A stretch of 50,552 bases of DNA from Allorhodopirellula solitaria (GTDB lineage Bacteria; Planctomycetota; Planctomycetia; Pirellulales; Pirellulaceae): contig NZ_SJPK01000008.1 in the NCBI RefSeq assembly GCF_007859855.1, positions 123,723 to 174,274 of the forward strand. Reading direction: 5' to 3'. The position numbers and the translations under genes were made by a program. Every line of letters begins with the position of its first letter. Position 1 is the first letter of the stretch. The notes below the pieces were generated by a model. The model did no database searches. It saw only the letters and a program-made list of their open reading frames with translations, and had not been told where the DNA came from. Shown here in pieces: positions 1 to 50,552 of this stretch.

Positions 1-291
1 GATACTTGCTGACATGAAATTTGTCATGGACGATCTCCGCGTTCGGGGCATTCTTGTTGGAGCTGGTCATGAACGCCTGCCACATGTCCAATGACACCGA
101 TTCAACCCCTTTTCGCTGGTTTTCGTTGAGTGTTTGCCAAAGTTCATCGGTAGCCACAGTGGTGCGATCCTTGGTCACATCAAGAACTCGCCGATGATCC
201 TGGTCAGTCAATACCGAGACGTAGTCATGACCTTTACCGAGGCTCTTTTCGTCAATGCCGACGTGCTTGATCTCGTCAAGTGTCCGGGCAA
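1..291 (-). pseudogene. ISL3-family transposase remnant, partial
   Basis: Reading the minus strand from about 291 down to the window edge gives an uninterrupted frame with HVGIDEKSLGKGHDYVSVL, then DMWQAFM and IVHDKFHVSKY. This is the central catalytic stretch of ISL3-type DDE transposases (the GIDE aspartate and the DMW aspartate). Upstream of about 291 the similarity stops: the sequence becomes a copy of the interspersed repeat also found near 17.5 and 28.0 kb, so the N-terminal half with its zinc finger and HTH is missing here. The downstream part lies outside the window. It is most likely a dead copy cut by, or fused to, the repeat. Family call is from motif recognition; the exact junction is approximate. 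Confidence 0.7.
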
Positions 292-463
292 GGGATATCT
301 CGGTCGCCAGCGTTTCCCTGCAAAAGCGGTACGCCAATGGTGTTGTCGGTCCCTGGCGAGCGTTTGTTCGTCAGGGACGCATTTTTGAACGATCATTGGA
401 TACGAGAGCCATGTCTCAAAAAACCTTCCGCGGTGCTCTGCGCACGCTTCCGTCGGATGAACC
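292..463 (+). repeat. interspersed repeat family, copy A
   Basis: This block shares long near-identical stretches with 27894-28117 and, more diverged, with 17495-17695. Landmarks are GGCAAGGGATATCTCGGTCG at the left, ACGCCAATGGTGTTG in the middle and ACGCTTCCGTCGGATGAACC at the right end. It abuts the truncated transposase. No open frame is shared by all copies, so it looks like a non-autonomous or MITE-like element. Bases 464-674, up to mnmE, hold no gene that I can see. Confidence 0.65.
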
Positions 464-674
464 CCCCTTTTTCGCTCGGGCAGCACAACACGCTGGTTCG
501 GGACTTTACGTTTGCGCTGTCGGCCCTCCCCGGAAGACTCGCTAAAGGCTCGTCCTCCGACCCTCCCAGCTTCGCCGGGCGGGTGAAGTATAAAACTTGC
601 GCAAGCCCAATCGAGCGTCACCCCCAAAGATTGAACGGCCCAGCATTGGCCTGGCGGCCCACGTCGTCCGGGAA

Positions 675-2132
675 TCACTTGCCGATGCAAAATCGGCTGA
701 ACACGCGGTCGAGCAAATCGTCGGTGTAGACTTCGCCGGTCACATCACCGATGGCCGAGGCCGCCGCACGAATTTCGGCGGCGACGAGCTCGTGCCCTGC
801 TTGGGCCTGCGTCAACGCAATCGCGGTTTGCGTCGCGGTGCTGGCGGAGGTGAGGGAATTGCGGCAGCGAGCTGCGGTGCCGATCACACCGCCCGTTTCA
901 GTCGGATCGAGCCGCTCGGCAACACCCCCGATTTCGGTTATGAGCTCCGCCATCCCGCTTCCCGAGACCGCGCTGACGCTCAGGGTGCGAATACCGAGTT
1001 CGGCGATCGCCTCCATCCATCCCGATGGTGGGGGCGACAAGTCGCTCTTGGTCAGCAGCAACCAGTGTTCGATTGATTTTTTAAAGCCACCACCCGCCGC
1101 GAGGGCACCGCGCAATTGATCCAGTGCATCGTTTGACGCCGGGCCGCTGGCGTCGACACACCATAAACACAGGTCTGCGCGCGACGCAGCGTCGATCGCT
1201 TGAAGTTGTGCTTTGGCCAACACGGCCGCGTCGGCTTCATGCGCACCACGGGCTTCGATCCCCGCTGTGTCCGTGATCTGGATCGAGTGCTCGTCTAATT
1301 CGAAAATCACTGAGATGCTGTCGCGCGTTGTCCCCGCCTGTTCAGTGACGATCGCGGACTCGGTTTGTGTTATCGCGTTGAGCAGACAGCTCTTGCCTGC
1401 ATTGGGGAGACCTCGCAGCACGATCTCGAGTGCAGACTGCGATGCGGATCGTTCGCGAAGCTGATCGGCGGTCGAGATCAATCCGGCGCGGATCTGTCTC
1501 AGGCGTTGCAGGAGATGCTCGTCCTCGACGAATTCAATATCTTCGTCAACGAAATCCAAACCCGCTTCGACATCGGCGAGTAGATTGAGCAATTCACTGC
1601 GGGCGGCTTGCAGAGGACGTGACAGATTCCCGGCGAGTTGCGAGAGCGCGTCATTGAGAGTGTTCGGGTCTTCGGCATCGATTACCCCCAGCACGGCTTC
1701 GGCCTGGGGCAGGTCCAATCGACCGGCGAGAAATGCTCGCATCGTAAATTCACCCGCACGGGCAGCCCTCGCTCCTACCTCAATCAACCGGTCGACGACC
1801 GCATCGAGGATCGGCAGTGAGCCCACCAAATGCAGCTCCGCCGAGGGCTGGCCGGTGTAACTACGCTCGGTGGGCCAGAGCATCACATCTGTGTCGACCG
1901 ATCCGAGGTCGCAGCCGAGATCCAAGGCGGCGGGGAAGCGGCGAGGCCGGGAGCCACGGAAGTCCGCTGGTAGCAACCCCACCCGCTGCAGCATCGGCAC
2001 GACGGCATCTCCCGAGATCCTGACGATCCCACGGTGGGCCGGCGCTAGCGGTGAGGCGATGGCGACAATCGTGTCATCAACAGTAAACAAACGAATGAGT
2101 AGACCCTCGGTGCAATACAGGAACTCGATCAA
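675..2132 (-). CDS. mnmE: tRNA uridine-5-carboxymethylaminomethyl(34) GTPase MnmE
   Basis: MnmE (TrmE) works with MnmG to modify the wobble uridine of certain tRNAs. The protein starts with the folate-binding domain (DTIVAIASPLAPAHRGIVRISG), passes through the helical domain, and holds an inserted GTPase domain with G1 GLPNAGKS, G2 TTRDS, G3 DTAG and G4 TKSD. It ends in FCIGK, the C-terminal cysteine motif of intact MnmE. Length (about 470-485 aa) is normal. The frame can be read from 2132, but family alignment favours a TTG start at 2090 (protein beginning MFTVDDTIVAIAS), because the residues before it are not family-like. It stands alone; nothing upstream on the same strand is coupled to it. 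Confidence 0.95.
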   Translation of the reverse strand: MIEFLYCTEGLLIRLFTVDDTIVAIASPLAPAHRGIVRISGDAVVPMLQRVGLLPADFRGSRPRRFPAALDLGCDLGSVDTDVMLWPTERSYTGQPSAELHLVGSLPILDAVVDRLIEVGARAARAGEFTMRAFLAGRLDLPQAEAVLGVIDAEDPNTLNDALSQLAGNLSRPLQAARSELLNLLADVEAGLDFVDEDIEFVEDEHLLQRLRQIRAGLISTADQLRERSASQSALEIVLRGLPNAGKSCLLNAITQTESAIVTEQAGTTRDSISVIFELDEHSIQITDTAGIEARGAHEADAAVLAKAQLQAIDAASRADLCLWCVDASGPASNDALDQLRGALAAGGGFKKSIEHWLLLTKSDLSPPPSGWMEAIAELGIRTLSVSAVSGSGMAELITEIGGVAERLDPTETGGVIGTAARCRNSLTSASTATQTAIALTQAQAGHELVAAEIRAAASAIGDVTGEVYTDDLLDRVFSRFCIGK

Positions 2133-2550
2133 GCCCCCGTTATACCCCAGCGGTCACGATGAAGGGACCACGATGACGGCACCCCGCAATAGGGACGAAA
2201 TCTCAAGCAGACCTCTGGAACTGAGCGCTTCCACGCAAGGCCATCATCGACGGTGCCTCGATTTGCAGCGTGTGTGCGTCAAGTTTTGGCATCTCGAGGC
2301 ATTTCGAGCCGGCCCACGCAATCGCTTGCAATGCTGAGTTGCCGATGAGCTCAGTGGCCTAAGGGGAGGTTCGCCCCCACATCTTTGCCCGTAGGCGGGT
2401 TCAGTGCGCGTGCGTCAAACGAAATGATTTGGTCGCTGAAATTGGCCCGGTGGATGCGTGTTCTGCGGTTCGTTAATCGTCCGCAGCGAACTCTGCTCAT
2501 AATTTGGGCGTCGGGCGATCAACTTCCCCACAACTGCAGGTTATCCTTCC
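2133..2550. other. intergenic region between mnmE and the Nrt-like operon
   Basis: This 418-bp gap separates divergent genes and shows no coding sequence. It holds a candidate sigma-54 promoter at 2443-2458 (listed separately) and a short GC-rich inverted repeat around 2360-2400. I see no tRNA or riboswitch. Confidence 0.5.
2443..2458 (+). promoter_or_regulatory. candidate sigma-54 (-24/-12) promoter
   Basis: TGGCCCGGTGGATGCG keeps the -24 GG and -12 GC dinucleotides at the right spacing and resembles TGGCACG-N4-TTGCA. It sits about 95 bp before the GTG start of the substrate-binding protein gene. An NtrC-type sigma-54 activator is encoded immediately beyond the operon, which makes the assignment sensible but not proven. 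Confidence 0.35.
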
Positions 2551-4038
2551 GTGTTCACTCCATTTTGCTCAGGACAATCCAGCGGTAACTGCCGCTGGCT
2601 GGCGTCTTGGTGGTTATTGTTTCTCGTGCCCCTGGCGTTGGTTGGATGTTCGTCGGGTGACATTACTCTCGCCGATCTAGAAGCTGCGGTCGCCAACGTC
2701 GATGTGTCAAATATCGTGATCGATGAGTCCGATGTGGCTCCCGCCGCGATGCTGAATCTGGAAGCGAGTGATCTCAAGTTCGGGTTTATCAAGCTCACCG
2801 ATTGTGCACCGCTCGTCATTGCGAAAGAGAAGGGATTCTTCGACGACGAAGGGCTCAATGTCACGTTGGAGCCACAATCCAACTGGAAAATATTGCTCGA
2901 CAATGTGATCAACGGGCAGCTCGATGGTGCTCACATGTTGGCGGGGCAACCCATTGGCGCAACCATTGGGATTGGCACCCAGTCCCCGATCGTGACCGCC
3001 TATAGCATGGACTACAACGGCAACGCGATCACGGTCAGCAATGAGGTTTGGGCTCAGATGCAGGAGCATGATCCGAGTCTGGATAGCCCCACGCCGCCGC
3101 ATCCCATTTCGGCCGCCAGTCTCCAGCCCATCGTGGCCGAGTATCTCGCCGAGCAGGGGCAGCCGTTCCCAATGGGGATGGTCTTTCCCGTGAGCACGCA
3201 CAACTATGAAATACGCTATTGGTTAGCAGCTGCGGGCATTCACCCCGGCATGTACACCGCAAGTGATTTGAACGGTTTCCAAGACGCACAGGTTCAACTT
3301 TCTACGGTCCCGCCTCCGCAAATGCCGCAGAACCTTGAGGCGGACATCGTCAAGGGATACTGCGTGGGCGAACCCTGGAACCAGAAAGCGGTCGCGACAG
3401 GCATCGGTGTCCCTGTGGTCACCAACAGCGAGATCTGGAAGAACAATCCTGAAAAGGTTTTTGGTGTCTCGAAATCATGGGCCGATCAGCATCCCAGTAC
3501 TCACCTGGCCGTGGTCAAGGCGCTGATCCGTGCTGGGAAATGGCTCGATGAGACCGACGATGCCGGGGTGCTCATCAACCGCCCGGAAGCCGCGAAGATC
3601 CTCAGTGGCAAGGACTATGTTGGGGCTGAAGAGGAGGTCATTTCCCAATCCATGGCGGGCACGTTCACGTTTCAGTCCACGGACGTCCGTGAGATGCCAG
3701 AGTTCAATGTGTTCTTCGCGGGCGGTGCCAGCTACCCACACTACAGCGATTGCGTTTGGTTCTTGACCCAGATGCGTCGATGGGGCCAGATCACCGAACC
3801 GAAGCCGGCGTCCTGGTATGACGACACAGCAAAAGAGATTTATCTGCCGCAGATCTACCGGCAAGCGGCGGAGTTGTTGGTCAGCGAGGGCAAGCTGGAA
3901 CCGAGCGAATTGCCGGGCCCTGACTACGACGGCTATCGATCCGCGACGCAAGATTTCATTGATGGCAAGACGTATGACGGTCGCGATCCAATTGGTTACA
4001 TCAACAGTTTCGAAATTGGCACGAAGGAAGAACTATGA
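2551..4038 (+). CDS. NrtA/CmpA-like ABC transporter substrate-binding lipoprotein
   Basis: This is the solute-binding component of a nitrate/bicarbonate-type (NrtA/CmpA/SsuA superfamily) importer. A GTG start gives a hydrophobic leader ([14 protein letters not shown]) followed by a lipobox LVGC with Cys33, so it should be a membrane-anchored lipoprotein. The mature part begins the ligand-binding fold at about residue 75 ([20 protein letters not shown]), with NrtA-like stretches [20 protein letters not shown] and [13 protein letters not shown]. At 495 aa its length is close to cyanobacterial NrtA. The stop overlaps the permease start (ATGA at 4035), so the two are translationally coupled. Substrate is inferred from the family; nitrate is likely, but cyanate, bicarbonate or a sulfonate cannot be excluded. 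Confidence 0.85.
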
Positions 4039-5150
4039 ACTGGAGAGGAAATCTACTGAGGGCGTGCCAAATCACTGGCCTACCGATCTTCGAGCCATTC
4101 GTGCGATTGGCAGCCGGAGAAGACAAGACAGAGCAATTCAAGGGCATTGCCAAGTACGTGCTGTTGCCCGTCGTTGCGATCACACTCTTTCTGTTGATGT
4201 GGAACGCGGCTGCCAAAACGGTCGTTACCGATAGTGCCAAACTGCCGAGCCCCGGGGCAACTTGGGGTGCGGGCAAACAGTTGATTGCCATGCACTTCGA
4301 CCAGAAAGAAGCTGACCGATTGGCCAAGCACGAGAAGCTGGATGAAGCCGTTGAGATGATGGTGGAGGCCAAGGCCTATGAGTCGGCGGCAGCGACGGCA
4401 ACCGGCGCGAAGCAGGAGGCACTCCAAACGAGGTCGGAATCACTGAAGAAACGCGCTGTCGCGGCTGCCAATTATCAGCCGTCGAGTGCTCCCACTTTTC
4501 TCGATCAGATCGGCACGAGCGTTCGCACCGTGTTCTTCGGCTTTCTCTTGGCAACCCTCGTCGCGGTCCCTCTGGGCGTTCTCTGTGGCATGAGCCCTTG
4601 GTGCAATGCTGCCTTGACACCCTTTATCCAGATCTTCAAACCGGTCAGTCCGCTGGCGTGGTTGCCGTTGGCGTTCATCGTGATCATGTGGTACTACGCC
4701 GGCTACGCCTCGGGCGAGACCTACTTCGACAAAGCCTTCCTGATCTCGGCGACGACGGTGTGTTTGTGCTCGCTGTGGCCCACGCTCGTTAACACGACGC
4801 TTGGGGTCGCCAGCGTTGATAAGGACTTCATCAACGTGGCCGATGTGCTGCGACTGTCGTGGACCCAGCGTCTGTTCAAGATCATCTTGCCTGCGAGTCT
4901 GCCGCTGATGTTCGCAGGTATGCGGATCAGCCTCGGGGTCGGCTGGATGGTTTTGATCGCTGCCGACATGCTTGCCCAAAACCCAGGTTTGGGAAAGTTC
5001 GTGTGGGATGAATTCCAAAACGGTAGTGAACTGACCTACGCACGAATCGCGTTCAGCGTGTTCGTGATCGGAATGATCGGATTGGTTCTCGATCGCTTCA
5101 TGATCTTCTTCCGTAATCTCGTCAGCTTTGGAAACCCTGCCACCGTGTGA
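4035..5150 (+). CDS. NrtB-like ABC transporter permease
   Basis: This is the inner-membrane permease of the importer. A first membrane segment lies at about residues 40-58, and the BPD_transp_1 core begins near residue 160 ([18 protein letters not shown]). The EAA-type loop that contacts the ATPase is [20 protein letters not shown]. Between the first segment and the core lies an extra stretch of about 65-90 residues rich in Ala, Lys and Glu ([19 protein letters not shown] and following), predicted helical and probably coiled-coil. It makes the protein (371 aa) clearly longer than cyanobacterial NrtB (about 275-280 aa). The start overlaps the stop of the binding-protein gene. A strong terminator-like hairpin follows the stop, before the ATPase genes. 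Confidence 0.85.
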
Positions 5151-5171
5151 TGGCAAGGTTTTCGTTTCGTT

Positions 5172-5222
5172 CCGCAGTCGGTGGTGTGTGGGGACACATG
5201 CCGACTGCGGGACGGGTTTTTT
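5172..5222 (+). terminator. terminator/attenuator hairpin inside the Nrt-like operon
   Basis: CCGCAGTCGG (5172-5181) and CCGACTGCGG (5201-5210) form a perfect 10-bp GC-rich stem with a 19-nt loop. A run of six T follows at 5217-5222, the layout of an intrinsic terminator. It lies between the permease stop and the ATPase start at 5251. Confidence 0.7.
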
Positions 5223-5250
5223 ATCTATTGAACTCACTCCGGCACGCTCT

Positions 5251-6186
5251 ATGAACGCCCTCCTGCACCACGAAGCCAGCACTGAGAAATCATCGAGTGT
5301 TGCGGCACCCGAGCCGATTTTGCAGATGAAGGATGTATGCCGAGGTTATGGCAGCGGGGTGACTCGCAGCGAAGTCTTGAGCGACATCAACTTGGAAATC
5401 CGCAAAGGTGAGTTCCTCGCTGTCGTCGGCTTCAGCGGCAGTGGAAAAACGACATTTGCCCAGTTGGTCGCTGGCCTGATTCAGCCCGACCAAGGCACGA
5501 TCACGATGGAGGCCCAGGCGGTGACCGGGCCGTCGGCCGATCGTGGCCTCGTGTTTCAGAACTATTCGTTGCTTCCCTGGTTAACAGTGCGCGGGAATAT
5601 TGCGTTGTCGGTCAATGCGGTCTTCCGCGATTGGTCCAAAGCCGAACGGCGCGATCATGTGGAACGGTTCATCGAAATGGTGGGCTTGTCTCATGCCGCT
5701 CATCGCCGCCCACATGAGCTTTCCGGAGGAATGCGGCAACGCACCTCGTTGGCGCGGACCCTGGCCCTGAAACCCAAGATGCTACTGCTCGACGAGCCCT
5801 TGTCGGCGCTCGATGCATTGACGCGGTCCCAGCTCGGCGATGAGATCTTGAAGATTTGGCAGGAGGAACGTCAGACCTGTTTGATGATCACCAATGATGT
5901 CGACGAAGCCATCATGATGGCGGATCGGATCGTGCCGCTCACGCCCGGCCCCGAGGCGTCCCTGGGGCCGATTTTCGATGTCGAGATCGAGCGTCCCCGC
6001 GTCCTCGCGGAGCTCAACGACAGCGAAGAGTTCAAAAGTCTTCGCAACGCCGTAACGAACTATCTCGTTACCGTGCGGCAGAAAGCACGTGATCGGGAAA
6101 CCGCCGCCAGCAAGCATCTTTCGTTTCGACTACCCGATATCCAACCGCAGGACCTTACCCGCAAGGGGCGGTTGGTTCATGCCTAA
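5251..6186 (+). CDS. NrtC/NrtD-like ABC transporter ATPase (first of two)
   Basis: This is a nucleotide-binding subunit of the NrtABCD-like importer. Walker A is GFSGSGKTT (about 60-68), the Q-loop [10 protein letters not shown], the signature LSGGMRQ (157-163) and Walker B MLLLDEP. The switch position, normally His, is Asn215 in MITNDVDEA; the second ATPase keeps THDVDEA, so an asymmetric pair is possible. I chose the ATG at 5251 because the frame upstream of it runs through the terminator hairpin and lacks family character. Cyanobacterial NrtC carries a C-terminal substrate-binding domain; this protein has only about 60 extra residues, so it is a plain ATPase. Confidence 0.85.
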
Positions 6187-6245
6187 ACGGCCTGGCTGCT
6201 GAATTCGTCCTCTCTCCCCACCACTCCCCACTAGGACACTCCGCC

Positions 6246-7091
6246 ATGCGTGGCTACGTAGAACTCTTTCGGCTCGGCAAAACCTACGACACCCACGATG
6301 GGCCAGTCGTGATTGTCGAGGACTTTGATTTGAACCTCGCTCAAGGAGAGTATGTCTCGCTGTTGGGGCATTCCGGTTGCGGCAAGAGCACCGTGCTGAC
6401 CATGATCGCAGGTTTGAATTCAATCTCGACCGGAGGTGTAGTGATCGATGGTCGCGAGATTGACGGCCCGGGGCCCGATCGCGGTGTCGTCTTTCAATCG
6501 CCGTGCTTGATGCCATGGATGACGGCGTTGGACAATGTGATGTTGGGCGTCAACCAAGTCTACCGGCATGTTCCCAAGCGGGACCGTGTCGACTTGGCTA
6601 GCTATTACCTCAATCTCGTAGGCTTGGGCAGTAGCCTGCATAAACGTGCCAAGGATCTCAGCCAGGGGATGCAGCAGCGGGTGGGGATCGCTCGCGCGTT
6701 TGCATTGAAACCCAAGATGCTGCTACTCGATGAGCCTTTTGGGATGCTCGATTCTCTAACTCGGCTGGAACTGCAAGAGATCCTGTTAGAAATCTTGGTG
6801 CGGGATCAAGTCACCACCGTGATGGTGACCCACGATGTCGACGAGGCTCTGTTCATGAGTGACCGCGTAGTGATGATGACTAACGGGCCCCGCGCTCGAG
6901 TCGGCGCAATCTTCAGCCTGCCGTTTGATCGCCCGCGAAATCGCGCCGAAGTGCTCGAGCATCCCGAGTACTACGAATACCGCCGCAAGATGATCGAGTT
7001 TCTCGAGCACCAGGATTATCGCAAGCAGCATGGCGAGCGCGAAGAATCCGAATCCGCCGAGGAGCCGGCACACTCACTGAGCAGTCCGTAG
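6246..7091 (+). CDS. NrtD-like ABC transporter ATPase (second of two)
   Basis: This is the second nucleotide-binding subunit. Walker A is GHSGCGKST (41-49), the Q-loop [10 protein letters not shown], the signature LSQGMQQR, Walker B MLLLDEP and the switch motif [14 protein letters not shown] with an intact His. It begins 59 bp after the first ATPase stop and closes the operon. Residues after about 250 form a charged tail typical of NrtD-like proteins. A long palindrome (7138-7199) lies between this gene and the converging regulator gene. Confidence 0.87.
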
Positions 7092-7137
7092 TCCTGTCCG
7101 CTCCCGACGAACGCATGCCGCGCATCGGGAGAACAAC

Positions 7138-7199
7138 AAGTGGCGTAAGCTTCCAGCTTGCGGACAGCAGATATCGCAAGCTGGAAGCTTACGCTACTT
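7138..7199. repeat. long intergenic palindrome, probable bidirectional terminator
   Basis: Two 25-bp arms (7138-7162 and 7175-7199) are complementary with one mismatch, around a 12-nt loop. The core is TAAGCTTCCAGCTTGCG. It lies between converging genes (ATPase + and response regulator -), where a bidirectional terminator is expected. I believe similar TAAGCTTCCAGCTTGCG palindromes are common between genes in Rhodopirellula-type genomes, which I cannot check here. Confidence 0.65.
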
Positions 7200-7233
7200 A
7201 TTACTCCCGCGTTCCTTGCTCGGATGAACCGAT

Positions 7234-8646
7234 TCAGGCTGCCTCTGCTTCCGCGGTGACACTCAGTCGATTGTAGAGCGTCTTCAGGCTGACACCGAGT
7301 TCCTCTGCCACCGCTTTCTTGTTGCCGTCATGGCGTTTCATGCTGCGGTCGATCGCGATTTGCTCGAGTTCTTTGAGTGACATCGGGGCCGTGCCGACGA
7401 GGTCATCGCGAAGTTTTCGCTGTGCAAAGTGCGCGGGGAGATGCTCCACCCCGATGGGCAGGGCATCACACAGGACCGAGGCATGCTCGATCACATTGGC
7501 GAGTTCTCGGACGTTCCCCGGCCACTGGTGGTTCTGTAATTCGGTGATCGTTTCGGGGGTGAATAGTTGGCCATCGACGCCGTCGCGGCGATGCCGTCGC
7601 AGCAGATGGGAGGCCAAGGTTTCGAGGTCCTCGATCCGCTCTCGCAGCGGTGGCACGCGCATTTCAAACGTGTTGATGCGGAACATCAAGTCTTCACGAA
7701 AGGTTTGTTCGCTGACCATCTTCTCCAGATCGCGATGCGTTGCGCAGACAATCCGCACATCCACATGCAGACTATCGTTATCACCGAGTCGCCGGATGTC
7801 ACCGGTCTCGAGCACCCGGAGGAGTTTGGCCTGCACCGCCAGTGGCAATTCGCCGATCTCGTCGAGGAATAGGGTGCCGCCGTTGGCAACTTCAAACAAC
7901 CCCACCCGCGTCGTGTCGGCACCGGTGAAGGAACCTTTCGTATGCCCGAATAGCTCGCTTTCGATCAATGTTTCAGGAAGGGCCCCACAGTTGACCGCGA
8001 CAAACGGTTTTTCCGCTCGCAGGCTCTGGCTGTGAATGGCTCGAGCGACGAGTTCTTTGCCGCAGCCGGTTTCGCCACGGATCAGCACAGTGGAGTCGGT
8101 GGGCGCGACGCGGCCGATCAGTTTGCGAACCGCTTCCATCGATCCATGATCGCCGATCAAATCGCTGTGTCCCTCGGCTCGCTGCAAGCGGTGCATCAGT
8201 GCCGAGAGCAAGCGTTTACCCTCTCTTCGCTCACTGACGCGTCCGAGCAGAGTCGCGATATCCGCTAGGCGAGTCGGTTTGGTGAGATAGTCAAACGTGC
8301 CGTATTTGATCGCGTCGATGGCCGTTTCAGTCGACGGGTTCGCGGTCATGACGATCGCTTCGATCTCCGGGCGGATCTCTCGCGCCTGGGCGATGACTTC
8401 GATACCGTTGAGCCCCGGCATGTTCAGATCGACCAGCAGACAGTCGATCCGTTCACGCTTGAGCGTCTCGACGGCGGTCAATCCGTCAGGGCAGACTGTG
8501 ACACGGTATCCCATCCGCGGCAGTTCTTTGCGCATCAATTCTTGCAGTGGCTTTTCATCGTCAGCAAAAAGAATGTGCATGCTCGACTGAGCCGACTTAT
8601 CGGCGGCGGCACGTTCTTTGGCAGTCGGTTTTCGCTTTTCAGTCAT
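7234..8646 (-). CDS. NtrC-family sigma-54-dependent response regulator
   Basis: This is a DNA-binding transcriptional activator of sigma-54 promoters. The receiver domain (about 23-140) has the acidic pair ADDE and phospho-acceptor Asp73 in LLVDLNMPG. The AAA+ domain carries Walker A GETGCGKE, the sigma-54 contact loop GSFTGA (consensus GAFTGA, here with Ser at the second position) and Walker B LFLDEIGELP. A Fis-type helix-turn-helix closes the protein (AVAEELGVSLKTLYNRL). The partner kinase gene lies 59 bp upstream on the same strand. The adjacent Nrt-like operon with its sigma-54-like site is the obvious candidate target, by inference. Confidence 0.93.
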   Translation of the reverse strand: MTEKRKPTAKERAAADKSAQSSMHILFADDEKPLQELMRKELPRMGYRVTVCPDGLTAVETLKRERIDCLLVDLNMPGLNGIEVIAQAREIRPEIEAIVMTANPSTETAIDAIKYGTFDYLTKPTRLADIATLLGRVSERREGKRLLSALMHRLQRAEGHSDLIGDHGSMEAVRKLIGRVAPTDSTVLIRGETGCGKELVARAIHSQSLRAEKPFVAVNCGALPETLIESELFGHTKGSFTGADTTRVGLFEVANGGTLFLDEIGELPLAVQAKLLRVLETGDIRRLGDNDSLHVDVRIVCATHRDLEKMVSEQTFREDLMFRINTFEMRVPPLRERIEDLETLASHLLRRHRRDGVDGQLFTPETITELQNHQWPGNVRELANVIEHASVLCDALPIGVEHLPAHFAQRKLRDDLVGTAPMSLKELEQIAIDRSMKRHDGNKKAVAEELGVSLKTLYNRLSVTAEAEAA

Positions 8647-8705
8647 GGGTGATTCAAAAAGAGAGGCGAGAGACGGGGCGACGGCAGGCGTCGTTGAGGA
8701 TTGAG

Positions 8706-10757
8706 TTATGCGGCTTGAGGTTGGGCATCTTCCCAGTGCCGAGTCGCGTCGACGGGGGAGGTGGGCTGATCGCGGTTGGTCGCCGCGTGGATGGGAAGTC
8801 GCAGTTCGACTTCGGAGCCCTTCCCTTCGCCTTCGCTGCGCGGGATCAGCTGGCCACCGTGCTGGGAGACGATCCGGTAGGAGATGCTCAGCCCCAGTCC
8901 CGTGCCGCTGCCGTCGCGGCGACGGGTGTAGAAGGGTTCAAATAAGTGTTGGATGACTTCGGGGGTCATCCCGCAGCCGCTGTCGCGGACCCGGACGCTC
9001 GCGAAGTCGCCGTCGTTGCGAAGTGCGATGTCGACGCGTCCCTCACCGTCGACACTCTCCATCGCATTGGTGACGAGGTTCAGGATGACTTGTCGGATCT
9101 CTTGTGAGTTGGCATGTGCGACGACGGGCTCGTCGGCGTCAACGTGAATCTGTTTGCACTTGTATTGCCCGAGCGTGCCGATCATTTCGACCACGTCATG
9201 GACCAATGGGCTAATGTCGACCTCCTCTCGCTCCACATGTCCCACCCGGCTGAAGCTCAGCATCCGCTCGGTGATCGATTTGCAGCGGTACGCTTCACCC
9301 TGAATCCGTTGCAGGTTCTCTTGCAGAGTTTCCATCATCTCCTCGTCGACCAGGCGGTCCGATTCAGGAACCATCACCAGATCATTGACGCGTGATTCGA
9401 GTGACTCGGCGCTCCAGGCAATCGCTGCCATGGGGTTGTTGATTTCGTGAGCGAAGCCTGCTGCGAGGAACCCGATCCCAGCGAGTTGTTCGTTGCGGAT
9501 GACTTCACGAGATCGAATCTTGACCTCTTCGTCCTTCTCACGGCAGATCGTCTGGATGTGCAGCAGACTCTTATGAAAGCGATCGGTAACCTCATTGAGA
9601 ATCTCGCCGAGCTCACCAATCTCATCATCGCTGCCCATCTCGATCCGGTGGCGATACTCACCCCGTGCGACCAGGCGAGCGCCCATGACTAGATTGCTGA
9701 ATGGGCCAATCACCATCATTTGAAAGTACCACACCATCGTCACGGTGATCAGAGTCGCGATGCCTAGAGCGATCCAGGCGCCCGCGATCCCGACTCGGTG
9801 TTGCGTCTTAATGTGGTCGCTGAAACTAGCCATCTGGCCGTGCATCAATGCCAGATGGTCATGGGTCTGCTTGACGAGTCCGGTAAGTACGTCCGAAAGA
9901 GCATTGCGTCTGAGTTGAGAGTTGACGATCACGGACTGAGGATCCTCTAACATCGTATTGATATCGCGTATTTTGTGAGCGAGATCAATAACGATAGTTC
10001 GCTGCTCATAAGTATCGATCAGAGTGGCTGCGAGATCCGCCGCTTCCGGGCGCGGCGCCTGTTCCAAGGATTGTTGTTCTTGGAGTGGGAGTTTGAGTTG
10101 GATTGCATTAGCGTAGCGATCGAGTGCCATCGTCAGATCAAACATGGCTTGATCGAAGTTTGCCCACTCGAGCCGCATGTGGGTGTCAGCAAACATGGAG
10201 GATTTCGATGCTCCGATCGAGTCGATCATGCCCTCGTGCGACCTCATCAAGCAGATTCGCATATTGCAGTCGCGGAGCGCCGTGGCGCACTCACTCAAGT
10301 CCGTTGCCATCGGGAGTTCTCGGGCGCGAGTGCTGATCTCATCGGCGAGGGCGCGATAGCGATAGAACCCGACCAAGCCGACCACGGTCAAGAGCACGAT
10401 CGTGACCGCCAGGGTGGTGACACCGAAAAATAGCTTGGTGCGGATCGAGCGGCGTTGCAGCAAGCCGGTGATGGGCGCGCCCCGCTTCCATATTCCTGAG
10501 TCCGAGCCAGTCTGAGAGCCGGAGCAATCGAGGTCGATCGCACCGTCCTCGATCGATTCCCAGTCGCTCTGCTGTGGTGAGTGAGACTGGAGCGGCCTTT
10601 CGGTCTCGACGCCTCGCGATTTCGCTTGGGGCGGCGTCGCGGCGGAACGATCACCCCCTGTCGAGAGCGGCGGGCGAGATTGACGCGATGGGTCCCTGGA
10701 TGAAACCGTCGAGAACGGGCTTCGCAGGAAACGCCCAACTTGATGGGGAATGCGCAT
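8706..10757 (-). CDS. membrane histidine kinase (HAMP, HisKA, HATPase)
   Basis: This is the sensor kinase partnered with the downstream NtrC-type regulator. After a Pro/Ser-rich N-terminal cytoplasmic stretch come a first membrane segment (LFFGVTTLAVTIVLLTVVGL), a helical sensor region of about 200 residues, a second segment (WIALGIATLITVTMVWYF) and a HAMP domain. The HisKA box is FAHEINNPMAAIAWS with His437, followed by HATPase_c (NLVTNAMES, DSGCGMTP, GTGLGLSIS). ATG 10757 is preferred over 10793 because GGGAGG lies seven bases upstream of it. The sensor region resembles no ligand-binding domain that I can name; nitrate sensing is a guess from context. Confidence 0.92.
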   Translation of the reverse strand: MRIPHQVGRFLRSPFSTVSSRDPSRQSRPPLSTGGDRSAATPPQAKSRGVETERPLQSHSPQQSDWESIEDGAIDLDCSGSQTGSDSGIWKRGAPITGLLQRRSIRTKLFFGVTTLAVTIVLLTVVGLVGFYRYRALADEISTRARELPMATDLSECATALRDCNMRICLMRSHEGMIDSIGASKSSMFADTHMRLEWANFDQAMFDLTMALDRYANAIQLKLPLQEQQSLEQAPRPEAADLAATLIDTYEQRTIVIDLAHKIRDINTMLEDPQSVIVNSQLRRNALSDVLTGLVKQTHDHLALMHGQMASFSDHIKTQHRVGIAGAWIALGIATLITVTMVWYFQMMVIGPFSNLVMGARLVARGEYRHRIEMGSDDEIGELGEILNEVTDRFHKSLLHIQTICREKDEEVKIRSREVIRNEQLAGIGFLAAGFAHEINNPMAAIAWSAESLESRVNDLVMVPESDRLVDEEMMETLQENLQRIQGEAYRCKSITERMLSFSRVGHVEREEVDISPLVHDVVEMIGTLGQYKCKQIHVDADEPVVAHANSQEIRQVILNLVTNAMESVDGEGRVDIALRNDGDFASVRVRDSGCGMTPEVIQHLFEPFYTRRRDGSGTGLGLSISYRIVSQHGGQLIPRSEGEGKGSEVELRLPIHAATNRDQPTSPVDATRHWEDAQPQAA

Positions 10758-11083
10758 CGTTCGGCCTCCCAGGCCATGACTCGCGTGAAACATCCTTGTA
10801 ACGACTTGGTCAGCGTATCGAGGAGCGCCGGCTGCATCAAGATCGAAATGAGCCGCCCCAAACGGCCTTTTGATGAGGGGGACTAGCTAAAATGCAGGCA
10901 TTTTGACGACGAATCCTCGTCACACGATTGACCAAATCGGCGGATGCAAATACGCTTTCCCGCTTATTGACGGTACTAAACCAGACGCCCTTGGTGCGTC
11001 ACGAGGCAGCCCGATGCTTCCTACCCTGATGGTTTGGGCCGATTTGGATCTAAAAACCCCCCCAATAGGGACAGTTAGCGACG
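10758..11083. other. intergenic region upstream of ppdK
   Basis: This 326-bp gap separates the divergent kinase gene from ppdK. It is AT-richer than its surroundings. Two TTGACG hexamers (10913 and about 10965) could be -35 elements, but no convincing -10 goes with either. No RNA gene is seen. Confidence 0.4.
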
Positions 11084-13771
11084 ATGGCAAAGAAATCTAA
11101 CGCAGCCAAAATGGTTTACTACTTCGGCCAAAAGAAAACCGAAGGCAAAGGTCACCCGAAAGCCCTGTTGGGCGGAAAAGGGCTCAATCTCGCTGAAATG
11201 ACCTCCATCGGGCTGCCCGTGCCTCCCGGATTCACCATCACCACTGAAGTTTGCGGTGATTACTACACCCATGGCAAGAAACTGCCGGCCGGTTTGATGG
11301 ATGAAGTCAACGAAGCTGTCAAGCTGCTCGAGGACGAGCTCGACAAGAAGTTCGGTGACAACGACAACCCGCTGCTCGTCAGCGTTCGCAGCGGTGCCGC
11401 CGTTTCGATGCCTGGCATGATGAACACGATCCTCAACCTGGGACTCAACGACGAGGCCGCTGAAGGGCTTGCCAAAGCGACCAAGAACGAGCGATTTGCT
11501 TACGATGCCTATCGCCGCTTGATCAACATGTACGGCGACGTCGTGATGGGCTTGTCCCACCACAGTTTCGAAGAAGCGTTCGACAAGGTCAAGAAGAAAT
11601 ACAAGGTCACCGAGGACACCGACGTCCCCGCCGAAGGTTTGCGTGAACTTTGCGACGCCTACAAAGCCGTTTACAAAAAGCAAGCCGGCGAAGAGTTCCC
11701 ACAAGACCCCATCAAGCAACTCCAGCTCGCTATCGAGGCTGTGTTCGGCTCCTGGAACGCGGACCGTGCGATCTCCTATCGCCGCATCGAAGCTGCCAAG
11801 GGGAACTCGCAGATCGCCAATCTGATCGGTACCGCAGTGAACGTCCAAGCGATGGTTTACGGCAACATGGGTGACGACTCTGGAACGGGTGTGGGCTTCA
11901 CCCGCGACCCCAACACCGGACAGAACAAGTTCTACGGCGAGTTCCTGATCAACGCCCAAGGCGAAGACGTCGTCGCTGGGATCCGCACCCCACAACCCGT
12001 TGCTGAAATGGGCAAGTGGGACAAGGCGGCTCACAAGGAACTGATGGAAATCAAGAAGACGCTTGAGGACCATTACCAAGAGATGCAGGATATCGAGTTC
12101 ACGATCGAGAAGGGCAAGCTGTTCATGCTGCAGACCCGGACCGGGAAACGAAACGGCATCGCCGCCGTGAAGATCGCCTGCGACATGGTCAAGGAAGGCT
12201 TGATCACCGAGAAGGAAGCAGTCATGCGGGTTCCCGCATCGGACCTGACGCACTGCCTCCTGCCCTCGTTCAAGCCGACCGCTCGCAACGCTGCCGACCT
12301 GCTCTGCCGCGGCCTCAACGCTTCCCCCGGAGCCGCTGTCGGCAAACTCGCCTTCACCGCTCAAGAAGCCCGTGAGCGTCACGAAGCCGGCGAACAGGTG
12401 ATCCTCGTCCGCCGCGAAACCAGCCCCGAGGACGTCGAGGGCATGTCGGCCGCCGACGGGATCCTGACCAGCACCGGTGGTGCGACCAGCCACGCCGCTG
12501 TGGTCGCCCGCGGTTGGGGCAAGTGCTGCGTCGCTGGAGCCAGCGACGTCTCCATCAATGAGAAGAGCAAGAAGATCACGGTGACCAACGCCGAAGGTCA
12601 AACCCGCACCTTCACCGCGAAAGACACGATCAGCCTCGACGGTACCACCGGCGATGTCATGGCCGGCGAAGTCGAAACGCAAGAGCCGAAGCTGTCCGGT
12701 GACTTTGCCCAGCTGATGGAATGGGCCGATAAGTACCGCACGCTGAAGATCCGCACCAATGCGGATTCGCCCGCTGATAGCAAGCGAGCTCGCGATTTCG
12801 GTGCCGAAGGCATCGGCCTCTGCCGAACCGAACACATGTTCTTCGAAGCCGATCGCATCATCCACATGCGTGCGATGATTCTCGCCGACACCGAAGCGGA
12901 CCGCCGCGCCGCGTTGAAGAAACTTCTGCCCTTCCAACGCAAAGACTTTGAGGGCATCTTCAAAGCAATGGCCGGCCTGCCCGTCACCGTTCGCTTGCTC
13001 GATCCACCACTGCACGAGTTCCTGCCCCACGAAACCGCCAGCCAAAAACAGATGGCTGAAGAACTCGGCGTCAAGCCAGCCGAGATCAAGAAACGCGCCG
13101 AAGTGCTGCACGAATCCAACCCGATGCTCGGCCACCGCGGTTGCCGGCTCAGCATCACCTATCCCGAAATCCTCGAGATGCAGGTGCAAGCGATCGTGGA
13201 AGCCGCGATCAACTGCTCGAAAAAGAAGATCGACGCGCAAGCCGAAATCATGATCCCCTTGGTCGGTACCGCTGCCGAACTTCGCATCCTGCGTGAGCAG
13301 GTTGAGAAGACCATCGAGAAGACCAAGACCGCCAAGAAGTTCGAAGGCGAGTTAAGCATCTTGATCGGTACCATGATCGAGATCCCACGGGCCTGCCTGA
13401 CCGCTGACGAAGTCGCTGAGTATGCAGACTTCTTCAGCTTCGGCACCAACGACTTGACCCAAATGACGTTCGGCTACAGCCGCGACGACATCGGTGGCTT
13501 CCTGCCCGACTATATCGATGCCAAAATCCTGCCCGTCGACCCGTTCCAATCGCTCGATCAATCGGGTGTCGGACAACTCGTCGAGATGGGCGTCAGCAAG
13601 GGACGCAGCGAGAAAACCAAGCTGAAGATCGGTATCTGTGGCGAACACGGTGGCGATCCCGCATCGGTTGGTTTCTGCAACCAAGCCGGACTCGATTACG
13701 TCTCCTGCAGCCCATTCCGCGTGCCGATCGCGCGTTTGGCCGCTGCTCAAGCTGCGATTGAGCAGAAATAA
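11084..13771 (+). CDS. ppdK: pyruvate, phosphate dikinase
   Basis: This enzyme interconverts pyruvate, ATP and Pi with phosphoenolpyruvate, AMP and PPi. In order it has the ATP-grasp domain (GGKGLNLAEM, VRSGAAVSMPGMMNT), the swivelling phosphohistidine domain with His470 in GGATSHAAVVARG, and the PEP/pyruvate TIM barrel with GLCRTEHMF, SFGTNDLTQM and the catalytic Cys852 in GICGEHGG. Its length of 895 aa is normal for the bacterial enzyme. It is monocistronic: a clear terminator follows at 13793. In a planctomycete it probably serves PPi-linked glycolysis/gluconeogenesis. Confidence 0.97.
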   Translation: MAKKSNAAKMVYYFGQKKTEGKGHPKALLGGKGLNLAEMTSIGLPVPPGFTITTEVCGDYYTHGKKLPAGLMDEVNEAVKLLEDELDKKFGDNDNPLLVSVRSGAAVSMPGMMNTILNLGLNDEAAEGLAKATKNERFAYDAYRRLINMYGDVVMGLSHHSFEEAFDKVKKKYKVTEDTDVPAEGLRELCDAYKAVYKKQAGEEFPQDPIKQLQLAIEAVFGSWNADRAISYRRIEAAKGNSQIANLIGTAVNVQAMVYGNMGDDSGTGVGFTRDPNTGQNKFYGEFLINAQGEDVVAGIRTPQPVAEMGKWDKAAHKELMEIKKTLEDHYQEMQDIEFTIEKGKLFMLQTRTGKRNGIAAVKIACDMVKEGLITEKEAVMRVPASDLTHCLLPSFKPTARNAADLLCRGLNASPGAAVGKLAFTAQEARERHEAGEQVILVRRETSPEDVEGMSAADGILTSTGGATSHAAVVARGWGKCCVAGASDVSINEKSKKITVTNAEGQTRTFTAKDTISLDGTTGDVMAGEVETQEPKLSGDFAQLMEWADKYRTLKIRTNADSPADSKRARDFGAEGIGLCRTEHMFFEADRIIHMRAMILADTEADRRAALKKLLPFQRKDFEGIFKAMAGLPVTVRLLDPPLHEFLPHETASQKQMAEELGVKPAEIKKRAEVLHESNPMLGHRGCRLSITYPEILEMQVQAIVEAAINCSKKKIDAQAEIMIPLVGTAAELRILREQVEKTIEKTKTAKKFEGELSILIGTMIEIPRACLTADEVAEYADFFSFGTNDLTQMTFGYSRDDIGGFLPDYIDAKILPVDPFQSLDQSGVGQLVEMGVSKGRSEKTKLKIGICGEHGGDPASVGFCNQAGLDYVSCSPFRVPIARLAAAQAAIEQK

Positions 13772-13792
13772 GACGAAGCATCGCCCATCGAG

Positions 13793-13826
13793 AACGCCCC
13801 TCGGCTCGCGCCGGGGGGCGTTTTTT
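13793..13826 (+). terminator. intrinsic terminator after ppdK
   Basis: AACGCCCC and its complement within GGGGGGCGTT form a GC-rich stem directly followed by six T (13821-13826), 22 bp after the ppdK stop. Confidence 0.85.
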
Positions 13827-13933
13827 GTACCCAACGGCCACGCCTCCCGCCTGTCGCGACCGCTCGCGGCACGCGGGAGGCGTGGTCGCCAATTCTGCCG
13901 CCATTTCTCCCATCGACTCCCAAGGCCTCGACC

Positions 13934-14269
13934 ATGTCTGAAATCCACGCCAAGTACAACGAAGTTGAAAAGCTAATCGACGACGAGAAGTACGACGAAG
14001 CGATCCCTGCCCTCGAAGCGATCGTGGCCGAGGACGACACCTTCGTACTCGCTCATCTCGCCCTCTCCCGCGCCTACACCAAAACCGAAAAACACGATCT
14101 GGCGATCCAGCACGGCGAGCGCGTCTGCGAACTCGAACCCGAGGACGCATTCAACTTCACCGCCATGAGCGTGACCTACCAACGCGCCTGGGCGGGAACC
14201 CAGAACCAGGACTACATCCGCAAAGCCGAAGACGCCATGGCCCGGGCCCAACAACTCAACGCACAGTAA
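13934..14269 (+). CDS. small TPR-repeat protein
   Basis: This 111-aa soluble protein has about two to three tetratricopeptide helices (YDEAIPALEAIVAEDDTF, LAHLALSRAYTKTEKHDLAI). It has no signal peptide and no catalytic motif, so it is presumably a protein-binding scaffold. It follows ppdK in the same direction but beyond a terminator, so it probably has its own promoter. A repeat-rich region starts straight after it. Confidence 0.75.
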   Translation: MSEIHAKYNEVEKLIDDEKYDEAIPALEAIVAEDDTFVLAHLALSRAYTKTEKHDLAIQHGERVCELEPEDAFNFTAMSVTYQRAWAGTQNQDYIRKAEDAMARAQQLNAQ

Positions 14270-14284
14270 TGAAGCCTCGTGCTC

Positions 14285-15460
<1,176 letters not shown>

Positions 15461-16620
15461 GTCGCTCAAAATCGCGGCGTTGATTGTTGCTCGGCGAGAT
15501 GAGGGTGGTGGAAATATACGCAGAGCCGCTAGGACGCGAAGACGCGAAGCACCTGAAGACGCCTTGCGTCCCTGCGCCTTGGCGTCCTTGCGTTCTAATT
15601 GGCACGGCATGCCGGGCAGACGCTCGGTAGAACGCTGATCAGACCGGTGCGGGAACCGCTGGTGCGGACGCGGTCGACGCGGGCGAAACTGAGTCGCGGA
15701 CGGGAAACATCTGGTACGAGAAGGCGGATCGACGGCATAGAGTTAGCCAGCCTTCCCCGAATCGGAGCGAGGTTGGTCTTAACGCAGAGGCGCCGAGAAC
15801 GCAGAGAAGTTTTGCTTGACCCTCGAATCCAGCCTCCTCATACTCAATCGGCGCCAGTTGGCGACACGACTCCCTCCAACCGGCGATAACACTTCTCGTG
15901 CCACCGAGGGAATTGAAGGTCCAACCAGCGATAGCACCCCAGGGGACCAGGATGCCATCTTCGCAACCGGGGGTAATTGCCTCGTTCTGGCATTAGAGTA
16001 CGACAGTCGTGCTCGTGCTCAGTGAAACGGTGCTCGTGCTCGTAATCGATTAGGAAAGGGGCACTGATGTTCGATCCAATGTTTGACCACGATCGACTCG
16101 ACGTTTATCGTCTCTCGATCGAGTACACTGCTGATTCCTTCGCTGTATCGAAGGAATTGAACGGGCTCCACCGACCTGCCCGCGATCAATGGCTTCGTGC
16201 CGCCCAGTCGATTCCGCTCAACATCGCCGAGGGCAACGGTAAACGCAGCCTCAAAGACAGAGCGAGGTTTTTCGACATCGCTCGGGGCTCGTCTTTCGAA
16301 TGTGCTGCGATTCAAGATGTGCTCGTTGCCTCCGGCGGCATGGAGCATTCGCAGAGCTATCAATTGAAATCGAAACTCAAACGGATCGTCTCGATGTTGA
16401 CCAAGATGGCAATGAAGTTTGGCACCGTTTCGGAGTCACCAGGTGTATATGCACTGGATGTCGATAGCGAGCACGAGCACCGCGATGCTGAGCACGAGCA
16501 CGAAGAAGGCAGGAAGCCAGAACCATGACGTGCACTTAAGGGCGGCTTGCGCGATTTCAGAAACTGGGAATCAATCGGCCGTGGTGATGCGTGATTCTGG
16601 GAAAGAAGCACGCTGGCGCC
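15461..16620 (+). repeat. tandem 1.16-kb segment, copy 2
   Basis: This is the second unit of the tandem array. Compared with copy 1 it has only two GTGCTC units (16009-16020) instead of five, one fewer GAGCAC unit at the gene end, and an extra short duplication (ACGCGAAGACGCGAAG) near 15535. These are the changes expected of replication slippage. Confidence 0.9.
16067..16528 (+). CDS. four-helix-bundle protein, 23S rRNA IVS (S23/IVP) family, copy 2
   Basis: This 153-aa protein is near-identical to the protein at 14901. Visible differences are His to Pro in the second helix start (HRPARDQW), a few substitutions around SPGVYALDVDSE, and loss of one His-Glu unit in the tail. It has the same AAAGGGG ribosome-binding site. 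Both copies stay open and both keep the conserved SIPLNIAEGNG turn, so both may be functional. The role is unknown beyond the family name. Confidence 0.85.
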   Translation: MFDPMFDHDRLDVYRLSIEYTADSFAVSKELNGLHRPARDQWLRAAQSIPLNIAEGNGKRSLKDRARFFDIARGSSFECAAIQDVLVASGGMEHSQSYQLKSKLKRIVSMLTKMAMKFGTVSESPGVYALDVDSEHEHRDAEHEHEEGRKPEP

Positions 16621-17024
16621 GTCGCTCAAAATCGCGGCGTTGATTGTTGCTCGGCGAGATGAGGGTGGTGGAAATATACGCAGAGCCGCTAGGACGCGAA
16701 GACGCGAAGCACCTGGAGACGCCTTGCGTCTCTGCGACTTGGCGTCCTTGCGTTCTAATTGGCACGGCATGCCGGGCAGACGCTCGGTAGAACGCCGATC
16801 AGACCGGTGCAGGAACCGCTGGTGCTCGCGGGCGAAGCTGAGTCGCGGCCGGGAAACATCTGGTACGAGAAGGCGGATCGACGGCATAGAGTTAGCCAGC
16901 CTTCCCCGAATCGGAGCGTAGCGAGGTTGGTCTTAACGCAGAGGCGCAGAGAACGCAGAGAAGTTTTACTTGACCCTCGAATCCAGCCCTCTCATACTCA
17001 ATCGGCGCCAACGGGCGATAACAT
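16621..17024 (+). repeat. tandem segment, copy 3 (truncated before the gene)
   Basis: This third unit begins with the same GTCGCTCAAAATCGCGGCG and follows copies 1 and 2 with small changes (a deletion near 16826, an insertion near 16917). Similarity stops at about 17024, upstream of where the GTGCTC tract and the IVP gene would lie. Confidence 0.85.
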
Positions 17025-18203
17025 CCCCAAGGATTAGCTTGTCGGCCGACTGAATTCTGTACTCGCAAGGGATCGTCATGAAACCAAGCCGGCAAACTTT
17101 GCTCTCGTGCGGGGCAAGCCCACATGGGAGCGGGGTGAACGCTCCATGATTCTAATCGCAAAACGGGGATTCCTGTCAGACAAGCTGACAGGGGATCTGG
17201 TTTGGTGGAGAGTCAACAGCTCATTGTCACGTCCAATACGACATTGGTTAGGTCCATCAGCAACTATTGTGGGTTTCGCTTTGGGTGAGCCAAGGCGAGA
17301 GCGAATTCTGCGGAAGAATGCCCCCAATGCACAGTTGGATCTCGCTAGCGACGCCGCAGCGGTTCGCAGAGCCGTGGCGGCTCGATTCGCACTTGTGCGG
17401 GTTCTTCCACTGAGGAGTTTGCCGCCAGTCTTCTTGCTTCCGGGGCACAGGCACAGGCAAAGCCAAGACGCGAAGAGTGGATGTGAGACTGTAGCTGCCG
17501 GGAGAAACGGAGCCGAGCACTGCAGAGGTGCTGGCTTGGCAAGGGATATCTCGGTCGATGGTACGCCAATGGTGTTGCCGGTCCCTGGCGGACATTCGTT
17601 CGTCGGGCACCCATTTTTGTAAGATTATTGGATACTAGAGCCATGCCTTAAAATACCTTCCCGCTGTGCTCCGCGCACGCTTCCGTCGGATGAGCCACTT
17701 CGGCTGGCAGCGGACGCGTCCGCCGCCAGCATTTATTCGGTGACGGCATCGCTCATTTCGGACGCCACCGCCATGCCTCTAAAATCCAACACGCTGGAGT
17801 TACCCACGACAAACCCGGATGGACCATTGGTTACTCCCGCATTGCTTCGTTGTTCTCGCGGCCCACGCTGAACCGGGGCGTTCATCGTCGCTGATTCGGC
17901 AATCGAGTTGAGGCCTTTGTTTTGACCATGCCGGCTTTCCGAATGTTCAAGGATCGCCAGCAATACCAGCTCGCAATTGACGCGTATGGATGCCAGTTTG
18001 AGGCAATGGCAGTGCTCGTCGTCACGTCGGCTCAGAACCTATAACCGCTCAAGTCCACGCCATTCGGGATGGAGTCCATTTTGACGCTTGCGGACCCGGC
18101 CGGTATGATGCTTGGCCCGGTACGATGGCTCAGCGGATCGGGGGCAGGTGCCAACGTTGTGCTGAGATCATGATTATGACCGAGATGCAAGAGGGTGTTT
18201 CCG
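17025..18203. other. gene-poor region with interspersed repeats
   Basis: I find no convincing gene in this 1.18-kb stretch. It contains a small hairpin CCTGTCAG/CTGACAGG at 17172-17192, copy B of the interspersed repeat (17495-17695), and at 17757-17791 a block (TTCGGACGCCACCG, CATGCCT, AAAATCC) that recurs at 42400-42435 in the cas intergenic region. Open frames here have no domain-like content. Confidence 0.5.
17495..17695 (+). repeat. interspersed repeat family, copy B
   Basis: This is a diverged copy of the element at 292-463 and 27894-28117: GGAGAAACGGAGCCGAGC, GGCAAGGGATATCTCGGTCG, ACGCCAATGGTGTTG and ACGCTTCCGTCGGATGAGCC occur in the same order. A block of about 25 bases (the GCCAGCGTTTCCCTGCAAAA part) is deleted relative to the others. 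Confidence 0.65.
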
Positions 18204-19238
18204 ATGACGCAAACCAGCCAAGTGAACCGACGCATTCTGCTTCATTCCCGGCCGAAGGGGGAGCCGAGTGCAGAGAACTTTCAGCTGGAGAACGCTGAAA
18301 CTCCAGTGCCAGGTGAAGGTGAATTGTTGTTGCGGACGGTCTATCTGTCGCTCGACCCCTACATGCGAGGGCGGATGAGCGATGCGGAGTCCTACGCCGA
18401 GCCGGTTGCCCTCAACGAGGTTATGGTCGGCTCGACGGTCTGCCGTGTGGAGAAGTCCAATCACGCGGAGTTCGCTACCGGTGATCTCGTCCTCAGTCAA
18501 AGTGGATGGCAGGATTACGACGTTTCCGATGGCACGGGGCTCATTCGGCTCGATCCGCAGATGAAGCACCCTTCATTGGCCCTCGGCGTTCTGGGGATGA
18601 CGGGGTTCACCGCCTTCATGGGCCTCTTGGATATTGGACAACCTCAGGCGGGAGATACCGTCGCCGTCGCGGCCGCAACGGGTGCAGTGGGATCGGTTGT
18701 CGGGCAGGTCGCCAAGCTGAAAGGCTGCCGTGTCGTCGGCGTCGCGGGCGGTAGCGAGAAATGTGAATTCGCAGTCCAGGAACTAGGCTTTGACGCCTGT
18801 GTGGACCACCACGCAGCAAACTTTGCTGACCAACTCACTGCTGCATGTGACAAGGGTATTGATGTCTATTTCGAAAACGTGGGAGGCAAAGTCTTCGATG
18901 CGGTGCTTCCGCTCCTCAACACCAAAGCACGCATGCCCGTGTGCGGTTTGATCGCTCATTACAACGACACTGAGCTTCCGCCTGGTCCCGATCGCTTGAC
19001 GCTGTTGACGCAGACAATCCTGATCAAGAGACTCAAAGTGCAGGGCTTCATCATCTTTGACGACTACGGATCCCGCTACAACGAGTTCATCGAGACAATG
19101 AGCGGATGGGTCGAGGATCAGAAGGTCAAGTTCCGCGAAGATATTGTCGACGGCCTTGAAAATGCCCCCGACGCATTCATGGGAATGCTCAAGGGTAAGA
19201 ACTTCGGCAAACTCGTCGTTCGCGTCGGCAAGGGTTGA
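18204..19238 (+). CDS. NADP-dependent medium-chain oxidoreductase (CurA/leukotriene B4 12-hydroxydehydrogenase type)
   Basis: This zinc-independent MDR-family enzyme probably reduces the C=C bond of alpha,beta-unsaturated ketones or aldehydes with NADPH. The N-terminal GroES-like domain has LSLDPYMRGRMSD, and the nucleotide-binding fold has AAATGAVGSVVGQVAK. DVYFENVGG and VCGLIAHYN are diagnostic of the CurA/YncB/PTGR branch. At 344 aa its length is typical. ATG 18204 is chosen because AGAGGG lies eight bases upstream; a GTG nine bases earlier is in frame. It appears monocistronic. The physiological substrate is unknown. Confidence 0.9.
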   Translation: MTQTSQVNRRILLHSRPKGEPSAENFQLENAETPVPGEGELLLRTVYLSLDPYMRGRMSDAESYAEPVALNEVMVGSTVCRVEKSNHAEFATGDLVLSQSGWQDYDVSDGTGLIRLDPQMKHPSLALGVLGMTGFTAFMGLLDIGQPQAGDTVAVAAATGAVGSVVGQVAKLKGCRVVGVAGGSEKCEFAVQELGFDACVDHHAANFADQLTAACDKGIDVYFENVGGKVFDAVLPLLNTKARMPVCGLIAHYNDTELPPGPDRLTLLTQTILIKRLKVQGFIIFDDYGSRYNEFIETMSGWVEDQKVKFREDIVDGLENAPDAFMGMLKGKNFGKLVVRVGKG

Positions 19239-19297
19239 GGTTCATCCGACGGAAGCGTGCACAGATCACAGCGGAAGGTTTTTTGAGTACTGTCATA
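19239..19297 (-). repeat. interspersed repeat family, copy C (partial)
   Basis: Read on the minus strand this ends in ACGCTTCCGTCGGATGAACC, preceded by CTCAAAAAACCTTCCGC. It matches the right end of copies A and E. It starts at the stop codon of the oxidoreductase gene. Confidence 0.6.
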
Positions 19298-19903
19298 TCC
19301 AGAACGAAAATTTGCAGTGCGCGCGTACGCTCAGCGGCACCACCAATAGGGTAGCTTTTTCGACACTCAAAGTCCACTGTTTGTCGGCCAGCCAGCACGG
19401 CTCGGTTAGCTTTGGTGGTTCAGTCTCGCCACCCTGGTAGATATCCGAAGCTCTGAGAGCCCCACACTGTCTCATCCGGCGTTTGAACCGCTAACAGAGC
19501 ATCTCACTCTAGCACGGGCTTGCTCAGCAGAGCTACGCTCCACCGATACCCTCGGCATGCGACGACGTTGTTAGTGTGCTTGGCAGCACGACAATTCAGC
19601 CTAAGGCTTCAGAGCTTCGGACGGTTTCGATTCTACAGTGTTTTCCTGGTTCACTCCAAGACGAATTAGTAAGCCGATCAGCAAGTCGCCGATCGATTGA
19701 GGGCCTCGACGCTTCTTGCCAGCGAGAAGCTGCCAGGTCGCCTAATTCAAGCCAAGCGAACTCCGATTCAATCCATTCCATCGCCGCAGCCCTCCCTGAG
19801 CACACTAAGATCCTTTATGTGCCTGTGTATCTACCCGAAAAGATGTGTAGGATAAAGAGGGCATCGCCCTGGGGTCGGATAATCGGATAGCGAAATGTTT
19901 CGG

Positions 19904-20056
19904 TAGCCCCAACGGGGCGGCCCTCATGTTCGCCGCAATCCTGCCGTTCGGATGGCATGTGCAAATAGAGCCGCCCCGTTGGGGCTAACGCGAGGTGGTG
20001 GCGTCTGAAACCCCAGGCGTTGACTGGGGCTTTCATAGGACTGCCCCGTTGGGGCG
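19904..20056. repeat. palindromic GCCCCAACGGGGC repeat cluster
   Basis: The unit TAGCCCCAACGGGGCGGC (19904-19921) reappears inverted as GCCGCCCCGTTGGGGCTA (19970-19987), forming a large hairpin. A third GCCCCGTTGGGGC lies at 20043-20055, with ACCCCAGGCGTTGACTGGGG between them. This looks like a REP-type intergenic element. Confidence 0.65.
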
Positions 20057-20129
20057 TTGTCATGAGCTATCTTTAACTTGTGGGTAACCAACAGCTCGGC
20101 GGCTCACCGACTACGATGCGGACGCGGCG

Positions 20130-20489
20130 CTAATGCAGTTTCGAATTGTTACGATGGCGGTCGCGATCCCGGTCTGTTTTCTTGGCCAGGTTTTTCTTCA
20201 GGGCGTCCGTTAGATCGATGCCAGATTGATTGGCCAGACAGATCACGACGAACAACACATCGGCGAGTTCATCCGATAGCTCGCCTGTGTCCTCTTCCGG
20301 TTTGCGAGACTGCTCACCATGGCTGCGTGATAGGATCCGAGCGACTTCGCCCACCTCTTCCATTAACTGAGCGAGGTTGGTGAGTTCATGGAAGTATCGT
20401 ACCCCGATGGTTTGAATCCACTGGTCCACATCCTTTTGCGCCTGCGACAGGGTCAGCGACTCGGATGTCGTGGGGGATGAGTCTTTCAT
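20130..20489 (-). CDS. MazG-like nucleotide pyrophosphohydrolase
   Basis: This small all-alpha NTP pyrophosphatase (119 aa) probably removes non-canonical or excess (d)NTPs. The metal-binding signature is complete: LMEEVGEVARIL (EExxE) and, after about 30 residues, LSDELADVLFVV (ExxxD). A Lys/Arg-rich tail follows. I chose the ATG at 20489, which overlaps the stop of the upstream FG-GAP gene (ATGA) and starts the conserved part; the frame upstream is just the other gene read out of frame. Coupling with two secreted-protein genes is probably only positional. Confidence 0.85.
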   Translation of the reverse strand: MKDSSPTTSESLTLSQAQKDVDQWIQTIGVRYFHELTNLAQLMEEVGEVARILSRSHGEQSRKPEEDTGELSDELADVLFVVICLANQSGIDLTDALKKNLAKKTDRDRDRHRNNSKLH

Positions 20490-21673
20490 GGCTTGGCGAG
20501 CAATAGATAGGTGCCACTCTTGCCCGCAACGGCGATATCCATCCGCTCGTCCTGATTGAAATCTTCCACGACAATCTGCAGTCCTGTCCCGACTCGGCCC
20601 TCGTCGATCGTGTGCCGTGTGAAGGATTTGGAATCGGGGTTCCAGCGATACCAATACAAACACGGAACCTCTTTACCGCCGGGGTCATTGCCGTTGTGGG
20701 CGAAGTATCGTTTGCCGGTGATGAGATCGGGATGACCGTCACCATCGAGGTCCTTCCACGCCAAACTATGCGGCTGGGAATAGCTTCGGTCAATCACGTG
20801 ATCGGTCCATTGAATGGTCTTGTCCGGCCCGGAGACACCCTGGTTCTCTCGCCACTGCAATCCGAAGTGGTGTCCATTGCCGTAGATCCAGTCGTTGTCG
20901 CCATCACCGTCGAGGTCGGTCACGATCATCGGCAGACTTGCATTGAGATTCCAGTCTGGATGATACGTCCAGCTATTCTCCCAGGGATCGGATTCAGGCT
21001 GTTCGTACCAACCGCTGCCGACGAGGATGTCTTTGCGACCGTCACCGGAAATATCGCCCACCGCGATCCCGTGACCGCACTTGGGACCGATCAATTGGCG
21101 TTTGACGGTGTACGCAGGCGTGCCCGGTTCCGTTTCGCCTGAGGATGCATTCTTCGGTATGAACCGCCAAACGATCATCGGCGCGTCGGCTTTCCAGCTA
21201 TTGACAATCCACTCGACGTTGCCGTCGCCATCGATGTCTTCGAGCAACTGCCCTTCGTTGGCGGTCGCCCCCGTATCGACGACCCGGTGCTGCTGCCATT
21301 GCTTGCCCAGTCGCAGTCCCTCTTTCCCTGGATTGCGATACCAATTCACTTCCGTGGGCAGAAACGATGCCGCGATCACGTCGAGACGCCCGTCGTTATC
21401 GAAATCGAGCAGATAGTCGCCGTTGCTTTGCACGTACCCATTCCAATCGTCGATGTTACGCAATGGTCGCGGTGCCCAATCACCGTTCCGGAACCAATGC
21501 CGTCCCGAAACGATGTCGAGTTTCCCGTCGCCGTCGATGTCGCCTGCCGCAATGCCTTCGTTGGAATCGACTGTGAGCAAGCGAACATCGAACTCGGGTA
21601 GGTCGTCTGCACCCACCGCCGAGATGAGCAGACAAATGCTGAAGAGTGCTGGGATGGGGGAGAATAAGTTCAT
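20486..21673 (-). CDS. secreted FG-GAP/VCBS repeat protein
   Basis: This exported beta-propeller-type protein has 395 aa. A signal peptide (PIPALFSICLLISAVGA) is followed by repeated Ca-binding FG-GAP/VCBS motifs: DIDGDGKLDIVSG, DFDNDGRLDVIAA, DIDGDGNVEWIVN, DISGDGRKDILVG, DLDGDGDNDWIYG, DLDGDGHPDLITG and DFNQDERMDIAVA. About seven blades fit a closed propeller. Such proteins are abundant in planctomycetes and are thought to bind extracellular ligands or cell-surface partners; no enzymatic motif is visible. It lies 12 bp after the TlpA-like gene and overlaps the MazG-like gene, so the three form an operon. Confidence 0.9.
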   Translation of the reverse strand: MNLFSPIPALFSICLLISAVGADDLPEFDVRLLTVDSNEGIAAGDIDGDGKLDIVSGRHWFRNGDWAPRPLRNIDDWNGYVQSNGDYLLDFDNDGRLDVIAASFLPTEVNWYRNPGKEGLRLGKQWQQHRVVDTGATANEGQLLEDIDGDGNVEWIVNSWKADAPMIVWRFIPKNASSGETEPGTPAYTVKRQLIGPKCGHGIAVGDISGDGRKDILVGSGWYEQPESDPWENSWTYHPDWNLNASLPMIVTDLDGDGDNDWIYGNGHHFGLQWRENQGVSGPDKTIQWTDHVIDRSYSQPHSLAWKDLDGDGHPDLITGKRYFAHNGNDPGGKEVPCLYWYRWNPDSKSFTRHTIDEGRVGTGLQIVVEDFNQDERMDIAVAGKSGTYLLLAKP

Positions 21674-21685
21674 CGAAGCATCCGT

Positions 21686-23086
21686 TTATTGTTTTTGAGA
21701 TTGAGGATTAGCGGCACGTTTGGCTTGGACAAGCTCATCGATTTCGTCATGAAATGATTGCAAGCTCGCTTTGTCATCGGAGAATCCTGTATGGACCGAC
21801 TCCACAATACCCTCTGGCGAGATCACAAGTGTCAGTGGAAGCTCCTCAGCAGAAAATTCATCGATCATCGCACCCTCGGGGTCCACCGCTACCTCGACTC
21901 CCCAATCCTGTTCGCCGACAAACCCCGAGACGAGGTTGGGGTTTTCACCGATATTGACTGCATACAGGACGACGTTGGCGTCCGCATGCTGGTCAACTGC
22001 GGACTTGAGTACAGGCATTGCCTCGATGCAGGGCACGCACCACGTCGCCCAGAAATCCAAGACCACGATTTTGCCCCGCAGGTCCGCCAATTCGATTTTC
22101 TTTCCTTCGAGTAGCGTCAGCGTCGAGGCGGGGACCGGTTTGCCGAGCAGCGGATGTTTGGCGGTATCGCCAGCGGTCTGTTTTTGATAGTCAGCCATCG
22201 AATCGTACTTCACCGAATCCTTGGTCGCGGCGAATCGAAACAACTTCTCATCGACGGCGCCTGTCACCCGCCAAGACACGAAATCATATCGCAGCGACAA
22301 GCCGTAACCTTGGGGCACATGGACCTGGCCACTCGCCTGCAGCATCGGGGTGAGGTTGACGAGTAGGCGTAGCGGCCGGGGGCGCTCTTCATCGGTGATC
22401 CATAAATCCCACACAACGCCATCGTCCTGTTGCCCACGCACGTGGACCGAGTCGGTGCGTCCACGGAACTTTGTTTTCCCCTTTGCCTCGACCGATGACA
22501 TGCCGCCGAAAAAGGTGATCGATGGATCGACTCCCGCGAGTGTCAATGCCAGCATCGGTTCGGGGTACGGACCGAAGTCGATCGGCGAACCGGTGACGAT
22601 CGATTGGTTGTTCCAAACGCGGGGCAATTCGTAGTAGGCGGCCGACGAGAGTGCCACGATGCTCGTTTCACCATCGGAGTAGATTCGTTTGCGGTCGCTA
22701 TCGGACTTGTGATAGATCGTGTACTGATCGGGGAACTTCGACGCGATCTGGAACGTGGACTTTTCTCGCGACAGGATCTCGCCATGCATCACAGTCTCGA
22801 CGGACAATTCGATCTCGGATCGAGATGCGTCGGTATCGGCAATCGCTTCAAAGAGTGGCAGCAGTGCCGCCTGCACCTCATCGCTGGGTTGAAACGCGTC
22901 ATTCTCACCAGCCTCCGGTTTTGATTCGGCAGCCGCCTTGTCGCCCGGCTGCTCGTCCGCGGCGACGATGCGGCTGGCGCTGAACCAGGCCACTGAGATA
23001 GCGACTAGCAATACGAACCTAACCACAGACGCGGCCCGTGGATGACGATCAAAAGGTCGGCGGGGTCTCTCAAGGTGTTTCATCAT
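21686..23086 (-). CDS. exported DUF2092-type/TlpA-like thioredoxin fusion protein
   Basis: This envelope protein of about 466 aa has two parts. After a signal anchor (VVRFVLLVAISVAWFSAS), residues ~60-310 resemble the lipoprotein-carrier-like DUF2092 domain (ESTFQIASKFPDQY style, YYELPRVWNNQ). The C-terminal ~150 residues are a TlpA/ResA thioredoxin domain (GKPVPASTLTLLEGKKIEL, LRGKIVVLDFWATWCVPC) with an intact CxxC. Tethered thioredoxins of this type act in periplasmic disulfide reduction. The start at 23086 (or 23083) precedes the signal peptide; the frame stays open 318 bp further upstream but without protein-like character. It is first in an operon with the FG-GAP and MazG-like genes. 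Confidence 0.82.
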   Translation of the reverse strand: MMKHLERPRRPFDRHPRAASVVRFVLLVAISVAWFSASRIVAADEQPGDKAAAESKPEAGENDAFQPSDEVQAALLPLFEAIADTDASRSEIELSVETVMHGEILSREKSTFQIASKFPDQYTIYHKSDSDRKRIYSDGETSIVALSSAAYYELPRVWNNQSIVTGSPIDFGPYPEPMLALTLAGVDPSITFFGGMSSVEAKGKTKFRGRTDSVHVRGQQDDGVVWDLWITDEERPRPLRLLVNLTPMLQASGQVHVPQGYGLSLRYDFVSWRVTGAVDEKLFRFAATKDSVKYDSMADYQKQTAGDTAKHPLLGKPVPASTLTLLEGKKIELADLRGKIVVLDFWATWCVPCIEAMPVLKSAVDQHADANVVLYAVNIGENPNLVSGFVGEQDWGVEVAVDPEGAMIDEFSAEELPLTLVISPEGIVESVHTGFSDDKASLQSFHDEIDELVQAKRAANPQSQKQ

Positions 23087-23415
23087 AAGAAGTTTGCTCA
23101 GGTAGTCGTGCTCTGCGAATCGGCCGGTGACGGCACGAATCGAATGGCGGATAGACACATCAGATTGTTCATTCCTGCTTGCCCACGGCGGCACGGCCGG
23201 TGCGCCTGCTTTGGCCCCGGCTGGGGTACCGCTCGTTGGGGACGTCGGCTCGCTGGCGAGAAAAATGGCGTGTGTTGCGTGGCCCGCCGAACATCGCTGC
23301 TCACGCACCGGGTTACCAGGGCCATGCCGCAGTCCCGTGTCGGTGACCTTGGCCGGACGGCCTTCGACCCAGCCAATCCGCTGCGACGGTGATGCCAGGG
23401 GCATCGCGGTCGCGA
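23087..23415. other. intergenic region between the rhomboid and TlpA-like genes
   Basis: This 329-bp stretch is open in the frame of the downstream gene (GNPVREQRCSAGHATHAIF and following) but lacks a plausible start and looks like translated non-coding repeat. It should contain the promoter of the TlpA-like operon; no clear box is seen. Confidence 0.4.
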
Positions 23416-24378
23416 TTAATCGCGTGATTCTCGTTTTCGGCGGCTGTACTTTTCGAGTGTTCGTCGCTCACCCGAAGTCAGGCTGGATTCGCCCGACTCA
23501 TGGATTTTAGCCAAAATGCGATCCGCTTCCCGTTCTTCCTCGCGAATTTTCTTGTCAGGATCGTGAATTTTTAATTTTGCCCGTCGCGACCGTTGTCTTA
23601 GGCGGCCGGGGACCTCATCGATCGCCGTGAAATCGATCCGCTGGAAGCTCCAACCCTGCTTGACGTAGAGGAACCCAAAGAGCGCCCCAGCCAAGTGGAC
23701 TCCGTAGGCGGTTTCGCTGCCGCTCATGCCTGCGGCGCCGAGCAAATCTAACAGGACGAGACCGCTGACGAGCACCCAAGCCTTGATCGGCAGCACCATC
23801 ATCAACAGCAGTTCTTGATTGGGATAGTAGCAGGCGAACATGACCATCAAAGCCATCACGCCACCACTGGCCCCAAGCGTCTGAACATGCAGCGAGATAC
23901 CGGGCACGAACGCACCCAGAATCCAGGGCGATACCATCGCCACCACGCCGCCGACCAAGATGGCTGCCAGGTAGGCCTTCAAGAACTCCTGACCGCCCAA
24001 TCTCTGTTCAATAGCACGGCCAAAGACATACAACAAAAACATGTTGAACAGCAGGTGCATGATATTGGCCCGGTTGTGCAAAAAACCGTAGCTCACGGTC
24101 TGGAACCACAACCAGGGCCGCACCAACGACGTGCCGCGGACGGCGAAGATGTCGTCGACATGGCTACGTTTCGGTTCCATGGGAGCGAGCACGGCATCCC
24201 GCCCGCTCCGCTCCAATCCCTGCCCCGCGTCGGATTCAGGGCTGTACTGAAAGAGCATCTGCGCCACGAACACGATCACGTTGATCACGATCACCGTGAT
24301 CACCATGCTCCGCGGATTCTCAACCCGATCCCACGGCGTGCGTTCGGTACGACCGTAGTCGCGATCATTGATACCCAT
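23416..24378 (-). CDS. rhomboid family intramembrane serine protease
   Basis: This 320-aa integral membrane protease has six likely membrane segments. Characteristic features are FLHNRANIMHLLFNMFLLY (the HxxxN/H segment of loop 1/TM2), the catalytic serine in TLGASGGVMAL and the catalytic histidine in YGVHLAGALFGF. The N-terminal cytoplasmic part and a charged C-terminal helix (DKKIREEEREADRILAKI) flank the core. ATG 24378 is preferred: upstream codons to 24498 are not family-like. Substrates are unknown. It follows pnp on the same strand after 163 bp and may be co-transcribed with it. Confidence 0.92.
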   Translation of the reverse strand: MGINDRDYGRTERTPWDRVENPRSMVITVIVINVIVFVAQMLFQYSPESDAGQGLERSGRDAVLAPMEPKRSHVDDIFAVRGTSLVRPWLWFQTVSYGFLHNRANIMHLLFNMFLLYVFGRAIEQRLGGQEFLKAYLAAILVGGVVAMVSPWILGAFVPGISLHVQTLGASGGVMALMVMFACYYPNQELLLMMVLPIKAWVLVSGLVLLDLLGAAGMSGSETAYGVHLAGALFGFLYVKQGWSFQRIDFTAIDEVPGRLRQRSRRAKLKIHDPDKKIREEEREADRILAKIHESGESSLTSGERRTLEKYSRRKRESRD

Positions 24379-24541
24379 GTGAATTGGAGCCTTGCGTAGG
24401 AGTGTCCAACAATTACCAACAATCGATCCGTGAACTCCGCGACATGCGAAGCACGACAAACGAAAGAAAAAATGCAAAACGAAGACGCGATGCCGCAATC
24501 TTCATTTTGCATTCAAACGATTTCAATACTGGGTCAACGAC

Positions 24542-26785
24542 TCAGTCGCGTGAACGGCCACCGCCACCGCCATCACGGCGTGGTCCGCGGCCACCACGTC
24601 GGCGTCGGGGGCGGTCTTCACCGTCTCCACCACCTTCGTTGCTACCTTCATTCTCTTCGAGTTCGGCAGCCAAAGGATCTTCTTCGCCGAGTTCCTCGAG
24701 GGCGCGACGGCGGCTGAGCTTGACGCGGTCATGCTCATCGACATCGATCACCAAGACCTTCATTTCGTCGCCGACAGCGACGACGCGATCGAGGTTGCTG
24801 ATGTAGCCACCACTCATTTCGCTGATGTGGACCAATCCATCGCGGCCGGGCAGGATTTCGACAAACGCGCCGAACTCTTTGATGCTGCTGACGATGCCGT
24901 CGTAGATCTTGCCGATTTGAACCGTTGCGGTGCAGGCTTCGACTTGACGCATGGCTTCCATGGCCGAGTCCTTGTTGCTGCTCGCAACGAGCACGGTGCC
25001 GTCATCATCGACTTCGATGACCGCGCCGGTGGACTCTTGGATGCCACGGATGTTCTTACCGCCAGGCCCGATCAAGGCACCGATCTTATCGGGCGAGATC
25101 TTCGTGCGGAGCAACCGTGGTGCCGTGGGCGAGATTTCCCGACGCGGACGTGGGATCGTCGTCAGCATCTTCTTGAGGATCTCGATCCGAGCTTCGCGGG
25201 ATTGCTTCAGCGTTGCGCGAATGATGTCTTCGCCCACACCCGTGATCTTGAGATCCAATTGAATGCCGGTGATGCCGTTTTGAGTACCAGCGATCTTGAA
25301 ATCCATGTCGCCGAAGTGATCTTCGGTTCCGAGGATGTCCGTCAACAGGTGCCAATCGTCGGCGGAGTTCTGAACCAGACCAACCGAAATCCCAGCGACG
25401 GGGTTGCTGATCGGGACGCCCGAAGCCATCAGGCCGAGCGTCGCACCACATACCGACGCCATCGACGAGCTGCCGTTGGATTCAGTGATGTCGCTGATCA
25501 CGCGGATCGTGTAAGGGAACGCTTCTGCGGGCGGCAGAACCGGAGCTACGCTGCGTTCGGCCAAGCAACCGTGTCCGATTTCACGACGTCCCGGGCCACG
25601 GATCGGGCGGCATTCACCCACCGAGTACGAGGGGAAGTTGTAATCGAGCATGAACTTCTTGCTGTACTCGTCCTGCAGTCCGTCGACGCGTTGTTCGTCG
25701 CGGCTCGTGCCCAAGGCGATCGTGACAATCGCTTGGGTCTCACCACGTTGGAACAAAGCCGAGCCGTGAACGCAGGGCAACAGGTCCGTTTCGCAGTGAA
25801 TCGCACGGAGCGAATCGCGGTCGCGTCCGTCCGGACGGGTGCCGGCGCTGATCAGGTCGCGGACGACCTTTTCTTCGAGGTCGTGCCAAACCTTCTTGAA
25901 ACGATTGCTGCAGATTGCATCGTCCGCTTTGGGGTCGGGGATGACTTCGCCCATCGCACGCTCACGCAGGCTCCGCGTGGCATCGGCGCGGGCCTGTTTG
26001 CCCGACGTCTGCTGGGCACTGCGGAAATCGTCGTAGTAGGCGTCGTTGAGACGTTGGAACAATCCGTCGTCCGCTGGCGACTCGAAAGCAACCTTGGTCG
26101 GGTTCACTTTCTGATACAGCTCTTCCTGCAGGTCGATGACTTCGCGGATGATGCCATGAGCGAACTGAATCGCTTCCATCATTTCTTCTTCGGGCATCTC
26201 GTTGGCGAAGCCTTCGATCATGGCGACCATTTCGCGGCTGCCACTGACGATCATGTCGAGTTCGGACTCTTCGAGCTGTTCGAAGGTCGGGAACGCGATC
26301 AGCTTGCCGTCAACCTTGCCGACGCGCACGCTGCCGAGCGGTCCTTGGAAAGGCAAGGGGCTGACGTGGAGCGCCGCGGCGGCCCCGTTCATGGCGAGCA
26401 CGTCGCCATCATTTTGCAAATCGCTCGCGACAACCATCGCTTGAATCTGGACTTCGTCCATGAACCCATCGGGCCACAGCGGACGAATCGGGCGGTCCAT
26501 CAGACGCGAGCTGAGGATTTCCTTCGTGCTCGGACGACCCTCTCGCTTGAGAAAACCACCGGGGAACTTGCCCGCCGCGGCCAACCGTTCGCGGTAGTCG
26601 CACATCAGTGGGAAGAAATCGATGCCCGGACGCGGGGTGCCCGATGCTGCGGCCACCAAGACCACGGTGTCACCGTACTGGACCAGCACACTGCCGGCAG
26701 CTTGCTTGGCGACATGGCCGGTCTCGAACGACAGGACTGAATCGCCGATTTTTCGCTCGACGCGAATTTTGTGAATACTCACCAC
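24542..26785 (-). CDS. pnp: polyribonucleotide nucleotidyltransferase (PNPase)
   Basis: PNPase degrades RNA 3' to 5' by phosphorolysis. The order is RNase PH domain 1 (HVAKQAAGSVLVQYGDTVVL), helical domain, RNase PH domain 2 (GSALFQRGETQAIVTIALGT, DITESNGSSSMASVCG), KH domain (IGALIGPGGKNIRGI) and S1 domain (GKIYDGIVSSIKEFGAFVEI). It ends in an acidic then Arg/Gly-rich tail (RPRRRRGGRGPRR), which could add RNA or protein contacts. The start is GTG at 26785, or the next GTG three bases on, after AGAGG. At 747 aa the length is normal. It lies downstream of rpsO, the common bacterial order. Confidence 0.97.
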   Translation of the reverse strand: MVSIHKIRVERKIGDSVLSFETGHVAKQAAGSVLVQYGDTVVLVAAASGTPRPGIDFFPLMCDYRERLAAAGKFPGGFLKREGRPSTKEILSSRLMDRPIRPLWPDGFMDEVQIQAMVVASDLQNDGDVLAMNGAAAALHVSPLPFQGPLGSVRVGKVDGKLIAFPTFEQLEESELDMIVSGSREMVAMIEGFANEMPEEEMMEAIQFAHGIIREVIDLQEELYQKVNPTKVAFESPADDGLFQRLNDAYYDDFRSAQQTSGKQARADATRSLRERAMGEVIPDPKADDAICSNRFKKVWHDLEEKVVRDLISAGTRPDGRDRDSLRAIHCETDLLPCVHGSALFQRGETQAIVTIALGTSRDEQRVDGLQDEYSKKFMLDYNFPSYSVGECRPIRGPGRREIGHGCLAERSVAPVLPPAEAFPYTIRVISDITESNGSSSMASVCGATLGLMASGVPISNPVAGISVGLVQNSADDWHLLTDILGTEDHFGDMDFKIAGTQNGITGIQLDLKITGVGEDIIRATLKQSREARIEILKKMLTTIPRPRREISPTAPRLLRTKISPDKIGALIGPGGKNIRGIQESTGAVIEVDDDGTVLVASSNKDSAMEAMRQVEACTATVQIGKIYDGIVSSIKEFGAFVEILPGRDGLVHISEMSGGYISNLDRVVAVGDEMKVLVIDVDEHDRVKLSRRRALEELGEEDPLAAELEENEGSNEGGGDGEDRPRRRRGGRGPRRDGGGGGRSRD

Positions 26786-27216
26786 AACCTCTATTTTTCT
26801 TTACTTTTTCCTACAAACAACAAAACGGCGGCACTGAACCGCCAACAAACTCGATCACTACATTTGATCGCCGCACAACTCGAGAAACATTGTGCCAGCG
26901 TCCACCGGCATGAACCGAGCAGCGTTTTTGCTCTGTGGCTCGGTACATGCGTGAATTTGAAATGAATTCCGATCCGAAAAAGGACTGGCCCTTCGGAGGC
27001 GAGTCATTTGACATGGCCTTTGACGGCCTCGCCGGAGCGGGGCAGACCCCTTTTCGGATAGGCTCTCAGAAATGTTCGCCCACGGCGAACGCTCAGTAAT
27101 GTGTGGGTTTCGCAGAAAGAGTGAGACCACTCGCATTGACCAATCCCGGGCACACCGCCCGTTGGCTCGTCCACACACGGTCGTGGGACCATGCCGACGA
27201 CCAACCTGACAAAATA
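26786..27216. other. rpsO-pnp intergenic region
   Basis: This 431-bp gap has no gene. It is longer than the usual rpsO-pnp spacer and holds several short inverted repeats (for example GGCGAG/CTCGCC around 27000 and 27045). In other bacteria this interval carries the RNase III-sensitive hairpin that controls pnp; here that is inference only. Confidence 0.45.
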
Positions 27217-27486
27217 CTACTTGCGAATACCAAGCTTGCCGATGACATCGAGGTATCGCTGCGGGTCGTGAGCCCGAACATAGTCGAGCAAACGCCGACG
27301 ACGACTCACCAAGCCCAACAAACCGCGACGCGAAGCAAAGTCTTTGCGGTGGGTTCGCATGTGCTCGGTCAATCCATTGATCCGTTCGGTCAAGATCGCG
27401 ATCTGGACCTCAGGGGATCCGGTGTCATTGGCGGCAGCCCCATGTTCGCTGACCACTTCCTTCTTACGTTCTTTCGAGATCGTCAT
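27217..27486 (-). CDS. rpsO: 30S ribosomal protein S15
   Basis: This 89-aa primary 16S rRNA-binding protein of the small subunit matches the family from end to end: [35 protein letters not shown] and [12 protein letters not shown], ending in [12 protein letters not shown]. Length is standard. It is followed by pnp on the same strand. Confidence 0.98.
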
Positions 27487-27801
27487 GCCGTGAACTGTTT
27501 CCTAGATGAATCCAATACGGAGGTCACATGCCGTCCGCGTCAGACCCAAGTTAAAGTGAAATTATTTTCCCGCGAAGTCTAACGTGCCACCCCGCCAACG
27601 CAACGTCAAATCGAGCAGATGGGCCGTGTTTTTGTCTTTTTTGACACCATCGACCCCGCCCCATCGCGCCAGCCGAATGCCGCTCGCTTACTGCTCATTC
27701 GGCAACTGCACTCGCCAAAGTCCAGTGGAACATTTCTTCAGACATCGCTCCGGCGCTCCGGTGGGAAGCCGATCCGTCGGCGCGGAGAAGGCAGTCTTTA
27801 G

Positions 27802-27862
27802 GCTCATCCGACGGAAGCGTGCGCCCGAGGTTTTCAAGGCATGACTCCCGTATCGAAGGATT
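27802..27862 (-). repeat. interspersed repeat family, copy D (partial, inverted)
   Basis: On the minus strand this reads GATACGGGAGTCATGCCTT, then ACGCTTCCGTCGGATGAGCC. It matches the right end of copy E in opposite orientation, with a short spacer between the two. Confidence 0.6.
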
Positions 27863-27893
27863 TATTTGTGGGATGTGATTATCAATGTTAGCC

Positions 27894-28117
27894 TGGCACT
27901 GCCGGGAGAAACGGAGCCGAGCTCTGCAGAGGTGCTGGCTTGGCAAGGGATATCTCGGTCGCCAGCGTTTCCCTGCAAAAGCGGTACGCCAATGGTGTTG
28001 TCGGTCCCTGGCGAGCGTTTGTTCATCAGGGTCGCATTTTTGAACGATCATTGGATACGAGAGCCATGCTTCAAAAAACCTCCCGCTGTGTTCTGCGCAC
28101 GCTTCCGTCGGATGAAC
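27894..28117 (+). repeat. interspersed repeat family, copy E (most complete)
   Basis: This is the longest copy: GCCGGGAGAAACGGAGCCGA at the left, GGCAAGGGATATCTCGGTCG, CGTTTCCCTGCAAAAGCGG, then ACGCTTCCGTCGGATGAACC at the right end. It is nearly identical to copy A from GGCAAGGG onward. Confidence 0.7.
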
Positions 28118-28205
28118 CTCTTTTGCCTGCCGAGCAGATGTTTCTCACTCGCCCGCCGGGTGGCTAAGATCGCTTTACCGTCCCAGGGGTGTCTGCCCGG
28201 GCGTC

Positions 28206-28931
28206 CTAGCCCGTTGCCGGGGAGTCGCCGAATATCCCTCGCTCCTGCATTACCTGACCAATTTCCTCCGCCGCATCCAACGGAGTCATCCCCTCACGGA
28301 ACTGCAGATGAATCTCCGGCCGCTCGGGCGCCTCGTAGGGGTCGCTAATTCCCGTGAAATGGGCGATCTCCCCAGCGAGAGCTTTTTTGTACAGACCCTT
28401 GGGGTCGCGTTGCTGACACACTTCCAAAGGCGTGTCGACGAAAACCTCGAGGAAATCTCCTGCCTGCCCGTCCTGCTCGACCATCCGCCGCACCCGATCT
28501 CGGTCCCGCTGATAAGGGCTCACGAAAGCCGCCAGAGTGACCAAGCCCGCGCCCGCCATCAGCGACGCGACCGCGCCGATGCGGCGAATGTTCTCCTCCC
28601 GGTCGGTCGGCGAGAAACCTAGTCCAAACCGCTCGGCAAAGGCTTGCCCGTGCTCACCTTGCAGCACCGCAGGCGGAGCGCACAGCCCGTGGCGGACGTT
28701 GTCGCCATCGAGCAGCGTCGAGGCGGCACCGCGAGCGATCAACAGCCGATCGAGCTCATTGGCGATCGTTGATTTGCCGCAGCCGCTCAGGCCAGTGAAC
28801 CAGACCACGCAGCCACGTTGACCCAGATTGCTCTGCCGCGAGGCCCGTGTCACCGTGTTCTCATGCCACACGATATTTTCTGAGATGTCACCGCTGGCAG
28901 AGGTCGGGTCGGAATCCGAAGGTACGGTCAT
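28206..28931 (-). CDS. cysC: adenylylsulfate kinase
   Basis: APS kinase phosphorylates adenosine 5'-phosphosulfate to PAPS. The P-loop is [11 protein letters not shown], followed by [25 protein letters not shown], the lid segment [20 protein letters not shown] and the C-terminal [14 protein letters not shown] 28931 is chosen; the preceding residues are not family-like, although about 60 residues before the P-loop already exceed the usual N-terminus. About 18 extra residues ([18 protein letters not shown]) are inserted between the HGLC motif and [15 protein letters not shown], compared with E. coli CysC. No sulfurylase gene is adjacent. Confidence 0.93.
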
Positions 28932-29086
28932 GTTCGCTGCGATGGGTTGAGTGACAAGGTTGGATTGGGAAGCAATTGCGAGCGATGGAATGTGCCGAAG
29001 CGGTGAGGGCGGTGCCCGCGCGGGGTCCCGTTTCACTGCGGCCGACACTGTGCTCGCGACGGGCGGAGCCGCCGTTGGAGCAAGTT

Positions 29087-30649
29087 TTACAGATTATACC
29101 GAGCCTTCAATCCGCCGCGATGCACACTGGCGAGACGCTCATGACTCGTCCACCCGGCATCGCGACAGGCGCGGATGTAGCGATCGAGCAGTTCGCCGTA
29201 GCGACGCATCGGTTCGGCTCCCAAGTCCCAACCGGCTGCGTAGAGCAGTCGCACGGACGTTTCCGGTGAGTCGCTCGCCTCGGCCTGGTCAACGAGCAGC
29301 TGCGAATAACGCTGGCGCACCGACGAGGCGTCCTGATCGCGATGGGGACCGAGAAACTCACGTAGCGTGCCGAGATCGACCGTCGCTGGCAAACATCCCA
29401 GCCGGTCGGCTTCCGCAGGTGGGCCTGGGTGACTCGCTCCCGCGGGCATCTCCGCTAGAAAACGGGCCGAGAATTTCGCAACACCGTCGGTCGACGTCGC
29501 CCAGTGTGTCCGAAACCGCACGCTTTGGTCGGTGAACACACTGCAGCGGATCGCTTGGGAAAAGGCTTGTTCGGCTCCCGCGGTGTCGCCCTGCGACCAC
29601 TTGGTGTAGCCGAGCAAGTCGTGGCCCCAAGACAATTCGGGATGGCTTGCGCAGATAACCGCTGCGTGCGCCGCGACGTCGTTCCAGGATTGTTGAGCGG
29701 GATCAAAAGCAGCCGCTGGAGTCCCCAGTTTTTCTTGCAACAGAGCCGCAGTCTCGCTCGGCATCATTCGCAAATCGAAACACCATCGCATCCAATCGTT
29801 CCACGTCAGCCCGAGATCGTGAGCGGTCTGGGGCGTGATCTGACCACCCAGCGGACTGGCGAGCGCATCGATGATCAGCTGGCATCGGATCGGGACCTCA
29901 CACACGCCTTGGGATAACAATTCAGCGGCCAACTGATGAGGATCGTTGGTATTGGGGTCATGGACTTTGGGGGGCTCGACGCTGGGGGTCTCGACGCTGG
30001 GGGGCTTGGTGCGGGCCCAGTCGATATGGTTGAGTCCCGGCATTCTGCTGGAGACCCATTGGCCCCACCGATGGTCGCGCCACGCGGCCGGGCTGTCGCT
30101 GCCGACGTGGCTGGGCGGGTCATCACTTTCGCACTCGAGAGCTGGCTCGCTCGCCGGTTCGGCGTGTCGCCGCTCGGCTTGTGGCAGGGACGCCAGCAAC
30201 CAATCGAAGAGCAACGCCTCGGACAGGGTATCGCCCCAGGGCAACCAATCGCCGCCACCGTGGTACCAGTGGCAGATGTCCATCGAGCGACCCGATTGCG
30301 CCGCGACGTGGGGATCGAGCAACCGCAAGCACAGCCAATCGCCTGCCCCGTTGCCTACCAAGGGCAGGAAATTGGGCGGCATCAACGGGGGCCAGATCGG
30401 ATCGGGGACCGTTGCCAACAGCGTCTGCGGCATCACGGGATAGCGAAATTCGCCTGGGCCCGGCGAATGCTGACAGAGTTCATCCCACCACTGGTTCAAC
30501 TCATCGCCAAAATCCAACGCAAATCGATCCGCCAGCCTTTTTGACCAAGCTTCCGGACCGGTGGTCGGCGATTGCCGGCGGTCCGCTGCTGGCGAATCGT
30601 CGATATTCGCAGTGTCGGAGGCGGCGGGAGTCGAATCTGGTGTGGTCAC
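29087..30649 (-). CDS. SMI1/KNR4 (SUKH)-like and TPR-like protein
   Basis: This 520-aa soluble protein is not firmly recognised. Residues ~35-170 have the layout of a SUKH/SMI1-KNR4 domain: a helical start, then [20 protein letters not shown] and an [22 protein letters not shown] core. The middle is Pro/Ser/Thr-rich ([12 protein letters not shown]). The C-terminal third is helical with a TPR-like element ([17 protein letters not shown]). SUKH proteins are known both as housekeeping scaffolds and as immunity proteins to nuclease toxins; there is no toxin gene next door. The start is GTG at 30649. It is divergent from the esterase gene. Confidence 0.6.
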
Positions 30650-30793
30650 GTTCTATAATCAGTGGCCGGCAAGGCCATCCGATTCGATTCAGATGAGTGC
30701 GGGGAAAAGAGATCGGTGGCAATGAACTGCTGCACCGAATGCCCGCCAGCCTAGCTTCCTTCCCCTCCCCAACGCAAGACAAGCGAGTTTTTG

Positions 30794-32212
30794 ATGAGAC
30801 TGCCCCGCCCAACTGCACCACCCGCCTCGACCGCGATTTCACACTGTTCCCGGGCCGGGGGCGCTGGCATCGCCGCTGCCCTGATCGCTTGCTTTGCCGT
30901 CTCGCCAGTCAACGCTCAGAAATTTCAAGCCAACTACGACGAATCGAAGGTCCCCGATTATGAGTTGCCCGACCCACTGACCACGCAATCCGGCACAGCG
31001 GTCACCGAGGCGAGTCAATGGCCCGACCGTCGCGCCGAGATCGTCGACCTCTTCACGCAACACGTCTTTGGCCAAATGCCCGACGACCGCCAAGTCGAAT
31101 GCGAAATCGTGCGACGCGATGACCAGGTCCACCAAGGCGCGACGGTTCGCACCGAATTGACAGTGACCGTGAAACCACCGCAGAGCGATGCCGGTGCGGC
31201 CGATGGCGAAGCGGAATCCGTCGAGATCCACGTCCTCGTCGATGTGCCGCGGTCCACGTCCGGCCAGGATGATGCGGCACCGCCAGCCGTGCCAGCCTTC
31301 CTCGGTTTGAACTTTCAAGGCAACCACACCGTCACGACTGACCCGAAAGTACGCATCACACAGTCCTGGGTGCGTGATCGACGCAACGAGACCACTGAGG
31401 AGAATCGGGCCACGGCAGCCGGCCGGGGTGTCGCAGCGAGCCGCTGGCCGATCGAGATGCTCAACCAACGTGGGTACGCCAACATCACCGCCTATTACGG
31501 CGATATCGATCCCGATTTCGATGATGGATTTGAAAATGGGCTGCATGGACTGATGCCCGAATTCATCGCAGGTTTGCCACCGGAGCAGCGCCCCGGTTCG
31601 ATTGCAGCCTGGTCCTACGGTCTGTCCTGTATCCTCGACGCGATCGAAATGACGCCGGATCTCGGCATCGACATTTCCAAGGTAGCCGTTCTCGGGCACT
31701 CTCGCTTGGGCAAAACCGCGCTCTGGGCAGGCGCCACTGACCCGCGATTCGCATTGGTCGTCAGCAATGATTCCGGTTGTGGCGGCGCAGCCCTGTCGCG
31801 CCGCGCGATCGGGGAAACCGTCGGCCGGATCAACTCCAGCTTCCCGCATTGGTTCTGCGATGGGTTCGAGCAATACAACCTCAACGAGAACTCGCTACCG
31901 GTGGACTCGCACCAGCTCATCGGGCTGGCCGCCCCGCGTCCGATCGCTGTCGGCAGCGCGACCGAGGACAAGTGGGCCGACCCGGTGGGTGAATTCCTCG
32001 CCGCCCGCGCCGCCTCGCCCGTCTACGAACTATTGGGCCTGCCCGGGCTGATCGACAATACCGGGAACACTCCCCTCCAACCGCCCCACCCGGACCACGC
32101 CTATTCTAACGGTGCGATCAGCTACCACCTCCGCCGCGGTGGCCATGATCTGGCCGAGCACGATTGGCGACGATACCTCGATTTCGCTGACCGGTTCCTC
32201 AAGCAGGACTGA
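30794..32212 (+). CDS. exported CE15-type glucuronoyl esterase-like hydrolase
   Basis: This alpha/beta-hydrolase probably cleaves ester bonds between glucuronic acid and alcohols (lignin-carbohydrate or algal polysaccharide esters). After a signal peptide (AALIACFAVSPVNA) it has the family's YGDIDPDF segment, the nucleophile elbow VLGHSRLGKTAL with Ser303, NDSGCGGAALSRR with the oxyanion region, a conserved INSSFPHWFC segment, and the catalytic His451 in RRGGHDL. At 472 aa it fits bacterial CE15-like enzymes. ATG 30794 is preferred to the TTG directly before it. It stands alone between two minus-strand genes. Confidence 0.87.
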   Translation: MRLPRPTAPPASTAISHCSRAGGAGIAAALIACFAVSPVNAQKFQANYDESKVPDYELPDPLTTQSGTAVTEASQWPDRRAEIVDLFTQHVFGQMPDDRQVECEIVRRDDQVHQGATVRTELTVTVKPPQSDAGAADGEAESVEIHVLVDVPRSTSGQDDAAPPAVPAFLGLNFQGNHTVTTDPKVRITQSWVRDRRNETTEENRATAAGRGVAASRWPIEMLNQRGYANITAYYGDIDPDFDDGFENGLHGLMPEFIAGLPPEQRPGSIAAWSYGLSCILDAIEMTPDLGIDISKVAVLGHSRLGKTALWAGATDPRFALVVSNDSGCGGAALSRRAIGETVGRINSSFPHWFCDGFEQYNLNENSLPVDSHQLIGLAAPRPIAVGSATEDKWADPVGEFLAARAASPVYELLGLPGLIDNTGNTPLQPPHPDHAYSNGAISYHLRRGGHDLAEHDWRRYLDFADRFLKQD

Positions 32213-32284
32213 TGGGTAGGCGGGAGTCCCGCCCGCGCTGGTAGAAAGCATGTTTTTCCGAAGAAAATACTTCCCAGCTGCCAC

Positions 32285-33286
32285 TCAGAATTCGTCGTCC
32301 TCGTCTTCCTCCTCACGATCCGGGTGCAATGGATCGTCGGGGTCGAAGAATAGATCGGCCAGGCCGAGCGGCACGGCGTCACCGCCGAGCGTGCGGCTGC
32401 GCCGTTCGGCCAAGCGTTCGAGATCGACCGCATCTTCACCCAGGCATTTTTCCAGGGCTTCCTGCCACGCGACATCGCGTGCGACGGGATGGTCGGGGTC
32501 CTGAGCCATCCGCTTGATCGCAAACCGCAACAGGTTCAACCCGTCGCGGGGAGAGAAATCCAATTTCAACTTGTGCGAGTGCTGCAAGAAATCCACCGTC
32601 AACGCCAACATCTCCGGCTCGGCGAAGGGCAGGTGGTACTGCAAAATCGCCATCTCGTCTTGTTTGTTGGGGAACCCAACCTGCAGCGTCGGTTGCAAAC
32701 GGCTGAGAATGTAGTCGGGGATCTCGAACGTGGATTCGTCCTGGTTCATCGTCACCGCAGCACGAAAGTTCGGCGAGGCTGGGATCGTGATCCCCGCCAC
32801 GATCGACTCGACGTATCGCCGGCTGTCGAATAGAGGAGCCAATGACGCCCAGGATTTTTCGTTCATCCGGTTGCCTTCGTCGAGCACGCAGACCCCGCCA
32901 CGGATCATCGCACTGACCAAGGGCGAGGCGTGGTAGGAGATCTCTCCTCCGCGACTGAGTACGGGCGTGATCAACAAATCTTCCGGGCGGGTGTCGGCAG
33001 TGCACTGGTAGATATACAGCGGCACGCCCTGTTGCTTGGCCGCCGCGATCGCCAACTGCGTTTTGCCCACCCCCGGCGAGCCGAGCAGCCGCGGTGTCAG
33101 TGGCAGGTCGTTGGCATCGACTGTGATCCAACACGCGAGCAATTGCTTGAGAATCTCGCTCTGGCCAATCCAATCGCCTGGCGCGTCGTAGGGATGAGCC
33201 AATTTCAAGTCGACACCCTCCACGCAAACGACCGAGTCCGTGCCAGCGGCAGGCGAGTGGGGTTGAGGTGATTCAGGGGAACTCAT
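32285..33286 (-). CDS. MoxR/AAA_5-type AAA+ ATPase
   Basis: This cytoplasmic AAA+ ATPase of 333 aa has Walker [13 protein letters not shown], Walker [13 protein letters not shown], a sensor-1-like AAVTMNQDE and arginine-rich [13 protein letters not shown], as in dynein-related/MoxR ATPases. The C-terminus is strongly acidic ([10 protein letters not shown]). Members usually act as chaperones that remodel partner proteins, often with a VWA-domain protein. No VWA gene is in the window, so the partner is unknown. It follows the lipase gene on the same strand after 112 bp. Confidence 0.82.
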
Positions 33287-33398
33287 GCAGAATCCAGAAA
33301 GAAATGGGAGAGAGTCGCCGGTCGCTCCGCCAACGTCGCGTTGCTCGTCATGCGCGTTGGTGAAGGCGTGGCGATTGAGGTGTTCACACAGGGAGGTT

Positions 33399-34352
33399 TC
33401 AATCAGTCAATTCGGCAGCGGTGACCGCATCATCGCCTCGCACCAATTCGGCCTGTTCTTGCCGCGCCGCTTCGAGGATCGGTCCCAAGTACTGATGCAA
33501 GGGATGGTCGGAAAAATGATCGATGCGAAATCGCCGCAAGCTCTTCAGGAATCCACGCCAGCGATCGTGACGTTTCTTGATCGCGTTGAGGTGACCCAGG
33601 TTGCCGTCGCGATCAATGTAAACTTCCGTACCGCAATGGCGGTACCCCATCCATGCCGGCGGGGTGCGAGTGACGATGTCGTTGTTGTTGACAAACCGAT
33701 AGTGATCGAGCTGGACGAAGTTAATGTAGCGTTTATCGCCCACCCGAGGGCTGCCGTAGGTGAACAGAGCACTCGGCACGCTCTTGATATGCGACAAAAA
33801 GCAACGTCCAGCACAGATCGTCGCCATCGCCCCGCCGAGAGAGTGCCCGCTAAACCACACCGGTTGCTCATTGCCCATCAACGCCGTCTCCAACATCGGC
33901 CACAAATCGTCGACCTCCGTTTTGAAGCCGCGATGCACCTTTCCCGCCGTCTCCGCCAAGACCGCTGCGGCATTGGCATCGGCACGAATATCGTTCCACT
34001 CATTCGGTTCGGTGCCCCGGCAAGCGATCACGCAGTCGTGGTCGTTGCGAAACCGATACGCCTGAGAACCATCGTGCTCAAAGAACGTCACGTCGGGGAA
34101 ACCCACAAACCGGGCCGCTTCGCTGGCTTCCCGCTCGTCGTTATAGGCGATCATCGCCAATTCGGCGAATAGCAGCGATCGCTGCAGAAACGTCATCTCT
34201 GCGATCGGCCCGCGAGCACGACTGTAAACGACGACCGGGACTTCGTTCTTGTCATGAACGATACCCGATGGCTCCTGCAGATCCCCGACCGGACTCTGCT
34301 GGGGAAGCGTTCCCTGCGGCTGAGCGGTTAACTGTGACTCTGAATCGATCAT
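33399..34352 (-). CDS. class 3 lipase family protein
   Basis: This alpha/beta-hydrolase of 317 aa resembles fungal-type (class 3) lipases. It has the oxyanion-hole region [15 protein letters not shown], the nucleophile elbow [13 protein letters not shown] with Ser171, [12 protein letters not shown] and the [13 protein letters not shown] segment with the likely catalytic Asp; a C-terminal His is available near [10 protein letters not shown]. No signal peptide is seen, so it is probably intracellular. The ATG at 34352 has an excellent Shine-Dalgarno (AGGAGG, eight bases upstream); an in-frame ATG at 34394 is less likely. Confidence 0.87.
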
Positions 34353-34453
34353 GGGACGTTCCTCCTGAGTGAATGCGGATACCGTGTCTCTCATTGTGCC
34401 ATACCCGCGCCGCCAGCGGGACGGGCGGCACTCAGAACCGCCCGCGGCGACTC

Positions 34454-34663
34454 TCAGCCCCACATCCCGACCAAGATCGGAGCGACGACCAGGATCATGG
34501 TTTGGATCGCCATGATGAACCAATACGGCCCCGGCCTCGTCCGCCGATCGACCAACACCTGATCCCCCGAGATCCCCGCCACCGCAAACCCACTCCAAAG
34601 CTGGAGCAGGTACGTCAAAACGAAAACCGCCGGAAGAATATAAAACGCAACAAACTCAGCCAT
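34454..34663 (-). CDS. small two-segment membrane protein
   Basis: This 69-aa protein has two hydrophobic helices (VAFYILPAVFVLTYLLQLW and WFIMAIQTMILVVAPILVG) joined by a polar loop VDRRTRPGP. Composition and length look like a genuine protein. It lies 101 bp upstream of the lipase gene on the same strand. No function can be given. Confidence 0.6.
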   Translation of the reverse strand: MAEFVAFYILPAVFVLTYLLQLWSGFAVAGISGDQVLVDRRTRPGPYWFIMAIQTMILVVAPILVGMWG

Positions 34664-34924
34664 CAGCTACCCATCACCCCGACAAAAAGGAACCCACCCA
34701 ATCGCCAAACATCCTACCGGAAGCACCGGTGATCAACATGGACCCCGCGGCCACCTGTCAGCTACCGGTGATTGGTTCGAGTCGGTCTTCGTAGATCATG
34801 GCGAGTTTTTGACGCAGAGACGCAAGGACGCAGAGACGCAAAGAATGTTCTGACCAATCAAAAATATCTGGCGCCTTCGCGTTTCCTTCGCTGATGGTTC
34901 TTGACCGAATTGAGTGGCACGTTA

Positions 34925-35180
34925 GCTCAATGAGGCCACGAGTTGGAACTCGTGGAAGGGCTACGCAAGGAAGGCCGAGGACGAGACGTGAAGGTGCTTC
35001 AATGAGGCCACGAGATGGAACTCGTGGAAGGCTGCCGGGGCTGATGGGTGTCTATCGTCCGATGATGATTGGCTTCAATGAGGCGACGAGATGGAACTCG
35101 TGGAAGGCGAACGGCTGGCCCGAGTGGGTAATGGAATCCCGCGAGCTTCAATGAGGCCACGAGATGGAACTCGTGGAAAG
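34925..35180 (-). repeat. degenerate trailer end of the CRISPR array
   Basis: The first repeat (34925-34959) lacks one T (GCTCAATGAGG). Repeats at 34996, 35072 and 35145 all carry GAGATGG instead of GAGTTGG; the second of these also has GAGGCGACG, and the last ends in GGAAAG. These are the oldest, leader-distal units. Confidence 0.9.
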
Positions 35181-38100
35181 TTCGAGCTGCCCCGCGACAG
35201 GTTCCTGCCTGGGATGCTGCTTCAATGAGGCCACGAGTTGGAACTCGTGGAAGGGAGGCCACCGCCCTGTCGGTTCGCCTGGCTCATCGTCGCGCTTCAA
35301 TGAGGCCACGAGTTGGAACTCGTGGAAGGCGCGATGACAGGTCCAAGCAAATCAAGACGGCACTTGCTTCAATGAGGCCACGAGTTGGAACTCGTGGAAG
35401 GGACGATTGTTTCGCCCGTATTGCTGAACTCACACCGGCTTCAATGAGGCCACGAGTTGGAACTCGTGGAAGGCCTCCATCGAATCAAGTTGATGGCGGC
35501 CGTGCTCCTCGCTTCAATGAGGCCACGAGTTGGAACTCGTGGAAGGAGAGTCGTCCCGATGAAAGTCATGATTCTCCGACTCTCTGGCTTCAATGAGGCC
35601 ACGAGTTGGAACTCGTGGAAGGCTCTCGATCATGCGGGCGTCTACGGCGACGATTCGGCTTCAATGAGGCCACGAGTTGGAACTCGTGGAAGGACCTCGG
35701 GCCATTTCGATACCTCGCACGACGCCTTGCTTCAATGAGGCCACGAGTTGGAACTCGTGGAAGGCGCAACGGGAGACACTGGCCCGCAAGGAATCCAAGG
35801 CGCTTCAATGAGGCCACGAGTTGGAACTCGTGGAAGGTATCACGGTTTATTTCAACAATAATAAATCGTGTGGTCGCTTCAATGAGGCCACGAGTTGGAA
35901 CTCGTGGAAGGTATATGCTGGGTTGGCCGCAAGGGATCCGGAGGGACTAAGCTTCAATGAGGCCACGAGTTGGAACTCGTGGAAGGGAAAAACCGGCGGA
36001 CGGAAGAAAGGCACTCCGAACAGCTTCAATGAGGCCACGAGTTGGAACTCGTGGAAGGTGCCACCAAATCGACATCCTGCCAGTCGTCGTCTCCAGCTTC
36101 AATGAGGCCACGAGTTGGAACTCGTGGAAGGCGGCGATTACACGATTTACGACATCGACATGCCGCCGGCTTCAATGAGGCCACGAGTTGGAACTCGTGG
36201 AAGGGTGAAGCAAGAAGTTTAGAAGCTGGACAGGCAACTACTGCTTCAATGAGGCCACGAGTTGGAACTCGTGGAAGGTCCGACGAACGCAACGACCGCC
36301 GGGTTCCCGTTCACTTGCTTCAATGAGGCCACGAGTTGGAACTCGTGGAAGGACGGCGAGCCAATGTATCGCCACAACGAAATTTATTCTGCTTCAATGA
36401 GGCCACGAGTTGGAACTCGTGGAAGGGACAGAGGCAGGGATCAAGGTCTATGTCGATGGGTCGGCTTCAATGAGGCCACGAGTTGGAACTCGTGGAAGGG
36501 GCCAAGGATAGCCAGTAGCTTTTGTTTGCTTGCCTGCTGCTTCAATGAGGCCACGAGTTGGAACTCGTGGAAGGAGCAACTACACAGTAGAAGATCTCGA
36601 TCAGTTCAACGGCTTCAATGAGGCCACGAGTTGGAACTCGTGGAAGGATCCTGCATCGGTGGTCGTCGTACTTTCTGGGTCATCTGGCTTCAATGAGGCC
36701 ACGAGTTGGAACTCGTGGAAGGGCCCGCGGGCGACAACAAACCGACCGAAACCGAAATCGCTTCAATGAGGCCACGAGTTGGAACTCGTGGAAGGTGCCG
36801 AAGTATTTGGGCGACGTTGAGGCCAAGTAGAACGGCTTCAATGAGGCCACGAGTTGGAACTCGTGGAAGGGGAGCTGGCGAAGATGGCAGCCCAGCAAGA
36901 GGCGAGCGCTTCAATGAGGCCACGAGTTGGAACTCGTGGAAGGATTACGACCGAACCGACACCGGCCGAAGTAATCGCTGAGCTTCAATGAGGCCACGAG
37001 TTGGAACTCGTGGAAGGAGTTTCGCGGCGATACATCCAGTGGCGGCAACATGGGCTTCAATGAGGCCACGAGTTGGAACTCGTGGAAGGCTTGCCCAACG
37101 GTGAATGAATGATGACCCCTCCACGCTTCAATGAGGCCACGAGTTGGAACTCGTGGAAGGCGTCCCATCGATCGCAATCGACCAGGCGGCAGCGTAGGCT
37201 TCAATGAGGCCACGAGTTGGAACTCGTGGAAGGAAGTGCGGATCAAATGAATCACGCGGAGTCATTCGCGGCTTCAATGAGGCCACGAGTTGGAACTCGT
37301 GGAAGGACAGAAAAGCTCCTATACGTCGATGCTGTCCAGGAAGCGCTTCAATGAGGCCACGAGTTGGAACTCGTGGAAGGTCGCCATCCTCTCCGGCAGC
37401 GTATCCCTCGTGGTAGGCTTCAATGAGGCCACGAGTTGGAACTCGTGGAAGGTAAGATGGCTGAGGAATTGAAGCCTGACAAGGATTCGGCTTCAATGAG
37501 GCCACGAGTTGGAACTCGTGGAAGGCCAAACTACTTGGCATCACCTACGAAGAACTCACCGCTTCAATGAGGCCACGAGTTGGAACTCGTGGAAGGGACA
37601 TAAAAAGACGAGTAACCACCAAACACGTTGTAGAGCTTCAATGAGGCCACGAGTTGGAACTCGTGGAAGGCGATTCACTCAGAACCCCTCTGGAGAAATT
37701 CAACGATGCTTCAATGAGGCCACGAGTTGGAACTCGTGGAAGGACGGAGATTGCGGAAACTGAAGCAGGCCCCGAACCGCTGCTTCAATGAGGCCACGAG
37801 TTGGAACTCGTGGAAGGCAAGCCGCCGTGGATTTCATTCGGCAATTCGACCTGGCTTCAATGAGGCCACGAGTTGGAACTCGTGGAAGGTGCGTGATGGC
37901 ACCGCGTTGTTCCATGCCGATCACGCGCTTCAATGAGGCCACGAGTTGGAACTCGTGGAAGGGGCGTCGTAAGTGCGACCCATTAACGGGCCAAACGCTC
38001 GCTTCAATGAGGCCACGAGTTGGAACTCGTGGAAGGGGATTGAGCATGGTCGCGAGTGGACAGAAAAGAGCGATGCTTCAATGAGGCCACGAGTTGGAAC

Positions 38101-39204
38101 TCGTGGAAGGCAATTGTGACACCGCCTGATCCTACCTCGATATCTGAGCTTCAATGAGGCCACGAGTTGGAACTCGTGGAAGGTGGCATTATCCCATCAG
38201 ACAGATGAGGATAAATTGCTAGCTTCAATGAGGCCACGAGTTGGAACTCGTGGAAGGGAACACTTTTTGTTTCTCTTATAGGAGGGTATGAAAAGCTTCA
38301 ATGAGGCCACGAGTTGGAACTCGTGGAAGGGCTGTTGAACGGGCTTACTTAAATGTCAGTAAAGCAAGCTTCAATGAGGCCACGAGTTGGAACTCGTGGA
38401 AGGGTGGCGGCTCGGCACCAAAAACAAGTGTCTACAATCAGCTTCAATGAGGCCACGAGTTGGAACTCGTGGAAGGCACAGAGCGTGGAATTAAAAGAAT
38501 CCATCCCACACGCTTCAATGAGGCCACGAGTTGGAACTCGTGGAAGGAGATCAGCCGCGACAGCATCACCTCACGCGGAATCGCTTCAATGAGGCCACGA
38601 GTTGGAACTCGTGGAAGGTGACGCGATGAACGTTGCAGCCAAGCAAGACAGCAGCGCTTCAATGAGGCCACGAGTTGGAACTCGTGGAAGGTCTCGCGAT
38701 TGGCCAGTGCGATCCTGGTAGATGTCAACGCTTCAATGAGGCCACGAGTTGGAACTCGTGGAAGGGGGACGCCTCGGCGGGAAACGCCCATCGGCGGGAA
38801 CGCTTCAATGAGGCCACGAGTTGGAACTCGTGGAAGGAGTCGCTGATTTTCGCATCGGCGGCTTGCTCCATCATGGCTTCAATGAGGCCACGAGTTGGAA
38901 CTCGTGGAAGGAGGATGCTCGGACGGCGTTGAGCGTCTACAGCGAGGCGGCTTCAATGAGGCCACGAGTTGGAACTCGTGGAAGGATTCGAGACGTTCAA
39001 CACGATCACGCTCGCTCTCGAGCTTCAATGAGGCCACGAGTTGGAACTCGTGGAAGGAGGCCGATCGGTGCGGGCACCGTCCCAGCGACGTTGGATTGCT
39101 TCAATGAGGCCACGAGTTGGAACTCGTGGAAGGGTTAAAGCACCAACCTCATCAGAATCAATGATAGCGCTTCAATGAGGCCACGAGTTGGAACTCGTGG
39201 AAGG
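34925..39204 (-). CRISPR. type I-G CRISPR array, 59 repeats and 58 spacers
   Basis: I count 59 repeats of 36 bp and 58 spacers of about 35-40 bp (mean period about 73 bp). On the plus strand the repeat begins GCTTCAATGAGG, continues with the palindrome CCACGAGTTGGAACTCGTGG and ends AAGG. On the minus strand it therefore ends in ATTGAAGC, the usual 3' end of type I repeats (8-nt crRNA handle). Together with degenerate repeats at the low-coordinate end and cas4-cas1 beside the high-coordinate end, this puts the leader at 39205 and transcription on the minus strand. The repeats from 35219 to 39204 look identical. I noticed no duplicated spacers or matches to the rest of the window. Confidence 0.98.
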
Positions 39205-39377
39205 AGCACCCATTTCTGGATGCGGGATTATGGGGGATTTTGCTGCGGTTTGCGAGCGGTCCACCAGTTGAGCGTTTCTGTTCACGTGGATGTTTCCCTG
39301 GAGGTGATGTAAATACGGTGTTTTTCCTGGTTGCGAGCGGTGGCCGGGAATTGCTCACCACCTCGCTGCTCGCGTCA
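39205..39377 (-). promoter_or_regulatory. CRISPR leader
   Basis: This 173-bp non-coding stretch joins the newest repeat to the cas4-cas1 stop codon. It has A/T-rich runs and contains the 11-mer TTGCGAGCGGT twice (39250-39260 and 39331-39341), 81 bp apart. It should hold the pre-crRNA promoter and the integration signals; no promoter box is assigned. Confidence 0.7.
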
Positions 39378-41315
39378 CTACCGCGTCTGAAAAACCGGGA
39401 AATCCTCGATCTCTCCGCTGAGGCGGCGAGCTAACAATCGAGTTTGAATCTCGAGCAAACGCCTGTAACTGACTCGGTAATCGAATAGCGGATGAGTGAC
39501 CAGTGAATCCATCCGTTTCTCATACGCTAGCAGAAAATGCTTGCGCCCGGCATCGCTCATCACGACCGATTTTCCCGCACAGATGAAGTGAGCCGGTGTG
39601 ACCATCTTGGTGTTGATCGCCGACAGGACGACCGAGTCAGCAATCAGGGGGCGGAACGGTTCCATCAGGTCGAGTGCCAGAGCTGGTTTGCCGGGTTTGA
39701 CCTGATGGTAGAAACCCAGATGAGGATCCAGGCCTACGATCGTGGCCGCAACCAGACACTCTTTGGTCAACAGGCTGTAGGCGAGGGACAGCATCGCGTT
39801 GACAGGATCTCGCGGCGGGCGACGGTTGCGCGATTGGAAATGAAACGCGGGACGTTTTTCCGCTGCCGCGAATCCCGCACCTCCTGTCGATACACCGCAA
39901 TCGACTTTGAGCATTCCCGCAAAATCCTGGAAGTACACGCGGGCGGCGATTCCTTCGATCCCCAAGAGGGAAGCGAGCGAGTCGGCAGACATGGCACGAT
40001 TGGCGTAGCGTTTGAGTTCGCTCAGCGACTTGGCATCGGGCTCGCGATGGTTTCTCATCAACAGCGTTCGCTGGTTGCGTATCTTGCCATGCACCAAGGT
40101 GCGAGCAATGTCGAGACAGAACTCTCGGTCATCGGCCAAGCGAAACTGTTGGCGTCGGACGAGGATGTTCTTCACGCCCAGGCCACCGCTGACGCCATAG
40201 AAATACCCCTTCTGAGTGAAGTAACCGATCGGTAAGTCACGCCCAAGCGCCGTTTGAATGGCCTGGGTCGATAGCTGGATATTGCCAAACAGATTAATTT
40301 GATTGATGTCGTTGAAGCGAATTTCCTGGACTACTTTGCCTTCGACCTTGGCTTGCAGCAGGTCTCCCTTCTTGCCAATCCACATCCCTTGCGTATTGAA
40401 ATACACGGGTCGCCGCTCATCGCGAGCGGTAATCAAGGGCCGCACGGTTGGTGGCGTTTGCCGAGATTCGGCAAGCCGGCGAGTTTCGTCGGGCAAGCAG
40501 ATACCGACCAGGGAACAACGCGGGCACTTGGGGCTGGACACCAGCGGCGGCGGGATTTGCCCTGAAATGCGATGCTGGCGCGCAGTCGCGATCGCCTCGC
40601 GTGTCAGTTTCAGCAGTTCGTCGTCGATCGGAATCCGGACACGCTGCCGTGTTTCATTGAAATACAGCACGCCTTCATCGGATTGGTAGCCATTGTCTCT
40701 CAGTACCAATACCTGCAGAGCAATTTGCACACGTTCGGGATCCCAGGCCGCGAGGGTTCCGTCGGCCATCCGCTTGGGACGCCCGCGTTTGTAGTCGACC
40801 GGGATTACTGAGTTGCCAGTCGCTTCGGCGAGATCCAGCTTGGCGATCACGCCCAGCGAGTCACTGCTCAGGGTCACACTGCGGGCATGAATTGTTTTAG
40901 GAAGGTCCTCGTTCTCTTCCTCGGAATCCGACGCTTCGTCATCCGAATTTGGTTGAGCCGCATCCCCAGGATCATCGTCGCCGAAGAGGGTCGCTGGCTG
41001 CACGTGCTTTGACTTTCGCCGCTTCTTCGGCTTGGCAGGTTCCGGGGGCACGTCGGCGGGTTCTTCATCAGCACTCGGGATGAAAGACTCCGTCGCACAG
41101 GGCTCGGCAGGGGCCAATCCGCCTGTTCCGCTATCGACTCGGCGATGCACGATCCCGCCGTCGATCGTATCGATCGATTCGGCAAACTGCCCTTCGACAT
41201 GCATCAGATAAAAGAGACGCGGGCAGTACACGAGCTCGTTGATCATCCGAGCGGGAAGTAGATCCTCAGGATCACGGTCGGAGGTGGAAGCACTCGCGTC
41301 AGCGGGTCGGATCAT
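39378..41315 (-). CDS. cas4-cas1: fused CRISPR-associated exonuclease/integrase Cas4-Cas1
   Basis: This adaptation enzyme has 645 aa. The Cas4 half has a first cysteine in NELVYCPRLFYL (Cys31) and three more in KCPRCSLVGICLPDE (264, 267, 273) for the Fe-S cluster, plus nuclease motifs KLDLAEATG and IPVDYKRGRPK. Residues ~75-145 are a highly charged, probably disordered insertion (PKKRRKSKHVQ, SDSEEENEDLPK). The Cas1 half starts near VYFNTQGMWIG and keeps the metal ligands in LLGIEGIAARVYF (Glu454), GLDPHLGFYH (His537) and ALALDLMEPFRP. Cas4-Cas1 fusion is typical of type I-G. ATG 41315 is used; the frame extends to a TTG at 41339 next to a stop. Confidence 0.96.
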   Translation of the reverse strand: MIRPADASASTSDRDPEDLLPARMINELVYCPRLFYLMHVEGQFAESIDTIDGGIVHRRVDSGTGGLAPAEPCATESFIPSADEEPADVPPEPAKPKKRRKSKHVQPATLFGDDDPGDAAQPNSDDEASDSEEENEDLPKTIHARSVTLSSDSLGVIAKLDLAEATGNSVIPVDYKRGRPKRMADGTLAAWDPERVQIALQVLVLRDNGYQSDEGVLYFNETRQRVRIPIDDELLKLTREAIATARQHRISGQIPPPLVSSPKCPRCSLVGICLPDETRRLAESRQTPPTVRPLITARDERRPVYFNTQGMWIGKKGDLLQAKVEGKVVQEIRFNDINQINLFGNIQLSTQAIQTALGRDLPIGYFTQKGYFYGVSGGLGVKNILVRRQQFRLADDREFCLDIARTLVHGKIRNQRTLLMRNHREPDAKSLSELKRYANRAMSADSLASLLGIEGIAARVYFQDFAGMLKVDCGVSTGGAGFAAAEKRPAFHFQSRNRRPPRDPVNAMLSLAYSLLTKECLVAATIVGLDPHLGFYHQVKPGKPALALDLMEPFRPLIADSVVLSAINTKMVTPAHFICAGKSVVMSDAGRKHFLLAYEKRMDSLVTHPLFDYRVSYRRLLEIQTRLLARRLSGEIEDFPVFQTR

Positions 41316-41400
41316 GGCATCACACTGGGGCAGGGACAATCAATGGGTTGGAAAAAATGGAAAGCGAACAGCCAAGACACGCCCGGCAAAGCAAATAAAA

Positions 41401-42648
<1,248 letters not shown>

Positions 42649-45531
42649 ATGATATCGCTGCAAGAAATACTGGGCCTAAGTGAACCCAACGAGCCATTTC
42701 CGTGGCAGAATGCACTGTTGGACCGCTTAACAGGCAGAGTTGGTAACCGGTTGGTGCTCGATGTACCGACGGGGCTTGGCAAAACGAGCGTCATGGCCGC
42801 TTGGTTGGTCGCGTTGGCCAGCGGTGCAGACCTGCCGAGACGCCTTGTATACGTCGTTGACCGCCGCGCGGTCGTGGATCAGGCGACACGAGAAGCGGAA
42901 AGGCTTCGGGATTGGGTGTCGACGGATCGAGAGACCAGCCAGTTACTTGGGTTGCAGAGCGATGAGCGGTTACCTATCTCGACGCTTCGAGGCCAATTTG
43001 CAGACAACGGTCAGTGGCTTAGGAATCCCTCTATGCCAGCAATCGTTATCGGCACGGTCGACATGATTGGCTCGCGATTGCTGTTCCAAGGCTATGGAGT
43101 CTCACGCAAAATGCGTCCCTATCACGCTGGTTTTCTCGGTGCGGGTTCTCTGTTTATCATTGATGAAGCTCATCTGGTTCCGCCATTCGAGGCTCTCTTG
43201 GAACGCGTCGTCACTCCCAATGAGGTACTGCGCGGCGACCGCGCGAATGACCTACTCATACCTCAATCTGTTCTAATTTCGCTTTCAGCAACGGGACGTG
43301 GAGTATCGGAGAACGTGCTGCGGATTGACGACAAGGATCTTCAGCATCCAGTCGCAGGCAAACGTCTTCGAGCGATCAAGCGTCTGAGGTTGCTCAAACC
43401 AGAAAATGACAATGACGACTTAGTCGAGAGACTCGCGACGGAGGCTTGGAAGCTTTCCGGATTTGGGACAGTTGCGAAACGCATCATCGTTTTTTGCACC
43501 CGTCGGACCGATGCGATGAAAGTTGAGCAAGCCGTTGCCAAACTCGCCAAGGCCGACAAGAAACAAGGGATACCGGCGCGTAAGATATTTCAACAGTTAT
43601 TTGTTGGGTCACGTCGGGTTCGGGAACGACAAGAACTCGAAGCTTGGCTTGAGGCCCATGGTTTTCTTGCGGGTTCGAAGGCTGTCATTGATGCTCCCGC
43701 CTTCGTCTTTGCGACCAGCGCCGGGGAGGTTGGTGTTGATCTGGATGCTGATCATATGGTGGGCGATTTGGTCGCGTACGAGCGAATGGTGCAGCGTTTT
43801 GGCCGCGTCAATCGACGGGGCGAGGGAGAGGCGGAGGTGCATGTGCTATTGCAGCGAGATGTTCCCGACAAAAAAGAAGCCGACGCACTGAGTAAAGCCC
43901 AGGCGAAGGCTGAGCGTCAGCGTGGGGCAAAAGATCACGAAGTGGTAAGACAGTTCGAATTGGCCCCGAAGTATCGTGCAGCGATGGAAGCTCTGCCGCT
44001 CATTGAAGGCGAATCGGCAAGAGATGCGAGTCCCGAAGCGCTGCGTCAGTTGAAAATCAATGCAAACACGGATGATCGGCTTGCAAGCGTTCTGGCCGAT
44101 GCAACGACTCCCGCACCGTTGCGTCCCCAGTTGACTCGTCCAATTCTAGACTCGTGGTCGATGACATCACTGGAAAAACATTCGGCTCGACCGTTTGTGG
44201 CACCATGGCTACGTGGCTGGGTCGATGATGAACCTCAGACAACGGTTGTATGGCGTAAGTATTTGCCAACACTGTCGAGCGGATGCACCAATAAGCAAAT
44301 TGCGGATTTTTTTGAAGCCGCACCAATTCATTTGACAGAGAAGTTGGAGACGCGTAGCGACGAAGTCTTCAGATGGCTGCTCAAGCGAGTGGATGGGATC
44401 ACTAAGCTCAAAGAAAAACCAGCCAAGAGCACCAAGCCAGAGGAGTTGGCACGTCTTCCCAAGAATGACGATGTCGTCGCAATCTTGGTAGATCGAAAAG
44501 GTGACGTAGAAAGAAGACTGACGCTCGATGAGTTGCGATTTGATGGGGGAAAGTCGGTCCAGGATGAAAAGAAGCATTTTTCACGACAGCTTTCCAGTGG
44601 TACGCTGGTTGTCGACTCTCGGATCGGCGGTTTGTCTGGCGGGCTGCTCGATAACAAGGCGAGGATAACGGAACCGGCAGAGGCTGCGGATGCGACTGAT
44701 TCGAACCCGTGGATCCGTGTTGCAGAAGATGCTCAAAGCAACGACATCGAACCAATCCCCGCTTTTCGTATTGTCGATCAGTCGGCTGATGAGCTGAATG
44801 AACCGACGACCTCAAAGCAACAAGACCGCGTTTGGAGAGTTTGCTATCGATTGCCAGTCCAATCGAGTTACGAAGACGAGCCGTCGCGATTCCTCGTTAT
44901 CGAAAAGTATCGCCAAGCGGTTACAAATGAAGAGAGCCGCTCATCGATCGGTGTGCGGACGCTCGAAGACCATCTGGCGGATACCGAGCGAGAGGTTGCT
45001 AGGCTCGCAACAACTCTTGGCTTATCCCGCGAGCTGACTCTTGTTTTTCAAATAGCGGCTCGTAACCATGATCACGGCAAGAATTGCGATCGTTGGCAGA
45101 ATGCTTTTAGCGCACCTGAAGAGGGGCGACCGTACGCGAAAACACTCGGCCCGTTTCGCAACAGTTTGCTGGACGGCTACCGACACGAGTTCGGGTCACT
45201 GCCACTGGTAAAGAACGATCCCGATTTCAGTAGCCTTTGCGAAGACAGGCAAGATCTGACGTTGCATCTTGTCGCGGCACATCACGGTTTTGGTAGACCA
45301 ATCATTCGGACCGACGGATGCGAAGACGCACCGCCTTCCGCCCTTGCCGAACGCGTGCGTGACGTCGCCCTGCGATTCGCTCGGCTCCAGCAGCAATGGG
45401 GGCCGTGGGGATTAGCGTGGCTCGAATCGATTCTACGCGCAGCCGATCATCGAGCCTCCGCACTCGTCGATGAAAAAGAACCAACAAGCAAAGACATTAA
45501 CACCGAACACCCGGAGAGCATTCATGGCTGA
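42649..45531 (+). CDS. cas3: type I-G CRISPR-associated helicase/nuclease Cas3
   Basis: This interference nuclease-helicase has 960 aa. The SF2 helicase comes first: Walker A LDVPTGLGKTS (Lys45), the DEAH box LFIIDEAHLVPP (about residue 172), and conserved helicase motifs VFATSAGEVGVDLD and RMVQRFGRVNRRG. The HD nuclease is at the C-terminus: ARNHDHGKNCDRWQ (His807-Asp808) and LVAAHHGFGRP. Helicase-then-HD is the reverse of most type I Cas3 proteins and is characteristic of I-G (I-U). ATG 42649 starts at the conserved ISLQEILGL; the frame extends to 42589. The stop overlaps the csb3 start. Confidence 0.95.
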   Translation: MISLQEILGLSEPNEPFPWQNALLDRLTGRVGNRLVLDVPTGLGKTSVMAAWLVALASGADLPRRLVYVVDRRAVVDQATREAERLRDWVSTDRETSQLLGLQSDERLPISTLRGQFADNGQWLRNPSMPAIVIGTVDMIGSRLLFQGYGVSRKMRPYHAGFLGAGSLFIIDEAHLVPPFEALLERVVTPNEVLRGDRANDLLIPQSVLISLSATGRGVSENVLRIDDKDLQHPVAGKRLRAIKRLRLLKPENDNDDLVERLATEAWKLSGFGTVAKRIIVFCTRRTDAMKVEQAVAKLAKADKKQGIPARKIFQQLFVGSRRVRERQELEAWLEAHGFLAGSKAVIDAPAFVFATSAGEVGVDLDADHMVGDLVAYERMVQRFGRVNRRGEGEAEVHVLLQRDVPDKKEADALSKAQAKAERQRGAKDHEVVRQFELAPKYRAAMEALPLIEGESARDASPEALRQLKINANTDDRLASVLADATTPAPLRPQLTRPILDSWSMTSLEKHSARPFVAPWLRGWVDDEPQTTVVWRKYLPTLSSGCTNKQIADFFEAAPIHLTEKLETRSDEVFRWLLKRVDGITKLKEKPAKSTKPEELARLPKNDDVVAILVDRKGDVERRLTLDELRFDGGKSVQDEKKHFSRQLSSGTLVVDSRIGGLSGGLLDNKARITEPAEAADATDSNPWIRVAEDAQSNDIEPIPAFRIVDQSADELNEPTTSKQQDRVWRVCYRLPVQSSYEDEPSRFLVIEKYRQAVTNEESRSSIGVRTLEDHLADTEREVARLATTLGLSRELTLVFQIAARNHDHGKNCDRWQNAFSAPEEGRPYAKTLGPFRNSLLDGYRHEFGSLPLVKNDPDFSSLCEDRQDLTLHLVAAHHGFGRPIIRTDGCEDAPPSALAERVRDVALRFARLQQQWGPWGLAWLESILRAADHRASALVDEKEPTSKDINTEHPESIHG

Positions 45532-46435
45532 AGCTTCGATTCCCGTTGATTTGCTCAATCCGGGGCAGGTGTTTGCCTGCCTTGGTTTCCTAGAAGCGGC
45601 CGACATTTTGCTGGGAAACGCCCGCGGTGGCTTCGATTGGTCCGATGAGTCAGACGTTCGCTTTCGGCTCAGCGCTGATACCGTCGGAAATCCCTATGAG
45701 GTCGTGTTGTTGTTTCTACAACATGCGTCTGTGACATCGCGAAGTGCGAGAGTTCTCGGACTTGATACATCAGGCTGGGACATTGACACAGAACAGTATT
45801 CGACGGATACCCCGTTCCCATTCCCGCCGCCCGCAAGTCCAGCAACCTTGCCTGCGGTACTGGTTGTAGAGTCGTCGGCACAACACGAGTCAGCGACAAG
45901 GATTGAGATAGGACACTGGGGCGATAATCGCGCGGAAACCGGTCGAGACAACGTCAAGTTTTGGGCGGGAGCAGCTGGATATCCCGGTGCCGCGCTGGCT
46001 CGAGATGCACTCGATTTAGTTCGAGACGATATACCAGCCTCCATCAACGACCCGTTTGCGGCCTGGGCCGAGCAAAGCAGTAGCTTTCGATTGGATTGGC
46101 GACGCGACTATATACCGATCGACATCGGATTTTCGTTAAACGCACACAGCGGACCCCGTTTCAAGACGGTTGGTTATCCCATAGTTGAAGTTTTGGCGGC
46201 CATTGGATTGACCAATGCGCGGCCCGAGTTTCTCAATAAGCTCCTCTATCGATACGGAACACTTGGGGTCGGCTCTACTGCTGATCTATTCGATCCATTC
46301 TTTCTGCGGGCGTCGCTGGGTGCCCCAGAACTTCCCTTTCCACAGCGTACTTTCCGTATGAAACTCGGTTGGCCTGGAAAAGAAGGCCAGTCACGCTGTA
46401 TTACCACTGTCTATGAGGAAATCGAAAATGAGTGA
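45524..46435 (+). CDS. csb3: type I-G/I-U CRISPR-associated protein Csb3
   Basis: This protein of about 303 aa belongs to the effector module. The N-terminus SIPVDLLNPGQVFACLGFLE is what I recognise as Csb3-like; in I-U/I-G loci Csb3 occurs where others have Csx17 (Cas8g) and is thought to be a Cas8-like or large-subunit component. No catalytic motif is seen. ATG 45524 has GGAG upstream and overlaps the end of cas3; its own stop overlaps the csb1 start, so all three are translationally coupled. The family name is from memory of the motif; the role in the complex is inference. Confidence 0.8.
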   Translation: MAEASIPVDLLNPGQVFACLGFLEAADILLGNARGGFDWSDESDVRFRLSADTVGNPYEVVLLFLQHASVTSRSARVLGLDTSGWDIDTEQYSTDTPFPFPPPASPATLPAVLVVESSAQHESATRIEIGHWGDNRAETGRDNVKFWAGAAGYPGAALARDALDLVRDDIPASINDPFAAWAEQSSSFRLDWRRDYIPIDIGFSLNAHSGPRFKTVGYPIVEVLAAIGLTNARPEFLNKLLYRYGTLGVGSTADLFDPFFLRASLGAPELPFPQRTFRMKLGWPGKEGQSRCITTVYEEIENE

Positions 46436-47600
46436 CACTATGCCATTAACCATCGAATTGCTTAACCAATGGGCAACGGACCTAACCGGCCCCGTTGCCC
46501 TCAGCATGCGTCAGCGCCTGCTGTCCGTTGAAGGTGAAGACGGCGAGGACCAGATCGTCTATCCGCCCACATTTGCGGACGTCGGCTATAACATCGATAC
46601 GCTGGCCGATGGCACTCGGGTGGCCCTGATTGACAGTGTTGGATCACAAGCCAACCGATTGGAGCCTGCATTCCAGTCAGAATCAGGCCACGCATTGTCC
46701 GGTTTCGTGCCACAGATTGATATTGTGCTACGGACGGAACCTTGCGGCAAATGCGATGCTTGCGAGCAGGCGAAGAAGCCGACCACTGGCAAGTGCGAGA
46801 ACCCGTGGAAAGAGAAACGCTCGCTGTTTGAGCTTGCACACCGGGCAGCTGACGCAGTTGTCCAATCTTCACCCACCTTGCTGCCAACGGTTCAGGAAGC
46901 ATTCGAGGATCTTCGTAAGACAGGCAACGCGATGCCCCTGGCGTCCGTCGCGCCGACTTCACTGGTCTTTGGATGCTGGGACTCACGTGGCGGATCGGGA
47001 GAGAAACTACCCCGCCTAGTCCGCAGCATTATTCGCGCCTGGGACGTGGACCCACTAACCACTGCATCGCAATTCAATTCGATCTGGAAGGCTCTCGACG
47101 AAGACCAACGCGAGGCGTTGAAAAAGGCCCTTCCCAAGGGCAAAAAGCTGTCAGAAAAAGGTTTCAATGATGCACCAGCCAAAGGACTCGGCGGAATCGT
47201 CGTTCGCGGCAACATCGAACGACACGTCACGATTAACCTGGTCGCGTTGCGTGGACTCGTTGGAGCAGACGACGCCGAAACTGAAACACTACGCAAGTAC
47301 CTGCTCGCGCTTTCGTTATTAACCGCGACGACGGACATTGATATGTTTCTTCGCGAAGGCTGCAACCTACGAATCGCCGACGAACAGGACGATTGGAAGG
47401 TCGTGCCACGACGTGGGGATAAGAAGTCTGTCGATCTTAACAGCGAAGAAGCTGCCGAATTGCTCAAGAACTACGCAGAGTCTGCATACAAACCACTCGG
47501 AAAGGCCTGGGTAAAACTCGATCTGAAGTCCGAGCATGACTTCGACATGAAGGCCGCCAAGGAATTGCTCGGCAAGACGACTGAAGAGGAAGCGGAGTAG
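46428..47600 (+). CDS. csb1: type I-G Cas7 (Csb1, GSU0053 family)
   Basis: This Cas7-type backbone subunit of the crRNA complex has 390 aa. Family features are FELAHRAADAVVQSSPTLL, PLASVAPTSLVFGCWDSRGG and PRLVRSIIRAWDVDP. An unusual cysteine cluster, CGKCDACEQAKKPTTGKC (Cys106, 109, 112, 123), looks like a small zinc-binding knuckle in a surface loop. ATG 46428 is used because GAGGAA lies about eight bases upstream and it overlaps the csb3 stop; the frame opens at 46413. It is followed two bases later by csb2. Confidence 0.93.
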   Translation: MSDTMPLTIELLNQWATDLTGPVALSMRQRLLSVEGEDGEDQIVYPPTFADVGYNIDTLADGTRVALIDSVGSQANRLEPAFQSESGHALSGFVPQIDIVLRTEPCGKCDACEQAKKPTTGKCENPWKEKRSLFELAHRAADAVVQSSPTLLPTVQEAFEDLRKTGNAMPLASVAPTSLVFGCWDSRGGSGEKLPRLVRSIIRAWDVDPLTTASQFNSIWKALDEDQREALKKALPKGKKLSEKGFNDAPAKGLGGIVVRGNIERHVTINLVALRGLVGADDAETETLRKYLLALSLLTATTDIDMFLREGCNLRIADEQDDWKVVPRRGDKKSVDLNSEEAAELLKNYAESAYKPLGKAWVKLDLKSEHDFDMKAAKELLGKTTEEEAE

Positions 47601-47602
47601 CC

Positions 47603-49774
47603 ATGAGCAACGCACTGGTCATTTCCGTTCGGCTGCATGAAGGTTGGTATCATGGCGCGGGTTCTACGCCATCGCCAGCCCGATTGTTTCAATCGCTGAT
47701 TGCCGGACGCGGTCTGTCGGGCCCGATTTCTGACGAATCGATTGAGGCACTCGAGTGGTTGGAGCGTCAGTCGCCGCCGATCATGGCCGCTCCGGTGACG
47801 CTTGGCGGCCAGCCCGTTACGAATTTCGTCCCCAATAACGATTTGGACGCCAAGCAAGGCGATCATCGCCGCATTGGCGAAATCCGAACGAAGAAATCGA
47901 CTCGACCACTGTTGTTCGATTGCGAAATTCCGTTCGTGTTCTGCTGGCATTTGAATGAGCAATCATCGCTTGATGATGCTCACGTCGAACAAATATGTGC
48001 TTTGGCCGATGGTGTCTTTCAGCTCGGTCGCGGGGTCGATACGGCATGGGCATGGGCCGAGTTACTCTCGACGGACGAGCTTGATGAACGTCTGCACTCG
48101 CATCGCGGACCTGTGCTGCGCCCATCATCGGGAAGCGGTAGCACAGAGTGTCCAACGTCTGGAACGGTTGCCAGCCTGATCCAGCGTCATGCTGATATGT
48201 CCAATCGCTACGCGATGACCGCAGACGGAAAGGGACAGACATTTCGTCGACGAGCCAAGCCAAAGTGGAGACTAGTATCGTATGACAATTCTGTGACGCG
48301 ACTCTCTTTTGACCTTACTGATCGTCAGACGTCAAATCTAGCGGTCTGGCCAGCCACGGAAGTTATCGAACTGGTCAAGACGATTCGCGATGCCGCAGTC
48401 GAGCGACTTATCAAGACGCTGCCAGATCAGCAAGCTGAGATCGGCCAAGCCTTAATTGGCCGCACGTCAAGCGGCGAGAATGCGGGACCAATTAAAGCGC
48501 GCGCTCGCATCATTGCACTACCATCGATCGGCCACGAACATGCCGACCAACAGATTCGTCGCGTCGTCATCGAGATTCCTGGCTATTGCCCCTTACTTGC
48601 CGATGACGTCGCCTGGGCATTCTCGGGCCAGATGCTCAGCCGCTACGGGCGCACGATCGATCTTATACGGTCGCAGCCGAACCGTCAGCTCGAACATTAT
48701 GGTGTTAACGTTGGAGGATCGAGAATGTGGCAAACCGTGACGCCGATCGCGCTGTCTGGGGCCGCTCGCCGCAGGCTTGAACCGGACCATCGCAAACGAG
48801 TTGCTCACGATAAAAAGGGCACTGCGGAGCGAAGGTTCGAGCAGGAAAACGCAGCGTCCGCACTCCGTCAGGCTCTACGTCACGCCAGCGTGCTCGCTAG
48901 ATTGACTCGCCTTCGCCTACAAAAAGAACCGTTCACCGCGCGTGGCCAGCGAGCAGATGATTTTGCCGCCGGAGATCGCTTTAGCAAACACACACTATGG
49001 CACGCGCAATTGGAATTTGAAAAACCGGTTAGTGGTCCTCTGTTGCTTGGTGATGGACGTTTTTTGGGGCTCGGCTTGCTCCAACCCACTGCGACTTCAT
49101 CGGGTGTGCTCGCGTTCACTATCGAGTCTGGATTGTCGAGCAAGCCGGATCCCGTCCGCTTGTCGCGATCGCTACGCAACGCCGTCATGGCGCGCGTTCG
49201 AGACGTATGCAAGACATCGGACCTGCCAGCCTATTTCAGCGGCCATTTGAAAACGGGCGATCCAGCAGACTCATCAAGACAGCCACACCTGACGTATACA
49301 TTCGATCCCGTGCGAAGTCGTTTGTTGGTTCTTCAACCTGAGATGCTTGACGCCTCGATCGGCCGATCGAACCGACATAGCAAGACGCTTGAACTCGCTT
49401 TGGCTCAGTTCGCTCACCTGCGCGCTGGACGTGACGGAAACCTGCGTCTCTACCCAACTGGCATCGACTTAGCGAGTGATCCACTCTTTTGTCGCTCGCC
49501 AGTCTGGGAGTCACTCACGCCCTACAGCGTCAACCGTCACGGTAAGAAGACAACAGCAGGAAATCTGATTAAACGCGATGTATTAGCCGAGTGTAGTCGC
49601 AGAGGAATACCGCAGCCTACCATTGCAATTAAGAATTGGACGGCAGTTTCCGGTTCCGGTCTTCAGTGTATGCTGCGTCTCGAATTCAAACAGGCGATTG
49701 CTGGCCCAATTATCCTCGGCAAGACTCGGCATCACGGAGGTGGCGTTTTCACTGCAAATAGAGTATCTGATTGA
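47603..49774 (+). CDS. csb2: type I-G Cas5-Cas6 fusion (Csb2, GSU0054 family)
   Basis: This 723-aa protein combines Cas5-like and Cas6-like RAMP folds, so it should cap the crRNA 5' end and process the pre-crRNA. The N-terminal RAMP fold has LVISVRLHEGWYHGAGSTP and SPARLFQSLIAG, diagnostic of Csb2. The C-terminal half has glycine-rich RAMP loops LLGDGRFLGLGLLQP and IILGKTRHHGGGVF. Its likely substrate is the 36-nt repeat with a 7-9-bp stem. It begins two bases after csb1 and ends the operon. It is longer than many Csb2 proteins (often about 450-600 aa by memory). Confidence 0.9.
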   Translation: MSNALVISVRLHEGWYHGAGSTPSPARLFQSLIAGRGLSGPISDESIEALEWLERQSPPIMAAPVTLGGQPVTNFVPNNDLDAKQGDHRRIGEIRTKKSTRPLLFDCEIPFVFCWHLNEQSSLDDAHVEQICALADGVFQLGRGVDTAWAWAELLSTDELDERLHSHRGPVLRPSSGSGSTECPTSGTVASLIQRHADMSNRYAMTADGKGQTFRRRAKPKWRLVSYDNSVTRLSFDLTDRQTSNLAVWPATEVIELVKTIRDAAVERLIKTLPDQQAEIGQALIGRTSSGENAGPIKARARIIALPSIGHEHADQQIRRVVIEIPGYCPLLADDVAWAFSGQMLSRYGRTIDLIRSQPNRQLEHYGVNVGGSRMWQTVTPIALSGAARRRLEPDHRKRVAHDKKGTAERRFEQENAASALRQALRHASVLARLTRLRLQKEPFTARGQRADDFAAGDRFSKHTLWHAQLEFEKPVSGPLLLGDGRFLGLGLLQPTATSSGVLAFTIESGLSSKPDPVRLSRSLRNAVMARVRDVCKTSDLPAYFSGHLKTGDPADSSRQPHLTYTFDPVRSRLLVLQPEMLDASIGRSNRHSKTLELALAQFAHLRAGRDGNLRLYPTGIDLASDPLFCRSPVWESLTPYSVNRHGKKTTAGNLIKRDVLAECSRRGIPQPTIAIKNWTAVSGSGLQCMLRLEFKQAIAGPIILGKTRHHGGGVFTANRVSD

Positions 49775-50400
49775 TAGCGTGGCCAAGAAAATAGTACGGA
49801 TGAAGAAAACGTACGCGGACTCAGCTTCAGGTTCGAATCATGGCCATTTTCTTGCTCGCGTCATTGTAAGTAAGCAGGTATGAACAAATTGTTCGGTATA
49901 TTAGCCGGTGGGCGCTAGCCCCGTTTCCATTGACGCTTCGCGTTTAATGCGAGAAAACCGGGGCTAGCGCCCACCGGCTAATTGAGTTACACCGAAAGAA
50001 TTACCCATACCTGCTTAGAACGCCGTGAATCAGATTCGCCGCAGAACAGGGCGAGCGAAGAAATACCCATCCGCGATTATTTTGGGCGAATCCGAATGTT
50101 GTATTTTGCCTGCATGGCGGTGGTGGTCGAAATGCGGGTAGCCGTGGCAGAATGACCGCTGAACACGGTTACAGACGATGTCAGCCGAGGGCACCTTTCG
50201 GTTTCTGTGCGACTTAGCGATTGCGTGGCAGATCGCATTTCCGACGCCGCAGGATCCTTCGAAATTGCCCATGGTCGGCCACGGCCAACGCGCACTCTGG
50301 GCTAAATGGGCAGTATGCGTCGAGTTGCGCTCGGCCGGTTTTTAGGTGATGATATGGAGGTGATTTGTTCGCTTCCCATCGCTTTCCAATATTCATCTCT
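49775..50400. other. region between csb2 and the transposase gene
   Basis: This 626-bp stretch contains the 147-bp palindromic element (49871-50017) and then about 380 bp without a recognised gene. A 56-codon frame from 50178 (MSAEGTFRFLCDLAIAWQIA) is open but not recognised. The left end of the ISAs1 element should lie close to 50300-50400. Confidence 0.45.
49871..50017. repeat. 147-bp palindromic (REP/MITE-like) element
   Basis: The ends TAAGCAGGTATG (49871-49882) and CATACCTGCTTA (50006-50017) are exact inverted repeats. The interior arms carry TTAGCCGGTGGGCGCTAGCC and its complement, pairing well around a central GAAGCGTC region. It lies about 100 bp after csb2. Confidence 0.75.
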
Positions 50401-50552
50401 ATGGCCGAAATCCAGTTCGATAACGTCGATTCGATACTCACTTGTTTTGACGAACTCAACGACCCTCGTTCCCACGTTAATCGACTCCATATCTTCGGCG
50501 ATCTACTCGTCATTTGTATCATGGCGGTCATTGCAGGAGCCGATGGACCGCA
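50401..50552 (+). CDS. ISAs1-family transposase, 5' end (runs off window)
   Basis: From ATG 50401 the frame stays open to the window edge and reads MAEIQFDNVDSILTCFDELN, then DPRSHVNRLHIFGDLLVICI and MAVIAGADGP. The DPR...R...LGDLL...AVIAGA pattern is the N-terminal DDE-associated domain of ISAs1-family transposases. Only about 50 residues are present, so integrity cannot be judged. Confidence 0.75.
   Translation, partial: MAEIQFDNVDSILTCFDELNDPRSHVNRLHIFGDLLVICIMAVIAGADGP

Follow-up and report, generated by a model that had tools for sequence, protein, structure and literature searches.

A csb3-type I-G CRISPR-Cas locus in Allorhodopirellula solitaria whose Csb2 carries two Cas6-like domains

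Allorhodopirellula solitaria carries a CRISPR-Cas locus within a 50,552-nt stretch of contig NZ_SJPK01000008.1 (the window, in whose coordinates all features of this locus are given), part of a genome of 6.8 Mb in 62 contigs with a stated completeness of 99.92%. On the minus strand lie a cas4-cas1 fusion (Cas4g/Cas1g, 39378..41339; NF049935 717 bits, cut-off 560), which is the single cas1 match in the genome, and cas2 (41401..41691; TIGR01573 32.3 bits, cut-off 24.5; PF09827, 5.8e-18). On the plus strand follow cas3 (42589..45531; TIGR02621 Cas3g 582 bits, cut-off 400), csb3/cas8g2 (45524..46435, 303 aa; TIGR04106 Cas8g2/Csb3 210 bits, cut-off 125), csb1/cas7g, the backbone subunit (46413..47600; TIGR02570 105 bits, cut-off 38; PF09617, 3.3e-31), and a three-domain csb2 of 723 aa (47603..49774; TIGR02165 281 bits, cut-off 45). 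The Cas3 protein consists of a helicase followed by a C-terminal HD region at about residues 792-953, which TIGR01596 matches at 30.2 bits, below that model's own cut-off of 43.45. The plus-strand genes are tightly packed: csb3 starts 8 nt upstream of the end of cas3, csb1 and csb3 overlap, and csb2 begins 2 nt past csb1. The start of csb3 is more likely the ATG at 45524 than that at 45470, which gives a longer frame, because 15 of 17 aligned relatives begin at the former Met; the remaining two begin one residue later and ten residues earlier.

Every gene thus scores above the cut-off of its curated model, and the gene list of the first-pass annotation (cas4-cas1, cas2, cas3, csb3, csb1 and csb2) is correct in both identity and place. 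Its assignment to type I-G is likewise right, as the csb1, csb2, Cas3g and Cas4g/Cas1g models all pass; the signature gene csb2, csb1/Cas7g, a Cas3 of the I-G kind, and cas4-cas1 with cas2 are all present. The same set, with csx17 absent, is found in csb3 type I-G systems of the Geobacter sulfurreducens and Bifidobacterium lactis kind, from which the locus differs, judged by matching Csb2 models of at most 552 positions, in the third domain of its Csb2. The divergently oriented cas2 and cas3 are separated by 0.9 kb, and this interval holds an inverted repeat at 42111-42173, whose 28-nt arms are 86% complementary. Outside the locus, a class 3 lipase gene (33399-34598) adjoins the array, and the stretch from 675 to 34598 also encodes MnmE, an NMT1-like protein, a sigma-54 response regulator with a histidine kinase, pyruvate phosphate dikinase, PNPase and an AAA ATPase.

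The CRISPR array occupies 34924..39204 and comprises 59 repeats of 36 nt and 58 spacers, all different and 35-40 nt long. The count of 59 given in the first-pass annotation is exact, as both the repeat call and a genome-wide pattern search returned it; the latter, using 32 of the 36 repeat nucleotides with up to 3 mismatches, recovered the very same 59 repeats and, for the window's repeat, no further copies elsewhere in the genome. Four degenerate repeats lie at 34924-35180, at the array end opposite cas4-cas1, so that the leader is presumably at the other end, in the stretch that separates the array from the 3' end of cas4-cas1 (39205..39377), and the array would be read on the minus strand, like its leader. 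On this strand the repeat forms a hairpin of 8 bp, after which come CCUC and then AUUGAAGC (−11.8 kcal/mol, z −3.8 in folding). In the I-G system of Thioalkalivibrio, cleavage occurs 4 nt past the hairpin and leaves an 8-nt handle (PMC9638904); if this geometry is applied to the window's repeat, the handle would be AUUGAAGC. Myxobacterial I-G repeats are described as 36 bp long with a 3' end of TTGAAGC (PMC11237760), and the window's repeat, with 36 nt, the same -TTGAAGC end and a hairpin, conforms to this pattern.

Searches for the targets of the spacers yielded neither a protospacer nor a PAM. The 4281-bp array, compared with phages and plasmids, gave best matches of just E 0.3-0.4, and the 22-nt seeds of 6 of the 58 spacers, compared with viral contigs, were without match in five cases. 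The sixth, the seed of the leader-proximal spacer 1, is identical to positions 3911-3932 of viral contig L142, where the gene product reads AAIIDSDEA, but was rejected as a protospacer because the match ends after the 22 nt. Full-length spacers had no match in the window outside the array (up to 6 mismatches) and none in L142 (up to 8).

The presence of csb3 and the lack of csx17, both noted in the first-pass annotation, hold up. The large subunit Csx17 found no match in the genome, either with TIGR04113 or with a profile of 23 Csx17 sequences; TIGR04113 does match elsewhere in the phylum, where 11 of the 199 genomes scanned responded (10 above its cut-off), although its 14 control genomes stayed silent. 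The two findings that would have spoken against a csb3 system, a csx17 gene elsewhere in the genome or a Csb3 from an unrelated family, were thus not made, the latter in view of the TIGR04106 score of 210 bits against a cut-off of 125. The locus accordingly belongs to I-G2, marked by csb3/Cas8g2, rather than to I-G1, marked by csx17/Cas8g1. The description of the locus as a less-studied csb3 variant is sound as regards csb3, but overstates its novelty, as the variant is already catalogued and the curated model TIGR04106 itself carries the name 'Cas8g2'. The cas8u1 of the myxobacterial literature is presumably csb3. In PMC11237760, which also draws the I-G1/I-G2 division, cas8u1 is contrasted with csx17, and a table in PMC10333696 applies cas8u1 to what another program there names csx17. 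A variant with a deteriorated Cas8 is on record (PMC3150331), and in B. lactis a csb3-type system is reported to be in use as a working editor (PMC12915315).

The first-pass annotation also proposed that Csb3 or another subunit takes over the work of the large subunit, and for Csb3 this is likely, although the comparison of the Csb3 structure itself yielded a weak match to a Cascade chain only. The AlphaFold2 model of Csb3 (pLDDT 91.7) resembles chain 7tr6_C of a type I-A Cascade, probably Cas8a, at Foldseek E 0.037, with an rmsd of 5.9 and 9% identity, and the Csx17 structure (8b2x) is absent among the listed matches of the fold searches. A fold link to Cas8a has been published for the N-domain of Csx17 (PMC9638904), and the two observations may be set side by side as a parallel. 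Homology between Csb3 and the Csx17 N-terminus, considered on account of a similar-looking N-terminal motif, was rejected at an hhalign probability of 0.3 of 100 with Csb3 alignments of 18 and 74 sequences. In size, too, the two differ, as Csx17 has about 700-760 aa and a reported Cas11-like C-terminal part, in place of which the window has the small Csb3. A Cas11-like part inside Csb1 is not supported either, as Csb1 measures 341-421 aa (one of 548) in csb3 loci versus 312-392 aa in csx17 loci, and the usual length difference is too small. By sequence, no solved structures were found for the window's Csb1, Csb2 or Csb3.

The unusual part of the locus is Csb2. The first-pass annotation identified the gene correctly but overlooked an additional Cas6-like domain. 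A canonical Csb2 has two domains, Cas5 and Cas6, and about 500 aa, whereas the 723 aa of the window's protein hold a Cas5-like domain (residues 1-240, 47603..48322, plus strand), a first or middle Cas6-like domain (residues 241-498, 48323..49096, plus strand), the G-loop of which (GPLLLGDGRFLGLG) has no histidine, and a second or last Cas6-like domain of the csx17 type (residues 499-723, 49097..49771, plus strand) with the conserved His548, His562 and His710. This rests on profiles, hhalign and the fold of the last domain; in the fold search with full-length Csb2 the middle domain was barely covered. TIGR02165 has its best stretch at residues 4-495 and a second stretch without a reported position, and residues 240-497 match positions 256-491 of PADLOC model PDLC00995 at E 6e-38. 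When scanned alone, the middle and last parts match the same C-terminal half of PDLC00995 (256-491 and 258-490) and that of PDLC01778 (239-448 and 243-448). In hhalign the two align with each other at a probability of 97.7-98.0 of 100, and the Cas5-like part aligns with either at less than 1. The middle domain is similar to the C-terminal half of the short Csb2 of the csb3 type (hhalign E 1.5e-32), whereas the nearest relative found for the last domain is the Cas6 half of csx17-type Csb2. The hhalign comparison and the Csb2 structure model are based on an alignment of 47 rows that includes L109, and the counts in 46 rows given below leave it out. L109, a csx17 locus with a Csb2 of 725 aa, was dismissed as an exception because it matches the csx17-type model and lacks the middle domain. 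The known I-G system of T. sulfidiphilus shares Csb1/Cas7, Csb2, Cas3 and the arrangement of hairpin, 4 nt and 8-nt handle (PMC9638904), but Csb2 of the csx17 type has one Cas6 domain as opposed to two in the window, and Cas6b (PDB 4z7k), at 9% identity, is a stand-alone enzyme. In the literature searched, which did not extend to subscription papers, supplements and most preprints, no description of a three-domain Csb2 was found. The longest of the matching Csb2 models has 552 positions, and annotators should be aware that none of them can span all three domains.

To place this architecture, 72 csb3 loci, 17 further contexts and 15 more loci were collected, the 72 with search patterns taken from close relatives, which biases the sample to the window's clade. 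Within the family, 10 of 119 genomes have a csb3 match (9 above the cut-off), as do 13 of 343 in the phylum (12 above the cut-off), and none was found in the three other genomes of the genus that were sampled. This patchiness suggests that csb3 systems moved between lineages. Besides the window, the fused three-domain Csb2 occurs in 65 rows from 62 distinct contigs of several phyla (L112, L121 and L122 duplicate the contigs L031, L037 and L093); Csb2 proteins cut at a contig end (L053, L058, L083, L099 and others) were left out of both the fused and the split counts. Of the 87 rows in a Csb3 tree, 59 have a fused Csb2 (window included), 3 a split one and 14 a short one; the other 11 are unclassifiable, and 10 of these group with the fused. 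In this tree, the fused and split rows (clade B) are parted from the short ones (clade A) by a branch of 100/100 support, the bootstrap not being fully settled, so that the architecture of Csb2 tracks the Csb3 tree: 62 classifiable rows in clade B (59 fused and 3 split) versus 14 short ones in clade A. Clade A consists of 14 Csb2 proteins in 13 loci of Planctomycetota (L111 twice, L113-L116, L118-L120, L125, L127, L128, L130 and L131), with frames of 499-555 aa and a single Cas6 domain. These are csb3-type I-G modules as well, with matches to the cas3, csb3 and csb2 models, although their Csb3 is just 21-26% identical to the window's (six aligned). Two Cas6-like domains were seen in none of the 14 and in no complete Csb2 collected from a csx17 locus.

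A tree with 150 Cas6-like domains, built by a quick method with SH-aLRT support only and without L109, unites the middle domains (support 98), the last domains (99) and the clade-A domains (97) in one group apiece. Both trees omit L048 and L079, which are among the 62 contigs and whose Csb2 proteins are 98% and 91% identical to those of L047 and L073. Some of the collected loci have peculiarities of their own. The Csb2 frame of an Aquincola MAG (L080:7449-8282) runs on past the second Cas6-like domain into a Fic domain (PF02661, E 3e-10) and has Arg in place of the G-loop His of its last domain. The last domain of another Csb2 (L059:11831-14437) includes an internal repeat of about 130 aa, either a recent duplication or an assembly error, and a second csb3-like N-terminus, apparently a remnant, lies 5' of cas3 in L031 (1683-2198; = L112). 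Within clade A, L111 has two csb3 modules with one cas4-cas1 in between, and L131 combines a csb3 module with a short Csx17-like stretch and a csx17-type Csb2 that is cut at the contig end.

Three clade-B loci show the last domain as a separate gene. In L046, L094 and L096, Csb2 terminates with the middle domain. A downstream gene encodes a csx17-type Cas6 half in L046 (10744-11547, 268 aa) and in L096 (13588-14499, 304 aa, where the start codon and the csb2 stop share the sequence ATGA), and a whole csx17-type Csb2 in L094 (13726-15171, 482 aa). Among the collected loci, no complete clade-B Csb2 was without either a fused last domain or a downstream gene of the csx17 type. In the Csb3 tree L046 and L096 are sisters and L094 stands elsewhere, suggesting from the sequences that the separate genes arose at least two times. 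In the tree of 150 domains the three join the csx17-type domains (84), L046 with two of these at 95, L094 and L096 on long branches, and the fused last domain forms a group of its own. One contig, L085, has a csx17-type module (csx17 and Csb2) ahead of a csb3 module with a three-domain Csb2, an arrangement that could allow an exchange of Cas6 domains.

The two Cas6-like domains differ in their candidate catalytic residues. The G-loop His is present in none of the 65 middle domains, all of which have an aromatic residue there (64 by pattern, L051 by eye), as opposed to 56 of 65 last domains, or 57 of 66 with the window; the other nine (from 8 of the 62 contigs) have F, Y, M, R or L. With the window included, all 66 last domains have His548 and 64 have His562, the two exceptions being one contig (L037/L121), the last domain of which is also without the G-loop His. 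In the middle domain, His311 and His313 are partly kept (30 and 32 of 46), His467 is invariant in 46 rows, and Arg stands opposite His548 in 39 of 46, the correspondence being that of hhalign. A G-loop His is found in 8 of 8 Csb2 proteins of csx17 loci by pattern and in L108 by eye, L106 being cut at the contig end; it also occurs in the stand-alone genes of L046, L094 and, by eye, L096, and in 9 of 14 clade-A proteins (pattern matching gives 8 of 13, and inspection by eye adds L118). In Thioalkalivibrio, H503 in the C-terminal Cas6 domain of Csb2 is required for cutting and H503A is inactive (PMC9638904); judging from position and conservation, H503 would be equivalent to His710 in the G-loop of the window's protein. 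As nine last domains and 5 of the 14 clade-A proteins lack it, this His is no sure mark of activity. A division of labour with a silent middle domain and a catalytic last domain is predicted from these patterns as probable. Csb1 is also said to process pre-crRNA, according to a preprint cited in PMC12915315.

The main reading, given a probability of roughly two in three, is that of a type I-G csb3 system in which a degenerate middle Cas6 would be structural, the last Cas6 would cut, and Csb3 would be a reduced large subunit. If the locus is a working system, as we infer, Cas4-Cas1 and Cas2 would insert spacers beside the leader (39205-39377), and the array transcript would be cut 4 nt past the repeat hairpin to give the 8-nt handle AUUGAAGC, with the last Cas6-like domain of Csb2 presumably cutting and retaining the hairpin and the middle one kept as a structural part. 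Csb1 would coat the spacer and Csb2 cap the crRNA, Csb3 may read the PAM and hold Cas3, and Cas3 would destroy the target. The repeat, with its hairpin, 4 nt and 8-nt handle, fits the Thioalkalivibrio geometry and is counted in favor of this reading.

Alternatively, both Cas6-like domains may work, one cutting and the other holding the 3' hairpin, or each serving a different form of repeat. Both are recognizable in the 62 other contigs and each matches the model of its own kind well (245-373 bits for the middle domain, which is longer, and 182-296 for the last), but the aromatic residue that all 65 middle domains have at the G-loop His position, the Arg opposite His548 in 39 of 46, and the single repeat type in the genome (in a search that used the window's repeat only) make this unlikely. 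More doubtful is the notion that the middle domain is a structural subunit replacing the helical, Cas11-like part that Csb3 lacks. The Csb3 model indeed has no C-terminal helical bundle, such as the Cas11-like one reported for Csx17 (PMC9638904), and no additional small-subunit gene was seen among the ORFs of the operon; yet clade A pairs an equally small Csb3 with a two-domain Csb2, so that a missing Cas11-like part does not in itself demand an extra domain, and the RRM-type fold does not resemble a helical bundle.

That the locus is an ordinary, catalogued csb3 I-G system, its third domain a neutral fusion of no mechanistic meaning, would agree with the coverage of all genes by curated I-G models. 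It is improbable given that fusions of the third domain recur in 62 more contigs from several phyla, that the three clade-B loci without it obtain a csx17-type equivalent from a downstream gene, and that two Cas6-like domains occur in none of the collected Csb2 proteins of clade A (n = 14) and in no complete one from a csx17 locus. The chance that a csx17 from elsewhere works with the locus, leaving Csb3 an accessory, is close to negligible: L085 does have both types side by side, but no csx17 was found in a genome given as 99.92% complete, which has a single cas1.

Compared with the csb3 reading, which is sound yet known, the tandem Cas6 in Csb2 and its natural split forms are the new element. 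A tentative scenario, held at somewhat less than even odds, is that one csb3 lineage lost its own Cas6 catalysis and regained it through a csx17-type Cas6, which was acquired in an ancient fusion and later replaced, more than once, by separate genes nearby; the dead Cas6 would have persisted because it came to serve as a component of the effector. Among the type I subtypes, I-G has been described as the least well understood (PMC9638904). With an apparently silent and a likely working Cas6 in one Csb2, and the two separate in three loci, the roles of cutter and holder of the guide RNA become directly testable, and the same loci may be used to test how an effector with a small Csb3 forms without the helical tail of a large subunit.
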